Part shown: piece by piece, positions 1 through 64,000 of the stretch
Layout of the letters: each line of letters opens with the position of its first letter
How positions within the stretch are numbered: position 1 is the first letter of the stretch
Assembly: GCF_037201965.1 (NCBI RefSeq)
Contig: NZ_CP147518.1
Location: 2,355,001-2,419,000, forward strand
Length of the DNA: 64,000 bases
From: Spirosoma sp. SC4-14
Lineage (GTDB): Bacteria > Bacteroidota > Bacteroidia > Cytophagales > Spirosomataceae
Reading direction: 5' to 3'
Position numbers and translations under genes: made by a program
Notes under the pieces: model-generated
Databases searched by the model: none
Told to the model about the DNA's origin: nothing
Seen by the model: the letters and a program-made list of their open reading frames with translations, nothing else

Positions 1-82
1 ATAAAGATAGCCTATGGCTTAGCCAGCCTGCCCGCCAAATCTGACCAATTACCTAACTTGCGGAGTGAATTCACCTATTAGC

Positions 83-1810
83 ATGACCAATTCCGAAATC
101 GTTGACCTCCTTGAGCTGACCGGCCGGTTGATGGAACTCCACGACCATGATGCCTTCCGTACGCGGACATTTCAGTCGGCCGCGTTTAATTTAGATAAAA
201 CTACTGCCGATCTGGCACAACTGTCAGTCGACGAGCTGATTAAGTTGCCGGGTGTTGGGAAGTCGGTTGCCAATAAAATCCGTGAAATTGCCGAAACAGG
301 GCATCTGACCGAACTGGATGAACTACTGGCTCAAACGCCTTCGGGCGTTCTGGATATGTTTCGGATCAAAGGGCTGGGCGTTAAAAAAGTCCGAACGCTT
401 TGGCAGGAACTCGGTATCGACAACCTGCGCGATCTGAAACTGGCCGGAGAGAACGGACAGATTGCCAAAATCAAAGGGTTCGGTGCCAATACGCAGGAGA
501 AGATTCTGGCTGCACTGGAGTTTTTGCAGGAACAGCAGGGCAAAGTGCGGATGGATAAAGCCGATATGATTGCCAATATGCTCCGCGACGAATTGAGCAA
601 CCATGTCGAGCGGGTCGAAATTAGCGGGCAGGTGCGCCGAAAAGCACAGGAGGTCGATACGGTTCAGTTGCTGATCCAGACCAGCAACCCCGTTGGGACC
701 ATGAACATGCTGGCCAGCCTGCCCAATCTGGAGCAGAACGAGTCAGAATCCTCCCCGTTTGCATGGCGCGGGCAGTTGCAGGGCTTCGATGTTGGAGTTG
801 AGTTGCTGTTCTTCCCGGCTACTGATTTCAACAAACAGTTATTCATTCAAACGGCTGCCGATTCGCATTTGCAACAGCCTGGGGCTGGCGGATTGCCGCT
901 TCTGCAGTTTGCGCTGATGAGTAACGGTACCGAAGCCGAACTGGAAACGGAAGCCGTAGAGGCAACTATCTACACGCGGGCGGGCTTGCCTTATATTGTG
1001 CCGGAAATGCGGGAAGACGACTTTGCCTTTCGCTGGGCGAGTCGGCACCAGAACAATGAACTCATAACCTGGAACGACTTACGCGGAACACTCCACAACC
1101 ACAGCACCTGGTCGGATGGGAAGCAGTCGGTTGCCGATATGGCTGCCTATTGTCGTGAGTTGGGCCTTACATATTTCGGCATTGCCGATCATTCAAAAAC
1201 CGCTTCCTATGCCAATGGCCTCGATGTTGATCGGGTGCGGCAGCAACAAGCCGAAATCGATCAGCTCAATGCCGGTTTTGACGACGGATTCCGAATATTT
1301 AAAGGAATTGAATCCGATATTCTGGGCGATGGTTCGCTCGATTACGACGACCAGACACTGGCTAGCTTCGACTATGTGGTGGCATCGGTGCATCAAACCT
1401 TAACGATGTCGCTTGAAAAGGCAACTACAAGGCTTCTGAAAGCGATTGAAAACCCATATACCATAATACTGGGGCACCCAACTGGTCGGTTGTTGCTGGC
1501 CCGCGAAGGGTACCCCATCGACCACCGGGCCATTATCGATGCCTGTGCGGCACATAACGTCATTATCGAAATTAACGCTAGCCCATATCGACTCGATATT
1601 GACTGGCGTTGGATCGACTATGCCATGCAGCAGGGCGTGATGCTGAGCATTAATCCTGATGCGCACGATCTGGCTGGACTGCTCGATATGCATTATGGCG
1701 TGGCCGTTGGGCGTAAGGGTGGACTTACCAAAGAAATGACGTTTAATGCACTACCTCTACAGGAAATGGCCGATTATCTGCAACGACGGCGCGAAAAGGT
1801 ACGTACATAG
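83..1810 (+). CDS. polX: PolX-like protein: HhH region, degenerate pol-beta palm, PHP phosphoesterase
   Basis: About 575 aa, the usual length of bacterial PolX (DNA repair polymerase/3'-5' exonuclease). The N-terminal 140 residues hold helix-hairpin-helix DNA-binding segments (KLPGVGKSVANKI and a second near FRIKGLGVKKVRTL). The palm at about 180-260 keeps the RR of the family motif (SGQVRR) but reads AQEVDTVQLL where active enzymes have two catalytic aspartates, and VGVELLFF where the third is expected. Polymerase activity is therefore doubtful. The C-terminal PHP domain (about 335-570) looks complete: HNHSTWSDG, ADHS, KGIESDIL, SVHQ, GHPTGR, NPDAHD, so metal-dependent phosphoesterase or nuclease activity is likely. 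A GTG at 65 is in frame, but the ATG at 83 begins the conserved MTNSEI start and is preferred. It stands alone, upstream of a TonB receptor on the same strand. Confidence 0.88.
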   Translation: MTNSEIVDLLELTGRLMELHDHDAFRTRTFQSAAFNLDKTTADLAQLSVDELIKLPGVGKSVANKIREIAETGHLTELDELLAQTPSGVLDMFRIKGLGVKKVRTLWQELGIDNLRDLKLAGENGQIAKIKGFGANTQEKILAALEFLQEQQGKVRMDKADMIANMLRDELSNHVERVEISGQVRRKAQEVDTVQLLIQTSNPVGTMNMLASLPNLEQNESESSPFAWRGQLQGFDVGVELLFFPATDFNKQLFIQTAADSHLQQPGAGGLPLLQFALMSNGTEAELETEAVEATIYTRAGLPYIVPEMREDDFAFRWASRHQNNELITWNDLRGTLHNHSTWSDGKQSVADMAAYCRELGLTYFGIADHSKTASYANGLDVDRVRQQQAEIDQLNAGFDDGFRIFKGIESDILGDGSLDYDDQTLASFDYVVASVHQTLTMSLEKATTRLLKAIENPYTIILGHPTGRLLLAREGYPIDHRAIIDACAAHNVIIEINASPYRLDIDWRWIDYAMQQGVMLSINPDAHDLAGLLDMHYGVAVGRKGGLTKEMTFNALPLQEMADYLQRRREKVRT

Positions 1811-1956
1811 AGTACAGCGAACGGCGGAAAGTATTAATAATCAATTAATGACTTGTCAAAATAGGGTAAATGATTCGATTTTTACCTTTATATCATTGAT
1901 GCGTCATACAGTTATTTGTTCTATCCGCTGGCTCTGCGCTTCCTAAACCTGACTCT

Positions 1957-4365
1957 ATGCGCTTTCTTCTACTGGTCATATTCGCTTGTATACTCAACGA
2001 AGCAATTGCTCAATCCAAAGGGTCTCCGGGGGGCCAACCTATTACGTATTCGGCAACGGGCTACGTTCGGGATGTCAAAACGGGTAAGCCTATTCAGGGT
2101 GCCAATATTGTTGTTCTGAATGTATCGAAAGGCTATGTAACGGCCAAAGATGGTTTTTATGTAGTACAATTGCCTCCCGGCAAGTACGTGCTGCGGTTTT
2201 CGCACGTGGGCTATCGTACACTCGATGATACAATTTCTCTTCAGAAAACGCTCTTCCGGGAGGTTCGGATGGAAGACGACGCGAAAGATCTGGAAGAAGT
2301 TATCGTTACCAGCGAAGCGCCCGATCGTAATGTACGCAAGGTAGAAATCGGTGTTTCGCAGCTAACCATTCGTAGTATACGGCGGATTCCGCCATTGATG
2401 GGCGAAGTCGATATTGTGCGTAGTTTGTTGCTTTTGCCCGGTGTTACCACCGTAGGAGAAGGAGCACCCGGCTTCAACGTGCGCGGAGGCAGTGCCGATC
2501 AGAACCTGATTCTGTTCGATGATGCGCCGGTTTTTAATTCGAGCCATTTGATGGGGTTTTTCTCGGTATTTAACCCCGATGTGGTGCGCGACGTAACCCT
2601 GAATCGGGGTGGAGTAGCGGCTACGTATGGCGGACGTGCATCGTCGGTGCTGGATGTGAAAATTCGGGAGCCGAGCGCCGATAAATGGAGTGTCAATGGA
2701 GGAATTGGGCTGATTTCGGATCGGTTGGGTATTGAAGGGCCTATTATCAAAAACAAACTGTCGTTTCTAGCGGCAGCGCGTGCCTCAATTAACGATTTCC
2801 TGTTCAAGCTGGCCCCCTCGAATCTCAAAGGTACACGAGCCAATTTCTACGATGTGACGTCCAAGCTAAAGTATCAGATTAACGAACAACACACCATTAC
2901 GGCAACTGGCTACGTAAGCAGCGATTTGTTTAAGATCGCATCCGATTCGCTCTCCGGACAGGAAATCAACGCATCGTCGACCCAATTCAACTACCAGACA
3001 CTGACCGGAACATTACGCTGGAATTACTTCATCAATAAGCAGTTGAATCTAAATACAGCCGCTATCTTCAGCCGCTATCAGGCCGATCTGTCATCGGACG
3101 ATTCGTCCAATGCATTTCAATTGAAATCGGGGGTATGGCATCGGCAAATCAGGTCTGATCTGACCTATACGCCCAACGAAATCCATCAGTGGCAGGCAGG
3201 AGTGAGCGCTATCGACTACCTGATTCAACCCAATACGCGGGTTCCGGGGGCGTATTCGAATGTACTTCCTATTGACCTTGCCCGCGAACGCGCCTATGAA
3301 GTGTCGGCTTATGTGCAGGACGAATGGAAACTGAACCAGGATGTAGCCATGGTGGTTGGGCTGCGCTATTCGGCATTGCTGAACCGTGGTCCCGAAACCG
3401 TTCGATCCTATCAGGAAAACCAGCCCCGGCAGGACGAAACCGTAGCATCGACCAAAACCTATGATGCCGGTAAAATATATCACACCGCTGGCGGGCTGGA
3501 ACCACGGATTGCCATTCGATGGTCGGTTGGTGAGGGAAAAGCCATTAAGGCGGGATATAGTCGAATGCGGCAGTATATTCAGCAGGTGACCAATACAACG
3601 GCGGCACTGCCCACTTCGCGCTGGCACCTGAGCGATAGCTATACCAAGCCCCAAATTGCCGATCAGTGGGCATTGGGCTATTTTAGAAACACGCCCAACA
3701 ACAATATCGAAGTCTCGGGCGAGGTCTATTACAAAACACTGACCAATGCGATCGATTACCGCGATGGTGCCGAACTGCAACTGGCCGAAGCTGTTGAAAC
3801 GCAGATTGTTCAGGGAAAAGGTCAGGCGTATGGATTTGAGGGATTGCTTCGGAAAAATAAAGGACTCTGGAGTGGGTTTATCAGTTATACCTATGCCCGC
3901 ACGTTCCTGACCATGAACAGTCCCTATCCGGAAGAACGGGTTAACAACGGCAAAGCCTATCCAGCCAATTACGACAAGCCGCATACACTGAATGTGCTGG
4001 CCGTATATCGCCCAAACAACTGGTTTAATTTATCCCTGAATTTTACCTACAGCACTGGTCGGCCAACCACGCAGCCATCGGCTATTGCGCGGGTTGGGGG
4101 TATATCGGTACCTATCTACCTCGACCGAAATCAGCAACGTATTCCTGATTATCATCGGCTCGATTTTGCAATGACTTTCGAGCAGAATCCATTGAAGAAA
4201 AAGCGGAATCAGAGTAGCTGGGTGTTCTCGATCTACAACGTTTACGCGCACAAGAATGCGTATTCTGTTTTCTATAAACTCCAGCCAGCCTCGTTTGCCG
4301 ATGCCTATAAGCTCTCTATTTTTGGAACGGCCTTCCCGTCATTGACCTATAATTTCAAGTTCTGA
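1957..4365 (+). CDS. TonB-dependent outer-membrane receptor with carboxypeptidase-like N-terminal domain
   Basis: 802 aa. A signal peptide ends near IAQ at residue 19. A CarboxypepD_reg-like beta domain follows (about 30-115, with the typical GKPIQGANIVVLN and SHVGYRTL). The plug (about 135-235) contains FNVRGGSADQNLILFDDAPV, and the rest is a 22-stranded-barrel type sequence ending in a hydrophobic aromatic C-terminus (YNFKF) expected for outer-membrane insertion. It imports a ligand across the outer membrane using TonB energy. The next gene starts 3 bases after the stop and encodes a DUF4249 lipoprotein, a common partner of this receptor subtype in Bacteroidota. The substrate cannot be told from sequence; no SusD is next to it. 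Confidence 0.9.
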   Translation: MRFLLLVIFACILNEAIAQSKGSPGGQPITYSATGYVRDVKTGKPIQGANIVVLNVSKGYVTAKDGFYVVQLPPGKYVLRFSHVGYRTLDDTISLQKTLFREVRMEDDAKDLEEVIVTSEAPDRNVRKVEIGVSQLTIRSIRRIPPLMGEVDIVRSLLLLPGVTTVGEGAPGFNVRGGSADQNLILFDDAPVFNSSHLMGFFSVFNPDVVRDVTLNRGGVAATYGGRASSVLDVKIREPSADKWSVNGGIGLISDRLGIEGPIIKNKLSFLAAARASINDFLFKLAPSNLKGTRANFYDVTSKLKYQINEQHTITATGYVSSDLFKIASDSLSGQEINASSTQFNYQTLTGTLRWNYFINKQLNLNTAAIFSRYQADLSSDDSSNAFQLKSGVWHRQIRSDLTYTPNEIHQWQAGVSAIDYLIQPNTRVPGAYSNVLPIDLARERAYEVSAYVQDEWKLNQDVAMVVGLRYSALLNRGPETVRSYQENQPRQDETVASTKTYDAGKIYHTAGGLEPRIAIRWSVGEGKAIKAGYSRMRQYIQQVTNTTAALPTSRWHLSDSYTKPQIADQWALGYFRNTPNNNIEVSGEVYYKTLTNAIDYRDGAELQLAEAVETQIVQGKGQAYGFEGLLRKNKGLWSGFISYTYARTFLTMNSPYPEERVNNGKAYPANYDKPHTLNVLAVYRPNNWFNLSLNFTYSTGRPTTQPSAIARVGGISVPIYLDRNQQRIPDYHRLDFAMTFEQNPLKKKRNQSSWVFSIYNVYAHKNAYSVFYKLQPASFADAYKLSIFGTAFPSLTYNFKF

Positions 4366-4367
4366 CC

Positions 4368-5426
4368 ATGAATTACTTTCGATTGCTACTCCTGGGACTT
4401 GGCATTGTGGCGGCTGCTGTTTCCTGTATAACAGAATACCAGCCCGGAACGGTCAGTATTGCGCCTTCGCTCATTGTTGAAGGGCAAATTACCGATCAGC
4501 CCGGACCCTATACCATTAAGCTAACGCGCACCGCCGATTATTCCTACAAAAGCCTGAACCTGCTGGAAACCGGTGCTACCGTTACGATTGAAGATGATCA
4601 GGGCCATCGTGAAATGCTGACCGAACAGGCATCTGGTGGCGTATACAAAACCAGTGCGGGTGGTATCCGGGGCATTGCCGGACGGAGCTATAGGATTACG
4701 ATACAAACCAAAGCTGGGCTTCGCTACGAATCGGATCCCGAATTGTTGAGAGCAGCACCACCTATCCAGAAACTGTATTATGAGTATACGGTTGAAGGAG
4801 AGTCGGTTGTGAGCGCCAAAAATCAGGGCTGGAATGTCTATCTGGATATGAAGGACCCCGAAACTACCGGCGATTACTATAAGTGGGACTGGGCGCATTA
4901 TGAGGCTATTAGTGTTTGCTATACCCGAGAATTGCCCAATGGTACACTCACGGGTTTAGGCTGTTGTTCGGCATGCTGGGATATTGATCGGTGCTACACC
5001 TGTATCAACGTAACCTCCGATGCCAATATTAATGGCAATGCCATCAGCCGCCAGTACATTATGCGGGTGCCCTATAAGTCGAAAGATAAGTATTACCTGG
5101 AAGTGCAGCAGCAGGCCATCAGCAAGGGTGCCTATACGTTCTGGAAAGGGGTAAAAGCATTGACCGACAATACGGGCGGCTTATTCGATTCGGCTCCGCA
5201 AACTATTCAGGGGAATATTCATTGCGTAAGCGACCCGACTGTTATGGCCTTTGGCTACTTTGGGGCAACAGGTCTTGCCGAGCAATATCTGTATGTGGAC
5301 CGCAGCGACGGGCAGGGCGTGCCCGATGTTGACCCAATTGTTAACGTACCGCAACCATCGGCCTGTGTTGTTTGTGAAGACAGCCAGTACAGAACTCCTT
5401 ATCAGCCGCGCTGGTGGGTCTATTGA
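4368..5426 (+). CDS. DUF4249 domain outer-membrane lipoprotein
   Basis: 352 aa. The start has a lipoprotein signal with lipobox AVSC at about residue 20, so the mature protein is probably anchored by an acylated cysteine. The body matches the DUF4249 pattern: an early IAPSLIVEGQITDQPGPY strand region typical of the family, an Ig-like beta domain, then a cysteine-rich insert at about 195-220 (CCSACWDIDRCYTC) and a C-terminal CVVCEDSQ. Family members sit beside TonB receptors and are thought to act as surface or periplasmic partners; their ligand is not known. It is translationally close to the receptor (3-base gap), so the two form one operon. The cysteine groups could bind a metal or form disulfides. 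Confidence 0.85.
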   Translation: MNYFRLLLLGLGIVAAAVSCITEYQPGTVSIAPSLIVEGQITDQPGPYTIKLTRTADYSYKSLNLLETGATVTIEDDQGHREMLTEQASGGVYKTSAGGIRGIAGRSYRITIQTKAGLRYESDPELLRAAPPIQKLYYEYTVEGESVVSAKNQGWNVYLDMKDPETTGDYYKWDWAHYEAISVCYTRELPNGTLTGLGCCSACWDIDRCYTCINVTSDANINGNAISRQYIMRVPYKSKDKYYLEVQQQAISKGAYTFWKGVKALTDNTGGLFDSAPQTIQGNIHCVSDPTVMAFGYFGATGLAEQYLYVDRSDGQGVPDVDPIVNVPQPSACVVCEDSQYRTPYQPRWWVY

Positions 5427-5430
5427 ATGG

Positions 5431-5462
5431 TTTGGTTACGTCTTGGGAAAACGCTATTTTTG
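5431..5462 (+). promoter_or_regulatory. Bacteroidota-type promoter for the glycosyltransferase gene
   Basis: TTTG at 5431-5434, a 20-base spacer, then TATTTTTG at 5455-5462. This is an exact fit to the Bacteroidota consensus TTTG-(19 to 21)-TAnnTTTG. Transcription should begin near 5469, about ten bases before the ATG at 5480. It separates the glycosyltransferase from the TonB/DUF4249 operon. Confidence 0.7.
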
Positions 5463-5479
5463 CATAAATAGAGTGGTTT

Positions 5480-6475
5480 ATGGCCTCCCCGGTAAAAATT
5501 CTTGTACTGCGCTTCTCATCCATCGGTGACATCGTTCTGACGACACCCGTGGTGCGTTGTCTAAAACAGCAATTGCCCGGTGCTGAGGTTCATTTCTGTA
5601 CGAAGCGATCCTTTCAGACGTTGATCGATCATAACCCCTATATCGATAAGCGGTACTATCTGGACGATAGCCTGTCGGATCTGATTCGGCAGTTGCGCAC
5701 TGAACGGTACGACTACATTATCGATCTGCACAACAATCTCCGTACGCGTATCATCAAGCTAAGTCTGGGCGTTCGTTCGTACAGTTTCAATAAGCTGAAT
5801 CTGCGGAAGTGGCTGTATGTTCGCTGGAAAATAAACGCTATGCCCAATGTCCATATCGTAGATCGGTATATGGATACTGTGCAGCCGCTGGGTGTGCAAA
5901 ACGACGGAAAGGGACTGGACTATTTTATTCCGTATAAAGATCAGGTCGAAACCGACTGGCTGCCCGAAACCCATCGGCACGATTATGTTGCCTACGCGAT
6001 CGGTGGTCAGCACGCTACCAAAAAGCTGCCTGTGCTGCGCATGATTGAGCTTTGCTGGAAAATAAACCATCCAATTGTGCTGCTGGGTGGTAAAGAAGAC
6101 CGCGAAGCTGGCGATGAAATTGTACGGGCTGTAGGAAGCCGGATGATCTATAATGCCTGCGGCCAGTATAACCTGAACCAGTCGGCATCTATTCTTCAGG
6201 GCGCCCGTATCGTGTTTAGCCACGATACGGGGCTGATGCATATTGCGGCTGCATTGAAGAAAAAAGTATACTCGATCTGGGGCAATACAACTCCTCAATT
6301 GGGTATGTATCCCTACAAGACTCCCTACGTTGTACTCGAAAAAACAGGGCTCGAATGTCGACCATGTTCTAAAATTGGTTTCGATCGGTGCCCGCTGAAG
6401 CATTTCAAATGCATGAACGAACTGCCGTTTGATTTTGAAGTTCGGGAGCTTCGTAAAAAGAAAAACTTTGAGTGA
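5480..6475 (+). CDS. Glycosyltransferase family 9 (heptosyltransferase-like)
   Basis: 331 aa. The N-terminus has the family 9 signature KILVLRFSSIGDIVLTTPVV, followed by a Rossmann-like half, and the C-terminal half carries the nucleotide-sugar site FSHDTGLMHIAAAL. Near the end are cysteines (LECRPCSKIGFDRCP) seen in many Bacteroidota members. Enzymes of this family add heptose or similar sugars to the lipopolysaccharide core at the inner face of the cytoplasmic membrane. It is a single-gene unit with its own promoter just upstream, convergent with the nitrilase gene. The exact donor sugar is not known. The Kdo-type sugar genes in this window (about 20-25 kb) would serve the same polymer. Confidence 0.88.
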   Translation: MASPVKILVLRFSSIGDIVLTTPVVRCLKQQLPGAEVHFCTKRSFQTLIDHNPYIDKRYYLDDSLSDLIRQLRTERYDYIIDLHNNLRTRIIKLSLGVRSYSFNKLNLRKWLYVRWKINAMPNVHIVDRYMDTVQPLGVQNDGKGLDYFIPYKDQVETDWLPETHRHDYVAYAIGGQHATKKLPVLRMIELCWKINHPIVLLGGKEDREAGDEIVRAVGSRMIYNACGQYNLNQSASILQGARIVFSHDTGLMHIAAALKKKVYSIWGNTTPQLGMYPYKTPYVVLEKTGLECRPCSKIGFDRCPLKHFKCMNELPFDFEVRELRKKKNFE

Positions 6476-6512
6476 TGCCAAACGGCGCATTCAGCGCACC
6501 ACCTTCCAGACG

Positions 6513-7481
6513 TTATTGCTGATCGGTAGTTAGCCAGACTACTTTCTGTTGGGCCACGTGTGCCTGACCAATAATGTCGCGGTAGAGATCGGGTCGGCGC
6601 GCACTTCGGTAGCGATGACCACCCGCCTGCTGTAGTTTTTCGGGCGTAAGCGTTGCCGTTACAACCTCGTTGCCTAGCTGTCGGCATTCGGCAATACTGT
6701 CGCCAAATGGGTCCAGAATCATCGAGCAGCCATTCTTTAGCTGGTCGTCGTCCATGCCGATTGGATTCGAAAATACAGCATATACACCGTTGTCGTAGGC
6801 GCGGGCAGGGAGCCATTTCATAAGCCAGGCGCGGCCTTTCATGCCGTCGAATTCGAGCCGGAGAGACGTTGGATCGGCTTCTCGGTTTTGCCATAGCGCC
6901 GGATCAACAAAACCGGCACCTGGTCGTGGCGAGGGTGTACACATGGTTACATGAGGCATAAAAATAATGTCGGCGCCGAGCAACGCGGTTGCCCGCACAT
7001 TTTCGATCACGTTGTTATCGTAGCAGATTAGAATGCCACATTTCCAGCCGAAGAGGTCGAAAACCACGTATTGATCGCCGGGCAGCAGATGCGGATTGAT
7101 GAACGGATGTAGTTTGCGGTACTTGGCAATCAAGCCATCGTTGCCGACGCACACATAGGCTTTGAACAACCGGTCCTGCGCATCTTTCTCGAACAAACCA
7201 GCCAATACGACAATATCATAGTCGCGGGCAATTTGGGTAAGTGCCCGAATACTGTCGCCGTCAGGAATCGGCTCGGCCAGTGCCAGCATCTGGTCTTTCG
7301 AGAGATTTCGGGCAAAGGTGTAGCCAGTAATGGAGCATTCATGAAACGCTACGACCTGAGCCCCCTGCTGAGCTGCTTTGGCCGATAACTCCCGAATAAT
7401 AGCCAGATTGTAGGCTTTATCGCCACTGGCATTTTCGAACTGAGCTGTTGCAATACGAAGGTTTTCCATATAGTTTGTCAT
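6513..7481 (-). CDS. Carbon-nitrogen hydrolase (nitrilase superfamily amidase)
   Basis: Up to 322 aa. The Glu-Lys-Cys catalytic set is visible: Glu in VVAFHECSITGYT, Lys in YRKLHPF, Cys in GILICYDNNV. It hydrolyses a carbon-nitrogen bond, amide or carbamoyl, in the cytoplasm; there is no signal peptide. Several features (short N-terminus, CYDNN around the nucleophile) point to the amidase/omega-amidase branches and away from true nitrilases. The first ATG (7481) lies in a repeat word (GTCATTGGT on the plus strand); a second ATG four codons later (7469) starts the conserved MENLRIATAQF and may be the real start. It is convergent with the glycosyltransferase gene, with a 37-base gap. Confidence 0.85.
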   Translation of the reverse strand: MTNYMENLRIATAQFENASGDKAYNLAIIRELSAKAAQQGAQVVAFHECSITGYTFARNLSKDQMLALAEPIPDGDSIRALTQIARDYDIVVLAGLFEKDAQDRLFKAYVCVGNDGLIAKYRKLHPFINPHLLPGDQYVVFDLFGWKCGILICYDNNVIENVRATALLGADIIFMPHVTMCTPSPRPGAGFVDPALWQNREADPTSLRLEFDGMKGRAWLMKWLPARAYDNGVYAVFSNPIGMDDDQLKNGCSMILDPFGDSIAECRQLGNEVVTATLTPEKLQQAGGHRYRSARRPDLYRDIIGQAHVAQQKVVWLTTDQQ

Positions 7482-7577
7482 TGGTGATTTTCATAAAATG
7501 CCGTAGTCGGACACGGTCCGCCGTTGCGGGCCGATGCCGCATGACAGGATTATAGGATAAAGATATTTCCTGTATTG

Positions 7578-7629
7578 AAGCTCCGAAGGAGTAACAGGCA
7601 TAGCCTATTCTGTTACTCCTTCGGAGCTT
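7578..7629. repeat. Perfect 20-bp inverted repeat (dispersed-hairpin type)
   Basis: Arms 7578-7597 (AAGCTCCGAAGGAGTAACAG) and 7610-7629 are exact reverse complements around a 12-base loop. The arm itself contains the smaller palindrome CTCCGAAGGAG. It lies in the 294-base gap between the AraC gene and the first nitrilase gene, both on the minus strand. No T-run follows on the minus strand, so it is not a classical terminator; I suspect a dispersed repeat. Confidence 0.75.
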
Positions 7630-7694
7630 TATTGTTAGAAGGCGTATCTGTCAGCTACAAAAATGCCACCACTTCGTGGTTAACTTTTTACTGT

Positions 7695-7708
7695 ATGACC
7701 AATGACCG
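7695..7708. repeat. Two tandem heptamers ATGACCA ATGACCG
   Basis: Two seven-base units in tandem. ACCAATGAC inside them (7699-7707) is the reverse complement of GTCATTGGT at 7480-7488, so the pair brackets the gap that also holds the 20-bp hairpin. Same word family as the repeats near 11.9, 13.5, 46.7 and 48.1 kb. Confidence 0.6.
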
Positions 7709-7775
7709 ACACAGTTTTTTGCGCCAAAAGTAAATCATACGATAAGCCCGCAATTGTACAAAACCGACAACGTAT

Positions 7776-8582
7776 TCAAGCAGTCAGTGGCATCAGATTG
7801 ACCGCCAGTCGCCGGTTGTTAATTTCGTATTGCGAGGGTGTAAGCCCGACCAGACGCGTAAACTCATGGATGAAATGCGCCTGATCGTAGTAGCCTGCCG
7901 CATAAGCGAGTTCGGTCAGGCTAAGGTTAGGCTGTTGCCGATGGGTTTTCAAACAGCTTTGTAGTCGGATAATTCGGGAAAATTGTTTTGGGGCAATGCC
8001 TACGACCTTGTCGAACCGGCGTTCGAGACTTCGTTCGGTCAGGTTCAGTGTGTTGGTAAGGGTTTGAATAGTGGCGTTACCGTTTGTTTGCTCAATAAGC
8101 TGAACGGCTACTTCGACACTGGTTAGTTCAGGGCTGAGGTTAGTTCGGCGTTTTCGCAGAAAGGCTTCGATGTGGCTAATCCGGCTAATATGATTGGTGC
8201 TGGTCAATACCTGCTCCTGGAGCTGGTTGCCATCGCTACCAAACACATCGACGCAATTGATCTGGAGATTGGTCAGCTCGTTTCCTGGAATACCCGAAAT
8301 GGTATATATACTCCAGGGTTGCATCACAACAATCAGCAAACCAATTCGCTGGCCAGAAATCAGCGTATGATAGCGGTTCACCTGTCCATACACAAAGCTA
8401 CTGGGTAGGCTAGAGGATTGCATACGATTGTCGTACTCCCGGAACGGATCGGCATAGGAGAAAACAAAACCCGGATGCCCATCGGCAAAAAATCGGTGCA
8501 ACAACCCGCCCTCGGCCTGATTTTCAATGATCAGGTAGTGCTTAACGAGTCCCGAAAGGTCTGGCGATGGGGGAAGCTGCAT
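7776..8582 (-). CDS. AraC-family transcriptional regulator
   Basis: 268 aa. The C-terminal 100 residues form the paired helix-turn-helix AraC domain: SLTELAYAAGYYDQAHFIHE and the closing FTRLVGLTPSQYE are textbook. The N-terminal part resembles the DUF6597-type sensing domain often found with this HTH in Bacteroidota. The start is 11 bases downstream of the nitrilase gene stop (8594) on the same strand, so the two are almost certainly co-transcribed. It may control the neighbouring nitrilase genes; the ligand is unknown. A 20-bp hairpin lies downstream. Confidence 0.9.
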   Translation of the reverse strand: MQLPPSPDLSGLVKHYLIIENQAEGGLLHRFFADGHPGFVFSYADPFREYDNRMQSSSLPSSFVYGQVNRYHTLISGQRIGLLIVVMQPWSIYTISGIPGNELTNLQINCVDVFGSDGNQLQEQVLTSTNHISRISHIEAFLRKRRTNLSPELTSVEVAVQLIEQTNGNATIQTLTNTLNLTERSLERRFDKVVGIAPKQFSRIIRLQSCLKTHRQQPNLSLTELAYAAGYYDQAHFIHEFTRLVGLTPSQYEINNRRLAVNLMPLTA

Positions 8583-8593
8583 GCGGTTCTAAC

Positions 8594-9526
8594 TTATATG
8601 TTCTGAATTGGCGGTTGCCCCACCACTTCCAGTTTAAAAACGTCATTGCGGGCATAATGGCCAACACAGTCGAAATCAAGCTTACTTTTTGCCAGTGTGG
8701 CAAAATCAAGTTCGGCTGTCAGCAGCCCTTCCTGATTCCAGAGCGGACCAGCCAGCATTTCGCCCAGTGGAGAAATAATAACGCTGCCACCCCGGCTCAT
8801 AATGTCCGGTTCGTTGACAAGGTCGGGCTGATACCGCTCGGGATAATCGGCTTTCCGAACAAACTGATTGCTGGCCAGAACAAAACAACGTCCTTCGAGC
8901 GCAATGTGTTGCATAGTGGCCTGCCAGGAGTCGCGGGAGTCGGCCGTCGGAGCCAGATACAGGTCGATGCCCTGCTGATAGAGCGCTGTGCGGGCCAGGG
9001 GCATGTAGTTTTCCCAGCAAATTAGCCCACCAATCCGGCCCAGATCGGTACTGAAACTAACCAGCGTACGGCCATCGCTTTCGCCCCAGATATACCGTTC
9101 GAGGCCCGTTGGTTTCAGCTTGCGGTGTTTGCCCAGAAAGGTACCGTCCTTACCAAAATAAAACAGTGCGCAATGGAGTGTGCCGCCGATGGGATCGCGT
9201 TCAGTTACGCCCAGCGCCATGAATAAACCTGCTTTCTTAACGGCTTCGCCGATTTTCTGAACATAAGGTGAGGTTTCTTCGAGGCTATTGGCCCAATAGT
9301 CGAGCCATAGGTCGCGGCTTTTGTCAGTTCGGCGCCCTACAATGGCATCGAATGTAAGGCCACGTGGATAGCAGGGAATAAACGATTCGGGAAAGAGTAG
9401 CAGTCGGCAGCCTGCCTGAGCTGCCTTCTCAATCCAGCGAATAACCAACTCGACACTGGCTTCCAGATCGAACAGGGCAGGAGTGGCCTGCACAACGCCC
9501 ACTTTTACGGTTTTAAACTGTACCAT
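8594..9526 (-). CDS. Nitrilase (branch 1-like carbon-nitrogen hydrolase)
   Basis: 310 aa, cytoplasmic. The catalytic set is Glu in LLLFPESFIPCYPRG, Lys in KHRKLKPTGLER, and Cys in GGLICWENYMPLAR. The CWENYMP context around the nucleophile and the later ALEGRCFVLASNQ stretch are characteristic of true nitrilases, which convert a nitrile to an acid plus ammonia. The natural nitrile is not known. It is the first gene of a two-gene unit with the AraC regulator (11-base gap) and starts 19 bases after the moeA stop on the same strand, so read-through from moeA is possible. Confidence 0.9.
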   Translation of the reverse strand: MVQFKTVKVGVVQATPALFDLEASVELVIRWIEKAAQAGCRLLLFPESFIPCYPRGLTFDAIVGRRTDKSRDLWLDYWANSLEETSPYVQKIGEAVKKAGLFMALGVTERDPIGGTLHCALFYFGKDGTFLGKHRKLKPTGLERYIWGESDGRTLVSFSTDLGRIGGLICWENYMPLARTALYQQGIDLYLAPTADSRDSWQATMQHIALEGRCFVLASNQFVRKADYPERYQPDLVNEPDIMSRGGSVIISPLGEMLAGPLWNQEGLLTAELDFATLAKSKLDFDCVGHYARNDVFKLEVVGQPPIQNI

Positions 9527-9544
9527 CGAAAACTTGAAATGTAC

Positions 9545-10735
9545 TTAGTTGCTCCATACCTGAAACGCTTCTCCGGCGCTGAACTCCGACCGATCGGCGG
9601 GTAACTCCATAAACCCATCGGCATTGAGCAGATTGGCAAAATCGGCAGAACCAGAACCCGGTAGCGGTTGAGCCTGCATTTGGCCATCGGCAGAAGAAAC
9701 CAGACGAACGGGCAGAAAATAGGTGATATTGGGCTTGAACGTAACCGCTTCTGCCAGTTGCGCATACTGCGGTGCCGCAGCCGGTAAACCCATAGAGGCT
9801 TTCAGATAAGGCAATACATATCGGTAGGCACATAGCACCGTCGAAACCGGGTTTCCGGGTAAGGCGAAGACGGTTTTGTCGGCCATTGTTCCGAACCAGA
9901 GCGGTTTGCCGGGCCGTTGGGCAATCTGATGGAAATGCTTTTGCACACCAAGTTTTGCCAATACATCGGGCACGAAATCAGCTTTGCCCGCCGAAACACC
10001 ACCGCTCAGGATCAGCACATCGTTTTCCGACAGGAGCGTAGCCAACTGTTCTGCCAGAATGGCCTCGTCGTCGACAATGTGGTTGAGCGTAGCCGTAATG
10101 CCCAGTGCCTGTAACGCTGCCCGAAGCATGTAGGTATTTGACCGTCGAATCTGATAGGGGAGTGGCGTTTCGTCGACATCGACCAGCTCGTCGCCGGTGG
10201 AGATAAGGGCTATGCGGGGCAGTTTCGCCACCTCAACGGTGGCCTGTCCAACCGAAGCCGCTACAGCAATGGCCGATGGACTGAGTTGCGATCCTACCGA
10301 TAATAGCTCATCGCCAGATGTTCGGTCGACGCCCTGCCGGTGTATGTGTTGACCCTGTTCAACGCCGTCGATAGAAATAGTTGCCCGACTGTTGGCAATA
10401 GACACATCTTCATAACGGATTACGGTATCGATGCCAGTAGGAAGCATCGCACCCGTCATCACTTCCAGGCATACTGTTGGCTCGGTCAGGACTTGTGGAG
10501 GCTGACCGGCAAATTGTCGTCCGGCGATTGGAAACGTCCGCTGCCCCGATGCATACGCCGAAAACGATATGCCGATCCCATCCATAGCGACACGGTCGAA
10601 CGGTGGGAAATTGCGGTCGGCCCGGATACTCTGACGCAGGACCCGGCCGGTGGCTTCAATGAGCGGTATCGTTTCGGTCGGTAACGTGAGCAGGTGCTGT
10701 TGAGTAATGGCAAAGGCTTCGGCAACGGAAAACAT
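9545..10735 (-). CDS. moeA: Molybdopterin molybdotransferase MoeA
   Basis: About 396 aa, the usual MoeA length. Family landmarks are in order: the N-terminal FPPFDRVAMDGIG motif, the beta domain with VMTGAMLPTGIDTVIRYEDV, the MoCF-binding core ALISTGDEL then RRSNTYML and ILSGGVSAGKADFV, and FALPGNPVST. MoeA inserts molybdate into adenylated molybdopterin, the last common step of molybdenum cofactor synthesis. The start chosen is the ATG at 10735 (MFSVAEAF); an upstream TTG is also in frame. It diverges from moaC-mobA, with a 28-bp-arm inverted repeat in the shared upstream region. It is likely needed for the FdhF/YdeP-type oxidoreductase at 33.5 kb. Confidence 0.95.
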   Translation of the reverse strand: MFSVAEAFAITQQHLLTLPTETIPLIEATGRVLRQSIRADRNFPPFDRVAMDGIGISFSAYASGQRTFPIAGRQFAGQPPQVLTEPTVCLEVMTGAMLPTGIDTVIRYEDVSIANSRATISIDGVEQGQHIHRQGVDRTSGDELLSVGSQLSPSAIAVAASVGQATVEVAKLPRIALISTGDELVDVDETPLPYQIRRSNTYMLRAALQALGITATLNHIVDDEAILAEQLATLLSENDVLILSGGVSAGKADFVPDVLAKLGVQKHFHQIAQRPGKPLWFGTMADKTVFALPGNPVSTVLCAYRYVLPYLKASMGLPAAAPQYAQLAEAVTFKPNITYFLPVRLVSSADGQMQAQPLPGSGSADFANLLNADGFMELPADRSEFSAGEAFQVWSN

Positions 10736-10744
10736 GATGGTCAA

Positions 10745-10824
10745 TGATGGGTTATGAATGATAAATGATGAATTTTACTACAAAAGTTGCAATCTATTCA
10801 TCATTTATCATTCATAACTCATCA
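10745..10824. repeat. 28-bp-arm inverted repeat of heptamers between divergent moeA and moaC
   Basis: Left arm 10745-10772 and right arm 10797-10824 are reverse complements with one mismatch in 28. Each arm divides exactly into four heptamers: TGATGGG, TTATGAA, TGATAAA, TGATGAA on the left; TTCATCA, TTTATCA, TTCATAA, CTCATCA on the right. The 24-base loop starts TTTTACTAC. It fills the whole divergent promoter region, so it cannot be a terminator; it could be a regulatory site or a repeat that landed there. Confidence 0.85.
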
Positions 10825-10833
10825 TTAATCTTC

Positions 10834-11328
10834 ATGGATTCTCTCTCTCATATCAACGCTGAAGGTAATCCGTCGATGGTCGATGTGGGGGCAAAGCGGA
10901 TTTCCCGCCGTACGGCGCGTGCCCGCAGCGTAGTTGCACTGGGCCCCAACATCATGCAGCATCTGTCGCAGACTGACGGTTCGGCTGCGGATATACAAAC
11001 CCGTAAAGGTCCCGTTTTTCAGACAGCTATTATTGCCGGAACAATGGCGGCCAAACGCACCGACGACCTCATTCCGCTTTGTCATTCGCTGGGGCTCGAT
11101 AACTGCCAGATTACGGTTACGGTCGATGGGTCTGATGCAGTGATCGACTGCCTGGTTTCGACCGAAGGAAAAACCGGTGTTGAAATGGAAGCGCTCGTTG
11201 GTGCGTCGGTGGCTGCGCTGACGGTCTATGATATGTGTAAAGCCCTGTCGCACGACATTATTATCAGGGAAACCAAACTGATGGAAAAAACGGGTGGAAA
11301 ACGCGATTTCAAACGGGACGATGCTTAA
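10834..11328 (+). CDS. moaC: Cyclic pyranopterin monophosphate synthase MoaC
   Basis: 164 aa with the ATG at 10834, matching the family length of about 160; an in-frame ATG at 10765 lies in the inverted repeat and would add an unconserved tail. Family signatures: MVDVGAKRISRRTARA at the start, TRKGPVFQTAIIAGTMAAKR, the substrate site LIPLCHSLGLDN, and GKTGVEMEALVGASVAALTV near the end. With MoaA it makes cyclic pyranopterin from GTP, the first step of molybdenum cofactor synthesis. It overlaps mobA by eight bases (its GCTTAA stop region shares the mobA ATG), so the two are translationally coupled. moaA, moaD and moaE are not in the window. Confidence 0.95.
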   Translation: MDSLSHINAEGNPSMVDVGAKRISRRTARARSVVALGPNIMQHLSQTDGSAADIQTRKGPVFQTAIIAGTMAAKRTDDLIPLCHSLGLDNCQITVTVDGSDAVIDCLVSTEGKTGVEMEALVGASVAALTVYDMCKALSHDIIIRETKLMEKTGGKRDFKRDDA

Positions 11329-11902
11329 TGGGCTGGTGCTGATTGGCGGACGAAGCCGACGGATGGGGGAGGATAAATCGATACTGGTTTATCACAACAA
11401 GCCCCAGCGCGAATACCTGACCGATTTGTTACGACATTATTGCGATACGGTTTATTGGTCGGTTAATGCCAAACAGGCTGGCGAACTACCCAATACCGAA
11501 CAGCCACTGATTGTCGATGCGTTCGATGAGTTGATGGGGCCGCTGAACGGGATTATGTCGGCTATGCAAACCGTGCCCAATGCGGCCTGGCTGGTGGTTG
11601 CCTGCGATATGCCATTGCTATCGAATCGAACTCTTGATAGGCTGGTGGCTGCTCGTAATCCGGCAAAACGGGCAACGGCCTTTTACGATTCGGATGGGCG
11701 ATTTCCGGAGCCGCTGCTTTGTATCTGGGAACCTACTATGAAAACGGCATTGCAGAAATCACTGGCCGATGGGTATTATTCGCCCCGGCAAATGCTAATG
11801 GTGAACGATGTTGAACTGCTACATCCGCCCGACATTCGTGAGTTGCTGAACATTAACGACCCGGAAACCAAAGCCGCTTTTATAAATGACATTGGTCATT
11901 AG
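11321..11902 (+). CDS. mobA: Molybdenum cofactor guanylyltransferase-like protein MobA
   Basis: About 193 aa, starting at the ATG that overlaps the moaC stop. The N-terminus has the MobA nucleotidyltransferase loop LIGGRSRRMGEDKS; PLNGIMSAMQ, VVACDMPLLS and FPEPLLCIWEP follow. MobA adds GMP to molybdopterin to give the guanine-dinucleotide form used by DMSO-reductase-family enzymes, which fits the FdhF/YdeP-type enzyme at 33.5 kb. A CTP-specific MocA-like role cannot be ruled out but the sequence looks closer to MobA. The last codons (FINDIGH) lie inside the left arm of a 21-bp inverted repeat. Confidence 0.88.
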   Translation: MLNGLVLIGGRSRRMGEDKSILVYHNKPQREYLTDLLRHYCDTVYWSVNAKQAGELPNTEQPLIVDAFDELMGPLNGIMSAMQTVPNAAWLVVACDMPLLSNRTLDRLVAARNPAKRATAFYDSDGRFPEPLLCIWEPTMKTALQKSLADGYYSPRQMLMVNDVELLHPPDIRELLNINDPETKAAFINDIGH

Positions 11903-11934
11903 GCATTACTACCAATGACCAATGTCATTTATAA
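11880..11934. terminator. 21-bp-arm inverted repeat at the end of mobA, probable bidirectional terminator
   Basis: Arms 11880-11900 and 11914-11934 are exact reverse complements; the loop has 13 bases. The right arm is three heptamers AATGACC, AATGTCA, TTTATAA. It lies between convergent genes (mobA and the SusD gene, stop at 11937), where a shared terminator would be expected. The left arm is within mobA coding sequence. Confidence 0.7.
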
Positions 11935-11936
11935 CC

Positions 11937-13487
11937 TTACTTCACATCCCAGAAAATTGTAGTTGTGAGTTTATCGTTCGCACTTACGCTATTATAGTTT
12001 GCAGTGTTGAGTGAGCTTTCACTGGTCGGGTAGAGCAAACGAGTGGGCGGTGTTTTCGCCGTGGCTGAACCATTATCGGTTGGAAATGTAAAACCGATGA
12101 GTTTTGTCCGGCGCGCTTCCGCCCAGGCCTGTGTGGCCTGCATGACCGTATAGTCGACCCATTTCTGTGTGGCAATCTTCTTCAGATTGTCGGTTCCGTA
12201 AGCGATTGATGGCGCGGCCAGAAACGCCGTGATTTGCGCTTCGGTAGGTGCTGTATCTTTTTTGCCGGTATAACTACTGTTGTTATTGATGCCATACCAG
12301 AACGCAATGGACTGACGAATACCGCTTTCGTAGGCTGTTTTAGCATTGCCCAGCCCCCACCGTTCATAAGCTTCGGCTTTGTTGAACCAGCTTTCGGCCG
12401 AGGTCATCAAAATACCCGGAAACAGGTTGTTTTCGGAGAACGTAGTCGAATCCCAGCGCGAAACAGCGTTGGCCGTTTGGGCGGCCGTTAGTTGAGTTGC
12501 ATTCCAGGTGTTGACAACGCCCGTGTATTTGCCCGACGCATTAGTTGTAAAATAAACCGGTAGCCGGGGGTCGTTGGCCGGGGCCATTACATTGTCGATC
12601 AGATAGGACGGAGCATATGGATTTACGCCAAAGCCATTTCGCATATCGTTCACGGCAACCAGATTGCTGGTCGTTGTGGCCGGCTGAATAGTGATACTTT
12701 CGCTGGCTGAATCGACTAGTGGGTACTGGTTCGGATTGTTCAGAATAGTCGTAACCAGCGCTTTAGCCGTAGTTTCATCGGCATTGGAAATTCGCATGGC
12801 CAAACGAAGTATCAACGAGTTGCAATACTTTCGCCACTTCAGAATGCTGCCTTTGTTTACATAGTCATACGAGGTAAACTGAGTTGTATAAAAGCTCGAA
12901 GGAGTGGCCGTGGCCAGATAATCTGAAATTCGTTTCAGATCAGTCAGCATGTCGGTATACGTCGTTTTTGAGTTGTCGTAGGTGGCCAGGCTAATGGTAC
13001 CCTGTGCATTCAACTGGCCAGCGGTTTTGAACGGAATGTCGCCCCACAGGTCGATCATCTGCCCTGTCTGATCGTAGAGAAAGATCCGTGCCGTTTCCAG
13101 AAAGAGTTGTAGACCGGCTTTGTCTTCAGCTCCTAACGTGTTATATACTTTTTCGAGCTCCCGATATCGGGCCATCGTTTGTGTATAATACACATTCCAT
13201 CGGTCGGAGTTGTAGGCCGTAACTTGTTCGTACACGCCGTTTGTGGTAGTAAAGCCATTGAGCTGGCTATAGGTACCAATTTCCGGAATCAGGAATGTAT
13301 ATAAATTCCAATAGCGAGGGCTAACGCGTTCGTTGAATAGCATACCCGCCCACAGCCGTTGAACATCGGCCGAAACCGCACCGCTGGGGTTAATATACGC
13401 ACTGTCGATTTCGGATTGCTTACAGCCGGTCAGGAACGTTCCGAGGCTTAGCAGACCAAGCAAACAGGTAATGATAATTCGTTTCAT
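11937..13487 (-). CDS. SusD/RagB-family outer-membrane lipoprotein (SusD-like 2 group)
   Basis: 516 aa. Lipoprotein signal with lipobox LTGC at about residue 22. The body has the helical TPR-like organisation of SusD proteins: an early conserved RYWNLYTFLIPEIG, QLFLETARIFLYDQTGQMIDLWGDIPF, and the C-terminal ESWFNKAEAYERWG with EAQITAFLAAPSIAY and WVDYTVMQATQAWAEARRT. It sits over the SusC barrel on the cell surface and captures the ligand. It lies 97 bases downstream of the SusC gene on the same strand; the pair is one uptake system. No sigma/anti-sigma pair or glycoside hydrolase is adjacent, so the substrate (glycan, peptide or other) stays open. Confidence 0.92.
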   Translation of the reverse strand: MKRIIITCLLGLLSLGTFLTGCKQSEIDSAYINPSGAVSADVQRLWAGMLFNERVSPRYWNLYTFLIPEIGTYSQLNGFTTTNGVYEQVTAYNSDRWNVYYTQTMARYRELEKVYNTLGAEDKAGLQLFLETARIFLYDQTGQMIDLWGDIPFKTAGQLNAQGTISLATYDNSKTTYTDMLTDLKRISDYLATATPSSFYTTQFTSYDYVNKGSILKWRKYCNSLILRLAMRISNADETTAKALVTTILNNPNQYPLVDSASESITIQPATTTSNLVAVNDMRNGFGVNPYAPSYLIDNVMAPANDPRLPVYFTTNASGKYTGVVNTWNATQLTAAQTANAVSRWDSTTFSENNLFPGILMTSAESWFNKAEAYERWGLGNAKTAYESGIRQSIAFWYGINNNSSYTGKKDTAPTEAQITAFLAAPSIAYGTDNLKKIATQKWVDYTVMQATQAWAEARRTKLIGFTFPTDNGSATAKTPPTRLLYPTSESSLNTANYNSVSANDKLTTTIFWDVK

Positions 13488-13533
13488 ATCAACACTAGTA
13501 TGATTCAGTTAATGAGGTCAATTTGGGGTTCTT

Positions 13534-13582
13534 TTATTCGTCATTGGTCTTCTGTTATGGATTACTCTAATGACGAATGACT
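13534..13582. repeat. Heptamer-repeat spacer between the SusC and SusD genes
   Basis: 49 bases that can be read as seven heptamers: TTATTCG, TCATTGG, TCTTCTG, TTATGGA, TTACTCT, AATGACG, AATGACT. ATTCGTCATT (13536-13545) pairs with AATGACGAAT (13569-13578). A hairpin here could lower SusD expression relative to SusC, or do nothing. Confidence 0.55.
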
Positions 13583-13584
13583 AA

Positions 13585-16500
13585 CTAGAAGGAGAACCGG
13601 ATACTTCCTCCCATCGAGCGAGTAGCGGCATTGCCTGCTCCTACTGATGTAGCTCTTGATACCCAGTTGGTGCCGACACCTTCTTCAGGATCAAGACCGG
13701 GCAGGGTTTTGTAGAAGTAAAACAGGTTTCTGCCGTAGGCCGAAATCGTCAGATTCTGCATTTTTAACTTCGACCGCAAACGCACCGGGAATGAGTACGA
13801 CAGCGAAATCTCACGCAGTTTGATGTAATTGTTGTCGAAAACGGCGTCTTTGTAGGTGATGTTCGAGCCGGAGCCTGGATAGCCACCCCAGTTGTAGTGA
13901 TACCGATAATATTGCGGAGCTTCTACCACTACTTTGTTTTCTTCACCGCTTTCGGTAACGCCTTTGGCAATGATACCGTCCGTGAATACTTTTTGGCCGT
14001 TGGGGCCAGCCGCCGTACCAGCCGCAACCTGAACCAGTTTACCCGTGCCATCGTCGTAGTACGAAAGCCCACCGTGTTCGGCATCACGACCGAAGATCGA
14101 GTTTTTGTACATACCGGAACCGGTGCCGTACAGACGCGATAGCGAAATGATCTGACCACCCCATACAAAGTCGGTCAGCACGTTGAGCGAGAAATTTCTG
14201 TAGGTCAGCGTGTTCATCAAACCACCCGAAAACTTCGACTGGATATTTCCGAAATTGACCAGTTTGCTGTAGTCAATCACATAGAACCCATCTTCGCCAA
14301 CGATATAGTTACCCTGAGCGTCTTTTTTATGATCGTATCCCCAGATGCTACCAGCGGCTTCGCCCGGTTTGGCATACACATACAGCGATCCGTTGTCCTT
14401 GTTGTCGAGCGTAAGTTGTTCCAGACCATTAGCCAGCGAAATTACTTTGCCCCGGTTTACGGCGAAGTTCAGACGGGCATCCCACGAAAAATCTTTGGTT
14501 TTAACTGGCGAGCCATATAACGACAGTTCAACACCGTAGTTCCGCATATCGCCTACATTTACCAGTACGCTGCTTGCACCAATTGTCGATGGTGTACCGA
14601 GGCTGGTGATCTGATCTTTGATCTTGTTGTTGTAGTAGGTCAGGTCGAAGCCGAGCCGGTTCGATAGGAAGCGATTCTCTAACCCGATTTCAAATTCGGT
14701 CTTCATCTCGTTTTTCAGGTTCTTGTTCCCATAGCCCGATGATGCTGGATAGAGGTAGGGCACACCGTCGAGACTTCCCGACGAATAGACAATGTTGGAG
14801 ATATATCGATCGGGTGGGTTTCCAACAATACCCCATGCACCTCTCAGTTTGCTGTACGATACGAACTTAGGCATCTGAAAGGCATTGCTCAATTCGAGCG
14901 AAGTGCTGACGCCGGGATAGTAGAAGGTGTTGTTACCCGGTGCCAGTGTCGACGAACGCTCCCGACGCAGGGTTCCTTCTACAAACAGGAAGTTGTTGTA
15001 TTCCAGATTGACAATTCCAAACACTCCATCTTTGAGCAGATAGCCGATGGATGAGCTCCCCGACGGCGGATTGTTCTTGCTCGCGCTGAGGCTAAACCAG
15101 TTTTCCGACGTTAGTCCATCGCGGGTACCTGCCGTATTGGTTGTGTATTTCTCCCGGCGTCCCTGATAGCCAACCGAAACCGTTGCGTTAAACTTGTCGG
15201 TTAGTTTCCGTTCGTAGCTCAGCAACAGGTCGCCATACGTAAAGGTCGATGTGTTGGCACTGGTTCCGTAGTAACCGCTGGCTCCCGCCGACAATTGTTG
15301 TGTGCTTCGTTCTTTGGTTTCCTGATAGTAGCTGGTGTAATCGACACCCATCCGGCCACGTAAATTTAGCCCTTTGGCAATATTGTAGTTCAGCATAGCC
15401 GATGGCATAAAACGGTTCGAGGTTTCGTCGTAGCTGTTGGCAAGCTGATTCCATAAGAAGTCGAGGAAGTCTTTCGCGCGGATGTTGTATTTCAGACGCT
15501 CGTCGGTATCCAGGTTAGAGTTGTAGTCAACCCATTTGTAGCCTTTCGATGTCTGGTATTTGTCGAAATAAACATCCATATAGTCGGCCGGACTGAAGAA
15601 ACCGCCAAAGTTGTTAGTCAGATAATAAATCTGGCGGGGACGGTTGTGAACTTTCTCGTTCACGTAGTTCATCACCAGATTCAACGTCAGTTTGGGGGTG
15701 ATCGAATACTTCGAATTCAGGTTAAAGGTGTTTTTCTGCTGCTGACCTCCAATCTGAATCCCCTGATAATCGTTGCGGGTATACGAAATCCGGTAGTTGC
15801 CTTTGTCAGTTGAGTTGCTCAGCGCTACGTTAGCGATCAGGCTGCTACCGGTCCGGTAGAACTGTTTCCAGTTATTGGCATGTGAAACATACGGACGAAT
15901 CTGTCCATCCCACCAGTATACGTCGCTGCCGTCCATCTTCGGGCCAAACTGAGCGTAAGACCGGAAGTTTGGATACTTCACCGACTGGCCGTTGACGGTC
16001 GTATGAATCCAGCCGTCGTCGTCGGCACCAAACGATGCTTTATTAACTGAACGTTCGTAACCAGGTCCCCATTCTGTTTGCAGATCGGGTGCTGTGGAAA
16101 CTTTTTCGACGTTGGCCGATAGGTTTACATCAACGCCCAAGCCACGGCTGGCGCGACCCTGACCATTTTTGGTCGTAATCACAATAACACCAAAGTTGGC
16201 ATCGGAACCATAGAGTGCCGAAGCCGCAGCACCTTTCAGAATGTTGATGTCCTGAATGTTTTCAGGGTTAATATCCAGCAAACCGTTTCCGTTAATTTTC
16301 TGGTTGTTCCAATATCCTTCGTTGTTAGCGTCGCCGTTTCGAACAATGACCCCGTCGACAACAATCAGTGGCTGGCGCTGGTAGCCAATGGAGTTTACCC
16401 CCCGAATCTGAATACCAACGGCGCTGGTAGCTCCGCCCGTGTTGGCATTGATAACCACGCCGGGGGCTTTACCGTAAAGTGCCGACGCGAAATTGGTTGG

Positions 16501-16908
16501 GGATGTTTTGATGATGTTTTCGCCCGAAACCTGCGTAGTGGCATAACCTAGTTTCCGCTGCTCTTTCGGAATACCAAGGGCCGTAACAACCACTTCATTC
16601 AGCACTTTTTCGTCTTCCTGTAGCGTAATGTCGACAATTGTGCGCCCGTTGAGCGGTATCGTTTGAGTAACGTACCCAATAAACGAAGCAACAATGGTTC
16701 CGCGCGTGTCGGGAACAGTTAAGGTGTACTTGCCATTGGCGTCGGTTACGGTTCCGGCTGTGGTGCCCTGTACTATAATGGACACGCCTGGCAGGTTTTC
16801 GCCTACCCCTGAACTCACTCTACCCGTTATCGTTGCTTTTTGAGCAACGGCCTGAAGGCTAAAAAACAGCAGCCAGAGCAATACTGTTTTGGGTAAATAG
16901 TTTCCCAT
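13585..16908 (-). CDS. SusC/RagA-family TonB-linked outer-membrane protein
   Basis: 1107 aa. A signal peptide ends near AVAQ (residue 23). A CarboxypepD_reg-like domain (about 25-105) is followed by the SusC hallmark LQEDEKVLNEVVVTALG, then the plug with GVQIRGVNSIGYQRQPL and ENIQDINILKGAAASALYG, and a long beta-barrel ending in GGSIRFSF. It forms the transport barrel under the SusD lid and takes energy from TonB. First gene of a two-gene unit with the SusD gene. The upstream region is AT-rich, but I cannot fix a promoter box with confidence. Confidence 0.94.
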   Translation of the reverse strand: MGNYLPKTVLLWLLFFSLQAVAQKATITGRVSSGVGENLPGVSIIVQGTTAGTVTDANGKYTLTVPDTRGTIVASFIGYVTQTIPLNGRTIVDITLQEDEKVLNEVVVTALGIPKEQRKLGYATTQVSGENIIKTSPTNFASALYGKAPGVVINANTGGATSAVGIQIRGVNSIGYQRQPLIVVDGVIVRNGDANNEGYWNNQKINGNGLLDINPENIQDINILKGAAASALYGSDANFGVIVITTKNGQGRASRGLGVDVNLSANVEKVSTAPDLQTEWGPGYERSVNKASFGADDDGWIHTTVNGQSVKYPNFRSYAQFGPKMDGSDVYWWDGQIRPYVSHANNWKQFYRTGSSLIANVALSNSTDKGNYRISYTRNDYQGIQIGGQQQKNTFNLNSKYSITPKLTLNLVMNYVNEKVHNRPRQIYYLTNNFGGFFSPADYMDVYFDKYQTSKGYKWVDYNSNLDTDERLKYNIRAKDFLDFLWNQLANSYDETSNRFMPSAMLNYNIAKGLNLRGRMGVDYTSYYQETKERSTQQLSAGASGYYGTSANTSTFTYGDLLLSYERKLTDKFNATVSVGYQGRREKYTTNTAGTRDGLTSENWFSLSASKNNPPSGSSSIGYLLKDGVFGIVNLEYNNFLFVEGTLRRERSSTLAPGNNTFYYPGVSTSLELSNAFQMPKFVSYSKLRGAWGIVGNPPDRYISNIVYSSGSLDGVPYLYPASSGYGNKNLKNEMKTEFEIGLENRFLSNRLGFDLTYYNNKIKDQITSLGTPSTIGASSVLVNVGDMRNYGVELSLYGSPVKTKDFSWDARLNFAVNRGKVISLANGLEQLTLDNKDNGSLYVYAKPGEAAGSIWGYDHKKDAQGNYIVGEDGFYVIDYSKLVNFGNIQSKFSGGLMNTLTYRNFSLNVLTDFVWGGQIISLSRLYGTGSGMYKNSIFGRDAEHGGLSYYDDGTGKLVQVAAGTAAGPNGQKVFTDGIIAKGVTESGEENKVVVEAPQYYRYHYNWGGYPGSGSNITYKDAVFDNNYIKLREISLSYSFPVRLRSKLKMQNLTISAYGRNLFYFYKTLPGLDPEEGVGTNWVSRATSVGAGNAATRSMGGSIRFSF

Positions 16909-17073
16909 AAAATTTATTATTTATCTAAAAGTTAGGAAAATTTTTTAAAAACTCAAGTTTAAGGCTATTTTAACAAACAGCCAAATCATACCGAAAAAAA
17001 TACTTATTGCAGTATGCGTAACTACTCAAAACATGCCGTTAAACTTGTTGTTATAGTTTAAAAAGGAACTTGA

Positions 17074-17682
17074 ATGAACTGCCTCCGGAAAATGCTTCTT
17101 GCCATTGGGTCGATATCTGTAGTGCCAATGGCTAATGCCCAGCGCGTTGAGCCTGTGCCAGAACTCCGTGTTTTCAGTGAGCAACGAATTCAGCATCAGA
17201 AGATACTCGGGCTGGCGCTTGGCGGGTATGCATTGGCCAATATTGCGGTGGGTAGTATTGCCGCAGGCCAAACAACAGGCGAAACCCGATACATGCATCG
17301 CATGAATGTGTACTGGAATCTGGTAAACCTGGGTATTGCCGGAGCCGGACTATTAGGCGCGCGAAAAGCGAATGCTGCCAATGAACCATTACCGCAGGCA
17401 GTTCGGCGGCACGAAACCATGAAACAGGTGTTGCTCTTCAATGCGGGGCTGGATGTGGCTTACATAGCTGGCGGAGCGTACCTGAGTGAACGGGCAATGT
17501 CGCATCCCAACAAACAGGATCAATTACGTGGGTATGGCAAGTCGATCATGATGCAGGGGGGCTTTCTGCTGGCCTTCGACCTGGTGAATTACGCTATTTT
17601 TAAACGCCGTGGCGACAGGCAGGAAATGAAGCTTCTTTCGGCCAGTCCGATGGGGGCTGGTTTTGTCGTGCCTATCAAATAA
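17074..17682 (+). CDS. Small membrane protein, DUF6992-like
   Basis: 202 aa. A likely signal peptide ends at MANAQ. Four hydrophobic segments follow (about 50-65, 85-100, 130-145, 160-180), with charged linkers, so it is probably a cytoplasmic-membrane protein. The sequence resembles uncharacterised Bacteroidota proteins of the DUF6992 type (LGGYALANIAVGSIA and MHRMNVYWNLVNLGIAG are the typical stretches). No function is known. The start follows an AT-rich region shared with the divergent SusC gene. The next gene begins 65 bases after its stop. Confidence 0.7.
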   Translation: MNCLRKMLLAIGSISVVPMANAQRVEPVPELRVFSEQRIQHQKILGLALGGYALANIAVGSIAAGQTTGETRYMHRMNVYWNLVNLGIAGAGLLGARKANAANEPLPQAVRRHETMKQVLLFNAGLDVAYIAGGAYLSERAMSHPNKQDQLRGYGKSIMMQGGFLLAFDLVNYAIFKRRGDRQEMKLLSASPMGAGFVVPIK

Positions 17683-17747
17683 TGCCAACAACTACCGGGC
17701 ATAGGGGTTATACTACCTGTAGGAAACGTAACATAATCTGGTTAACT

Positions 17748-18323
17748 ATGGAAGATCCTTTGCACAATTCGGTTCGGGAAACGGCTAAACACTGGTGGAT
17801 TCCTTTGTTGGTAGGTCTATTGCTGATTGGTTTCAGTATTTGGATCATAGCTACGCCACTCACGTCCTATCTGTCGCTTAGTGTGCTATTCAGTTTTATG
17901 CTTACCGTGACAGGCATTGCCGAAGTCGCTTTTGCGATTAACAACCGGCAACGGATTCAGGGTTGGGGCTGGATGATGATTGGTGCCCTGATCGACCTGG
18001 CCCTGGGCGTCTATCTGCTGGTTAATCCTTCGGTAACGATGGTCGTGTTGCCCATGCTGCTGGGCGCGGTGCTTTTGTTGCGGGGCGTCTTTGCGATGGG
18101 TTCTGCCTTTAGTTTGCGCTCGGCCGGTATACCAAATTGGGGATGGGTTTTACTATTGGGTATTGGGTTGGTTGTTTTCGCGATCCTGATGATCAGTAAT
18201 CCGACATTTGGTATGTTCAACATTGTTATCTGGACCAGTATGGCGTTCTTTTTTGCCGGAACCTACCGGATTTCGCTGGCCTTACGACTCCGTAGTCTGA
18301 AAAAACGATTGGATCACGAATAG
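17748..18323 (+). CDS. HdeD-like membrane protein (DUF308)
   Basis: About 191 aa from the ATG at 17748 (MEDPLHNS); an upstream in-frame ATG at 17682 would give an unlikely polar leader. Six hydrophobic segments in three pairs fit the DUF308/HdeD family: WWIPLLVGLLLIGFSIWI, then a repeat at IQGWGWMMIGALIDLALGVY, then IPNWGWVLLLGIGLVVFAIL. HdeD proteins are associated with acid stress in enterobacteria, but the molecular role is unknown and their use in Bacteroidota is not settled. It may be co-transcribed with the preceding small membrane protein. Confidence 0.85.
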   Translation: MEDPLHNSVRETAKHWWIPLLVGLLLIGFSIWIIATPLTSYLSLSVLFSFMLTVTGIAEVAFAINNRQRIQGWGWMMIGALIDLALGVYLLVNPSVTMVVLPMLLGAVLLLRGVFAMGSAFSLRSAGIPNWGWVLLLGIGLVVFAILMISNPTFGMFNIVIWTSMAFFFAGTYRISLALRLRSLKKRLDHE

Positions 18324-18412
18324 ATCGGCGCATTTTAACAAGTTGCCGCTAAAGCACCGAACTAATTCGGATAGCACGGAGTTTTGCGATAATTCACTAA
18401 TCGCAACGCACG

Positions 18413-19234
18413 ATGCAACCGACTTTACAGCCTTTTCAAACGTTTATTGATACGGCCAGTACACACATCCAGAAAGACCCTAATGCTATTGGTCTGGCGG
18501 TGGGCGGTTCCTGGATTTCGGGCAATATGGATGAGTTTTCAGACCTCGATCTGGTGCTGGTTACTGCGCAGCCCATTGCGCCCGATGTGGAACAGATGCG
18601 TGCGTATGCGGCCCGGCTGGGAACCATGCTGGCATCGTTTCGGGGCGACCACGTTGGTGAACCGCGCCTGCTGATTGCGCTCTATGAACTGCCCCTGCTT
18701 CATGTCGATATTAAGTTCGTTACACTTGATGAGTTTTACCAGCGCGTCGAAGATCCGGTTATTGTTTGGGAGCGCAACGGGCTATTGTCCGCTGTACTGC
18801 ACGAGTCGACAGCGGTATATCCACCTTTCGATTTTCAGTGGGTTGAAGATCGGTTCTGGATATGGGTTCATTATGCCGCGCTGAAAATTGGCCGGGGCGA
18901 GTATGTCGAAGCTACAGATTTTCTGGGATTTGTACGAAATGTTGTGCTTGGCCCAATGATTCATCTGCATTATAATGGATTACCGCGTGGTGTAAGGCGG
19001 CTGGAAATCGTAGCTGATTCGGCCGATTTAGCTCGTTTGCATAAAACTATTGCCAGACCTGAGCGCGATTCACTCCTTAAGGCTACCACCGAAGCTGCGC
19101 AATTCTATACGGAGTTGCGCGATAAGCTGGCACCCGCTACTTTGCAGAAAAACGATGTGGCTCATATCGCCGTAGAAACTTATTTGAAATCACTATATGC
19201 AGGAAGTACAACAGAACCAGCCTCTAAAGACTGA
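18413..19234 (+). CDS. Nucleotidyltransferase-fold protein
   Basis: 273 aa, cytoplasmic. Residues 28-50 carry the polymerase-beta-like nucleotidyltransferase motif: GLAVGGSWISGNMDEFSDLD, with the two aspartates of SDLDLVLV and a third candidate acid in LHVDIKFV near residue 100. The C-terminal half is helical and unlike the aminoglycoside enzymes I know. Such proteins transfer a nucleotide to a small molecule or protein, but the substrate cannot be named. Its last 38 bases overlap the start of the guanine-deaminase-like gene, so the two are likely translationally coupled. Confidence 0.78.
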   Translation: MQPTLQPFQTFIDTASTHIQKDPNAIGLAVGGSWISGNMDEFSDLDLVLVTAQPIAPDVEQMRAYAARLGTMLASFRGDHVGEPRLLIALYELPLLHVDIKFVTLDEFYQRVEDPVIVWERNGLLSAVLHESTAVYPPFDFQWVEDRFWIWVHYAALKIGRGEYVEATDFLGFVRNVVLGPMIHLHYNGLPRGVRRLEIVADSADLARLHKTIARPERDSLLKATTEAAQFYTELRDKLAPATLQKNDVAHIAVETYLKSLYAGSTTEPASKD

Positions 19235-19697
19235 CGATGATTTTTTACGGGAGGCCATTCGGCTGGCCCGCGAAGGCATGACCACCGGGCAGGGTGGACC
19301 GTTTGGGTCTGTGGTTGTAAAAGACGGTCAGATTGTGGGACAGGGGTGCAATCAGGTCACCTCAACGAACGACCCGACGGCCCATGCCGAAGTGGTAGCC
19401 ATTCGGGATGCGTGCCAGAATCTGGGTACGTTTCAGCTCGACGGCTGCACCTTGTATGCATCCTGCGAACCCTGTCCCATGTGTCTGGGAGCTATCTACT
19501 GGGCGCGACCCAGCCGGATTGTGTTTGGGGCGTTTCATTACGATGCTGCCCGGGCCGGTTTCGACGACCATTTTATTTATCAGGAAATCGAAAAACCGCG
19601 CGAAGAACGGCATATTCCCATGCAGCAAACCCTTCGCGACGAAGCCAACACGGTGTTCGATGAATGGATTGCCATGGACATTCGAACGTTGTATTAA
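19197..19697 (+). CDS. guaD: Guanine deaminase-like nucleoside/base deaminase
   Basis: 166 aa, cytidine-deaminase fold. Zinc site: TAHAEVVAIRDAC with the catalytic HAE, and SCEPCPMCLGAIYWA with the two cysteines. The C-terminus (AGFDDHFIYQEIEKPREERH) matches the Bacillus GuaD type and differs from the tRNA adenosine deaminase TadA. It would convert guanine to xanthine in purine salvage. Its start lies within the end of the upstream nucleotidyltransferase gene in another frame. The call is firm for the fold and moderate for guanine as the substrate. Confidence 0.82.
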   Translation: MQEVQQNQPLKTDDDFLREAIRLAREGMTTGQGGPFGSVVVKDGQIVGQGCNQVTSTNDPTAHAEVVAIRDACQNLGTFQLDGCTLYASCEPCPMCLGAIYWARPSRIVFGAFHYDAARAGFDDHFIYQEIEKPREERHIPMQQTLRDEANTVFDEWIAMDIRTLY

Positions 19698-19762
19698 GTA
19701 CTCGTGAAGGATCACTGAATTTGCTGTTGAACAATCCTGTAAATCCTGTCGAAAGAAAGCTG

Positions 19763-19770
19763 TACTTTTG
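19763..19770 (+). promoter_or_regulatory. Probable -7 box of the kdn/kds operon promoter
   Basis: TACTTTTG fits the Bacteroidota -7 consensus TAnnTTTG exactly. The -33 element is weak (nearest candidates are CTGT, 22 bases upstream, or TTGA, further away). Transcription would start near 19777, giving a leader of about 55 bases before the kdnA ATG. Confidence 0.5.
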
Positions 19771-19832
19771 CAAAAAAATCATAGTCGCTTGCGAAAATCA
19801 TTTTCAGGAGCGGCTTTTAAACGGTTTTCGTT

Positions 19833-21038
19833 ATGCCAGGAATGGAATTTTTCGGAGCGGCCGAGCGCAAGGAAATCAACGATGTGCTTGAGACCGGCAT
19901 CCTGTTTCGCTACAATCACGAAGCACAACGCAACAATATTTACAAAGCCCGTGAGTTCGAGGCTGAAGTTGCCAAACTAGTAGGCGCAAACTACGCGCAT
20001 GCCGTATCGAGCGGATCGACGGCTGTTTTGTGTGCGTTGGCGGCTGCGGGTGTTGGTGCGGGCGATGAGGTTATTGTGCCACCGTTTACCTATATCGCCA
20101 CGGTAGAAGCCGTACTGATGGCGGGTGCGCTGCCGGTTTTTGCTGATATCGACGACACGCTATGCCTCAGTGCAGAGGGTATTCGTAAGGCCATTACGCC
20201 CAAAACCAAGGCCATTTGTCTGGTGCATATGTGTGGTCAGATGGCCGATATGGATGCCATTATGACCGTCGTTAACGAACATAATCTGGTGCTGGTCGAA
20301 GATGCTGGTCAGGCAATGGGTGCCAGCTATAAAGGCACTTCAACGGGGCTTTGGGGGAAAACCGGGGCCTATTCGTTCGACTTTTTCAAGATCGCAACGG
20401 CGGGCGAAGGCGGTATTATGGTAACGAACGACGAAACGGCATATAAACACGCTGACTCGTATTCCGACCACGGCCACGACCATATTGGTAGCAATCGTGG
20501 TATGGAACAGCACCCCATTATGGGTTTCAACTACCGCATCAGCGAACTCCATGCGGCTGTTGGACTCGTACAAACCCGTCGCGTTCCTGAGATTATTCGG
20601 AGCAATAACAGCCACAAAAAACAGTTGATGGAAGCGCTGGGCCAGGTGCCGGGTATGTCGTTTGCCCGTATTCCTGATGCGGACGGTGATTCGGCAACAT
20701 TCCTGAATATGCTCCTGCCCGATACGGAAACGGCAGGCCGGGTGGTGACCGAACTGAATGCCGCGGGCGTTGGCGGTTTCAACTACTGGTTCACAAATAT
20801 GTACCATTTCATTAACCAGTGGACGCACCTGAAAGATATGCGTACGGCGGCTGCTTTACCTATCGAAAAATTTGGAGCACCACAGGACTATAACAACCTG
20901 GATATTCCGAATGCGCAGGCCGTAATTGGTCGACTGATCTCGTTCGGTATTCGGGCAACCTGGACAGCCGATGAAGTAGCAACGCTGGCCGCAAACATCG
21001 AAGCCGCCGTTCGGAAAGCAACGCTGGTAGAAGCGTAA
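19833..21038 (+). CDS. kdnA: 8-amino-3,8-dideoxy-Kdo aminotransferase (KdnA-like, DegT/DnrJ/EryC1/StrS family)
   Basis: 401 aa PLP-dependent aminotransferase. Cofactor features: SSGSTAVLCALAA for phosphate contact, LVEDAGQAMGASYKG with the aspartate that pairs with the pyridine nitrogen, and the Schiff-base lysine in FDFFKIATAGEGGIMVTN. The start MPGMEFFGAAERKEI and LETGILFRYNHEA are close to what I recall for Shewanella KdnA. That enzyme transfers an amino group to the C8 aldehyde of oxidised Kdo. The next gene is an iron-type alcohol dehydrogenase (the KdnB partner), followed by kdsA, a KdsC-like phosphatase and kdsB, which makes the Kdo8N reading strong. Without that context it could serve another keto-sugar. 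Confidence 0.82.
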   Translation: MPGMEFFGAAERKEINDVLETGILFRYNHEAQRNNIYKAREFEAEVAKLVGANYAHAVSSGSTAVLCALAAAGVGAGDEVIVPPFTYIATVEAVLMAGALPVFADIDDTLCLSAEGIRKAITPKTKAICLVHMCGQMADMDAIMTVVNEHNLVLVEDAGQAMGASYKGTSTGLWGKTGAYSFDFFKIATAGEGGIMVTNDETAYKHADSYSDHGHDHIGSNRGMEQHPIMGFNYRISELHAAVGLVQTRRVPEIIRSNNSHKKQLMEALGQVPGMSFARIPDADGDSATFLNMLLPDTETAGRVVTELNAAGVGGFNYWFTNMYHFINQWTHLKDMRTAAALPIEKFGAPQDYNNLDIPNAQAVIGRLISFGIRATWTADEVATLAANIEAAVRKATLVEA

Positions 21039-21068
21039 TTTTGAATCAGGATAGCTCTTATCAGTACA

Positions 21069-22166
21069 ATGGTAGCAACACAAACCACGCATAAAAATTT
21101 TAAAGGCATTGAGAAGACCGTTTTTGGACGCGGTAGTTTCTCGCAGCTCGACGAAATTCTGGCTCCGCGCCGGAGCGATAACGAAGGCTATTTTGTCTTT
21201 ATCGTCGATAACTATTTCAAAGGCAAACCGCTCGAAGAGCGCGTTCCGGCTCATCCCGAAGACCTGACGTATTACATCAGTGTTGAAGAGCACGAGCCGA
21301 CAACTGATCAGATCGACCAGCTTCGCGACGAAATTCTGGCAAAAAAAGGCCTGCCTTCGGGCGTTGTGGGCATCGGTGGCGGTAGCATTATGGATATTGC
21401 CAAAGCACTGTCGCTGATGCTGACCAACGAAGGCTCATCAACGCTCTATCAGGGACTGAATCTGATCAGGAAACCCGGTGTTTATCACGTTGGCGTTCCA
21501 ACCATTTCGGGTACCGGTGCCGAGGTGTCGATGACTGCCGTGCTGACGGGGCCCGTTAAAAAACTGGGTCTGAAATGCGAATGGACGGTATTCAATCAGG
21601 TGGTGCTCGATCCAGAACTGATTGCCAGCGTTCCTCGCAACTGGTGGTTCTACACGGGTATGGATACCTATATCCACTGCGTAGAATCGGAAAACGGTCG
21701 GATGAACAATGCTTATTCGCACGCCTATGCCGAACAGGCCATGAAGTTGTGTCGGGAGGTATATCTGGGCGAAAATTCGGGCCAGACTCCCGAAAACGAC
21801 GACAAACTGATGGTTGCTTCGCTGATGGGTGGCCTGAGCCTGACCTATTCGGAAGTGGGGGTTTGCCACGCGCTGAGCTATGGCCTGTCGAAAATTCTGG
21901 GAACTCGCCATTGTTATGCCAATTGTTTGATCATGAATCATCTGGAAGATTACTATCCAGAGGGCGTAGCTGAATTCAAACAAATGGTCGAATACCATCA
22001 GATCGATCTGCCGCAGGGTTTGTCGAAGGATTGGGATGACGAAACCATCACGAAGATGGCGCATGTATCGTACAATCTGCCGCATATGTGGCTGCACGCC
22101 ATTGGCGACAACTGGCAGGAAGTCATTACCATCGATCTGCTGAAAGATTTGTTCCGTCGGTTGTAA
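21069..22166 (+). CDS. kdnB: Kdo C8-dehydrogenase (KdnB-like, iron-containing alcohol dehydrogenase family)
   Basis: 365 aa. Group III alcohol dehydrogenase pattern: nucleotide-binding GVVGIGGGSIMDIAKALSL, ISGTGAEVSMTAVLTG, and metal ligands in GMDTYIHCVES (Asp, His) and VCHALSYGLSKILGTRHCY (two His). In Shewanella, KdnB oxidises the C8 hydroxyl of Kdo with NAD before KdnA aminates it. The start at 21069 is 30 bases after the kdnA stop, in one operon with it. The order dehydrogenase next to DegT aminotransferase next to kdsA/kdsB is the main support for this specific role; the family alone would be ambiguous. Confidence 0.8.
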   Translation: MVATQTTHKNFKGIEKTVFGRGSFSQLDEILAPRRSDNEGYFVFIVDNYFKGKPLEERVPAHPEDLTYYISVEEHEPTTDQIDQLRDEILAKKGLPSGVVGIGGGSIMDIAKALSLMLTNEGSSTLYQGLNLIRKPGVYHVGVPTISGTGAEVSMTAVLTGPVKKLGLKCEWTVFNQVVLDPELIASVPRNWWFYTGMDTYIHCVESENGRMNNAYSHAYAEQAMKLCREVYLGENSGQTPENDDKLMVASLMGGLSLTYSEVGVCHALSYGLSKILGTRHCYANCLIMNHLEDYYPEGVAEFKQMVEYHQIDLPQGLSKDWDDETITKMAHVSYNLPHMWLHAIGDNWQEVITIDLLKDLFRRL

Positions 22167-22178
22167 AGGGAAAGAGAT

Positions 22179-22362
22179 ATGGACTTGGATAAGCGCATCA
22201 CAACTAATCCAGCTAGTTTAACGGGCAAGCCTGTTATTACCGGGACGCGCTTATCGGTTCAGTATATTCTTGGTTTGTTGGCTAATGGGGCTACCTATCA
22301 GGAAATTCTGGCTGAGTATCCTTTATATTACTGAAGAAGATATTCGAGCCTGTTTACTTTGA
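22179..22362 (+). pseudogene. Frameshifted, truncated DUF433 antitoxin-like gene
   Basis: From the ATG at 22179 (preceded by AAAGGGAAAGAG) the frame reads MDLDKRITTNPASLTGKP, then VITGTRLSVQYILGLLANGA and YQEILAEYP, which is the DUF433 pattern. The frame then stops at 22332-22334. Skipping one T after position 22322 restores the expected continuation YITEEDIRACLL, which itself ends at a TGA (22360-22362), short of the usual C-terminus. So there is one +1 frameshift plus a truncation. DUF433 proteins are VapB-like antitoxins usually paired with a PIN-like toxin; none is visible here. It sits in the 264-base gap between kdnB and kdsA. Confidence 0.72.
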
Positions 22363-22430
22363 GGTTAAGTGCCTGGCTAAAAAAAATCAATAGTGGCTTA
22401 CCAGATAAGTTACGTTAATCAAGTAGAAAA

Positions 22431-23282
22431 ATGTCTCAAAAAATTGTTCGCGTTGGCGACATCGAATGCGGGACCGATGAGTTATTCCTCATCAGCGGCC
22501 CCTGCGTAATCGAAGACGAAAAAATTATGATGACCGTAGCCGAGCAACTCCGCGAAATTCAGGAGCGGCTGGGCATCAAAATCATCTATAAATCGTCCTT
22601 TCAGAAGGACAACCGGTCGAGCCTCAACTACTACAATGGCCCCGGTCTCGAAAAAGGCATTCAGGTGCTGGCTAAAGTGAAGGAGCAATTTGGCTTCCCG
22701 GTGCTGACCGATGTTCACTATCCCGACCAGTGTGCACCCGTAGCCGAAGTGGTCGATGTGATCCAGATTCCGGCTTATCTGTGTATGCAAACCATGTTGG
22801 TGACGGCTGCTGCCAAGACCGGCCGCGTCGTCAACGTCAAGCATGGGCAGTTTCTGGCACCGGAAAACATGAAGCATCCGGTCAAAAAAATCGAAGATTC
22901 GGGTAATGATCAGATCATTCTGACCGAGCGCGGCTACACCTTCGGCTATAACGATCTGGTGGTCGATCCCCGTTCGTTCTATCACATGGCCCGCACCAAC
23001 TACCCGGTAGTGTTCGACGTAACGCACGCCATTCGGAAATACGGTATTCCGTCGGCCGATGCCAAAGGCGGTGCCCGCGAATACCTGCCCGTTCTGGCTC
23101 GCGCGGGTGTGGCTGCCGGTGTCGATGGCCTGTTTGTTGAAACGCATACCTGCCCGTCGGAAGCCCTTTGCGATGCTGCCAGCCAACTCGACATCCGTTA
23201 CCTCGAAGAGTTCCTGAAACCGCTGCTCGAACTGCATGCCGTTGAGGTAAAATATCGGAATACACTTCCAGAACTGGCGTAA
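22431..23282 (+). CDS. kdsA: 3-deoxy-8-phosphooctulonate synthase KdsA
   Basis: 283 aa TIM-barrel enzyme that joins phosphoenolpyruvate and arabinose 5-phosphate to make Kdo 8-phosphate. Landmarks in order: LISGPCVIEDE, KSSFQKDNRSSLNYYNGPGL, DVHYPDQCAPVAEVVDVIQI, VNVKHGQFLAPENMKHP, LTERGYTFGYNDLVVD, FDVTHAIRKYG, VETHTCPSEALCDAASQL. The cysteine of GPC together with the His of DVTH, the Glu of VETH and the Asp of CDAAS suggests the metal-dependent class, as in Aquifex. It is the third intact gene of the kdn/kds operon. An 18-bp hairpin follows the stop. Confidence 0.96.
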   Translation: MSQKIVRVGDIECGTDELFLISGPCVIEDEKIMMTVAEQLREIQERLGIKIIYKSSFQKDNRSSLNYYNGPGLEKGIQVLAKVKEQFGFPVLTDVHYPDQCAPVAEVVDVIQIPAYLCMQTMLVTAAAKTGRVVNVKHGQFLAPENMKHPVKKIEDSGNDQIILTERGYTFGYNDLVVDPRSFYHMARTNYPVVFDVTHAIRKYGIPSADAKGGAREYLPVLARAGVAAGVDGLFVETHTCPSEALCDAASQLDIRYLEEFLKPLLELHAVEVKYRNTLPELA

Positions 23283-23287
23283 ATTAA

Positions 23288-23334
23288 GTGAAGAATGAAG
23301 ACCGGGCCACCGGTGCGGTCTTCATTCTTCACTA
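23288..23334. repeat. 18-bp perfect inverted repeat between kdsA and the KdsC-like gene
   Basis: Arms 23288-23305 (AGTGAAGAATGAAGACCG) and 23317-23334, loop of 11 bases that can add a few pairs. AGTGAAG and AATGAAG are tandem heptamers. It fills the short gap inside the operon and may tune expression or cause partial termination before the next ATG at 23341. Confidence 0.7.
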
Positions 23335-23340
23335 CTTCAA

Positions 23341-24036
23341 ATGATCGAACAAATCTTCACTGATCTGGGTGGGCAGTTTGTTACGCCTGCCGATGTACTT
23401 ACTGAAAAACTGAAAACCATCCGGGCCATTGTGTTCGACTGGGACGGCGTTTTTAACGACGGTATCAAAACCGAAGCAGGGAGTAGTTCCTTTAGCGAAA
23501 TCGATTCAATGGGTACAAACCTGCTTCGGTTTGGTTTTTGGCTGCATCATGGCGGCCAATTGCCTGCCGTGGCCATCGTTACCGGTGTCGACAATGCGCT
23601 GGCCGATAAACTGGTTGGCCGCGAACATTTTCATGCCTGTTATTCACAGGCTAAGAATAAAGTAGAGGTGTTGGCTCATTTTCTGGATCAGCACAAGCTG
23701 CAACCGCAGCAGGTGGCTTTTTTCTTCGATGATGCGCTCGATTTGTCGGTTGCCGAAGTGGCAGGTGTTCGAATCATGATTCGCCGGAAAGCTAATCCAC
23801 TTTTTACCGATTATGTCATTCGCAACGGACATGTCGACTACATTACGGGTAATGAAAGTGGTCATTTTGCTGTTCGGGAAGGCTGTGAACTCATGCTGGG
23901 GCTGCTCGGTCAGTTCGAAACCGTCATGAACGAACGTCTGCGCTATCGCCCCGTTTACGATCAGTATTACCAGCAACGGCAAGCTATCGACCCCAGTTAC
24001 TGGACCGTTGGCCCTACTGGACCGGAACCGAAATAA
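23341..24036 (+). CDS. kdsC: KdsC-like HAD phosphatase (Kdo 8-phosphate phosphatase candidate)
   Basis: 231 aa. HAD motifs: nucleophile region IVFDWDGVFND, motif II VAIVTGVDN, lysine in AKNKVEVL, and motif III-type acids in FFFDDALDLSVAEV, followed by HFAVREGCELMLGL that resembles the KdsC end. It is about 60 residues longer than typical KdsC, with an N-terminal extension of 30 residues and a C-terminal tail rich in Tyr, Arg and Gln. It lies between kdsA and kdsB, where the phosphatase step is needed. The HAD fold is certain; the Kdo 8-phosphate substrate is inferred from place and motif spacing. Confidence 0.75.
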   Translation: MIEQIFTDLGGQFVTPADVLTEKLKTIRAIVFDWDGVFNDGIKTEAGSSSFSEIDSMGTNLLRFGFWLHHGGQLPAVAIVTGVDNALADKLVGREHFHACYSQAKNKVEVLAHFLDQHKLQPQQVAFFFDDALDLSVAEVAGVRIMIRRKANPLFTDYVIRNGHVDYITGNESGHFAVREGCELMLGLLGQFETVMNERLRYRPVYDQYYQQRQAIDPSYWTVGPTGPEPK

Positions 24037-24070
24037 ACATCCAGCATCCAGCGTCTACTATCTAGCATCT
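24036..24070 (+). repeat. Five tandem degenerate heptamers before kdsB
   Basis: AACATCC, AGCATCC, AGCGTCT, ACTATCT, AGCATCT in exact seven-base phase, ending one base before the kdsB ATG (24072). Unlike the other heptamer tracts it does not form a hairpin. It fills the whole intergenic gap, starting at the last base of the upstream stop codon. Confidence 0.7.
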
Positions 24071-24071
24071 C

Positions 24072-24833
24072 ATGATAATTGGTATTATACCCGCCCGTTA
24101 TGGATCGACCCGTTTTCCGGGGAAGCCATTGGCTGATATTGGCGGTAAAACAATGATTCAGCGTGTTCTGGAGCAAGCCGAAAAGGCGCAATCTCTGGAT
24201 AAAATAGTCGTAGCTACCGACGACGAACGAATTGCCGAAGAAGTTCGTCGGATTGGTGGCGAAGCCATAATGACGCGCACCGATCACCCAAGCGGAACCG
24301 ACCGCTGTTGGGAGGCCTATAGTCATCTTATTGCAGAAGACGAACTCCGGGCAAAAGCATCAGACTATATTATCAATATTCAGGGCGACGAACCGTTTAT
24401 CGATCCGGCTCAGATTGATGAGCTAGCGGCTATTCTGGATGGCACTGTTGAACTGGCTACGCAGATGGCCTCGGTCGATTCGGCCGAGATACTGCATGAT
24501 CCTAAAGAAGCCAAAATTGTGATTAACGCTCAGAATGAAGTTTTATATTTCAGTCGGGCGGCTATTCCGCATCTGTGGGGGCTAGACCCGATGGTCTGGC
24601 ATCTGCATCACAGCTATCATCGGCATGTCGGTTTATACGCGTACCGGGCCGATATTCTGGAAAAAATTACACTCCTGCCGCCTTCATCGCTCGAACGGGC
24701 TGAGTCGTTGGAACAGTTACGCTGGCTCGAAGCTGGCTATCGCATCAAGCTTGTTGAAACACAGTTTCAGACGCCAAGCGTCGATGATCCGATCGATATT
24801 GAAAAAGCACTGCGGGATATGGGACAACGTTGA
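24072..24833 (+). CDS. kdsB: 3-deoxy-manno-octulosonate cytidylyltransferase KdsB
   Basis: 253 aa. CMP-Kdo synthetase motifs: IIGIIPARYGSTRFPGKPL, KIVVATDDERIAEE, TRTDHPSGTDRCWEA, NIQGDEPFIDP, YFSRAAIPH, and HVGLYAYRADIL with SSLERAESLEQLRWLE. It activates the sugar with CTP for transfer to lipid A. In Shewanella the KdsB of the kdn cluster prefers 8-amino-Kdo over Kdo; whether this one does cannot be read from the sequence. Last gene of the operon, convergent with the GT87-like gene (24-base gap). Confidence 0.95.
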   Translation: MIIGIIPARYGSTRFPGKPLADIGGKTMIQRVLEQAEKAQSLDKIVVATDDERIAEEVRRIGGEAIMTRTDHPSGTDRCWEAYSHLIAEDELRAKASDYIINIQGDEPFIDPAQIDELAAILDGTVELATQMASVDSAEILHDPKEAKIVINAQNEVLYFSRAAIPHLWGLDPMVWHLHHSYHRHVGLYAYRADILEKITLLPPSSLERAESLEQLRWLEAGYRIKLVETQFQTPSVDDPIDIEKALRDMGQR

Positions 24834-24857
24834 CAAAGCTCTCCGCTTTGTCAACGT

Positions 24858-26027
24858 TCATCTCGTGGGTTGCAATAGCTGCCTGACCGGTTTTGGCTGT
24901 GTCCAGATCTGATATTGAACCCGCGCCCAGATCAGGATACAGGGCACAGCTTTGATGTTATAAGGCTGAAAAAACTGCTCTTTCACGATATTGGGGAAAA
25001 TATCGGTGGGCGATAGCGAGGTGAAAACAACTACCAGTGTTAGCAGAATACGATCCAGTGGCGTTGGCACGTCGAGTGTTATCCACCACAGAGCCACACC
25101 CGTCACGGCCAGCACATAGGTTGGCGATTCGGCCATTTTGTTGAAAACGATCATAAACAGCAGAAAGTAAGCGACCATCCGGCGTTGAAACAACCGATCC
25201 GACCAGAGGCTAAATCGCAGGAAGGGAAGCAGGAACAGCACAGCACCGACCGCTTCGATAATACGATAGTTGCTATCGGTTTTGGCCATACCGAACCAGG
25301 CCTGTGCAATTCCCATAACTGAGACCTGCAAGCCCAGTTTGCTGACAACGATCACATCGAACCATTCGCGGTATTCGGCCAGCAGGTGAGCGGGCGGAAT
25401 CATGGTGAGCGGAGCAATAGCAAACAGAACAATCCAGCCAAGCATGGCCAGTATGAACTGCGGCTTTTTCGGATAGAACAGAAAAAATCCGGCTGCGGCC
25501 ATACCATAAAACTTAATGAAGCCACAAAGCACAAAAAAGAAGGCCGCCTGCCAGACACGTTCGTTGCGAAGATGATAGAGACCCAGCAACATTGCCCCAA
25601 CAATCAGGTTATTACTCTGTAGATTCTGAGCCGTAATAAGCGCTTCGAGGAAAATGATTAGCAGGGCCGTACGACGCTGTTTGGCTGGGTCGGGTTCATC
25701 GGATAGATAAAACCAGACGCCTGTTAGCAGTACCAGCGTGTTGAGTAAATTCCAGAGAATGATGCCCAGCCAGTCGGGTAAGTAATAAAATGGCCCCATC
25801 AGCCAGGCAAATGTCGGGCTATATTTGTAGTTGTCGAAATACAGATTGGGATGCAAGCCGTAAATGCTTTTGTCCAGAAGCAGGTTATGAAACGGCTTGG
25901 CAAACATCAGGTAATTGTTGTAATTACCATAACCCAGCAAGTAGTTCTGGACCGCTACCGCACAATAGGCAATAATATATAGCCATAATAAACGTCGGAG
26001 CGTCAGAAAATGAAGAACTCGTTGCAA
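24858..26027 (-). CDS. GT87-like (DUF2029) integral membrane glycosyltransferase
   Basis: 389 aa, with about ten hydrophobic segments. The first luminal loop after helix 1 contains acidic and aromatic residues (YFDNYKYSPTFAW) typical of polyprenyl-phosphate-sugar-dependent GT-C enzymes, and the overall pattern fits DUF2029/GT87, best known from mannosyltransferases of actinobacteria. It would transfer a sugar from a lipid carrier outside the membrane. The start is a TTG at 26027; no Met codon appears until residue 42, which would remove the first helix. The neighbourhood is cell-envelope related (kdsB, another membrane transferase at 27.3 kb). The acceptor is unknown. Confidence 0.75.
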   Translation of the reverse strand: MQRVLHFLTLRRLLWLYIIAYCAVAVQNYLLGYGNYNNYLMFAKPFHNLLLDKSIYGLHPNLYFDNYKYSPTFAWLMGPFYYLPDWLGIILWNLLNTLVLLTGVWFYLSDEPDPAKQRRTALLIIFLEALITAQNLQSNNLIVGAMLLGLYHLRNERVWQAAFFFVLCGFIKFYGMAAAGFFLFYPKKPQFILAMLGWIVLFAIAPLTMIPPAHLLAEYREWFDVIVVSKLGLQVSVMGIAQAWFGMAKTDSNYRIIEAVGAVLFLLPFLRFSLWSDRLFQRRMVAYFLLFMIVFNKMAESPTYVLAVTGVALWWITLDVPTPLDRILLTLVVVFTSLSPTDIFPNIVKEQFFQPYNIKAVPCILIWARVQYQIWTQPKPVRQLLQPTR

Positions 26028-26070
26028 AATCAGAGGAGAATAGGTTGTTACTTTCTGTAAAATTAATTAG

Positions 26071-26188
26071 AAGCCCCCTAACCCCCAAAGGGGGAAGTGC
26101 TGCCGCTTAGTTGCTGTCGCATTCGAATAGCTACCTTTGGCAGCAAAAGCTGGCGGCAGCACTTCCCCCTTTGGGGGTTAGGGGGCTT
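26071..26188. repeat. Perfect 36-bp inverted repeat containing C/G-run palindromes
   Basis: Arms 26071-26106 and 26153-26188 are exact reverse complements over 36 bases; the loop is 46 bases, and TTGCTG/CAGCAA inside it can extend the stem. The arm opens with AAGCCCCCTAACCCCCAAAG and continues into GGGGGAAG. Similar C-run/G-run words are, from memory, frequent between genes in many Bacteroidota. It fills the divergent region between the GT87-like gene and thiamine pyrophosphokinase. Confidence 0.85.
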
Positions 26189-26211
26189 TTGGGGAGCTTT
26201 ACTTTTTGCTT

Positions 26212-26874
26212 ATGTCATCTCATCATATTGTCCGCGAAAAACAGGAACCCGCTTTGTTGATCGCCAATGGCGAAGCCTGCCAGCCCGACCTATTGGGGCA
26301 GCTACTGGAATGGAGCCCAACGGTGGTTGTGCTCGATAGCGCCATCTGGCGGGTGCTCGAACTGGGCATTAAGGTCGATGTACTGCTGGGTGATTTCGAC
26401 CGCCAACTGGATCTCGACACAATTCGTGAACAACAATATCCACTGGAAATTGTGCACACCCCCGATCAGGACAAGACCGACCTCGATAAGGGGATTGAAT
26501 ACCTGATTGAACAGGGCTATCCGGCAGTCAATATAGTCTGGGCAACCGGTCGGCGGGCCGATCATAGCCTGACCAACATGACCAATATTGTTCGGTATAA
26601 AAATCAGATTCGGATCGTGATGATCGATGATCATTCCCGGATTTTTCCGCTGGTTGGCCATTTCGAAAAATGGTACGAAGCCGGAACGTCCATTTCGCTG
26701 ATTCCGGTCGGTACCGTAGCCGGGTTTACGTCGGAAGGCTTGAAATATAATCTTCAGGACGCCACCCTCAAGCTGGGCTACCGTACCAGTAGCAGCAATG
26801 AAGTTGCCGAAGACGGTTTTGTGCGAATTGAAGCCAAAACCGGCGACCTGCTGATTATGGAATGCTGGGATTAG
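26212..26874 (+). CDS. thiN: Thiamine pyrophosphokinase
   Basis: About 220 aa from the ATG at 26212 (a TTG two codons earlier is less likely). Family signatures: an early LLIANGEACQ strand-turn, LLGDFDRQ with the catalytic acid, the hallmark DQDKTDLDKGIEYLIEQG, and WATGRRADHSLTNMTNI. The C-terminal beta-sandwich includes YRTSSSNEVAEDGFVRIE, the thiamine site region. It makes thiamine diphosphate from thiamine and ATP. The last 20 bases overlap the end of the convergent serine hydrolase gene. No TPP riboswitch is visible upstream; a 36-bp inverted repeat is there. Confidence 0.9.
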   Translation: MSSHHIVREKQEPALLIANGEACQPDLLGQLLEWSPTVVVLDSAIWRVLELGIKVDVLLGDFDRQLDLDTIREQQYPLEIVHTPDQDKTDLDKGIEYLIEQGYPAVNIVWATGRRADHSLTNMTNIVRYKNQIRIVMIDDHSRIFPLVGHFEKWYEAGTSISLIPVGTVAGFTSEGLKYNLQDATLKLGYRTSSSNEVAEDGFVRIEAKTGDLLIMECWD

Positions 26875-27448
26875 CCGACATCATGTCTTCGAATGCTTCC
26901 AGAACGGCCGGTTCAATGGCTCCATTGAAATGAGCCCGGCCATGACACAGCGTAACATCGGCGTGTAGCTGGTCGTGCCAGAGTGTTTCGTTGGCTTTGT
27001 AGTCGGGGGTGAATGGGTCGTTGTCAGAAATAACCACCTTGCGGGAAGCCGACCGATTGGCGATAGCCTGATAGGGCAGTGTAGCATTGTTGAGCCAGGG
27101 GTCGAGTGTACTCCAGGACTTTACGACGTTGATCCAGGCTGCTACGAACAGCAAGCCGCCAATTTTTAGCCCCGGATCGGTTTCGATTTTCGTTGCCAGA
27201 AACCGAATTACAGCCTGACAGCCAACACTATGCGCAATAAAATAGGTGGATGGGGTGAGTTGATCAATTTGGCTGAACAGGTACTGGGCAGATTCTGCAA
27301 TATTGGGTTGGTGCCAGTTTGGCATCTTTAATCGGATAATCGAAATACCATGCCGGTTCTGAATTTCTTTATCAATCCAGTCATACCAGTCGGAGTAGAT
27401 GGTTCCGCCCCATCGGGGAACAAGGTAAACGGTTGGTTGTGTGGCCAT
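26855..27448 (-). CDS. RBBP9/YdeN-type alpha/beta serine hydrolase
   Basis: 197 aa, cytoplasmic. The start has the family strand VYLVPRWGGTIYSDW; the nucleophile is Ser in FIAHSVGCQAV, the acid Asp is in ISDNDPFTPD, and the His is in GRAHFNGAIEP. All three are in the usual RBBP9 positions, so an active serine hydrolase is expected; the natural substrate is unknown. Its first 121 bases overlap the 3' end of the upstream membrane-protein gene on the same strand in a different frame, and its last 20 bases overlap the convergent thiamine pyrophosphokinase gene. The start is secured by the VYLVPRWGG motif lying inside the overlap. Confidence 0.82.
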   Translation of the reverse strand: MATQPTVYLVPRWGGTIYSDWYDWIDKEIQNRHGISIIRLKMPNWHQPNIAESAQYLFSQIDQLTPSTYFIAHSVGCQAVIRFLATKIETDPGLKIGGLLFVAAWINVVKSWSTLDPWLNNATLPYQAIANRSASRKVVISDNDPFTPDYKANETLWHDQLHADVTLCHGRAHFNGAIEPAVLEAFEDMMSANPSIP

Positions 27449-28719
27449 AGGAGGTAGTTATAACGCTGATCGAAGTGGAGTCGCTGGAAGTCCGTTGATT
27501 CGGCTAGCAATTTAGCCCGGATTCGTTCAAGTTTCCGATTAAAATCAACCTGTGGTAGTAATTGTAACCAGGAGCAAAGTAGTAGAACAATCCAGTAGGG
27601 ACGAATAAACCGCTGCCAGATTATAGATTGTGACCCTATCCAGATCAATCCGGCAGCTAGTATACAAAAAGTAAACGGGGCCATGAGCCGCAGATTAGGC
27701 CCAGCATAAGGACTCACAATTCGGATCGAAAAGAGAACCAGTAAATAGGTTACTCCTGTCAGAAAGAACAAACGGCTTACAGGAGGGATGCTTGTTAAAC
27801 TGGTTAAAGCACGGATTTTATTAGAAAATCGCTCGTAAAAAATGGCAAATAGAACGAGTTGAATGATCATGCCTAGCCAGGCTAGTTGGTTCGATTCATT
27901 GGGAAGAAAATCCCGGATGAGTAACCATTCATTCAGCAATGCCCGACCGAACAACCAGCTCAGTTCATGAACTGAGCTGGTTAGAAAAAAGCGTTCTCCA
28001 CCATACATAGAATCCGATAGCCGATAGTTTAGCCAGAAATAGAAACCCATTCCAGCTATTCCCAGACATGAAATTACCAATAAACGCCCGTAAATAGTTC
28101 TACTGGTCGAAATGTCTGGCCAATTCCGAAGCCATTTTGGGGAGATCCAAATGAGCAATCCGAGGCAACCTAAAAGCCCGAATGTATACCCCCCCATATA
28201 TCGTATCAGAAACAACAGATAACCCTTTCCCCAAAGAAGGCCTGAACGCCCGCCTGATGGTTGCTCGAGAAATAGGTGTAATTGCCAGACCCATTCGGCC
28301 AGCAGGATTAAGAACAGGGTTTCGGACCATGTATAGGCCAGAATTTTCAGAAAACTACCCAGCCACCATACTGATAGTAGCCAAAATGATCGATTGATGC
28401 TTAGTCGACGAACCCATAGCCATGCAGAAAAACACAAGGCCAGATAGTTAACCAGTTTCGATGCGATCAATACCGAAACGCCAGTCAGTGCCGAAAGCAG
28501 AGCTATGAGGGCAGAGTAACCAATGGGGAAAACACCATTCCAGACCAGATGCCGGTCTTCCTGAAAGCGGTAGCCCTGTCCCGTTAAGAGACTTGTGGCC
28601 GATTGCAGATAATAACCCGAGTCAATACTGGTAAAATGATTGGGGTTGATCAGGATTAAACCTGCGATAAGTAAACCTGTTACGCCTAATGCTGCTGAAA
28701 TCAGGTATGAGTTTTTCAT
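27328..28719 (-). CDS. Polytopic membrane protein, GT-C glycosyltransferase-like
   Basis: 463 aa with about ten or eleven hydrophobic helices. The segment after helix 1 (NHFTSIDSGYYLQSATSLLT) has an acidic residue at the place where GT-C enzymes (PMT/ArnT-like) have their catalytic acid, and the next loop includes QEDRHLVWNGVFPIGYSAL. It probably transfers a sugar from a polyprenyl carrier, but conservation is weak and I cannot name a family. Its start overlaps the stop of the upstream PorU-like gene by four bases (ATGA), so it is coupled to it. Its last 40 codons overlap the serine hydrolase gene. Confidence 0.68.
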   Translation of the reverse strand: MKNSYLISAALGVTGLLIAGLILINPNHFTSIDSGYYLQSATSLLTGQGYRFQEDRHLVWNGVFPIGYSALIALLSALTGVSVLIASKLVNYLALCFSAWLWVRRLSINRSFWLLSVWWLGSFLKILAYTWSETLFLILLAEWVWQLHLFLEQPSGGRSGLLWGKGYLLFLIRYMGGYTFGLLGCLGLLIWISPKWLRNWPDISTSRTIYGRLLVISCLGIAGMGFYFWLNYRLSDSMYGGERFFLTSSVHELSWLFGRALLNEWLLIRDFLPNESNQLAWLGMIIQLVLFAIFYERFSNKIRALTSLTSIPPVSRLFFLTGVTYLLVLFSIRIVSPYAGPNLRLMAPFTFCILAAGLIWIGSQSIIWQRFIRPYWIVLLLCSWLQLLPQVDFNRKLERIRAKLLAESTDFQRLHFDQRYNYLLWPHNQPFTLFPDGAEPSTPTGMTGLIKKFRTGMVFRLSD

Positions 28720-31700
28720 CGATTCAGGATGATTCGGCCTTTCAACTGAGCATCAGTAGTCAGGAGGAAGTCGGCCCCAAGAATTTTGTAAACATATACT
28801 CCTGATGGCAGGTTGCTGCCGGTATCGGAAGTGCCATCCCAGAACCATTCATTTAAACCGATTCGTGTTGAACCTCCCAGTGTTCGGACAATATGTCCCA
28901 TAAGGTCGCTTATTTGTACCGATAGATTGTCAGGTGGATTTTTACCCGATATGGTAATGTGAACAGAAGTTTGGTAGTTAAACGGATTTGGGTAAGCGCC
29001 CGTAGATACTACTTCTGGCTGATTTTTGACGGTAAAATGAATTTGATAGGGGGCTGACCGATTACCACTTAGATCATTACCAATGGCTTCAAAAGCATAA
29101 ACGCCATCTGCCAGGGGTTGGTCTGGCTGATAGCTTAACCGGAATGCATTATCGGCTCCGGCGGCTGTCCAGTGTACGCGCTGCCCAAGCAGGCTTAAGC
29201 GCTTATATGGACATGAACCTGTAGGGCAGGGGCTTTGAAGGTAGAGTTCCAGGCCCGTCGTATCGGTTCGTAGCAGTGTTTTGTTTTCGTCCTGCAAAAG
29301 AATATCGATAACGGGTTGTGCCGATACAATGTCACCGTCCTTAATGCGTTTGCCATCGAATGCTACTTCAATACCAGGAGGAATCTGATCGGGTGTAAAT
29401 GGGAGATGGCTGCTCTGGTCACCGGTGTTGATTTCGGCTTTGTTATTCGTTTTTCGGATTTCTGGAATTGTGTTGTCAGGGTCGATAACAAGCTCAAAAA
29501 ACTGAGTGCCTAAAGTAGTACGGTCATTTGGGAATTTCCACTGTAGCGTATCGGCATAAAATGGAGCCGACAGAATAAAGCGTTGTTCACGAATAAGCTG
29601 CCCATTGGCCATATAACGTCTGATACGGATCGGGAGGGGTTGGTTCGCTACTCGTCCATAATTGACCACCACTCCCGAAATAACAACCGAATCGGACTGG
29701 GTTGTTAGCGTGTCGCCATGAGTGTCGCTTACTGCTAAGCTGCCTGTTGCAAAAGCGAAATCCGCCTTCGGGAAGGGGAAAACACTGACGGCAGGGTCGC
29801 CCTGCAAGGTCACCTGTTGCGAGGTGGTAATGTCGTATATAGAGGTGTTTTTGGCCAGATTTCGTCGGATGGCTTCCTGATGAAGATAGGCGACCGGACG
29901 GCTCACATAATTGCTATCGGTCAGCAGGCTATACAACTGATCGGAGAGGTTTTTAAGGGCAAACGGAAAGCCATTGTATGTATGAGCCAGAAACAATATG
30001 GCACCGCGGTCAGGGGTTAAAATCCAATCGGCACCAAAAGTAGGACGCCCGAAGTAAAAATTACCGGCAGCACAGCCATTGGCCAGCAGAAAAGGATAGC
30101 GGCCTTTGTTCCGATAGCCAAGACGGTCGTCGCTGACAAATCCAATATCGACATCGGCTACATCCAGACTTGAATGCCCGAACATGGAAATCATGCTCAC
30201 ACCCCGGTTAATTTGATCGACAACGGATAGGGTTTCTACGGGATTGTCGGTCTGTTTCGATAGCGTAGTGACCTTTGCACCAACATATTGACTTTCAATA
30301 ATTGCTTTAAAGCTATCGGTGAAACTTCGAAACGCCTGCAATTCGTACAAATTTGCTCCGCCACTCAAATGGAGTATATCCTTGCGCCACAGGGCTGGCT
30401 CTGTTGTGTTTTCATGTTCTTTCACCTTGTTCAGATAATCCAGCACCTGCTGCGATTTTGATGCATTCAGACGCCCAATCGGCATAGCTGGTACATCAGT
30501 CGGTTGCCCATTTAACCCCTGTACCAATCCCAGATCAGAACCCGGCCAGCCTGCATTAGGTACCAGATCGAGCAGGGGGCCATTTGAGTTTTTACGAATT
30601 CCCTGTGGGTCGCGCGATTGCCCAATCAGAAATAAAAATTTATGTGTTGAGCCTCCGTTGCGCAGCATATAATCGGCAAATCGGCGGATAGCCAGGGCAT
30701 GACGTTCGCCATAGCTGAACTGGTCAAAAAGCTGATCGATAGTTACCGTCAGGGTATCATAACCACCTCCTGCTTCAGATGCGCGATACGAAGCATAGGC
30801 TCGAACCGGATCGGTTTCGTTACCTATTGGCTGCCGAAGAGACGAATGGGTAACGATAAGGTAGTTGGGCTTTAAGGCATCTATTTGCCGGAAAAAAACA
30901 GGCTTTATTGCTAGAACAGATTGCGGTTTTTTAACGGCTAACAGTGTCTGGGTAAACTGTGTGTTGGAAATGATACCCTGCCAGTGTCCCGCCGAAAGCT
31001 GACCATTTATTCGTGACGGGTTTATGGGATCCGTAATATTAAAAATACGGCTTGTATTGCCAGCATTGCCTAGATCCAGCCAGGAACGGCCTGCCACGTT
31101 CGTGTTTAAACGAAGGATTTTCTGTGAGGCTGTACCAAATTCTGTACGTTGAGGATATTGTAATTTTAGGTAGGATACCGACACTTCTTCGCCTGTTTCC
31201 TGCGGTTGTATAGTTAGAATAATCGTTCCTGCTACCGAGATGTCGCTGGTTGTCAGTTCTGTTTCGAATTGATCTGTATTATAATTTTTGAACTGGGTGC
31301 TCGTGAGCGTACGGAAAGTAGTTGGCGATGCTCCCGCCAGATAATTAACCCGATGATTGGCAGGGTTTCGGCCAACCACTAGAAAACTAGCTCGTGGATT
31401 TATTCCGTTGATTGATATGAAATTTGCGAGCGTAAAGGTTTGATCATACCGATCGTTTGTTTTGACGACTGGTCCCGTCCAGCCTTCGCCAACATCATAA
31501 CTAGTGAGAATAGCTCCATTTTCGTAGTTGGCTCCGATGGGATAAATATTACCAGCCGGATAGGTTTGGGTAAACACGCGTAATTCTTCTTCCCAGTGGT
31601 AGGCTTCGGGCGTAAGGTTCGTAAAGTTAGTATCCGAATAGGTTGCCATTCGCCTGCCGGGCTTACCGTCGAGCCGCCAGGTCAGAAAATAGGCCGTCGT

Positions 31701-32084
31701 GTCGCTGAAAAGGCTGTAGTATTTATGCGGTTGGGCGCTGGCTGGCCGGTATAGGAGTGAATCCTGAGTACCATCGTTACCTCGCCCATAAAACTCCAGA
31801 AAATCGCCCGCGTCGAATCGTTTGTCGGCTTCACCTTCAACATAAATGGCCTGTTCCACACCCCGATGGAAGAGCTGGACGGTGGTAGGGTCAAGTTGAC
31901 TGACAGGAACCCCCGCTTTTTGCAATTCGGTTGTTGTGATGCGATATAAACTAGTTTGGGCAACGGGAATCTTAAAATAGGTCTGGCTAAAGTTAATCCA
32001 TTCATTACCAATAGGCAGAGGCTGAGCCTCAAGGCCAATACTACTTAGTACGCCAGCGAGCAAGACAAGTAAGTTACGGAACAT
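28716..32084 (-). CDS. PorU2-like type IX secretion C25 cysteine peptidase
   Basis: 1122 aa. A signal peptide ends near LEAQ (residue 21). The N-terminal 400 residues are beta-rich and include FLEFYGRGNDGTQDSLLY and AYFLTWR, typical of PorU-type N-domains. A gingipain-like C25 region follows with the catalytic His in MISMFGHSSL (about 634) and the Cys in LLANGCAAGNF (about 671). The C-terminus (about 1030-1122: TGAYPNPFNYQT and SDLMGHIVRTLGG) is a FlgD-like Ig/type IX-associated domain. PorU is the sortase that removes the type IX sorting domain and attaches cargo to the cell surface; PorU2-like members are paralogues of less certain role. It is first in an operon with the membrane transferase. 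Confidence 0.85.
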   Translation of the reverse strand: MFRNLLVLLAGVLSSIGLEAQPLPIGNEWINFSQTYFKIPVAQTSLYRITTTELQKAGVPVSQLDPTTVQLFHRGVEQAIYVEGEADKRFDAGDFLEFYGRGNDGTQDSLLYRPASAQPHKYYSLFSDTTAYFLTWRLDGKPGRRMATYSDTNFTNLTPEAYHWEEELRVFTQTYPAGNIYPIGANYENGAILTSYDVGEGWTGPVVKTNDRYDQTFTLANFISINGINPRASFLVVGRNPANHRVNYLAGASPTTFRTLTSTQFKNYNTDQFETELTTSDISVAGTIILTIQPQETGEEVSVSYLKLQYPQRTEFGTASQKILRLNTNVAGRSWLDLGNAGNTSRIFNITDPINPSRINGQLSAGHWQGIISNTQFTQTLLAVKKPQSVLAIKPVFFRQIDALKPNYLIVTHSSLRQPIGNETDPVRAYASYRASEAGGGYDTLTVTIDQLFDQFSYGERHALAIRRFADYMLRNGGSTHKFLFLIGQSRDPQGIRKNSNGPLLDLVPNAGWPGSDLGLVQGLNGQPTDVPAMPIGRLNASKSQQVLDYLNKVKEHENTTEPALWRKDILHLSGGANLYELQAFRSFTDSFKAIIESQYVGAKVTTLSKQTDNPVETLSVVDQINRGVSMISMFGHSSLDVADVDIGFVSDDRLGYRNKGRYPFLLANGCAAGNFYFGRPTFGADWILTPDRGAILFLAHTYNGFPFALKNLSDQLYSLLTDSNYVSRPVAYLHQEAIRRNLAKNTSIYDITTSQQVTLQGDPAVSVFPFPKADFAFATGSLAVSDTHGDTLTTQSDSVVISGVVVNYGRVANQPLPIRIRRYMANGQLIREQRFILSAPFYADTLQWKFPNDRTTLGTQFFELVIDPDNTIPEIRKTNNKAEINTGDQSSHLPFTPDQIPPGIEVAFDGKRIKDGDIVSAQPVIDILLQDENKTLLRTDTTGLELYLQSPCPTGSCPYKRLSLLGQRVHWTAAGADNAFRLSYQPDQPLADGVYAFEAIGNDLSGNRSAPYQIHFTVKNQPEVVSTGAYPNPFNYQTSVHITISGKNPPDNLSVQISDLMGHIVRTLGGSTRIGLNEWFWDGTSDTGSNLPSGVYVYKILGADFLLTTDAQLKGRIILNR

Positions 32085-32291
32085 ATGGTATTCAAAATGA
32101 CGGTAAGGTTGCCGGGGGCTTCGATTAGAGAAATGGGTTTATGACTCTAGTAACTGAATAAAGTTTTGGTAGCGAAAGAGACTTTTAGTATGAGGAAAGA
32201 CTTTTGACGGATACCAGGCCGATGAGTAGCTTTAGTTCACGGATTATTTTTTAATACGACTTACAAGAGCTACTGATTTAGCAATCGTAAC

Positions 32292-33329
32292 ATGAACTAC
32301 AAATTCGGACTGTTAGGCGCAGTACTCCCCCTGCTCTATACAATAGACTGGCGGCCTTTTTCAGACTGCCCGAAAACGCCCATACAAGCCATTCAACAAG
32401 ATATGCCTGAACATAATCCGATGACTGGCAAGGCCGAGCGCCGGAAAGAGCTGTATCAATTGCTCGGAAAACTCCCCAACCGAAACCGGCCTATAACGGT
32501 AACCCTTATCGACAAACAGGAAACCGATGAGCTGATTATCGAAAAATTGTTGCTCGACCTGAACGGTATCGAACAGGTACCGGCCTATTTTACAAGACCG
32601 AAACAGCAAACTGGCAAAGTACCGGTCGTTTTGTTTAATCATTCGCATTTTGGGCAGTACGACGTTGGGAAGGAAGAATTTGTGCGCGGACGGCCCGAAA
32701 TGCAGAAACCTCCCTATGCACTGGCATTGGCACGGGCAGGCTATGCCGGTTTATGCATCGATAGCTGGTGCTTTGGCGAACGACGCGCACGGGGCGAAAC
32801 CGATACCTTTAAAGAAATGCTCTGGCATGGACAGGTATTGTGGGGAATGATGGTCTACGACAACCTGCGGGCGCTGGATTATCTGCAAACCCGACCCGAA
32901 ATCGATCCGGCCCGAATCGCAACAATGGGTATGTCGATGGGAAGTACGATGGCCTGGTGGCTGGCGGCCCTCGACGAGCGCATAAAGGTTTGTGTCGATC
33001 TGTGTTGTCTGACCGATTATCAGTCGCTTATTGCCGCCAAAGGGCTAGGGCTGCATGGCATTTATTACTACGTTCCCGATCTGCTGAATCATTTTACAAC
33101 GTCGGAAATCAATGGCCTTATTTCGCCACGACCGCATTTTGGACTGGCCGGGCGCTTCGACCCGCTGACGCCTTTGGATGGGCTGGCAAAAATCGATAAA
33201 AACCTGAAAGCGATATATGAACAGGATGGAGCGCCGGATGCCTGGCAACTGCGGATATATGAGGTAGGCCATCTGGAAACAGCCGCCATGCGAGCCGATA
33301 TACTGGCTTTCTTTACAAAATGGTTGTGA
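32292..33329 (+). CDS. Alpha/beta hydrolase (dienelactone hydrolase / acetyl-esterase-like)
   Basis: 345 aa. A hydrophobic N-terminus ([16 protein letters not shown]) may be a signal or anchor. The serine nucleophile is in [14 protein letters not shown], the acid in [12 protein letters not shown], and the histidine in [11 protein letters not shown]. The oxyanion region is [15 protein letters not shown] family of this build hydrolyses esters of small molecules or sugars; the substrate is unknown. It is a single gene with 207 bases upstream in which I see no clear signal, and is followed 141 bases later by the molybdenum oxidoreductase gene on the same strand. Confidence 0.8.
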
Positions 33330-33470
33330 ATGGAGCGACGTTTTTGAGCCGCTTTACTCTAAATCTATGTCTATAATCGTGTTTTAATAAGCCATTTTGG
33401 CCCGGAATGAGTTTAGAAACTACGTACCTGCCACCTGTCAAGGGCAATTGATGTTAATAGCTGCTTTGTC

Positions 33471-35984
33471 ATGGAGAAGTCGCCCAACAACGAAAAGAAA
33501 CTAGCCAGCCAATCCGAACAGGCTGTCGATCGGCAACCAAAAAGCGGTGCTCGGCCAGCACAGGGAGGAGATTCGGCCCAGGATCATTATAATCCGCAGG
33601 GCAAACCCAATGCCGACAGGCAAATCGTACCGGCACCCGATACCGTTGGCGCAAAACATACATTCCCTATTCTGGCTCAACCGCCTGAAATATTGACGGG
33701 CCTTCGGGTCGATCAACCATCCGAAATAGCCGCCGGAGTGCCTGCTGTACTGAAATCGGGGGCATTTGCCTGGCGTGAGGGCGGAATTGGCCGGGGGACT
33801 CATGCACTGCTGAAGCTCAATCAGAAAGATGGTTTCGACTGCTCGTCCTGTGCCTGGCCCGATCCGGATGGACACCGCTCGGTTGCCGAATTTTGCGAAA
33901 ACGGAGCCAAAGCTACGGCCTCCGATGCTGATACCCGACGTGCTGATCCGGAATTTTTTGCCAAACATAGCGTTGTCGAGCTGTCGCATATGACCGACCG
34001 GGATCTGAATAATGCCGGGCGTCTGACACATCCGCTGGTGCTGCGATCAGGAGATAGCCATTATCGGTCCATAACGTGGGAAGATGCGTTTCGGCTCGTT
34101 GCCGATGAACTGAATGCCCTTCAATCGCCCGATGAAGCTGTTTTTTATACATCGGGTAAAGTACCCAACGAGCCTGCTTATCTGTACCAACTCTTTGTGC
34201 GGCAGTTCGGTACCAACAACCTGCCCGATTGCTCTAATATGTGCCACGAAAGCAGTGGCTCGGCCCTGAGTCCTACATTGGGACTTGGCAAAGGGTCCGT
34301 TACGCTCAACGATATCCATGAGGCTGATGTGATTATCATTATGGGGCAGAATCCGGGAACGAATCACCCTCGGATGCTGACCGCCCTACAGATAGCCAAG
34401 CGTAAAGGGGCAAAAATCATAGCTGTCAATCCCTTGCATGAAACGGGCCTTACCCGGTTCAAAAACCCGCAGGATTTTATGAACCCCATCAAAGCAGTGG
34501 GGACGCTATTAGGGCATGGTACGCCCATTGCCGACCTGTTTCTGCAGGTGAAAATAAACGGCGATATGGCCGTATTGCGGGGCATTATGAAGCACCTGCT
34601 GGCTGCCGAAGAAAAAGCCCCCGGCACGGTTGTCGATCAGGCATTTATCCAGCAATATACCGCCCATTACGACGAATTTGTGGCCGTTATTCGCAACACC
34701 GCCTGGGAAGACATTGAGCAGATGAGTGGCATCTCACGCGCACAATTGCTCGAAGCGGCAAACCTGATTGCGCCTAAACAGAAGATCATTACCTGCTGGG
34801 CAATGGGACTTACCCAGCAGAAAAATGGGGTGATGAGCATTCAGGAAATTGTGAATATGCATCTTCTCAAAGGCGCTATCGGTATTCCGGGCGCGGGTGT
34901 TTGTCCCGTTCGTGGCCACTCGAATGTGCAGGGCGACCGCACAATGGGAATCTGGGAAAAACCGAAAAAAGAATTTCTGGATGCACTGGCGAACGAATAT
35001 GCCTTTGAGCCACCCCGCGACCATGGACTGGATACCGTCGACTCTATCAAAGCCATGCACAAGGGAAAAATCAAGGTATTTGTGAGCATGGGCGGGAATC
35101 TTCTGTCGGCAGGTCCCGATACGGAATTTACCGCCGAATCTATGCGGAAACTCCGGCTTACGGCTTTTGTGAGCACTAAACTGAACCGAGGGCATCTAAC
35201 CACGGGTTCTACATCGCTGATTTTACCCTGCCTGGCTCACCTCGATATTGATCGGCAAACGTCGGGGCAGCAGTTTACATCCTGCGAAAATTCAATGGGT
35301 GTTGTCGGTCAGAGCAAAGGTGCATTGGAACCGCTGGAAGGCGAAATGCGTAGCGAAGTGGCGATTATCTGCGGTATGGCAAAAGCAACACTGGGCAAAC
35401 GCAGTACCGTTGATTGGGATAGCTATACCGCAAACTATGACCGTATTCGTGACGATATTAGCCGGGTAATTCCCGGTTTTGAAGACTTCAATACAAAGAT
35501 TCGCCAGCCGGGAGGCTTCTATCTGCCTAACGGTCCGCGTGAGCGCACGTTTAAGACCGAAAACGGGAAAGCCAATTTTTCCATTACGGATATGGTCATG
35601 CATCATCTGGAGCCTGATCAACTGGTGCTGATGACCATTCGTAGCCACGATCAGTTCAATACAACCGTTTATGATTACAATGATCGGTATCGGGGTATTC
35701 ATGGCGAACGGCGTATTGTGTTTATGAACCCGCAGGACATGGTTGGGCGCAGTATTGGAGAACGTCAGCTGGTGAACATTACGAGCCATTATGAAGGGCA
35801 AACCCGAACAATGGAACGGGTGATTGCCATTCCTTACAACATTCCGAAAGGGAATACGGCCGCCTATTTTCCGGAAGCTAACGTATTAGTGCCAGTAGCG
35901 AGCGTTGCCGATAGGAGCAATACACCAACATCAAAATTTGTGATTGTTACCATAGAACCCGTCGCTGAAACCGTAATGGCCTAG
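33471..35984 (+). CDS. FdhF/YdeP-family molybdopterin oxidoreductase
   Basis: 837 aa. The first 100 residues are a polar, probably disordered extension. Cysteines in GFDCSSCAWPDP (about 124 and 127) and AEFCENGAKA (about 143) match the YdeP-type cluster site. The molybdenum ligand is probably the second Cys in CSNMCHESSGSAL (about 257), where formate dehydrogenase H has selenocysteine. Cofactor-binding segments include IIIMGQNPGTNHPRML, PVRGHSNVQGDRTMG and KLNRGHLTTG. There is no twin-arginine signal, so it is cytoplasmic. YdeP is linked to acid stress in Escherichia coli; the reaction is not established. It depends on the cofactor genes at 9.5-11.9 kb or others. Confidence 0.9.
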   Translation: MEKSPNNEKKLASQSEQAVDRQPKSGARPAQGGDSAQDHYNPQGKPNADRQIVPAPDTVGAKHTFPILAQPPEILTGLRVDQPSEIAAGVPAVLKSGAFAWREGGIGRGTHALLKLNQKDGFDCSSCAWPDPDGHRSVAEFCENGAKATASDADTRRADPEFFAKHSVVELSHMTDRDLNNAGRLTHPLVLRSGDSHYRSITWEDAFRLVADELNALQSPDEAVFYTSGKVPNEPAYLYQLFVRQFGTNNLPDCSNMCHESSGSALSPTLGLGKGSVTLNDIHEADVIIIMGQNPGTNHPRMLTALQIAKRKGAKIIAVNPLHETGLTRFKNPQDFMNPIKAVGTLLGHGTPIADLFLQVKINGDMAVLRGIMKHLLAAEEKAPGTVVDQAFIQQYTAHYDEFVAVIRNTAWEDIEQMSGISRAQLLEAANLIAPKQKIITCWAMGLTQQKNGVMSIQEIVNMHLLKGAIGIPGAGVCPVRGHSNVQGDRTMGIWEKPKKEFLDALANEYAFEPPRDHGLDTVDSIKAMHKGKIKVFVSMGGNLLSAGPDTEFTAESMRKLRLTAFVSTKLNRGHLTTGSTSLILPCLAHLDIDRQTSGQQFTSCENSMGVVGQSKGALEPLEGEMRSEVAIICGMAKATLGKRSTVDWDSYTANYDRIRDDISRVIPGFEDFNTKIRQPGGFYLPNGPRERTFKTENGKANFSITDMVMHHLEPDQLVLMTIRSHDQFNTTVYDYNDRYRGIHGERRIVFMNPQDMVGRSIGERQLVNITSHYEGQTRTMERVIAIPYNIPKGNTAAYFPEANVLVPVASVADRSNTPTSKFVIVTIEPVAETVMA

Positions 35985-36281
35985 GCAATGGCTTGTTTTG
36001 GTAAGTATACGTTATGCAAGTCAGGCTGATAATAATACGATGATCTTCTTCCAGACCATTGTCTGGCACTGATAGTGTCAATAGCAGTTTGTGACCCAGC
36101 GTGGTTTTAGTGACCGCTCATCTCCCAAAGATGATTAAAATCAGCGTAATATCTGCTGATTGATAAGGCGAAACGTTTGAAAAATAACGACTTTTGCGTC
36201 GTCAGGGTGTCAGTTAGATTCCTACCACTAACTACCAGAGATAAGCCCTGGGCATCCGTATTCTAACTAATCATCAAAACT
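35985..36281. other. Intergenic region, no gene seen
   Basis: 297 bases between the molybdenum oxidoreductase and the small PepSY-like lipoprotein gene. I find no convincing ORF or RNA gene. A short dyad CAGACCATTGTCTG lies at about 36052-36065. A promoter for the downstream gene must be here but no exact TAnnTTTG box with correct spacing was found. Confidence 0.5.
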
Positions 36282-36536
36282 ATGAAAACGATTATTAACT
36301 GGACGGCTGTTCTTTTTCTTAGCATGTGGTTTATGGCGTGCAGTTCAACAACTGCCCCGAATGAAACGGTTGAAAAAGCATTTACGAAAAAATTTGGCAA
36401 TGTAGAGTCTGTAAAATGGACGCACAATGCCGACTATTCATACGCCCATTTTACGCAGGATGGCAAGGCGGTGGTTGCAGTATTTGGCAACGATGGGCAG
36501 TATATTGAAACTGATGCCGCCAAACCGGTCAATTAG
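36282..36536 (+). CDS. Small PepSY-like lipoprotein
   Basis: 84 aa. Lipoprotein signal with lipobox FMAC at about residue 20. The mature part reads EKAFTKKFGNVESVKW, YAHFTQDGKAVVAVFGNDGQ, YIETD, which is one repeat of the Bacteroidota PepSY-like (BLIP-like fold) domain: a helix followed by a meander of beta strands. Such small proteins are periplasmic or outer-membrane anchored; the function is not known, and inhibitor or metal-sensing roles are guesses. It is a single gene ending before a strong hairpin that it shares with the convergent metal-efflux locus. Confidence 0.8.
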   Translation: MKTIINWTAVLFLSMWFMACSSTTAPNETVEKAFTKKFGNVESVKWTHNADYSYAHFTQDGKAVVAVFGNDGQYIETDAAKPVN

Positions 36537-36575
36537 TCATTAAGAAATCGTTACTTCGCTAATCGATTGACGCAT

Positions 36576-36621
36576 AAGCCCTGATCGACTCTGCAACGAG
36601 TTGCAGAGTCGATCAGGGCTT
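36576..36621. terminator. Perfect 22-bp hairpin, bidirectional terminator between convergent genes
   Basis: Arms 36576-36597 and 36600-36621 are exact reverse complements with only two bases between them. The plus-strand sequence after it (TGTTTCGTTCG) is T-rich. It lies between the PepSY-like gene (ending 36536) and the RND adaptor gene (ending 36675), which converge, as expected for a shared terminator. Confidence 0.75.
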
Positions 36622-36674
36622 GTTTCGTTCGTAAATCCTGCCGGTTGGTGCAGGCTCGAATACATTTTCATGAA

Positions 36675-38009
36675 TCAGTGAGCATGGCCATGCTCTTCTC
36701 CGCTGGCTGCTTTTAACTGCGACAGTACCGTAAAGGCACCCTTCAGCACTACCTGCGCTTTGGCAGGATCAAGACTGGCCGGTAAGGTAACCTCCGAAAA
36801 ACCGGCTTCGGTTACTCCCCGCCGAACAGGAATACGACGAAACGTGGTTCCGTGCGGCTCCGGTTGGCTTGTTTTAGGGTCGTGTTCATCGTCAGTATGG
36901 CCAGCTTTACCTTCCTCGTGCTCGTCGGGGATTTCTTCGTCGGTTACTACAAAAATGTAGTCTTTGCCTTCGGCTGAAACAATGGCTTCTTCCGGTAAGG
37001 CCGTTACTCGACTGTTGCCCAGATCCAGACTGGCTTTCAGAAAGGTATTAGGGGCTAACTGCGAATCGGGTCGATCGAGTCGGGCTACAACCCGAACCGA
37101 TCGATCGGTATCGATAGCGCGGTTGATGTAAGTAATCTGTCCCATTCGCTCTTTGGTTCTTTCGTTGTTGAGTCGAATACTTACCCGCTGGCCTTCCCGC
37201 AGCCGGGGCAGGTCTTTTTCAAATACCGTTAACTCAGCATAAAGCCCTTCATTACTGGTGATTTGGGCAATAACATCGCTAGGTTGTACATAGCCACCCG
37301 CCGTAGCCGTTACATCAGTAATAACTCCACTTACCGGGGCCGTTATCGTATACTGGCTACTGAATTTGCCGGTTAGCGCTGCCTGCGGAGAAAGGCCCAC
37401 GAGCCGAAGCCGGTGGGCCAGCCCATTGACGCGGGCGCGGGTAGCATGCAGATCGGCGGTTGTTTGCTGTAATACCTTTAACGCACTGATATTTTCCCGG
37501 CTAAGTTCCTGCTGTCGGGCAAATTCGGCTTCCAGATATGTAAGCCGGCTACTGGTTTCGGCATAGTCCTGTTGAATCTGGATCAGGTCGGGGTTTTCGA
37601 TGCGGGCCAGAAGCTGCCCTTTTCGAACGGGCTGGCCAACAAGCAAAGGCAGGCTACGGACAAAACCACCCAATAGAGCTGTAATTGTCTGCTGACTCTG
37701 AGCCGGTACCGCCAGCCGACCATTCACCTGTAGCAATTGGCCCAGATTGCGGTACTCGACTTTTCCCAGCCTAACACCACCAATCCGGATCTGATCGGAG
37801 GTTAACTCAACCCGGTCATCCGGTGTTTCTGCGTGTTTATGGTCTGGGGCTTTGTTGGGCGCTTTCTCTGTTGTAGAATCGTTGCCAGGCTGGCAGGAGG
37901 CTCCCTGTAGCAGGAGTAATAAACAGACAATAACCGCCCAGCCGCTACAGGGAGCGTTGGATGCTACATCGTTGAGCCGCGGGTGATTTCTGAAAAATAA
38001 TAGGTTCAT
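36675..38009 (-). CDS. RND heavy-metal efflux periplasmic adaptor (CzcB/CusB-like)
   Basis: 444 aa. A hydrophobic signal ends in lipobox QGASC (about residue 39), so it is a lipoprotein in the periplasm. Membrane-fusion features: half-lipoyl motifs GGFVRSLPLLVGQPVRKGQL and SSQYTITAPVSGVITDVTAT, a coiled-coil hairpin between them (about 140-200), and a beta-barrel domain. The C-terminal region has a His/Glu/Asp-rich loop (DEHEEGKAGHTDDEHDP) and ends EEHGHAH, both likely to bind metal ions. It links the CzcA-type pump encoded just upstream (27-base gap, same strand) to its outer-membrane factor, which here is fused to the pump. Confidence 0.92.
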   Translation of the reverse strand: MNLLFFRNHPRLNDVASNAPCSGWAVIVCLLLLLQGASCQPGNDSTTEKAPNKAPDHKHAETPDDRVELTSDQIRIGGVRLGKVEYRNLGQLLQVNGRLAVPAQSQQTITALLGGFVRSLPLLVGQPVRKGQLLARIENPDLIQIQQDYAETSSRLTYLEAEFARQQELSRENISALKVLQQTTADLHATRARVNGLAHRLRLVGLSPQAALTGKFSSQYTITAPVSGVITDVTATAGGYVQPSDVIAQITSNEGLYAELTVFEKDLPRLREGQRVSIRLNNERTKERMGQITYINRAIDTDRSVRVVARLDRPDSQLAPNTFLKASLDLGNSRVTALPEEAIVSAEGKDYIFVVTDEEIPDEHEEGKAGHTDDEHDPKTSQPEPHGTTFRRIPVRRGVTEAGFSEVTLPASLDPAKAQVVLKGAFTVLSQLKAASGEEHGHAH

Positions 38010-38035
38010 AGAGGAGTAAGGATGCCTGGATCGTA

Positions 38036-41000
38036 CTATGGAAGGCCCAGAATTTGTTCTAAGGCGATAACGGCCTGGTTATATTGATTGATCGTATCGA
38101 GATAGCCGGTGCGTGTTTGGTACGACCGGGTTAAGGCCTGCGAATATTCTACGTAGCTGACTTCGCCCGCATGAAAGGCTTTTTGTGCTCCCTCGGCCAG
38201 CCGCTGAGCTACCGGAAGACCCGTTTGATCGTAGTAGGCCAGGCTGGACTGGTGCTGACGAATAACCTGTATGGCGGTAGTCAGTTCGCCTTCTATATTT
38301 CGCTGGTTTAGGGCTAATTGTGCTTTATTTAGCTGCTGGTCTAGCTGCGCCGATTCGATTCGGGCACGCTGTGCTTTCTGGAATATGGGTATGGCAACAC
38401 CAACCTGCACTCCCTGAAAACGTTTACCACCCCCGTAAAAAATCTCCCGGTTGTCGACCGTCTGCGTACCAATCAGCGACTGGTTAAAATAGCTCAACGA
38501 AAAATCGGGGAGGAGCCGGGCCTGTTCGACCGCCACTTGCCGACCCGCAATATCGATCTGTTGACGCAGCAGGGCGAGTGTTGGGTTTTGCGCCAGCGCG
38601 GAGTCGCTAAGGATTGGTAAGGGTCGGCGAGTCAGGCTGCTATCCGAAATTGTTAGTAGGCTGGTTGTATTGAGCAGGGTCTGGAGTTGGTTGCTGGCAA
38701 TCTGCTGGTCGGCCTGCGAAATGGCAATCTGATTGCGTACTTCGCCCAGCAGGTTATCGGCCGTGGCTACTTCCAGCGATGTGCCTTCTCCCGTTCGGTG
38801 CCGAACCTCGGTGGCCCGCCGGAACTCGACCAGCAAACTGTCCTGACGCTGCAATAGCCGGAGTCGTTCGCTCAGGTAGGCGAGCGCATAGTAAACCCGT
38901 TTTACCTGCGTCCGCAAATCAGTGCGCGTCAGTTGGGTCTGTAGTTCGGCTTTTTGGATGGTAGCGTCGGCCAGTTGTTCCAGCCGTTTGATGAGCTTAA
39001 CATTCGGAATAGTTTGCGTCAGCGTGAAGTTGTTGTCCCAGCTCAGCGAATTATACTGCCCACCCATCCACGACAGATCCGTACGGCCAATGGCACGGGC
39101 AGTGCCCCGGTTGCTTCGTTGGAGTGCTGTGTTGAGTGCGTTTACCTGGGCTGACCCATTGCGTTCCTGCGCCTGATTCAGCGCTTTTTCGAGCGTCAGC
39201 GTGGTTACATTCTGAGCCGATGCCGCTGGTATAGCAGCACAGATGAGGCATAGCCAAACCCAGTTTGCGAGTCGGCTGGTGCTACCCGACAGGGCCGGTG
39301 CTGATGGTTGCTCTATGGATTTATGACCAAAACGGGTTTGTTCCCACCAGTACAGACAAGGTAGAACCAAGAGGGTAAGCAGCGTGGCCGATATCAGCCC
39401 CCCAATAACAACCGTCGCCAATGGACGTTGCACTTCGGCTCCGGCCGTAGTGGCGAGCGCCATTGGCAAAAAGCCTAACGAGGCAACCAGAGCCGTCATC
39501 ATCACAGGGCGGAGCCGGGTGGCGGTTCCCTGCAAAATACGATCCCGAAGCGGCAGAATCGTTTCGGCTTTGAGGTGATTGAACTCGCCAATGAGTACAA
39601 TCCCATTCAGAACCGCTACGCCAAACAGGGCAATGAAGCCGACTCCGGCCGAAATGCTGAACGGCATGTCGCGCAGCCAGAGGGCAAGCACACCACCAAT
39701 GGCCGACAATGGAATGGCCGAGAAAATCAGCAGACTTTGCCGGATAGAGCCGAAGGTGAAAAAAAGCAGCAGGAAAATAAGCCCGAGGGCAATCGGAACG
39801 GCAAGGCTTAAGCGGTCTTTCGCTTCTTCGAGATTCTCAAACTGGCCTCCATACGTAAGGTAATAACCCGGTGGTAACTGCAGTTGCTGATCCAGTTTGC
39901 GTTGTAGGTCATTGACAACGCTTTCAACATCGCGCCCGCGCACATTGAAAGCTATCGTAATTCGGCGTTTGGCATCTTCCCGCTGCACCTGATTGATGCT
40001 GTTCTGGAACGATACGCTGGCAATCTGGCTTAAGGGAATCGTTTGACCGTCGACCGTAGCAATGAGCAGGTTTTGCACATCTTCGAGCCGTTGCCGACTT
40101 TGGGCCTGTAAACGTACTACCAGATCGAAACGGCGTTCGCCTTCGTAGACGACACCTGCCGAGGCTCCGGCAAACGCAGCCTGAATATAACGGTTGGCGT
40201 CTTCAATTGATAGCCCGAAATGGGCCAGGGCATCCCGGTCAAATTTGACCACAATCTGCGGTAATCCCGATACCTGTTCAACATAGAGGTCGACCGCTCC
40301 CGGAACAGTAGCCGCAATGCGGCCAATGCGCGCAGCATAGTCGGCCAATATACCCAGATCTTCGCCGAAGAGTTTTACGGCTATGTCCTGTTTGACGCCC
40401 GAAATCAGTTCGCTGAACCGCATCTGAATCGGTTGCAGAAAGCCGAAATCGACGCCCGGAATTTGGTTCAGCTTACGTTCCATTTTTTCGGCCAGTTCTT
40501 CCCGGCTTTGGGCCGATGTCCATTCGCGTCGATCTTTTAAAATAACCATCAGATCGGTTGCCTCGATGGGCATTGGGTCGGTCGGAATTTCACCCGCACC
40601 CGTTTTGCCAATGACTTCAATGACTTCCGGGAAGTTTTCTTTCAACACGCGGCCCGCCTGCAACGCGGCATCGCTCGATTGGGATAAGGAAGCGCCAGTC
40701 ATAACGCGGGTTTCTACTGCAAAATCGCCTTCGTCGAGTTGAGGGATAAATTCACCACCCAATCGACTGAACAGGAATACGGCAACGCCAAACAGCCCTA
40801 TGGCCAAACCGACAACCAGCTTTTTATGATCGAGTGCCCAGCGAATGGCTGGATCATAAAGCCGGTGAAAAAAGGCCATAATTCGATCTGAAACTGTTGT
40901 TTGGGCTTCCTGAATGGGCTTTTTGCTCAATAATAGCGCCGACAACATGGGAACGTAGGTGAGCGACAGAAGGAAAGCTCCCAGAATGGCAAAAACCACC

Positions 41001-42454
41001 GTTTGGGCCATTGGACGGAACATTTTCCCTTCAATGCCAACCAAAGCCAGAATGGGTAGATAGACAATCAAAATAATGATTTCGCCGAAAGCCGCCGACG
41101 ACCGGATACGACTGGCCGATTGGAAGACTTCTTCATCCATTTCGGTTTGCGAAAGAGTATGCCGGAATTTTTTTAGGGCAATATGGTGCAGCGTTGCTTC
41201 AACAATGATAACGGCTCCGTCGACAATCAAGCCAAAATCGATAGCACCCAGACTCATCAGGTTGCCCGATACGCCAAAGAGATTCATTAAACTAACGGCA
41301 AAGAGCATGGCCAATGGAATGACCGACGCAACCACTAAGCCTGCCCGCCAATTGCCCAGCAGGAGCACCAGTACAAAAACGACAATAAGTGCGCCTTCGG
41401 TCAAATTGCGTTCTACCGTGCCAATAGCACGGCCTACCAGCTTCGTGCGGTCTAGAAAAGCGTGAATTTCGACCCCCTTGGGTAGTGATTTTTTGATCTG
41501 CTCGATGCGCTGCCTGACATTGGCGATAACTTCGGACGAGTTGGCACCTTTTAGCATCATCACAATAGCGCCTACTACCTCGCCTTCGCCATTGCGGGAG
41601 CCTCCGGTCCGGGTCATGGCACCGTAGCGCACTGCGCTGCCCAGTTGTACGGTTGCAACATCGCGAACGGTGACCGGAATGCCGTTGGGTGTTCGGTGAA
41701 CAACAATTTTATTAATGTCGGAAAGGGTATTGATGAGCCCTTCCGACCGGATGAAGTAGGCATTGGGCCGACGGTCGATATAGGCTCCCCCCGTATTCTG
41801 GTTGTTTTTTTCGAGAGCCGTAAACAATTCATCCAAGGTAACCCCCGATGCTCGCAGCCGCTGCGGGTCGACGGCTACTTCATATTGCTTAAGTAAGCCA
41901 CCAAAACTACTGACATCGGCAACACCTTTAGTGCCCAGCAATTGCCTCCGAACAATCCAGTCCTGAATCGACCGCAGTTCCATAGGGGGGTATTTTTTCT
42001 CGTAACCGGGTTGAGCCCGCAGAACATACTGATAGATCTCGCCCAGGCCCGTAGTAACGGGGGCGAGTTCAGGTTCGCCAGCATTAGCGGGTATTTGACT
42101 GCGAGCCTGCTGAAGTCGCTCAAAAACCTGTTGACGAGCCAGGTAAATATCGACATCGTCGTTCAGAACGATAGTAACAACGGATAGCCCAAACCGGGAG
42201 ATGGACCGCACCTCAACCAGATCGGGAATGGTAGACATGGTTTGTTCGATGGGGAAACTGATGAGTCGTTCGACGTCGAGGGCCGACAGCGCCGGACTTT
42301 GGGTGATAACCTGTACCTGATTGTTGGTGATGTCGGGCAGGGCATCAATAGGAAGCCGACTAATGGAGTAGCTACCCCAGACAATCAATGCCAGGGTAAA
42401 AACGCCAATGATCAGTTTATTCTGAATGGAGAAACGGATGATAGCATCCAGCAT
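38036..42454 (-). CDS. CzcA-type heavy-metal RND pump fused to a TolC-like outer-membrane factor
   Basis: 1472 aa, against about 1040 for a stand-alone pump. Residues 1-1040 are an HME-RND transporter with 12 membrane helices. Helix IV carries DFGLIVDGAVIIVEA near residue 403: Asp, Asp (+6) and Glu (+7), the proton-relay set of CzcA, which points to divalent Zn/Co/Cd more than Cu/Ag. After a linker, residues 1061-1080 (LANWVWLCLICAAIPAASAQ) look like a signal peptide with cleavage site ASA|Q. The last 392 residues are a TolC/CzcC-type outer-membrane factor with two repeats of coiled-coil helices. Internal cleavage would release it into the periplasm. Second gene of the locus, between a small Cys-rich protein and the adaptor. 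Confidence 0.93.
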   Translation of the reverse strand: MLDAIIRFSIQNKLIIGVFTLALIVWGSYSISRLPIDALPDITNNQVQVITQSPALSALDVERLISFPIEQTMSTIPDLVEVRSISRFGLSVVTIVLNDDVDIYLARQQVFERLQQARSQIPANAGEPELAPVTTGLGEIYQYVLRAQPGYEKKYPPMELRSIQDWIVRRQLLGTKGVADVSSFGGLLKQYEVAVDPQRLRASGVTLDELFTALEKNNQNTGGAYIDRRPNAYFIRSEGLINTLSDINKIVVHRTPNGIPVTVRDVATVQLGSAVRYGAMTRTGGSRNGEGEVVGAIVMMLKGANSSEVIANVRQRIEQIKKSLPKGVEIHAFLDRTKLVGRAIGTVERNLTEGALIVVFVLVLLLGNWRAGLVVASVIPLAMLFAVSLMNLFGVSGNLMSLGAIDFGLIVDGAVIIVEATLHHIALKKFRHTLSQTEMDEEVFQSASRIRSSAAFGEIIILIVYLPILALVGIEGKMFRPMAQTVVFAILGAFLLSLTYVPMLSALLLSKKPIQEAQTTVSDRIMAFFHRLYDPAIRWALDHKKLVVGLAIGLFGVAVFLFSRLGGEFIPQLDEGDFAVETRVMTGASLSQSSDAALQAGRVLKENFPEVIEVIGKTGAGEIPTDPMPIEATDLMVILKDRREWTSAQSREELAEKMERKLNQIPGVDFGFLQPIQMRFSELISGVKQDIAVKLFGEDLGILADYAARIGRIAATVPGAVDLYVEQVSGLPQIVVKFDRDALAHFGLSIEDANRYIQAAFAGASAGVVYEGERRFDLVVRLQAQSRQRLEDVQNLLIATVDGQTIPLSQIASVSFQNSINQVQREDAKRRITIAFNVRGRDVESVVNDLQRKLDQQLQLPPGYYLTYGGQFENLEEAKDRLSLAVPIALGLIFLLLFFTFGSIRQSLLIFSAIPLSAIGGVLALWLRDMPFSISAGVGFIALFGVAVLNGIVLIGEFNHLKAETILPLRDRILQGTATRLRPVMMTALVASLGFLPMALATTAGAEVQRPLATVVIGGLISATLLTLLVLPCLYWWEQTRFGHKSIEQPSAPALSGSTSRLANWVWLCLICAAIPAASAQNVTTLTLEKALNQAQERNGSAQVNALNTALQRSNRGTARAIGRTDLSWMGGQYNSLSWDNNFTLTQTIPNVKLIKRLEQLADATIQKAELQTQLTRTDLRTQVKRVYYALAYLSERLRLLQRQDSLLVEFRRATEVRHRTGEGTSLEVATADNLLGEVRNQIAISQADQQIASNQLQTLLNTTSLLTISDSSLTRRPLPILSDSALAQNPTLALLRQQIDIAGRQVAVEQARLLPDFSLSYFNQSLIGTQTVDNREIFYGGGKRFQGVQVGVAIPIFQKAQRARIESAQLDQQLNKAQLALNQRNIEGELTTAIQVIRQHQSSLAYYDQTGLPVAQRLAEGAQKAFHAGEVSYVEYSQALTRSYQTRTGYLDTINQYNQAVIALEQILGLP

Positions 42455-42550
42455 GATGGAAACGTACTAAGGTGGAACAGAGGAAGAAATGGGAGCCCGT
42501 GACGAGGCAGCCATGTTGATATGGAGTCGAAAGGGCGTATGTATCCTGCC

Positions 42551-42883
42551 TTAGCCTAATTGAGGAGGTTGCCAGGTTGGCAATGTAGGAGCACTGAGGT
42601 CAGTCGTGACAGGCCCAAAACACTGACTTGGTCGAAATTGTATTTTCGGCAGATACGAAAACTGAAAAAGTGACGGAGTATCCACGACAGTGCCGCAACA
42701 GCTACAGACACAAAGCGGAGAGCACTGATCGCCACCCGCGTGATTGGTCGGATGCGGGTGATCGTCGGTAGCCAGCGTTGCGATCTGGGATTCAGCGCGT
42801 AGCTCAATATCGCCATCGGCGCAGGGAAGCCCCGACAGCAGGAGTATATAAACGCTCAGAAACACGCAGATTGCCGTTTTCAT
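42551..42883 (-). CDS. Small secreted Cys/His-containing protein (DUF6660-like), first gene of metal-efflux locus
   Basis: About 110 aa from the ATG at 42883 (MKTAICVFLSVYILLLSG); an in-frame start ten codons upstream is less likely because it precedes a normal signal peptide. The mature part has DDHPHPTNHAGGDQC followed by SPLCVCSCCGTVV, a dense His/Cys group. Proteins of this type precede CzcA/CusA genes in many Bacteroidota. A role in metal binding or sensing in the periplasm is plausible but not shown. The gap to the pump gene is 96 bases on the same strand. TACTTTTG just upstream of the ATG resembles a -7 box but is too close to the start to serve it. Confidence 0.72.
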   Translation of the reverse strand: MKTAICVFLSVYILLLSGLPCADGDIELRAESQIATLATDDHPHPTNHAGGDQCSPLCVCSCCGTVVDTPSLFQFSYLPKIQFRPSQCFGPVTTDLSAPTLPTWQPPQLG

Positions 42884-42970
42884 GTCCCAAAAGTACGGTA
42901 ACACTTTGTGCAACAGGTAGTCAAAAAGAGAATTTATTAGTCATTCCTATATTTCTTTGCTTATTACCCA

Positions 42971-43813
42971 ATGACAAATCAACCAATGACCAATTTTATG
43001 CTAACGGTTGGCGATAACCTCTATTGGACACGGCGATTGCTGGGCGAACACCTCCGAAGGTTAGGTCTTCGGGCGGGCGACGCCGTGATGGTTCATGCCG
43101 GTTTGCGGGCTGTAGGACCCATGCTTAATGGCCCCGATACATTAATTGACGCCATTCGGGATGTTATTGGTAATCAGGGGACATTGCTTTGTTATGTAAA
43201 CTGGGAGCAGCAGTATGAAGATGCGCTGAATGAATTGGGGCAGATCCCAGCCGTGCTAAAACCGGATATTGCTCCCTTCAACACATTTAGTTCCCGTGCC
43301 AGCCGTGATCATGGTGTTTTTGCTGAATTTGTACGCACAACGCCCGGTGCGCTACGGAGTCAGAATCCAGGCGCTTCGGTTGCGGCTATTGGTCGGCTGG
43401 CCAAGTGGTTTACAACTGATCATCCATTCGATTATGGTTATGGGCCTGGCTCTCCGTTTGAAAAACTGGTGTTGACCGATGGGAAAATTCTGATGATTGG
43501 GGCACCGCTGGACACAATGAGCATCTTGCACCATGCCGAACATCTGGCGCAGATTCCCGGCAAACGTATTCGGCATATGGAGGTTCCACTACAACTTGAC
43601 GGTGAGGTTTGTTGGCGTATGATTGAAGAGTTTGATACAGCCGATCCGGTTGTAGATGGACTTGACGCCGATTATTTCAAAACAATTGTCGAAGACTTTC
43701 TGAATACCGAAAGTGGACTGATAGGAAGGGTTGGAGGTGCCAGTGCAGTCATTGTTTCTGCCAAAGCCATTGTTCAATTTGCCGTTCGATGGCTGGAGCA
43801 ACGGTTTGGTTGA
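42971..43813 (+). CDS. AAC(3)-family N-acetyltransferase
   Basis: About 280 aa. Family features of aminoglycoside 3-N-acetyltransferases: LRAGDAVMVHAGLRAVG, the catalytic region with a GPGSPFEKLV segment, and ILHHAEHLAQIPGKRIR with the expected histidine. The fold is sure. Whether it acts on antibiotics, or on another amine as many chromosomal relatives do, cannot be told. Two starts are possible: ATG 42971 lies in a heptamer repeat (AATGACA, ACCAATG) and ATG 42998 begins the conserved MLTVGDNLYWT; the second may be the original start. It is divergent from the metal-efflux locus and has no partner gene. Confidence 0.82.
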   Translation: MTNQPMTNFMLTVGDNLYWTRRLLGEHLRRLGLRAGDAVMVHAGLRAVGPMLNGPDTLIDAIRDVIGNQGTLLCYVNWEQQYEDALNELGQIPAVLKPDIAPFNTFSSRASRDHGVFAEFVRTTPGALRSQNPGASVAAIGRLAKWFTTDHPFDYGYGPGSPFEKLVLTDGKILMIGAPLDTMSILHHAEHLAQIPGKRIRHMEVPLQLDGEVCWRMIEEFDTADPVVDGLDADYFKTIVEDFLNTESGLIGRVGGASAVIVSAKAIVQFAVRWLEQRFG

Positions 43814-43822
43814 CTTTCAGTG

Positions 43823-43940
43823 CTCGTCCGCGATACAATCGCGGATGATTGGGACTCGCGTCTGCGACGCTTGTGTTGATGAATTTATTGTTGAGTCAAA
43901 GACGTGAGCCTTAGATATCCGCCATACAATTGCAGACGAG
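43823..43940. repeat. Imperfect palindromic element of about 118 bases
   Basis: Begins CTCGTCCGCG and ends GCAGACGAG, so the ends are inverted. It contains two hairpins: TCCGCGAT-ACA-ATCGCGGA (43827-43845) and GCGTC-TGC-GACGC (43858-43870), and further inverted matches between its halves (ACTCGCGTC against GACGTGAG). Such structures resemble REP or short MITE-like elements. It follows the AAC(3) gene by ten bases. Confidence 0.6.
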
Positions 43941-44157
43941 TAACATATTGGAAAAATGTAATAACTTTAAATTTTTATATTATTATTGGTTAATTGTTGT
44001 TAAGCGCTTGGAAATGTTATATTAACTGATCTTTCCGTTGATTGATGTTTTTAGCAGCTTCATCAGACTTTTATGGCAGTTGGTACGAATTCGGTACTCT
44101 TTGTCTGTGATCGTGCCGCATATTTGCATTGTCATTCACAAACAACAACAACTACTA

Positions 44158-44271
44158 ATGAGAACGAATCTTATGCACATTAACCGGCCTCCACGCCCTC
44201 GGATTATCGAAGTGGGTGGCCCAATAGTCGGCCTGCGTGGTCGCAGTATTTATCGGATGCGGGTACGCTAA
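44158..44271 (+). CDS. Candidate 37-codon arginine-rich small ORF with its own terminator
   Basis: Reads MRTNLMHINRPPRPRIIEVG then GPIVGLRGRSIYRMRVR and stops at 44271. Nine arginines and one acidic residue make it very basic. Codons (CGG, CGT, GGT, CTG) look like those of neighbouring genes. The leader just before the ATG is A- and C-rich and unstructured (CACAAACAACAACAACTACT), which favours translation initiation in Bacteroidota. A hairpin with a T-run begins 21 bases after the stop. I know no family for it. It could be a real small protein, a leader peptide or chance; the surrounding 1.2 kb has only gene fragments. Confidence 0.4.
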   Translation: MRTNLMHINRPPRPRIIEVGGPIVGLRGRSIYRMRVR

Positions 44272-44291
44272 GGCTACCCTGATCCAGTTAG

Positions 44292-44322
44292 AAAGCTCCT
44301 GCTGAAATGTGGGAGCTTTTTT
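44292..44322 (+). terminator. Rho-independent terminator after the small ORF
   Basis: AAAGCTCC (44292-44299) pairs with GGAGCTTT (44312-44319), with one more T-G pair inside and a loop of about ten bases, followed by a run of Ts (44317-44322). This is the usual form of an intrinsic terminator and indicates a transcript ending here from the left. Confidence 0.75.
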
Positions 44323-44342
44323 GTGTTTTTACCAGTCGATTG

Positions 44343-44654
44343 TTAACTCACCACATGATCGGTACCAGCGCCCCGGCTCAGCAAACGTGCGGTGCGGATG
44401 AGAACCGATTTACCAATGTGCAGTATGCCATTTTGAAGGCATTGTTCCAGTTGGACGGTAAACTCACCCGTTGGGTGTTCAACAGGATAACCCATTTCGG
44501 TTGTTTGCGGTACAATGGCGATACCCTCGGCTACTGAACCGGCTAGTAAACAGGTGGTTGCCGTTGATATGGCTCCCGATATGCCAGTGGCTTCGTGAAC
44601 CTGGCACGCCATCCAATTTTGCATAACCTGTGGTTGAGTTACCCGCGCATTCAA
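44343..44654 (-). pseudogene. C-terminal fragment of a PrpF-family isomerase
   Basis: About 103 codons without a proper start (bounded by a TAG at 44655-44657; the first codons are TTG AAT). The sequence NARVTQPQVMQNWMACQVHE, then TGISGAISTAT and VEHPTGEFTVQLEQC, then IRTARLLSRG resembles the last third of PrpF/4-oxalomesaconate tautomerase proteins, which are about 390 aa. The N-terminal two thirds are missing; the next DNA carries an AraC fragment in the opposite direction. It is therefore the remnant of a deleted gene. Confidence 0.6.
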
Positions 44655-44735
44655 CTAAGCTATTACGCCTGTGCACCTGAATCGAATTTGCCGGTCGGTA
44701 GCGGGTAAATTGGCCAGTCGTTAGTATAGCAATAG

Positions 44736-44903
44736 GTTCTGGATGAAGCCCGCAAATACCTGACCTGTCCTACCTATTCTGTTTCCGAAATTGCCTGCCT
44801 GCTTCATTTCGAATTTACGAACTACTTCGCCAAATTCTTTCGAAAGCATACTGGCTTATCGCCTACCGAATTTCGGGAGCAGAAACCAGAAACAATCCGC
44901 TGA
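44736..44903 (+). pseudogene. C-terminal fragment of an AraC-family regulator
   Basis: After a TAG at 44733-44735 the frame reads VLDEARKYL, YSVSEIACLLHFEFTNYF, AKFFRKHTGLSPTEFRE, then stops. That is the second helix-turn-helix of an AraC domain (GLSPTEFR is the usual end). No start codon and no N-terminal domain are present; 55 codons remain of about 280. Together with the PrpF fragment it marks a decayed locus, perhaps a regulator and its target enzyme. Confidence 0.7.
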
Positions 44904-45039
44904 AATTCAGAAACAAATCGAATTCGTAGCAGTAAAAAAGCTTCTTTATGTCTTTTTGACAGTAAGATCGTTTGCTGGCAAATGACTGCGTTCGGCCAAT
45001 AGGCGAATACCCTTCTTTAACCTTTAAAATGAGTCAACG

Positions 45040-46695
45040 ATGAAAGCTTCAAGACGCAATTTCTTACAATCGCTGGGCGTCAGCGTAGCCAGCTTAGGCG
45101 TGTCGTATCCCTCCGTTGCTGCTGGCCCGCATCGGCCTAAAGCAAAGCCGACTGGCGATGATCAGATTCTGTTTGTGGGCGACAACATTGCGGTAGCCGC
45201 TACCGAATATGGCAAAGTCAGGGGATTTATTCTGCGGGATATTCATCAGTTTCTGGGTATTCCCTATGGAGCCGACACATCTGGGAAGAATCGGTTTATG
45301 CCGCCACAGAAACCAGTGCCCTGGACCGACGTTCGGCCTGCTCTGTGGTGGGGAAACTCCGCTCCGCAGATTATGGAGAAACGTTATGCAAATCCCTATG
45401 CATCGTTTGTGGATCATTGGAACTACGACGATGTGTCGGAAGATTGTCTGAAATTGAACGTCTGGACTCCCGCATTGGACAAGCAAAAGCGCCCGGTTGT
45501 GGTTTGGTTACACGGGGGCGGCTTCACCAACGGAAACGGTATAGAACAGGACGGGTATCATGGCGAAAACCTGGCCCGGTTCGGAAACCTTGTTTTCTGC
45601 TCGCTCAATCACCGGCTCGGTCCGCTGGGCTACACCGATCTGAAAGCGGCTGGCGGTCATTCGGCATCGGGAAATGTTGGCAATCTGGACATGGTGGCGG
45701 CTCTCGAATGGGTTAAAAACAACATTGCCAACTTTGGCGGTGATCCTAACAACGTGACCATCATCGGACAGTCGGGCGGAGGAGCCAAAGTGACTACGCT
45801 CATGAATATGCCATCGGCAAAGGGACTCTTTCATAAGGCGGTTGCACTGAGCGGTAGTTCGCTGGCCGGAACCAATAAAGAGTATGCCGAAAAACTGGGT
45901 CTGAAAGTGATGGAGGAAGCGGGGTTGAAACCCGGTGAAATCGAGAAACTGCAGCAACTTCCGTGGCTTGAATACATTGCCGTGGCCAACCGGGCCGTTA
46001 CGAAAATGAATGATGAAGCGAAACGACTTGGCATTCAGCGAGGAGGATACGCACCCGTTGGCGACGGCGATGTTCTGAATAGCGGAGCGTTTTTCAGCGA
46101 CCCCAATCACTTCTCGGCCGATATTCCGCTGATGATCTGTACGACATTCCACGAAATGAATCCCAACCGGACCGATGCGTCGCTGGAAACCATTTCACTG
46201 GACGAAGTGAAAGAGAAAATCAAGCCGCGTTTTGGCGATAAATCGGGCGACATTGTCGATGCATATGCCCGAAATTTCCCCAAAGCCCGCCCTATTGAAC
46301 TTTGGGCGTTGATTGTGTCGAACCGTAAAAACGCCGTTGCTGCTGCCGATGCCAAAGCGTCGCAGCATAAAGCACCCGTGTATGTAGCCTGGTTCGGCTG
46401 GCAACCCCCGCTATTTGATGGGCGGATGCGGGCGTTTCACTGCGACGACATCTGTTTCTGGTTCTACAACACCGATCTGATGCTTACGCATACGGGCGGT
46501 GGTAAACGTCCACGCGCGTTGTCGGAAAAGATGGCGGGCTCGTTTATTAACTTTGTGAAGTCGGGTAATCCAAACGGCGGTGGACTCCCCAACTGGAAGC
46601 CCTATACAACGCAGAATGGTGAAACCATGATTCTGGACGATGTTCCAGCTCTGGCCAACGATCCCGACCGCGAAGCACGCAAGGCGCTGGCATAG
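45040..46695 (+). CDS. Tat-exported type B carboxylesterase
   Basis: 551 aa. The N-terminus MKASRRNFLQSLGVSVASLG is a twin-arginine signal (SRRNFL), so it is exported folded. The catalytic serine lies in TIIGQSGGGAKV (family form GESAGG), the histidine is in RAFHCDDICFWF, and a glutamate candidate is in FHEMNPNR. WLHGGGFTNGNG forms the oxyanion hole. Type B carboxylesterases (pNB esterase-like) cleave esters of small alcohols and acids; the real substrate is unknown. Upstream are only gene fragments. It converges with the MFS gene, and the two share a 23-bp inverted repeat as a likely terminator. Confidence 0.88.
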   Translation: MKASRRNFLQSLGVSVASLGVSYPSVAAGPHRPKAKPTGDDQILFVGDNIAVAATEYGKVRGFILRDIHQFLGIPYGADTSGKNRFMPPQKPVPWTDVRPALWWGNSAPQIMEKRYANPYASFVDHWNYDDVSEDCLKLNVWTPALDKQKRPVVVWLHGGGFTNGNGIEQDGYHGENLARFGNLVFCSLNHRLGPLGYTDLKAAGGHSASGNVGNLDMVAALEWVKNNIANFGGDPNNVTIIGQSGGGAKVTTLMNMPSAKGLFHKAVALSGSSLAGTNKEYAEKLGLKVMEEAGLKPGEIEKLQQLPWLEYIAVANRAVTKMNDEAKRLGIQRGGYAPVGDGDVLNSGAFFSDPNHFSADIPLMICTTFHEMNPNRTDASLETISLDEVKEKIKPRFGDKSGDIVDAYARNFPKARPIELWALIVSNRKNAVAAADAKASQHKAPVYVAWFGWQPPLFDGRMRAFHCDDICFWFYNTDLMLTHTGGGKRPRALSEKMAGSFINFVKSGNPNGGGLPNWKPYTTQNGETMILDDVPALANDPDREARKALA

Positions 46696-46698
46696 AGT

Positions 46699-46767
46699 TA
46701 ACCAGTTGCTGGTCATTGATCTGTAGCGCATAGAATGAGCCAATGATCAATGACCAGCAACTGGTTA
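46699..46767. terminator. 23-bp-arm inverted repeat of heptamers between convergent genes
   Basis: Arms 46699-46721 and 46745-46767 match exactly, with a 23-base loop. The right part reads CCAATGA, TCAATGA, CCAGCAA, CTGGTTA (46740-46767) in seven-base phase. The right arm includes the MFS stop codon (46765-46767). A role as bidirectional terminator is likely from position. Confidence 0.7.
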
Positions 46768-48030
46768 TTCTTCGAGATAATCCAACTCTTTATTGTGAGT
46801 TTCGGGTATTGTCAGGATGGCATAAAACCCGAAAATAAAGCTAATCAGGCCAACTACGGCCCCGGCATTAATGACATCCAGTTGCGGTTTTAGAGCCTGG
46901 TAACCCAGCGTCATTGGAATCAGAAAGGCCCGTACCATATTAGGGATAGTGGTGGCGGCCGTAGCACGCAGGTTAGTACCAAACTGCTCGGCACTAATGG
47001 TCACAAACATGGCCCAGTAGCCATTGCCGAACCCCAGCACTACACAGAGACCATAGAAAAGGGGAGTACTTTTAATTCCCAGATATAAATAAACGATGCT
47101 GGCTATGAGAGCAATCGTCATGAACAGGCTAATCGCTTTTTTACGTGATTGCAGCGCCTGACTAACAAACCCGTTTGACAGATCGCCGATACACATACCA
47201 ATGTATAACCAGGTGATGGCCAGACCGGGCTGTATTTCCTGGGCAATACCTAACGCTTTCCCGAATTCGTTACTGAACGAAGCCAGAATGCCGGTAATAA
47301 ACCAGGTTGGAATTCCGATAGCAATGCATTTGAGATAGCGACTGAGCCGATCAGCATTCGTGAAGAAGGAGAAGAAATTGCCCCGACTAATGTTCTTTTG
47401 CCCGGTAATGCTGGTGAACATCCCCGATTCAATCACCCCCACTCGTAATAATAAGAGGCCAAACCCTAAACCACCGCCTACGAAAAAGGTGGTTTCCCAG
47501 TCGAACAGTTTAACGGTAAAATAAGCAACTATGGCGCCCAGAACGCCAACGGCCGCTACCAGTGAGGTAGCTAGGGCTCGTTTTTCTTTCGGAACGATTT
47601 CGCTCACGAGTGTAATGCCTGCGCCGAGTTCACCCGCCAGCCCAACACCGGCCACAAACCGCATGAGAGCGTAGTAGGTGAGTGGGTCCATGAACGTAAC
47701 GTGCTTTACAAAGCCGCAGGCAATATTGGCAATGGAATAGGTGATGATCGATCCAAACAGAACCGACAGACGTCCGCGCTTATCGCCCAAAATACCCCAT
47801 AGAATGCCGCCAAGCAGCAGGCCCGCCATTTGCCAGTTCAAAATACGCCCACCAATCGTTGAGATCTGCTCGGTAGTAAGGCCCATATCTTTCAGGCTTG
47901 GGACGCGAACAATACCAAAAAGAAGCAAATCATAAATATCAACGAAGTACCCCAAGGCTGCCACAATAACGGGCAAACTGAATAAGCGGACCGTAGTGGC
48001 TGGTTTGGGTGAAGTTGTAGGAAGAACCAT
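46765..48030 (-). CDS. MFS transporter
   Basis: 421 aa with about 12 hydrophobic segments. The loop between helices 2 and 3 has the MFS signature GILGDKRGRLSVL, and helix 4-5 has RFVAGVGLAGELGAG. The arrangement fits the metabolite:H+ symporter / sugar-phosphate-like branch of the superfamily more than drug exporters, but the solute cannot be named. A role in uptake of a small organic acid is possible given the neighbouring exported esterase on the other strand. It is separated from the PepSY gene upstream by a 49-base heptamer hairpin. Confidence 0.85.
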   Translation of the reverse strand: MVLPTTSPKPATTVRLFSLPVIVAALGYFVDIYDLLLFGIVRVPSLKDMGLTTEQISTIGGRILNWQMAGLLLGGILWGILGDKRGRLSVLFGSIITYSIANIACGFVKHVTFMDPLTYYALMRFVAGVGLAGELGAGITLVSEIVPKEKRALATSLVAAVGVLGAIVAYFTVKLFDWETTFFVGGGLGFGLLLLRVGVIESGMFTSITGQKNISRGNFFSFFTNADRLSRYLKCIAIGIPTWFITGILASFSNEFGKALGIAQEIQPGLAITWLYIGMCIGDLSNGFVSQALQSRKKAISLFMTIALIASIVYLYLGIKSTPLFYGLCVVLGFGNGYWAMFVTISAEQFGTNLRATAATTIPNMVRAFLIPMTLGYQALKPQLDVINAGAVVGLISFIFGFYAILTIPETHNKELDYLEE

Positions 48031-48100
48031 GCAGGATGAAGAGATGGGCGATATGATTCTTCAAAAGTACAGAATATCGAAATAATATTCTGAATAGTTG

Positions 48101-48150
48101 GTTGGTCACTACTCATTGGTTGAACTGATGACCAATGAGTAGTGACCAAC
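48101..48150. repeat. 20-bp perfect inverted repeat made of seven heptamers
   Basis: Arms 48101-48120 and 48131-48150, loop of ten bases. From 48102 the 49 bases divide into TTGGTCA, CTACTCA, TTGGTTG, AACTGAT, GACCAAT, GAGTAGT, GACCAAC. It lies directly after the stop of the PepSY gene (48153) and before the MFS gene, both on the minus strand, so it could terminate the PepSY/ApbE transcript. Confidence 0.75.
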
Positions 48151-48152
48151 CT

Positions 48153-48869
48153 CTAAACAACCAGCAGCCAGTATGCCAGTCCGGTAACAACGGCACCAAG
48201 AAGCATCCAGCCAAGTCCACTCACCCGCCGTTTTTTTAGAACAAGCAGGAGCGCCAGACCCGTTACAGAAACCAGTGTCATAAACACGGCGGCTATGTCG
48301 ATCACCCATGCCCAACCCTGGCCCGTATCGCGGCCTTTATGCAGGTCGTTCAGTACGGCAACCAGCCCCATTTTGGTTTCTGTAACCTCATACGTTCCGT
48401 CTGAGCGTTTCACAAAAGCATCGGCTGAGTAACCCGGTCCATGAAACGAAAGCGAACATTCGCGGTCGTCGATCCGAAACTCACTGACGCTTCCCTTTAG
48501 CTGGTGCGTTGCCCGCAGGTACTCCACAATAGCCAGCTTATTAACCGTAGCGGTATCAGTACCAGCCACCCACCTTGGGTTCACCTTTCCTTTCAGGTCG
48601 GTTGTGACCGTAGCGTCGTCGAACCAGTCGGCATGGTTGAGTGTCAGGCCCGTTACGGCAAAAAAGAGAACCAAAACAAAACTTACTACCGAAAGGTACA
48701 AATGCAGCCACCGGGCCAGCCCGGCCCAGCGAATACCTCCTTGTGGTATAGACGTTGGCTGACGACGTTCGGGCTTCCCGTTAGCGAGTGGCTGCTTTTT
48801 CGCGGTAATCCAGGGCTGCGGCTGCAACTTCGACATTTCCGTTGAGAGTTTGTTGTTTGGTTTTTCCAT
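48153..48869 (-). CDS. PepSY-associated transmembrane protein
   Basis: 238 aa. After a polar N-terminus the first helix (WLHLYLSVVSFVLVLFFAVT) is followed by GLTLNHADWF, the usual PepSY_TM signature, then a periplasmic PepSY-like domain (ISF-type strands, SFHGPGYSADAFV) and two or three C-terminal helices (WVIDIAAVFMTLVSVTGLAL and WMLLGAVVTGLAYWLLV). Members sit in the inner membrane and are thought to pass electrons through haem or flavin, often with ferric reductase-like systems. It overlaps the ApbE-DUF2271 gene by 89 bases (56 if the second ATG is used), so it is tightly coupled to it. Histidines near both helices could bind haem. Confidence 0.82.
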   Translation of the reverse strand: MEKPNNKLSTEMSKLQPQPWITAKKQPLANGKPERRQPTSIPQGGIRWAGLARWLHLYLSVVSFVLVLFFAVTGLTLNHADWFDDATVTTDLKGKVNPRWVAGTDTATVNKLAIVEYLRATHQLKGSVSEFRIDDRECSLSFHGPGYSADAFVKRSDGTYEVTETKMGLVAVLNDLHKGRDTGQGWAWVIDIAAVFMTLVSVTGLALLLVLKKRRVSGLGWMLLGAVVTGLAYWLLVV

Positions 48870-50304
48870 TAAAGTCCATTGTCTGGCGAATCAACTGATA
48901 GGTGCCATGTTCGCGGGCGGCTTCGATCATAACAGTGTACTTCCCCTGTTTCACGAATTGCCCCTGATCGTCTTTGCCATCCCAGACCAGGGTATACTCT
49001 CCCGGCGACCGGGTAGCACTTGTAACCGAAGCAGCCGCATCCGAATTGACATTTAGAGTATACCACTCGCGCAGGTCGTGCAGCCAGCGGGGCTTGTTAT
49101 ACCACAGAGCCAGTTGCCGAACAGGTTTTCCCGATTCGTCTTCAACCCATACGGCCACAAACGGACGGTGCGAGCGGCCTTCAAATCGGGGCAGTTCGAG
49201 GGTAATCTGCAATTCCTGATTAGGATTCCACAGTTTGTCTTTGACTGGTAGCGAAAGCAGGTGGGCCGTTTTCGTTGATGTTTCGGCGGTGATCGCTGTT
49301 TTTTCGGGGAGAGCAATACCGGGCCAGTTGGCGCTACTTACCGACTGACCATCGCGGGTGATGAGCAGGTAGTCTGTACCAGGATGTTGCCCGGCCAGTA
49401 AAGCGCTTTCCGCGGGCGATAATACATTAAATGCTGTAGCCAGTGCACCGGCCGTAGCCGCATCTGGATTCAACACCGTTGCGCTGATAACATCGCGGGC
49501 GGGCAGGCCCGTGCGTGGGTCCATGATATGCGATACCCATTCGTTGCCAAGTTGAAAACCCCGACGGTAGTCGCCACTGGTAGCGACGGCTGTGTTTTCT
49601 ACGGCTATTTGCGCCATTGCCACCGCATTTTCGGCATCGGCGCGGGGGTTCGCTACGGCTACCAACTCCCGCCAGTTTCCCCGAACTACAAGGTCGCCAC
49701 CACTATTGAGTACCAATCCATCGACGTCGGGCATATTTAGCGCCATCTCTGCCGCCCGATCCAGCACATAACTTTTGGTAAAGGTGTTCAGCCGAAGCGG
49801 TACTTTGGTTAGCCGGGTCGCTGTTTTCTGGTCGGCATCGAGCCGCCAGTGTTTTTGGTTGACTGCCTCCACAGCCTGTTGTCGGTCGGCTTCGGCTGGC
49901 GTCGCATTGTGCAGACTTGACTGCTGCCAGAGTTGACTTAGCTGCTCGGTAGCTGCATTGATAGCGCCATCTGTTTTGGCCTGCCAGTGGTCGAAACCGC
50001 TTAACACGGCAAATAAATCGTCGGAAATACGAATGGCTTCATGGATTGGGGCCGCGAGCCACTGGCTGAATTCGCTATCGGACCGATATCCGCTCAGCAC
50101 GGCATCCAGGCGGGCTATTTCGTTCAGAATCGATTGTTCGGCCTGTCGGGCAACGGTATACGAACGGGCAACAATCTTCAGGTCGAACGATGTGCCGAGC
50201 ACGTTTTCCAGGTGATCGATAAAAAGGCCACTAGCCGTAGCGCCCGATGAAGTGGGCAGACCAACAGCCAGCGGAACAAGTCCTAAAAGTGAGATTGTAT
50301 TCAT
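48781..50304 (-). CDS. ApbE-like FAD:protein FMN transferase fused to a DUF2271 domain
   Basis: 507 aa. N-terminal signal peptide (to about residue 25). Residues about 30-315 are ApbE-like: DGAINAATEQLSQLWQ, LNSGGDLVVRGNW, ATSGDYRRGF, SHIMDPRTGLPARDV. The usual metal-binding aspartate in the last motif (DALAT in the family) is replaced: DAATAGALATA near residue 283. Residues about 360-500 form DUF2271 (RPFVAVWVEDESGKPVRQLA, SPGEYTLVWDGKDDQGQFV), a beta domain of unknown role found next to flavinylated proteins. ApbE attaches FMN to Thr in exported proteins. It is coupled to the PepSY membrane protein, and both probably take part in redox reactions at the envelope. Confidence 0.85.
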   Translation of the reverse strand: MNTISLLGLVPLAVGLPTSSGATASGLFIDHLENVLGTSFDLKIVARSYTVARQAEQSILNEIARLDAVLSGYRSDSEFSQWLAAPIHEAIRISDDLFAVLSGFDHWQAKTDGAINAATEQLSQLWQQSSLHNATPAEADRQQAVEAVNQKHWRLDADQKTATRLTKVPLRLNTFTKSYVLDRAAEMALNMPDVDGLVLNSGGDLVVRGNWRELVAVANPRADAENAVAMAQIAVENTAVATSGDYRRGFQLGNEWVSHIMDPRTGLPARDVISATVLNPDAATAGALATAFNVLSPAESALLAGQHPGTDYLLITRDGQSVSSANWPGIALPEKTAITAETSTKTAHLLSLPVKDKLWNPNQELQITLELPRFEGRSHRPFVAVWVEDESGKPVRQLALWYNKPRWLHDLREWYTLNVNSDAAASVTSATRSPGEYTLVWDGKDDQGQFVKQGKYTVMIEAAREHGTYQLIRQTMDFNGKTKQQTLNGNVEVAAAALDYREKAATR

Positions 50305-50495
50305 GAGTTTATTACTGGAAAAGCGGTTTTAATCATCAGTAAGGCTATTATTCAGCCTTATTTATATTGTTTTTCAAACGTCAGGGCTGGGAAATTATTG
50401 ATCGGGTACTGAACACTAAAAACTTCCGGCGTGAATGCCTGATTTCTCCGGCCGAATCGTCTGTTTCGACCAGCGAATAGCGGTCAACGGCTGTA

Positions 50496-51275
50496 CTATT
50501 TACCAAGCCATTCTTTAAAATCAGTAATCCGGTCGCCACTCACAAAGACTTCCTGCCGCGAAACGGGCTGTAAATCCAGTTTGAGCTTACTTCCCGAATA
50601 GGTATGGATCGTGCGGATGCCTTCCAGCGACACCAAGAACGCGCGGTTTACCCGGAAAAACTGTTTTGGGTCGATCATAGTGGCCAGCTTGTCCAGGCTA
50701 TAATCGATGCTGACATGCTGTCCGTCGCGGGTGGTGATCCAGGTCGATTTATCTTCATAAAAGAAGTAGGCAATATCGGCAGCCTCGATGCTTCGGATTT
50801 TGGTGCCAATCGTTACCATAAACCGTTCTTTGTAAGGAGCTGGTGCCGTTTGCAGAGCTTTGAGCAAAAGGTTCAGATTGGGCAGGGGAGTTGATGTGTC
50901 CGACTGCCTGAGTCGTTTGAATTTGTCCAGTGCTGCTGCCAGTTCAGTTTCATCGATGGGTTTAAGCAGGTAGTCGATGCTATTGGTTTTAAAGGCCTGC
51001 AAGGTATATTGATCGTAGGCAGTCGTAAAAATGATTGGCAACGTCAATCCTGCCCGTTCGATAAGCTGAAAGCCCGAATCGTCTTCCAGATGAATGTCGA
51101 GAAACACCAGTTCGGGCTGCGGAAGCCCCTGCTCCACTCGTTCGGCAAACCAGGCCACTCCTTTCCCTACCGAGGGCAATATGGCCAATACCTCAATGGA
51201 GGAATCATAGTCGGCCAGCAGATTTTCTAATCGCCGGGCCGTAAGTTTTTCGTCTTCTACAATTACTACGTTCAT
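50496..51275 (-). CDS. LytTR-family response regulator
   Basis: 259 aa from the ATG at 51275 (MNVVIVEDEK); upstream in-frame codons do not resemble a receiver domain. The receiver (1-120) has acidic residues at EDE, the phospho-acceptor Asp in LVFLDIHLED, the conserved Thr region FTTAYDQY and Lys in LLKPIDE. The C-terminal LytTR DNA-binding domain (about 160-255) includes YFFYEDKSTWI and FRVNRAFLVSLEGI. It works with the LytS-type kinase encoded 59 bases upstream on the same strand. Its targets are not known; the ApbE gene lies 191 bases downstream. Confidence 0.92.
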   Translation of the reverse strand: MNVVIVEDEKLTARRLENLLADYDSSIEVLAILPSVGKGVAWFAERVEQGLPQPELVFLDIHLEDDSGFQLIERAGLTLPIIFTTAYDQYTLQAFKTNSIDYLLKPIDETELAAALDKFKRLRQSDTSTPLPNLNLLLKALQTAPAPYKERFMVTIGTKIRSIEAADIAYFFYEDKSTWITTRDGQHVSIDYSLDKLATMIDPKQFFRVNRAFLVSLEGIRTIHTYSGSKLKLDLQPVSRQEVFVSGDRITDFKEWLGK

Positions 51276-51334
51276 AGGAGGTGAATGGGTGAACGCGTGA
51301 TCGAGTGCCGCAACGGATGTTTTGCGACACTCGG

Positions 51335-52480
51335 TTACGCGTTCTCTTTTTCGCTCTTTAATAATGGAATTTTTATAACAAATGCGCCTTCCGATTCGCC
51401 AACCCAAACGGGCTTACTGGTGAGTAATCGATATCGGTTTACAATATTGGTCAGACCAACACCCGTCGATTCTTCCATTCGGGGGCGGGGCTGGAGCCGA
51501 TTCATAATGCGGAGATAATCGTCTTCGATGTCGATTGTTACAATAAGTGGTTCTTCGTCCGACATGCGATTATGTTTCACGGCGTTTTCCACCAGCAGTT
51601 GTAGCGTCAATGGTGCAATCTGGTAGCGGTCGCGGTCGGCATCGGGTACGTTGATGTGCACCTGCAATCGTTCGTCGAAACGAATGCGTAGCAAAAACGT
51701 ATACGATTCAATAAAATCGAGTTCAGTTCGTAACGGCAACCGTTCGGCATCGCGTTGTTCGAGAATGTACCGATAGGCTTTGGAAAGACGGTTGATAAAC
51801 TGGACCGATAGTTTGGGGTCGACCTCTACTAACGACGACAGAATACTAAGGCTGTTAAAGAGGAAGTGCGGGTTTACCTGATTGCGTAGTGCCATGAACT
51901 GAGCCTGAGCCGCTTCTTTCCCTAACTCTTCGGCCTGTATGCGTAATAGAGCCAACTGACTATATCCGCGCCGATTGGCTGCCAGATAATAGGCCATTAG
52001 CATGGCCATAATGGTTAGGCCGTTGTTGGCTTTTTGACGCCGGTCTGGTCGCATTGGTGATCGGGGCTCACGTCTGGGTTCTGGTACTTCACCAAGTTTC
52101 TGCCGAATTTCCTGTCGGGCAACGTGGCCATAAATCTGATGCGTGATGGCGTGAAAAACCGTATTGAATACAAGAGCCAGCGTAACGGCCACCAGCAACG
52201 TAGCCAGTTGAGCCGACCAGTTCATGTTGATAAGAAATTCGCGCCCCGACCGATTAAACAGTTTTTCTTCGAGCCATTCGGTAACGCTCAGCCAGCCAAT
52301 AAAAAACAGAATAGTTAGCGGAATTTCAATAAGCCAGAGTCCCCAGGCTCCCTGCACAAACGACCAATCCCACTCATTTATATTGTAGTAGATCCGAATA
52401 GGCCAGTAAATGGCAAAAACGCCAGCCGCCAGCAGCGCTTTTTGCTTTAGGGTTAGCGTATGAGACGATGTTGAATCCAT
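51335..52480 (-). CDS. LytS/YpdA-type sensor histidine kinase
   Basis: 381 aa. Four hydrophobic segments in the first 190 residues (about 15-30, 45-60, 85-105, 150-165) form the membrane sensor without a large periplasmic domain. The His_kinase domain starts at ALRNQVNPHFLFNSLSIL, with the phospho-acceptor His of NPHFLFN near residue 203. The ATPase part has LLVENAVKHNRM (N box) and GVGLTNIVNRYRLL (G box). It phosphorylates the LytTR regulator encoded directly downstream. The signal is unknown. Confidence 0.93.
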   Translation of the reverse strand: MDSTSSHTLTLKQKALLAAGVFAIYWPIRIYYNINEWDWSFVQGAWGLWLIEIPLTILFFIGWLSVTEWLEEKLFNRSGREFLINMNWSAQLATLLVAVTLALVFNTVFHAITHQIYGHVARQEIRQKLGEVPEPRREPRSPMRPDRRQKANNGLTIMAMLMAYYLAANRRGYSQLALLRIQAEELGKEAAQAQFMALRNQVNPHFLFNSLSILSSLVEVDPKLSVQFINRLSKAYRYILEQRDAERLPLRTELDFIESYTFLLRIRFDERLQVHINVPDADRDRYQIAPLTLQLLVENAVKHNRMSDEEPLIVTIDIEDDYLRIMNRLQPRPRMEESTGVGLTNIVNRYRLLTSKPVWVGESEGAFVIKIPLLKSEKENA

Positions 52481-52585
52481 TTACTTACTATAAATGAGCG
52501 AAATGCGGAGCCTGAATGAGTGCCGTAACAGGTATTGGTATTCGGTCGGCGTTATCTTACGTAAATCTATGCTTGATTAAACTCA

Positions 52586-52626
52586 ATACCGACGAAGTCC
52601 GCCTGCAAGACTGATTTCGTCGGTAT
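52586..52626. terminator. 11-bp hairpin after the small secreted protein gene
   Basis: ATACCGACGAA (52586-52596) pairs with TTCGTCGGTAT (52616-52626); AGTC/GACT inside extends the fold. It begins ten bases past the stop of the small secreted protein gene on the minus strand and could terminate it before the LytS gene. Confidence 0.55.
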
Positions 52627-52635
52627 GCGGGGCCG

Positions 52636-52995
52636 TCAGGCTTTGAGCGAGATTTGCTTTTGCGCCGGTAGGGTTTCAATAACAATCGTTTTTTCGACTT
52701 TCTCGCCGGCTTTTAAAACCGTCAGATGGTACGATCCGGGTTCTAATTCGCTAAGATCCAGTTTTTGCCGAAATCCGTTTATTACGGTACTGGTTTTCAA
52801 AAATAACGTATGTCCTTCGCCGTCCAGCAATTTAATGGTGGCATCGGCTGTTTGCGGAGCTACGTAGACTTCTACTTTCTGATTGGTTGATCGGATAAAT
52901 ACATCCTGCTGATCGTCAGTAGTGTTTTGGGCGAATGATGCCGAAGCGGCAGTGAGGCCCAGCAGTAAAGCGATTACTTTTTTCATGATCTTCAT
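52636..52995 (-). CDS. Small secreted beta-sandwich protein, unknown function
   Basis: About 119 aa from the ATG at 52995 (MKIMKKVIALLLGL); a second ATG at 52986 gives nearly the same protein. The signal peptide ends at ASFAQ. The mature 95 residues look like a single beta domain (VEVYVAPQTADATIKLLDGE, LDLSELEPGSYHLTVLKAG, EKTIVIETL) similar in layout to the DUF3244 or type IX C-terminal Ig-like folds of Bacteroidota. There are no catalytic residues to point out. It is upstream of the lytS-lytTR pair on the same strand, separated by a hairpin, and may be its target or sensor partner; that is a guess. Confidence 0.65.
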   Translation of the reverse strand: MKIMKKVIALLLGLTAASASFAQNTTDDQQDVFIRSTNQKVEVYVAPQTADATIKLLDGEGHTLFLKTSTVINGFRQKLDLSELEPGSYHLTVLKAGEKVEKTIVIETLPAQKQISLKA

Positions 52996-53445
52996 TGGTT
53001 TTGTTATTTCGTTGAGACAAAGGTGTCGTACAGAAATAGCTTCAGAAAAAGAATCGGATTGAATGCCGGGTTTGTGGGGTTGAACAGGGCTTTTGGCCCG
53101 ACCGATTATTGACAATGTCGCGCTCGATAACGCCCACTAAACCGTCCGCCCAATCCGGCCGTACCGACACCGAAGGATAAAAGCGACAGAAAAAAAAGGA
53201 GAACGCATCTGCATAAGATAGTGGAAAAACTACTTACTAATACGAGTCTGTGGGCTGCGTTGTTGCGTCTGAATTGGAGATAAATGCAACACAAACGGAT
53301 ACTTTTAGAACCTGTCGGGGAGCTGATTGCAGAACTGGTACCTATAAATTGGCTATGGTCTGTTCGTTAAAGCAGTACTTTTTACCTTACTAAGCCTTAT
53401 TTGGTCAAGCACTTATCATTGCGTCATTGTCTACTCAATTACGGT
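52996..53445. other. Intergenic region, no gene seen
   Basis: 450 bases between the divergent small secreted protein and SGNH hydrolase genes. Only short ORFs are present (for example 28 codons from 53283, MQHKRILLEPVGELIAEL...), none with family likeness. Promoters for both genes must lie here; TACTTTTT at about 53372 is a partial -7 box for the hydrolase. Confidence 0.45.
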
Positions 53446-54720
53446 ATGTTAAAAAACTTCTCGGTATCATTTCTAATCATCATGCTTGCTGGCAGCTTCT
53501 CGCTGGCCCTGGCTCAATCCGATACCCTGGCCAAAGCCAAAGAATGTCGGGTTCGGGGTGGGCTACCTTATTTCTTTAAAAAAGTAAAAAAGGGGATGCC
53601 TGCCAAAATCGCTTATTTAGGTGGCAGCATTACCGAAGCCCAAGGTGGCTGGCGAGAGCAATCGCTACACTGGTTTCAGCAGCAATATCCAAAAAGTAAA
53701 ATTGAACAGATAGCCGCGGCTATTGGCGGTACGGGCTCCGATTTGGGCGTATTTCGGTTAAAACAGCAAGTACTGGACCATAAGCCCGATCTGGTCTTTG
53801 TTGAATTTGCGGTGAATGATAATGGCAAAAACGAGGAACAAATTGCGGTTGCGATGGAAGGAATTGTTCGCCAAATCTGGCGGGCTAACCCACAAACCGA
53901 TATTTGTTTTGTGTACACACTGACGGCTACGATGGCACCGATATTAGCTAAAGGCTATTTCCCGCTATCGGCTACGGTGATGGAAAAAATAGCCGACCAT
54001 TACGAAATTCCGAGTGTTCACCTTGGTCTGGAAGTCGTAGAACTGGCCGAAAAAGGTGAGTTGGTTTTTAGTGGAAAACCGGGCGAACATCCCGGCAAAC
54101 TGGTTTTTTCGGCCGACAATGTTCATCCCTACCCACAAACCGGTCATAAGCTCTATACTGAAGCACTGATCCGCGCTGTTGGTGTGCTTGAAAAAGCAAC
54201 AAATGGCCGAAAGGCTCAGCTTAAAGAGCCATTATACCCCAACAATTGGGAGAAAGCACAAATGGTCAGTGCCGAACGGGTAACACATTCGGCAGGCTGG
54301 CAGACTATTACACCCACTACCGATTCGGTGGCCCGGATATTGGCCAACCGCTTTTCGTCTTTATTAAAAGCCACCACACCGGGGGAGCGATTTCTGGTGC
54401 GTTTTCGGGGAACCCATCTGGGCCTATACGATGTAATGGGGCCGGGCTGCGGGCAGTACCGCGTTGTGATCGATGGACAGGAGCCACGATTATACCCCCG
54501 TTTCGACAGTTATTGTACCTATTATCGATCTAATTTCTTTATTCTGCCTGCTCTGCCCGATGGCGAACACACCATCGAATTTTATGTAGACTCCGAAACG
54601 CTCGACAAAGCGGCTATACTGCAAAAACGGAATCAAACCATAAAAAATCCAGATCAGTATGCACCCAAAAACTGCTATGCGGGGCAATTATTAGTGATTG
54701 GGGAGGTATTGAACCACTAG
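53446..54720 (+). CDS. Secreted SGNH/GDSL-family hydrolase
   Basis: 424 aa from the ATG at 53446 (MLKNFSVSFLIIML); the signal peptide ends at LALAQ. SGNH blocks: Ser in KIAYLGGSITEAQGGW (block I), Gly in IGGTGSDLGVF (block II), Asn in VFVEFAVNDNG (block III), Asp/His in ADNVHPYPQTGHKLY (block V). The C-terminal 170 residues form a beta-sandwich (VRFRGTHLGLYDVMGPGCGQ, HTIEFYVDSETLD) that may bind carbohydrate. Such enzymes deacetylate polysaccharides or cleave esters in the periplasm or outside. It is a single gene with no sugar-uptake locus next to it. Confidence 0.87.
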   Translation: MLKNFSVSFLIIMLAGSFSLALAQSDTLAKAKECRVRGGLPYFFKKVKKGMPAKIAYLGGSITEAQGGWREQSLHWFQQQYPKSKIEQIAAAIGGTGSDLGVFRLKQQVLDHKPDLVFVEFAVNDNGKNEEQIAVAMEGIVRQIWRANPQTDICFVYTLTATMAPILAKGYFPLSATVMEKIADHYEIPSVHLGLEVVELAEKGELVFSGKPGEHPGKLVFSADNVHPYPQTGHKLYTEALIRAVGVLEKATNGRKAQLKEPLYPNNWEKAQMVSAERVTHSAGWQTITPTTDSVARILANRFSSLLKATTPGERFLVRFRGTHLGLYDVMGPGCGQYRVVIDGQEPRLYPRFDSYCTYYRSNFFILPALPDGEHTIEFYVDSETLDKAAILQKRNQTIKNPDQYAPKNCYAGQLLVIGEVLNH

Positions 54721-54798
54721 GTATAGCTACCTATTTTACCACTCAAATTAAATTTTCTGCCATTCATCAGTTAATAATAAGTTTTTTTAACAGGTACC

Positions 54799-54829
54799 TT
54801 GCATCACATAGTACCTTATGTTAACTTTG
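54799..54829 (+). promoter_or_regulatory. Bacteroidota-type promoter for padR-pspC unit
   Basis: CTTG (TTG at 54799-54801), a spacer of 20 bases, then TAACTTTG at 54822-54829, an exact TAnnTTTG box. Transcription would start near 54836, leaving a leader of about 115 bases before the PadR ATG at 54952. Confidence 0.65.
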
Positions 54830-54951
54830 TTGCAAGAATTCCGGATGATGATTTTCCGTCGGTGGTAAACCCGCTTTCCTAGCATTCCGAAATTCGTAAT
54901 CATAATTGCCGGAGCACCGGACCCGGACTTGTTTTAAATTTCGATACACCG

Positions 54952-55359
54952 ATGAATATTGAAAATGCTCAGGTGCAGATGCGAAAGGGAATTCTGGAAT
55001 TCTGCATTCTGCACATCATATCGAGGGGCGAGGTTTATGCCTCCGATATGCTCGATGAACTGACTTCTGCCCGGATCATGGTGGTAGAAGGGACTCTTTA
55101 TCCACTCCTGACCCGGTTGAAAAATGCGGGGCTATTGGATTACAAATGGGTTGAGTCTACCTCCGGGCCTCCGCGTAAATATTATATTCTGACCGATCTT
55201 GGTCGTAACTCGCTCACCGCTCTAAACGAAACCTGGCAGGAACTTGCCGCATCTGTAAACTCTATTGTAGGTAAAGCTGAACAGCACCTTAAACCAGCCA
55301 ATGGGAGTACGTCAGTTACCCCAGCCCCGGACCCATCTAATCCTTCAGCCAACGCTTAA
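54952..55359 (+). CDS. PadR-family transcriptional regulator
   Basis: 135 aa. Winged helix-turn-helix of PadR type: QMRKGILEFCILHIISRGEV, MVVEGTLYPLLTRLKNAGLL, the wing TSGPPRKYYILTDLG, then a C-terminal dimerisation helix. The tail after residue 115 is Ser/Pro/Ala-rich and probably disordered. The next gene, a PspC/DUF2807 membrane protein, begins 21 bases later; this PadR-PspC pairing is common in Bacteroidota, and PadR probably represses its own operon. A good promoter lies about 120 bases upstream. Confidence 0.92.
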   Translation: MNIENAQVQMRKGILEFCILHIISRGEVYASDMLDELTSARIMVVEGTLYPLLTRLKNAGLLDYKWVESTSGPPRKYYILTDLGRNSLTALNETWQELAASVNSIVGKAEQHLKPANGSTSVTPAPDPSNPSANA

Positions 55360-55380
55360 CCTATTCTCTTCTCTATCGCC

Positions 55381-57897
55381 ATGAAAAAGACAATAAGTAT
55401 CAATATAAGTGGAGTCATCTTCCACATTGAAGAGGATGGCTACGACAAACTCAAGAATTATCTGGCATCGGTTCAGCAGTATTTTTCCACTTACGAAGAC
55501 TGCCAGGAAATTGTTACCGATATCGAAAACCGGATTGCCGAGAAATTGCTTGCCAAGCTGAAAGCCGCCGACAAACAGGCCGTTTCGCTGGACGATGTCA
55601 ATGAACTCGTTGCGGCCATGGGTACCGTTGCTGACTTTGAAGCCGTTGAGGAAGAAGAAGTACTCGTGACGAGTGGTGGCCGTAATTCGGCCAGTAGTAC
55701 GGGGCCAGGGGCCAGGGGCATCGGAGGTGAGGACCCAACTCACAATCCCAGGTCCTATGCTTCGAATCCTTCCTCCGAACCCCGTCGGCTGGTTCGCGAC
55801 CTGCGCCGAAAAACCCTTGGTGGTGTAGCGGCTGGTCTGGCGCACTATTTTAATATGGATGTGGTGTGGGTTCGGTTGATTTTCGTGCTGCTTGTTGTTG
55901 GGCTACCTGCCCTGGGTGGATCATCGCACAACGATTTCTTCGGTGGCCTGGGTGGTTTTGCTGTTATCGTATATATCGCTATGTGGATTGCGCTGCCCGG
56001 TGTGATGACCATTGAAGAAGACAAAACCGTAAAAAAATTTTTTCGGAATCCCGAAGACAAAGTTTTGGGGGGCGTAGCGTCTGGTATTGCTGCTTACTTC
56101 GGTGTCGACACGGGTGTTATTCGGCTGCTGTTTGTGCTGGGCATTGTGTTTTTTGGCGTTGGTTTTCTGTTATACATCGTTCTGTGGATTATTTCGCCAC
56201 AGGCCAACACGCTGACAGAAAAGATGGAAATGCAGGGGCAACCCATCACGTTGTCGAATATTGAGCACAGCATTAAGCAAAATCTGAATATCAACGATGC
56301 CCCGAATACTGAGAGTACATTTACCCGAATTCTGCTATTTCCTTTTCGGGCCATAGCGACAATTATCAGTGGATTAGGTAGTGCACTGGGTCCACTTCTG
56401 AACGGTACGCTGACCATCATCCGGGTATTTGCCGGGCTATTGATGCTGGTGATTGCTTTTGCCTTTATGGTGGCTTGCCTGGCAGTATTAGGGGCAGCCA
56501 TTGGAATTGGATCGGGTGGTAATTTTGGTGACAGTGATATTCCTTTTGAGTTAATTCGGGCCGATATAACGATACCGATGGTGCTGTCGGCTTTTCTGGT
56601 CGGGTTTATTCCGGCGTTTGGTCTGGCCATTCTGGGTGTCATGCTTATCACAACCCGTAACGTACTGAGTAGCCGTACGGCGCTAACCATTGGTGGAGTA
56701 TGGCTTATTGCACTGGTGATTTTTGGCGGAACAGCCACTCCGCTCATCAATAGTTTCCAGCGCCGGGGTACGGTTGAAGAAACCAAAGTGCTGGCCGTTC
56801 CGGCGGCCGTGCCAACTTTTGCTATCAACGATCTGGAAAGCGATCACTGGCGGCCGTCGATTGAGTTGCAGGGCTACGATGGCACAACGCTCAGTCTGGT
56901 TCAACGCTTTAAGGCGCAGGGGTCGAGCCGCGCCGACGCTCAGAGCAATGCCCGGCAGGTTAAGTACACGTATGCCATTAAAGACTCGATCGTTCGGTTC
57001 GATAATGCACTTGAACTACAACCGGGTGCGCACTTCCGGGCGCAGGATCTGGACATGGATTTGATGATTCCGTACGAAAAGCCATTCCGAATGACCAGAG
57101 AGTTTGCCCGCTTCATTCGCAATGAATTTGGCGAGAAAGAGTTCGACCGAATGGCATCGAGTATCTGGAAATTCACCAAGAACGATGGCCTGATTTGCCT
57201 GAACTATCCTCGTGAGAAAGACCGAAGCTATAACGACGAAGACAATGATGTGACCGATCTGACGGATGATGTTCAACATGCGGTAACCGATGAATTGGGC
57301 GACGATTTTGACCGCATTGGCGATCATACTCGTCAGTTCAATGTCTCAAATTTCTCGAAAGTAGATGTGGGTGGTGCTTTTGTGGTTCGTTTTCGTAAGG
57401 GAACAACCTACAAAGTAGTGGCCGACGGTCGGGAAAAAGATCTGGACGACGTCAACGTAAAAGTCGATGGTAATACACTGGAGGTATCACTGGATCGGAA
57501 CGGGTTGTTTAGCTGGAACAACCGGAGACGAATTGGACTCACCATTACGGTTCCTTCTATTGAAGAACTTAAATTGACGGGTGCTTCGAAAGCCAGCCTG
57601 TCTGAGTTCGATCACTACAACAACCTGAATATCGAAATGAGCGGTGCCTGCCGGACGGTATTCGATGGCGTGGTTGAGAATTTGTCGGTTAATTTGTCGG
57701 GGGCTTCAAATATTGTATTACGTGGTCGTGCCAATAAGCTGGATGCCGATCTGAGTGGGGCCAGCAAAATAGAAGCTACCAGCATGAACATCGATAAAGC
57801 ATCGGTCGATGCCAGCGGGGCCAGTCATGCTACGTTGGGTCAGGTCGGTTCGCTGGACTCCGAAACCTCAGGTGCCAGCAAAGTGACGCGGCAATAA
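55381..57897 (+). CDS. PspC-PspC-DUF2807 membrane protein
   Basis: 838 aa. Residues 1-90 form a conserved acidic helical region (ISINISGVIFHIEEDGYDKL). Two PspC domains follow: RRKTLGGVAAGLAHYFNMDV (about 140-205) and EDKVLGGVASGIAAYFGVDT (about 220-280), each with a membrane helix. More hydrophobic helices lie at about 315-470. The C-terminal 200 residues are a DUF2807 beta-helix (VDVGGAFVVRFRKG, LKLTGASKASLSEF, with repeated SGAS turns). PspC proteins act in envelope stress response; DUF2807 may form an adhesive or surface-sensing solenoid outside the membrane. It forms an operon with the PadR gene and ends in a bidirectional terminator. Confidence 0.9.
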   Translation: MKKTISINISGVIFHIEEDGYDKLKNYLASVQQYFSTYEDCQEIVTDIENRIAEKLLAKLKAADKQAVSLDDVNELVAAMGTVADFEAVEEEEVLVTSGGRNSASSTGPGARGIGGEDPTHNPRSYASNPSSEPRRLVRDLRRKTLGGVAAGLAHYFNMDVVWVRLIFVLLVVGLPALGGSSHNDFFGGLGGFAVIVYIAMWIALPGVMTIEEDKTVKKFFRNPEDKVLGGVASGIAAYFGVDTGVIRLLFVLGIVFFGVGFLLYIVLWIISPQANTLTEKMEMQGQPITLSNIEHSIKQNLNINDAPNTESTFTRILLFPFRAIATIISGLGSALGPLLNGTLTIIRVFAGLLMLVIAFAFMVACLAVLGAAIGIGSGGNFGDSDIPFELIRADITIPMVLSAFLVGFIPAFGLAILGVMLITTRNVLSSRTALTIGGVWLIALVIFGGTATPLINSFQRRGTVEETKVLAVPAAVPTFAINDLESDHWRPSIELQGYDGTTLSLVQRFKAQGSSRADAQSNARQVKYTYAIKDSIVRFDNALELQPGAHFRAQDLDMDLMIPYEKPFRMTREFARFIRNEFGEKEFDRMASSIWKFTKNDGLICLNYPREKDRSYNDEDNDVTDLTDDVQHAVTDELGDDFDRIGDHTRQFNVSNFSKVDVGGAFVVRFRKGTTYKVVADGREKDLDDVNVKVDGNTLEVSLDRNGLFSWNNRRRIGLTITVPSIEELKLTGASKASLSEFDHYNNLNIEMSGACRTVFDGVVENLSVNLSGASNIVLRGRANKLDADLSGASKIEATSMNIDKASVDASGASHATLGQVGSLDSETSGASKVTRQ

Positions 57898-57900
57898 ATT

Positions 57901-57965
57901 AAAGAGCGAAAGCAGTGAACCGCCGGAAGTAAAATAACGGCGTAAGCAACTTTCGCTCTTTTTTC
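57901..57965. terminator. Bidirectional intrinsic terminator between the pspC and hmuV genes
   Basis: AAAGAGCGAAAG (57901-57912) pairs with CTTTCGCTCTTT (57950-57961), GCCG/CGGC inside adds pairs, and a T-run follows on the plus strand to 57964. A-rich DNA on the left gives a T-run for the minus strand as well. It lies between convergent genes. Confidence 0.8.
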
Positions 57966-58002
57966 TGCGACTAATTTATTCGGATCGTACGTGCCCTGTT
58001 GA

Positions 58003-58782
58003 TTAGCAAACCATTACTCGTCGGCCAGTTTCGGGGTGCGTCATAAAATAGGGTTTCAGCTTAAACACCGCTTTGATAGCGGTTTCGGTCAGTACCTGAT
58101 CGGCGGTGCCTATGCCATAAATGCGTCCGTTGTCGATCAGGATTACTTTCTGGGCGTACTGCAGGGCCAGGTTGATGTCGTGGACAATAACGAAGACGAC
58201 CATATTCTGCGCTGCTAAGTTGCGGACCAGACTTAATATCTGATGCTGGTAGTGAATATCCAGTGCAGAAATGGGCTCATCGAGGAAAAGGTATTTTATT
58301 GATTGATCGGACGGTGGGCGGTGGAGCTGAGCGAGCACGCGAGCCAGGTGGACCTTTTGTTTTTCCCCACCCGAAAGCGACGCAAACGCACGATTTTTAA
58401 ATGAAAGCATACCTGTCTCTTCCAGACAATTGTCTGCAATCTGTTTGTCCAGACTAGTCGGATTAAGGTCGAAATAAGGGTAACGGCCCATCATCACTAC
58501 GTCTAATACACTTAAATCGAATGGTAACGACAACAGTTGGGAGAGCACTGCTTTCTGTTTTGCCAGCGTAGCGAGAGGTATTGATGGAAGCAATTGATCA
58601 CCATACCATACCTGGCCCTGATGGGGTGTTTCGGTACCGGTCAGCAACTTGAGTAATGTGCTTTTTCCTGCTCCATTGGGGCCTAATACCATCGTAAATT
58701 CGCCGGGCATCAGCGTTAGCGATACATCGTTGATCAGCACGTTAGCGCCAATAGAAAACGATAGATTTTCTGCCTTAAGCAT
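58003..58782 (-). CDS. hmuV: Haem/iron ABC transporter ATP-binding protein (HmuV-like)
   Basis: 259 aa from the ATG at 58782 (MLKAENLSFSIG). Walker A is VLGPNGAGKSTLLKLLTG, the signature is FASLSGGEKQKVHLARVLAQ, Walker B is YLFLDEPISALDIHY, and the H-loop His is in FVIVHDINLAL. The upstream bases on the minus strand read AAGGAGGATTTTATG, a strong Shine-Dalgarno sequence that is uncommon in Bacteroidota and fixes this start. It overlaps the permease gene by eight bases. It powers import of haem or an iron chelate through the HmuU-like permease. Closest by form to HmuV; siderophore transport cannot be excluded. Confidence 0.9.
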   Translation of the reverse strand: MLKAENLSFSIGANVLINDVSLTLMPGEFTMVLGPNGAGKSTLLKLLTGTETPHQGQVWYGDQLLPSIPLATLAKQKAVLSQLLSLPFDLSVLDVVMMGRYPYFDLNPTSLDKQIADNCLEETGMLSFKNRAFASLSGGEKQKVHLARVLAQLHRPPSDQSIKYLFLDEPISALDIHYQHQILSLVRNLAAQNMVVFVIVHDINLALQYAQKVILIDNGRIYGIGTADQVLTETAIKAVFKLKPYFMTHPETGRRVMVC

Positions 58783-59842
58783 AAAATCCTCCTTTCTGAA
58801 ATGATCGGGCATTCCGCATAAGGAGCCAGATAAATACAGGGGCACCCACAAAAGCGGTGATGACGCCGATTGGAAATTCGGCGGGAGCTACCAGTCTTCG
58901 GGCCAGCGTGTCGGCCAGGGTAAGCAACGACCCACCCAACAGGGCGGACGCAATAACCAGAAATCGATTGTCGGAGGTTTTCAGTAAGCGCAGGAGGTGG
59001 GGTACTACCAGTCCAACAAACGAAATTACACCTACCATTGCAGTACCGATAGCAACCAGGAGGGTGTTCAATAAGAGTACCTGAATCTTGAGCCGGTCGA
59101 TGTTGTAGCCAAGATGACGCACTTCGTCTTCTCCCAGAATGAGTACATTCAGCGCTTTGGTGAAGCGCAGGGCCAGTAGAATCCCGAGTAAGGTGACGGG
59201 TAGCACAATGGCGAACTGAGTCCAGTCGGCACCGGAAAAGGTACCCAGATTCCAGAATGTAATAGATCGTGCCTGTGGGTCACGGGCAATGTACGACAGA
59301 AAGCCGGTGCCACCAGTTGCCAGCGCATTTATAGCGATGCCCGCCAGAATCATTGTGGCCACATTCACTTTACCGCTAACGGATGCGATCCTGTAGACGA
59401 GCAAGGTGGCAAAAAAAGCAAAGATGAAAGCCACACAGGGTAACAAAAACAGCCCAAGAGCGTCGGTGAACGCCCAGTTGATGTTCTTGCCAAGTACAAA
59501 TACCAAAGCCGCACCCAGCGCAGCGCCAGAACTGGTACCAACCAGTCCTGGCTCAACAATGGGGTTGCGAAATAATGCCTGCATTAATACGCCTGAAACG
59601 GATAGACCCGCACCAACTGTGGCACACAGTAAGACTCTGGGAAGGCGAATCTGCAAAAAAAGCCCTTGCGAAATGGGATCAACCGATGCATTCGACAACC
59701 CCATGCCATTCAACAGAATTTGATTGATATCATCGAATGTCAGGTCGACGGCACCTATTCGCAACGCGGCCACGATTGATACCAGCAGGAGAATGGCCAA
59801 AAGAAGGTACCAAGTTCCGGGCGTCAGAGAAGATAATTTCAT
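58775..59842 (-). CDS. hmuU: FecCD-family iron/haem ABC transporter permease (HmuU-like)
   Basis: 355 aa with nine or ten membrane helices. FecCD signatures: LQIRLPRVLLCATVGAGLSV, GVLMQALFRNPIVEPGLVG with SSGAALGAAL, GEDEVRHLGYNIDRLKIQVL and ISFVGLVVPHLLRLL. It forms the dimeric channel in the cytoplasmic membrane. It follows the substrate-binding protein gene with a one-base overlap (TAATG) and overlaps the ATPase gene by eight bases, so the three genes are translationally coupled. Confidence 0.92.
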   Translation of the reverse strand: MKLSSLTPGTWYLLLAILLLVSIVAALRIGAVDLTFDDINQILLNGMGLSNASVDPISQGLFLQIRLPRVLLCATVGAGLSVSGVLMQALFRNPIVEPGLVGTSSGAALGAALVFVLGKNINWAFTDALGLFLLPCVAFIFAFFATLLVYRIASVSGKVNVATMILAGIAINALATGGTGFLSYIARDPQARSITFWNLGTFSGADWTQFAIVLPVTLLGILLALRFTKALNVLILGEDEVRHLGYNIDRLKIQVLLLNTLLVAIGTAMVGVISFVGLVVPHLLRLLKTSDNRFLVIASALLGGSLLTLADTLARRLVAPAEFPIGVITAFVGAPVFIWLLMRNARSFQKGGFYA

Positions 59843-60708
59843 TACTGGTGAATTAACTTCATGAGCATCAGTATATTTTCGCCCGTGCGAGGGCCCAGAT
59901 AAATCAGATCGTGCTCCTCAATGCGGTAAATTTTTTTGTTTTTCCCGGCTGGTGTCAGCGCAATGCCGGGTAATGCGGCTAATTTCTCCGCATTACCCAG
60001 TCGGTCGTAGCCAAAATCAGTTACCAGAATAATGTCGGGCTGGGCTTTACTGATGATTTCCGGGCTGAGCGGCTTCATACCCTTCAGCGTATCCATTACA
60101 TTTTTACCACCGGCCATCTCCAGCATATAGGACGCTGTTCCGGCTTTGCCGATAACCAGGTAATTGTTAATGACTCGTCCGAAATGGATGATCGCTACTT
60201 TAGGCGTGGTTTTGTATTGCTTCACACTGTCGGCCGCTTGAGCCAGATCGGCATCCAGCTTCGTTTTCAGGCTGTCGGCTTGTTTCTGAGCGCCAAACTG
60301 AGCCGCCAGTGTATCAAAAAGAGCTTTAACTTCAGGAACGGTATGTGCATCAGGAAATACTTTCATTGGCACACCTACTTTCTCCAATTGCTGCATGACC
60401 GCTTCCGGAGCAACGTTACCATCATGATAAACAACGGTCGGTTTAAGGGCGATAATCCCTTCGGCATTAAGCATCCGGTGGTAACCCACTTTGGTCAGTT
60501 TCTGCGCGGCCGGGGGATAGGTACTCGACAGGTCAACGCCCACTAACTGGTCTCCGGCACCGAGGGCGTAAATCAGTTCCGTTAATTGCTTGGCTACGCA
60601 GACGATTCGTTGTTTTTCAATGGTCTGCTGGTCTTTTTGAGTTGATGTACAAGCCGCGATAACAACGATAATAAACGCTGGCAAAAGGACTTTTTTGTAG
60701 ATGTTCAT
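59842..60708 (-). CDS. hmuT: Haem ABC transporter substrate-binding lipoprotein (HmuT-like)
   Basis: 288 aa. Lipobox VIAAC at about residue 20. The type III binding-protein fold is shown by RIVCVAKQLTELIYALGAGD near the start and a long middle helix. The HmuT-like hallmark VGYHRMLNAEGIIALKPTVV is present, with a Tyr and a His where haem ligands are expected in this group. It picks up haem or an iron complex in the periplasm and passes it to HmuU. First gene of hmuTUV; the TonB receptor gene lies 66 bases upstream on the same strand across a hairpin. Confidence 0.88.
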   Translation of the reverse strand: MNIYKKVLLPAFIIVVIAACTSTQKDQQTIEKQRIVCVAKQLTELIYALGAGDQLVGVDLSSTYPPAAQKLTKVGYHRMLNAEGIIALKPTVVYHDGNVAPEAVMQQLEKVGVPMKVFPDAHTVPEVKALFDTLAAQFGAQKQADSLKTKLDADLAQAADSVKQYKTTPKVAIIHFGRVINNYLVIGKAGTASYMLEMAGGKNVMDTLKGMKPLSPEIISKAQPDIILVTDFGYDRLGNAEKLAALPGIALTPAGKNKKIYRIEEHDLIYLGPRTGENILMLMKLIHQ

Positions 60709-60737
60709 TGATTAACAGGGGGGAATGTGGTCATGTA

Positions 60738-60769
60738 TGTGCAGAGACGCATACTTGCGTCTCTGCACA
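60738..60769. repeat. 14-bp perfect hairpin between the TonB receptor and hmuT
   Basis: TGTGCAGAGACGCA (60738-60751) pairs with TGCGTCTCTGCACA (60756-60769), loop TACT. No T-run follows on the minus strand. It lies four bases after the receptor stop and may reduce read-through into hmuTUV, protect the 3' end, or be a dispersed repeat. Confidence 0.7.
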
Positions 60770-60773
60770 GGTT

Positions 60774-63110
60774 CTAAAATATATACTTCAGCATTGCTCC
60801 CGAATAGAAGGTAATCTTCGGGGATGGATTATATGCCAGAGGGCGGTTGTTGGCCGGATTGGCCAGATTAAGGAATACCAGCGACGAATACGTACTGCTC
60901 AGCATGTTGTCTGAACCGACGTAAACATCCAGATTGACGTGATTCCCTAATCCACTACGATACCCCAGCTTTCCATTAACGAGTGTATAGGCATCGGCAA
61001 AATGGTTATTAGGCAGGTTAATGGGCATTTTATCGACATACATCATGGTTCCGTTCAGGTAAAAGCCTGACCGAACTTCAATATCCAATCCCACATTCAG
61101 CAGGTTTGGAGCAATACCCGACTCTTTCTTGCCCGTATAATCGACCGTTTTGGCATCGCTATTATTGTCGCTTTTATAGTCTTTGTAATAAAAGTCGCTA
61201 TAAGTATACGACACAAACGGGCGGATGAGAGAAACCGCTCCGGCATTTGGACGATAGGCATATTGAATGGCCAGTTCCAGACCATTATGTTGCACTTTTC
61301 CCGCGTTGGTCGTTATCGAATAGGCCGGTACAGTTGAGGTGGCTGCAAATCCTTGAGGCACGAGTTTATCCGTTACGGCCATTGTAAAATAAGCGATTTC
61401 GTAGGTAAGCGATTTATTCAGGAAGCTTCCTTTGCTGCCGATCTCATAGTTTGTCCCTAACTCTGGCCGAAGGTTGTAGTTCACCATACCTGTCTGGGCA
61501 ACAATTACCTGATTTGTACCCGGTGCCGAATACCCCTGACTAACACTGGCGTAAAGCGACACATTGTTGGTGACCTGATAGGCCAGAGCAGCCCTGGGAG
61601 CCACAATGGGCTTGAAGCGTTTATACCCCGACACGTTGACGTAGGTTGTAGTCGCTGCCCGCATATCCGTAATGCCATATTCGACATAGTTGAGTCCCGC
61701 TCCCGCCGATAAAGTTAACTTAGGTGCTAGTTGCAGTGCTGCCTGCGCGAACACACTGTACTGCATGGCCTGTACTTCCAGATCGGAGCGGAGCGCGCCA
61801 AGAACACCACCCGACAAACCATAGCCTTTAGCGTAGTTGAAGTTCTTTAAAAACTCGCTCCCAATACTAATCGTTGGGCGTAATGGGCTGGCATCGTTGC
61901 TATAAGTAAATACACTACGGCCACCAAATTTGAACTTGTTCGTCTTATTTACCCCAGCAGCAAAGGGCTGATCAATAATCTGACCACCAACAAAAAGGGT
62001 CGTTTTGTTCGAAAAGCGGTCGGTGAACTGGTAGTTGTGGCTTATCCCAACCCGCGCACTCTCTGTTTTGATGCTGGCGTTGTTGGCAACATAAGCTGGA
62101 TCAGAACTTTCGGGATGCTCCAGAATGGCAACACTGTCGATTTCTCCAGCCAGCAAATCATACGAATTGGTGTACCCTACAAAGACTGACATCGACCGTT
62201 TGGCACTCATATAGGTGTCGCTGGTGATACTCAAAAAGTCTTTCTGAGAACCGCCATGTACCCGAAACCCGTCGTACTTCTGATGGCCATAGTTAATGTT
62301 CAGACTGGTGTTATCTGAACCCGTTTTTAGGGAGGTGTTTGTTCGGAATAAGCCATATGATCCACCCAAAACCTGCTGGCTGATGCTCGTTTTGCCAATG
62401 GGTGCCCGTTCGGTATAGAAATTGACGACACCCCCAATCGCATTGCCATACGCACTTGATCCGGGCCCTTTCAGGACCTCAACCCGGCTCAGCGTTGTAA
62501 AGTCGATGTCATCCAGAAACGTCGTACCATCCCCGTCGGTGAGGGGAATGTCATTCAGATAGGCTTTATAACCAACTCCATTGAAGTTGGTCTGGTTGCC
62601 GTAGCCCCGAATAACGATCCGGTTCCCGGCAGCTATAGTCCGCATCTCTACCTTCACACCCGGAATCAGGTTTACATAATTCTGAAGGTGAATTCCATTG
62701 GTCCGCTGAATATCCCGGCTGGTAATCAACCCCACCGCTCCGGCCGTCCGCTGAATCGTTTGTGGCGTCGAATAGCCTGCCACAATCACTTCGTTTAGAT
62801 CTGTGTTAGATGGATCAAGCTCAATTGTTAGCATACGCGTACTTGCTTTGACGCCGACTGTCAAGGGCTGATACCCAATAGCAGAAAATTGGAGTTGATC
62901 ACCTTCATTGGCCAACAGGCTAAATTGCCCTTTGTCATCGGCGGTTGTGCCCCGGTTTGTACCACCAACCAATACCGTTGCGCCAACAATGGGCTGAGAG
63001 TTAGTTGGGTCAACAATACGTCCGGTTATTGTTTGTTGGGCATACAGGCTGGTACTCAGGCACCCGAGCATGAGTACAGACAGGATATATCGAATATAGA
63101 TTAATTTCAT
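60774..63110 (-). CDS. TonB-dependent receptor of the haem/iron uptake operon
   Basis: 778 aa from the ATG at 63110 (MKLIYIRYILSVLML); the signal peptide ends at LYAQ. CarboxypepD_reg-like domain at about 22-105 (SQPIVGATVLVGGTNRGTT), TonB plug at about 115-230 (NRIVIRGYGNQTNFNGVGYK, VEVLKGPGSSAYGNAIGGVV), and a barrel ending YSGAMLKYIF. The hmuTUV-like genes follow on the same strand after 66 bases, so this is probably the outer-membrane gate for the same ligand. The haem-receptor FRAP motif is not evident, so an iron siderophore is an alternative. No Fur box was recognised. Confidence 0.87.
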   Translation of the reverse strand: MKLIYIRYILSVLMLGCLSTSLYAQQTITGRIVDPTNSQPIVGATVLVGGTNRGTTADDKGQFSLLANEGDQLQFSAIGYQPLTVGVKASTRMLTIELDPSNTDLNEVIVAGYSTPQTIQRTAGAVGLITSRDIQRTNGIHLQNYVNLIPGVKVEMRTIAAGNRIVIRGYGNQTNFNGVGYKAYLNDIPLTDGDGTTFLDDIDFTTLSRVEVLKGPGSSAYGNAIGGVVNFYTERAPIGKTSISQQVLGGSYGLFRTNTSLKTGSDNTSLNINYGHQKYDGFRVHGGSQKDFLSITSDTYMSAKRSMSVFVGYTNSYDLLAGEIDSVAILEHPESSDPAYVANNASIKTESARVGISHNYQFTDRFSNKTTLFVGGQIIDQPFAAGVNKTNKFKFGGRSVFTYSNDASPLRPTISIGSEFLKNFNYAKGYGLSGGVLGALRSDLEVQAMQYSVFAQAALQLAPKLTLSAGAGLNYVEYGITDMRAATTTYVNVSGYKRFKPIVAPRAALAYQVTNNVSLYASVSQGYSAPGTNQVIVAQTGMVNYNLRPELGTNYEIGSKGSFLNKSLTYEIAYFTMAVTDKLVPQGFAATSTVPAYSITTNAGKVQHNGLELAIQYAYRPNAGAVSLIRPFVSYTYSDFYYKDYKSDNNSDAKTVDYTGKKESGIAPNLLNVGLDIEVRSGFYLNGTMMYVDKMPINLPNNHFADAYTLVNGKLGYRSGLGNHVNLDVYVGSDNMLSSTYSSLVFLNLANPANNRPLAYNPSPKITFYSGAMLKYIF

Positions 63111-63267
63111 AAAGCAGGTTGTTGATTGATAAAAGAAGATGCTGCCGGGCAGGATGTACCGATCCGGAAAAGTTGTAGACGCACGGGTATGCATCTACCT
63201 CTTCAGATGATGTTGCTGATGTATCAGGAGAGTGAATAGGCAGCTCCCGCAAGTCAGTAGGTTGTTG

Positions 63268-63816
63268 CTACCTGTTAGGTGGAGGTGCAAGTATTTCCAG
63301 TAAAGGAAGCCAGATGCGGGATGGAGAATAGGCAAAGGAAGTCTGCTGGCCAGACAGGGTGCATCCAGACAAGGATGCCATTGCTGACGGGCGGGGCAAT
63401 ACAAACAAATTAAGCCATTTATTCCGTTTCGTGTGGGAACGGGAGCTAATGGGTTGGTGGTCAGGATGTCTCGTGTCCGGGTAGAGCCAGGCGGCTTCCT
63501 GCCTAAGCCGGGTTTCGGCTTTATCCCGAAATCCATAGATATACAGCGTATCCGAACGAAGTTCGCGATGGAGTACATCCACCATTTCGCCCTGCCACTC
63601 AAACTCACCTTCGCTAACCAGAAAATCGTTCTGAGAAGAAAGGTCTGTTTGGGGAATCCTTAGTAAAATAAGCTCATCGGCTGCAAAATAGGACTGGTGG
63701 GTAAAGGCCCACTTGGCCATCCATTCGCAGACCTGATAATAGCCATAGATGCTTGTCAGCATCAGGGAAGCTGTTATCAGGAAGATACGCACGATATGGA
63801 TACGTCCAAGGAGCAT
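63268..63816 (-). CDS. Hypothetical membrane-anchored protein
   Basis: 182 aa from the ATG at 63816 (MLLGRIHIVRIFLITASLML); upstream codons add no recognisable sequence. One N-terminal helix (residues 8-25) then a predicted extracytoplasmic part with ADELILLRIPQTDL, DFLVSEGEFEWQGEMVDVLH and DTLYIYGFRDKAETRL. The end is Ser/Pro-rich (PLLEILAPPPNR). Similar short proteins stand next to TonB receptors in some Cytophagales, but I know no function. It is 157 bases upstream of the receptor gene on the same strand and could be the first gene of that operon. Confidence 0.55.
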   Translation of the reverse strand: MLLGRIHIVRIFLITASLMLTSIYGYYQVCEWMAKWAFTHQSYFAADELILLRIPQTDLSSQNDFLVSEGEFEWQGEMVDVLHRELRSDTLYIYGFRDKAETRLRQEAAWLYPDTRHPDHQPISSRSHTKRNKWLNLFVLPRPSAMASLSGCTLSGQQTSFAYSPSRIWLPLLEILAPPPNR

Positions 63817-63835
63817 TTTTCTGTAAATTATTGTG

Positions 63836-63872
63836 GTATTCTGGTGCGGGACGCCATCCCGCACCAGAATAC
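63836..63872. terminator. 16-bp perfect hairpin after the partial gene at the right edge
   Basis: GTATTCTGGTGCGGGA (63836-63851) pairs with TCCCGCACCAGAATAC (63857-63872), loop CGCCA. It starts two bases past the stop of the partial minus-strand gene. It may act as terminator or as a dispersed repeat. Confidence 0.65.
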
Positions 63873-63874
63873 AT

Positions 63875-64000
63875 TCACATACCAATACTTTTCACGGTTT
63901 TTGTTTTCAGCAGTACATCCAGTTCGGCTATTTGCTTGTCCAGTTCGGCCGATAATTCTTCGTATACTTTGTAGGAACTGTCGGTGGGTTTTGCGTCACC
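63875..64000 (-). CDS. C-terminal end of a gene cut by the window edge
   Basis: The last 41 codons of a minus-strand gene; stop at 63875-63877. The readable end is SSYKVYEELSAELDKQIAEL then DVLLKTKTVKSIGM. The stretch is amphipathic and may form a coiled coil. Endings of this kind occur in Bacteroidota VPS10/BNR-repeat glycoside-hydrolase-like proteins, but 41 residues are not enough to name it. Confidence 0.6.
   Translation of the reverse strand, partial: GDAKPTDSSYKVYEELSAELDKQIAELDVLLKTKTVKSIGM

Follow-up and report, generated by a model that had tools for sequence, protein, structure and literature searches.

Hairpin stems of complementary 7-base repeats (Class I TDNGATT / Class II NNTGAGT) are described for the P6b element of the Nostoc trnL intron, where whole stems have been exchanged for another heptad class while the structure was kept (PMC4476775). 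Going by the available text of that report, this is the closest parallel that we found to the palindromes of Spirosoma sp. SC4-14 treated here, which are likewise heptad-built hairpin stems that are replaced as a whole. However, P6b is one group I intron site of cyanobacteria, whereas the Spirosoma palindromes occupy many intergenic sites between protein genes and use many vocabularies.

Direct repeats of another heptamer, TAACTGA, are reported from Beggiatoaceae, Cyanobacteria and five Bacteroidetes (PMC4679880). They resemble the Spirosoma units in being intergenic, seven bases long and sporadic over distant lineages, but according to the accessible part of that paper they are direct and lie in the main genome mostly just upstream of starts, while the arms described here are inverted and fill stop-to-start gaps. 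An earlier note on this DNA, made from the sequence alone, knew of no heptanucleotide repeats described in Cytophagales; heptamers in Bacteroidetes are in print with that different word.

REPINs are doublets in inverted orientation whose spacer is less conserved; they are predicted to form hairpins and occur in many extragenic copies (PMC3116915). Inverted doublets of one polarity, predicted hairpins and many extragenic copies were also found in Spirosoma sp. SC4-14. In contrast to REPINs as portrayed in the available text, the heptad families are without a found cognate RAYT that carries the same repeats, and their arms are degenerate in 7/8-base phase. Template switching (quasipalindrome correction) with homogenisation of the arms and inversion of the spacer has been traced for perfect inverted repeats of yeast genes by a study that also cites template switching in proteobacteria (PMC8604942), and the signature is in print for RNA genes as well (PMC8794818). 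In relatives of Spirosoma sp. SC4-14, intergenic palindromes that are mostly not built of heptads likewise show concerted arm changes and some inverted spacers; unlike the yeast repeats, as far as that report presents them, the palindromes of the genus are coupled with dispersed families of repeat words. Judged from the open-access literature alone this class of palindromes is undescribed, and no related description of the heptad words or of Spirosoma intergenic palindromes was found there.

Seven-base palindromes in the window

The window is a stretch of 64 kb (C1:2355001-2419000) of a genome of 8.10 Mb in two contigs. Seven places at which the earlier note had reported tracts in seven-base phase were inspected by their letters, checked against a repeat search, and their arms were measured again. 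Palindromes could be identified at five of them, one with arms of a mere 10 bases. The heptad units are degenerate (AATGACC, AATGACT, AATGACA, AATGATG, AATGATA, AGTGAAG); the statements that the tracts share a vocabulary and that the units differ in sequence while the arms stay complementary are both right. Coordinates refer to the window, and no strand is assigned unless it is given.

The palindrome at 10743..10826, made of AATGATG/AATGATA words, lies between the divergent genes moeA and moaC. Its arms (10743-10773/10796-10826) comprise 31 bases with one mismatch and include the 28-base arms that had been claimed. Arms of 21 bases, the second length claimed, are perfect at two sites. One is a GTCATT..AATGAC-type palindrome (11880..11934, arms 11880-11900/11914-11934) at a convergent junction, which overlaps the end of a MobA-like gene; the other (48100..48151, arms 48100-48120/48131-48151) adjoins the 3' end of a PepSY_TM-like gene (48153-48869, minus strand). 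A heptad-containing palindrome at 46699..46767, just past a carboxylesterase-family stop at a convergent junction, has 23 perfect outer bases (46699-46721/46745-46767) and appears in the repeat search as 33 bases at 88%. The 10-base arms (13536-13545/13569-13578) belong to a short heptad palindrome at 13534..13582 between co-directional SusD-like and SusC-like genes. Of the remaining two places, 7695..7708 (plus strand) consists of two direct AATGACC-type units with no palindrome, and 42968-42995 is nearly of that kind, being part of a series of direct AATGACA/AATGACC units at uneven spacing (42936..42996) with a weak inverted copy of 10 bases and one mismatch (42936-42945/42985-42994).

One heptad palindrome (AGTGAAG-AATGAAG, 23287..23333) had not been listed. 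With 18 perfect pairs it fills the gap between the stop of a DAHP-synthase-family gene at 23282 and the next start at 23341. Direct heptads of the CATCCAG type, with no palindrome, are located at 24037..24071 (plus strand), after the stop of the gene downstream of that gap.

Rfam gave no matches in the window at the gathering score, and a promoter consensus scan of 7-24 kb found 16 sites versus 18.4 in shuffles. Some further arrangements were seen. A perfect 36-base palindrome, CCCCCTAACCCCCAAAGGGGG, with a spacer of 46 bases is located at 26071-26188, and a similar one is found in S3. The SusC/SusD-like gene pair (11937-16908), which has heptad palindromes at its end and between both genes, is missing at the syntenic place in G033. 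In the region 46765-48030 an MFS gene lies between the carboxylesterase-family and PepSY_TM-like genes with a palindrome on either side; in G001, G015 and G022 these two genes adjoin each other, with one perfect palindrome of 31 to 38 bases between them.

Excess over chance and palindrome families

Genome-wide, AATGACNAATGA occurs 83 times, the reversed pattern 5 times. Each of 35 other genomes of the genus contains 1 to 16 copies (in total 241 versus 185 for the reversed control), so this vocabulary was expanded on the lineage of Spirosoma sp. SC4-14.

Periodicity was analysed in a genome sample of 1.264 Mb, consisting of the window and three 400-kb stretches, in which genes were called de novo and starts may be off. 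The self-match of intergenic DNA (134,593 bases in 769 segments) reaches z values of 13.1 at lag 7, 6.4 at lag 14 and 6.6 at lag 21, which is the excess at seven and its multiples that defines heptanucleotide tandem repeats. Lags 3 (11.0), 4 (15.7), 8 (12.0), 11 (7.3) and 15 (6.9) are in excess too; with lags 3, 4 and 8 this high, seven is therefore not the sole period. A strong lag-7 tract is present in 26 of the 769 segments versus 0.6 in shuffles, and a strong lag-8 tract in 22 versus 0.8. Stems scoring at least 16 number 111, of which 103 are intergenic, while one Markov-2 resample of equal length yielded none.

Within the 64 kb alone the seven-base signal is weak, as only one tract (10793-10834) passes the lag-7 threshold, and this would suit a chance or low-complexity artefact. 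That reading is refuted by the genome-wide controls, namely the counts of AATGACNAATGA, the intergenic lag excess and the stems found against none in the resample, and we give it practically no chance; the recurring tracts in seven-base phase are real.

Several palindrome families occur, of which the heptads are one; their units are 7, 8 or 9 bases long. By eye we distinguish stems of AATGAC words, AATGATG, GGTTTAY with an inner GGTTGCTCCGC, and AGTGAAA, further the period-8 families AAAGAGTG and AATGATTG, a period-9 AATCCTG type and A-tract/T-tract terminators. AATGANNAATGANNAATGA is present in 65 of 296 genomes of the phylum. The reversed control is abundant in some genomes, e.g. with 43+31 copies in G171, and other lineages therefore carry other heptads.

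Location relative to genes

Among the 31 period-7 stems scoring at least 14, 23 lie between co-directional genes, 7 at convergent and 1 at divergent junctions; the 664 gaps of at least 60 bases that serve as baseline comprise 451 co-directional, 84 convergent and 129 divergent ones. The distance from a period-7 stem to the stop codon has a median of 5 bases (31 of 37 at 20 or less), and the distance to the start codon a median of 16 bases, with 14 of 25 at 20 or less compared with 7 of 67 for other stems. At most 40 bases of the gap lie outside the palindrome for 26 of 37 co-directional period-7 or period-8 stems, versus 14 of 59 other stems (Fisher p 1.4e-5). Most period-7/8 palindromes begin close to a stop codon, and many occupy the space up to the following start.

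The proximity to stop codons and the seven convergent cases are what ordinary intrinsic terminators would show, and a T-rich tail follows 7 of 19 period-8 stems, no more rarely than other stems (29 of 80). A terminator consensus scan of 7-24 kb, which like the promoter scan adds little, found 27 sites versus 19.0 in shuffles (sd 4.9). However, most period-7 stems are located between co-directional genes, their next start is frequently within the 20 bases mentioned above while this holds for 0 of 6 A-tract/T-tract hairpins, and a T-rich tail follows only 5 of 30, compared with 15 of 21 A-tract/T-tract hairpins. The run of T after the stem that marks an intrinsic terminator is not a feature of the period-7 and period-8 stems as a class. 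That termination alone does not explain the palindromes, as the earlier note held, agrees with the co-directional locations and the scarcity of T-rich tails; we consider it very unlikely that they are ordinary intrinsic terminators.

Orthologous junctions in relatives

Five junctions were compared among relatives, all picked because Spirosoma sp. SC4-14 has a palindrome there. For the gap behind the DAHP-synthase-family gene (PF00793), 30 loci were fetched from a search of 36 genomes and 26 of them compared; the other 4 gave one gene only. A stem scoring at least 9 is present in all 26 genomes and one scoring at least 12 in 24 of 26, with 0.00 in shuffles; 13 of these stems have period-7 arms and 1 has period-8 arms. 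The words vary widely despite 90-100% identity of the upstream protein. At the moeA/moaC junction 10 of 22 genomes have a stem at score 12, and the three remaining junctions have such stems in 5 of 17, 15 of 25 and 12 of 23 genomes. For these four junctions the shuffled controls gave 0.10 or less. At one of the four the gap has shrunk in two genomes, to just 3 bases in one and 2 in the other, of which the one with 2 bases is a doubtful orthologue (upstream identity 40%). In distant genomes, stems are found on both sides of the comparison at 1 to 3 junctions of the 41, 38, 18 and 16 compared, with an arm similarity of at most 0.39.

Orthologous gaps in the genus thus often hold stems with other words, and the comparison that the earlier note had called for gives stems in between 5 of 17 and 24 of 26 genomes. 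Corresponding gaps of relatives frequently contain palindromes written in very different words. This suggests that the matching of the arms is due more to errors in DNA copying than to natural selection.

The same data bear on a selected RNA hairpin that would act between cistrons in translational coupling or mRNA processing, e.g. as a substrate of RNase III, and for which any pairing sequence would serve. The location between stop and start, the near perfection of the stems and the one junction with stems of different words in almost every genome are in accordance with such an element, while the several orthologous gaps that are stemless or only 2-3 bases long are not.

Concerted changes of both arms

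G004 and G005, a close pair of species of the genus, have a median protein identity of 97% and were compared at 169 orthologous junctions. Stems ascertained in G005 only were projected on G004, where 30 of 34 could be aligned and 4 were set aside. Of the 568 pairs, 509 are the same, 22 changed on one side, 36 changed on both sides to another Watson-Crick pair and 1 changed on both sides without pairing. After the partner had been slid by 1-3 columns, there were 1-4 two-sided Watson-Crick changes and 91-102 one-sided ones. The reverse direction with stems from G004 (36 of 38 alignable, 2 set aside) gave for 670 pairs 586 same, 48 one-sided, 35 two-sided Watson-Crick and 1 non-pairing, compared with 0-3 two-sided Watson-Crick and 114-134 one-sided changes for the slid partner. 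Transversions make up 18 of the 36 and 15 of the 35 double changes. No single G-U intermediate can bridge a double transversion.

In co-directional gaps, read on the sense strand, the one-sided changes comprise 6 G-T, 6 A-C and 2 other cases, and in the reverse direction 11, 8 and 18. Among sense-strand mismatches, G-T and A-C number 27 versus 22 in G000 and G033 together and 10 versus 8 in G004 and G005. A wobble asymmetry as a sign of selection on RNA was therefore rejected, as both mismatches are about equally frequent.

Spacers were compared for the 34 of 47 stem pairs with arms at least 60% alike: 24 keep their orientation, 5 are flipped, 1 is unclear and 4 are too short. Two of the five flips are clear (junctions 94 and 80) and three are weak. 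One more clear flip was found between G001 and G022, where the arms of 38 and 34 bases are both perfect and differ at five aligned places, therefore on both sides. The spacer inversions were seen on non-heptad palindromes.

In this close pair, changes in the stems of intergenic palindromes affect the two arms jointly and include transversions, with inversion of some of the spacers. Together with the near equality of G-T and A-C these are marks of DNA template switching. The classes contribute unequally, as "other" palindromes account for 23 and 27 of the aligned stems, A-tract/T-tract hairpins for 4 and 6, and periodic stems for 3 each way. In these three periodic stems one-sided changes (5 and 12) outnumber two-sided ones (1 and 5), and this tells against carrying the template-switch argument over to the heptads in full.

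For the RNA hairpin, the barely elevated G-T count, the transversions among the double changes and the inverted spacers are all unfavourable, and so are the one-sided changes, which are not rare in the small number of periodic stems available from G004/G005. We therefore regard a hairpin selected at the RNA level as rather unlikely.

Proposed template switching in operon gaps

The explanation that we slightly favour is that of dispersed palindromes with arms of degenerate 7- or 8-base units, located mostly in stop-start or stop-stop gaps, whose arms are matched by template switching. During replication one arm would serve as the template for its partner arm, and the same switching would act on the heptad palindromes. 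Slippage and the nested insertion of new palindromes may exchange the vocabulary and so lead to different words in orthologous gaps. Inserts could persist in operon gaps if the hairpin, by folding out, keeps the stop-to-start distance nearly unchanged; in one screen, however, structure just downstream of a stop went with less coupling, according to the available text of PMC12548453.

The double changes with their transversions, the spacer flips, the swap of vocabulary at the DAHP-synthase gap, the filling of gaps and the near-empty gaps argue for template switching. Against it, selection that tolerates no mismatch could likewise yield double changes, stems at the four other junctions are found in only part of the genomes and are rare at the junctions of distant species, and the excess of one-sided changes in the three periodic stems has been mentioned. 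The earlier note had left it between a copied inverted duplication and pairing kept by selection; of the two, copying is favoured, mainly by way of the non-heptad palindromes. When stems covary at a conserved position, this is usually taken as proof of a selected RNA structure. If template switching is the cause, covariation would be a poor test of RNA function in such genomes.

Polarity and occurrence in other phyla

Of the 22 most frequent 7-base arm words in the 1.264-Mb sample, 19 are confined to one arm (5' or 3'), with the reservation that the words overlap, are hence not independent, and include AAAAAGG, the A-tract of terminators. One-sided words are e.g. TTTATGG (13 to 0), TGAATGA (10 to 0) and TTGGTCA (9 to 0), and the exceptions are GTTTATG (12 to 1), TGATTGA (10 to 1) and TTTGTCA (7 to 2).

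A scan of named genomes for GTCATTNGTCATT-N4-34-AATGACNAATGAC gave at least 118 stretches. Among the 80 matches listed, 61 are by their titles from cyanobacteria (mostly Nostoc and kin), 12 from Bacteroidota, 4 from Planctomycetes, 2 from Desulfobacterota and 1 from Nitrospinae. Among the 118 loci recorded, 17 have no gene on one flank and 3 matches lie inside an ORF; a stop-side gene is found at 95, where by crude ORF calls the nearest stop has a median distance of 11 bases and lies within 30 in 77 of 95. GTCATT..AATGAC hairpins occur in Nostoc, Planctomycetes, Desulfobacteraceae and Nitrospinae. In 20 chosen genomes they number 424 placements, some overlapping inside one hairpin, versus 3 for the reversed control and 0 for the opposite polarity; 19 outside genomes were chosen for holding the first polarity, and therefore only the within-genome ratio counts. 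Close pairs of the opposite polarity, at least three, are present in members of the genus that lack the expansion (G002, G008, G015).

With a polarity nearly fixed and the same words at many sites, local inverted duplication alone is not sufficient, and fixed polarity together with a common vocabulary is not predicted by local template switching either. For the spread of one vocabulary with one polarity, REPIN-like copying of hairpins would be the likeliest kind. A REPIN-like family of mobile hairpins, copied whole by a transposase acting in trans, would also agree with the confinement of the AATGACNAATGA expansion to this species, with palindromes present in just one of two close species, and with inner stems that look similar in several hairpins of a Prolixibacteraceae genome. 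The 11 GTCATT-hairpin loops of Spirosoma sp. SC4-14, however, have little in common beyond the heptads. Moreover, the only PF01797 (Y1 transposase) match of the genome, at C1:2293155, is flanked by different REPs, of the GCCCCGAAGGGG type, and no heptads were seen by eye beside it; a RAYT as disperser of the heptads was rejected for this reason. As an explanation of the palindromes, whole copying of this kind is possible, if somewhat doubtful.

A wider proposal, which we think unlikely, is a class of mobile hairpins spanning Bacteroidota, Cyanobacteria, Planctomycetes, Desulfobacteraceae and Nitrospinae, with arms in 7/8-base words of fixed polarity, in which an unknown enzyme would copy the arms and not the loops and which would land between stop and start. 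That identical words keep to one polarity even in distant phyla poses a question separate from the matching of arms, which can now be put to the test.

Some single hairpins were recorded besides. At 7578-7629 of the window lies a palindrome of the CTCCGAAGGAG type, which by eye is like the GCCCCGAAGGGG REPs beside the Y1 transposase match. In G342 (Saprospiraceae) one hairpin occurs twice (C5:17-63 and C53:151483-151529) with opposite orientations of the loop. Junction 148 of G005 (L172-L191 region) contains a AGGACTTTCGC...GTGCC palindrome that is absent in G004 and has GTTTT on either side, like a target duplication; similar palindromes are found at several other junctions.
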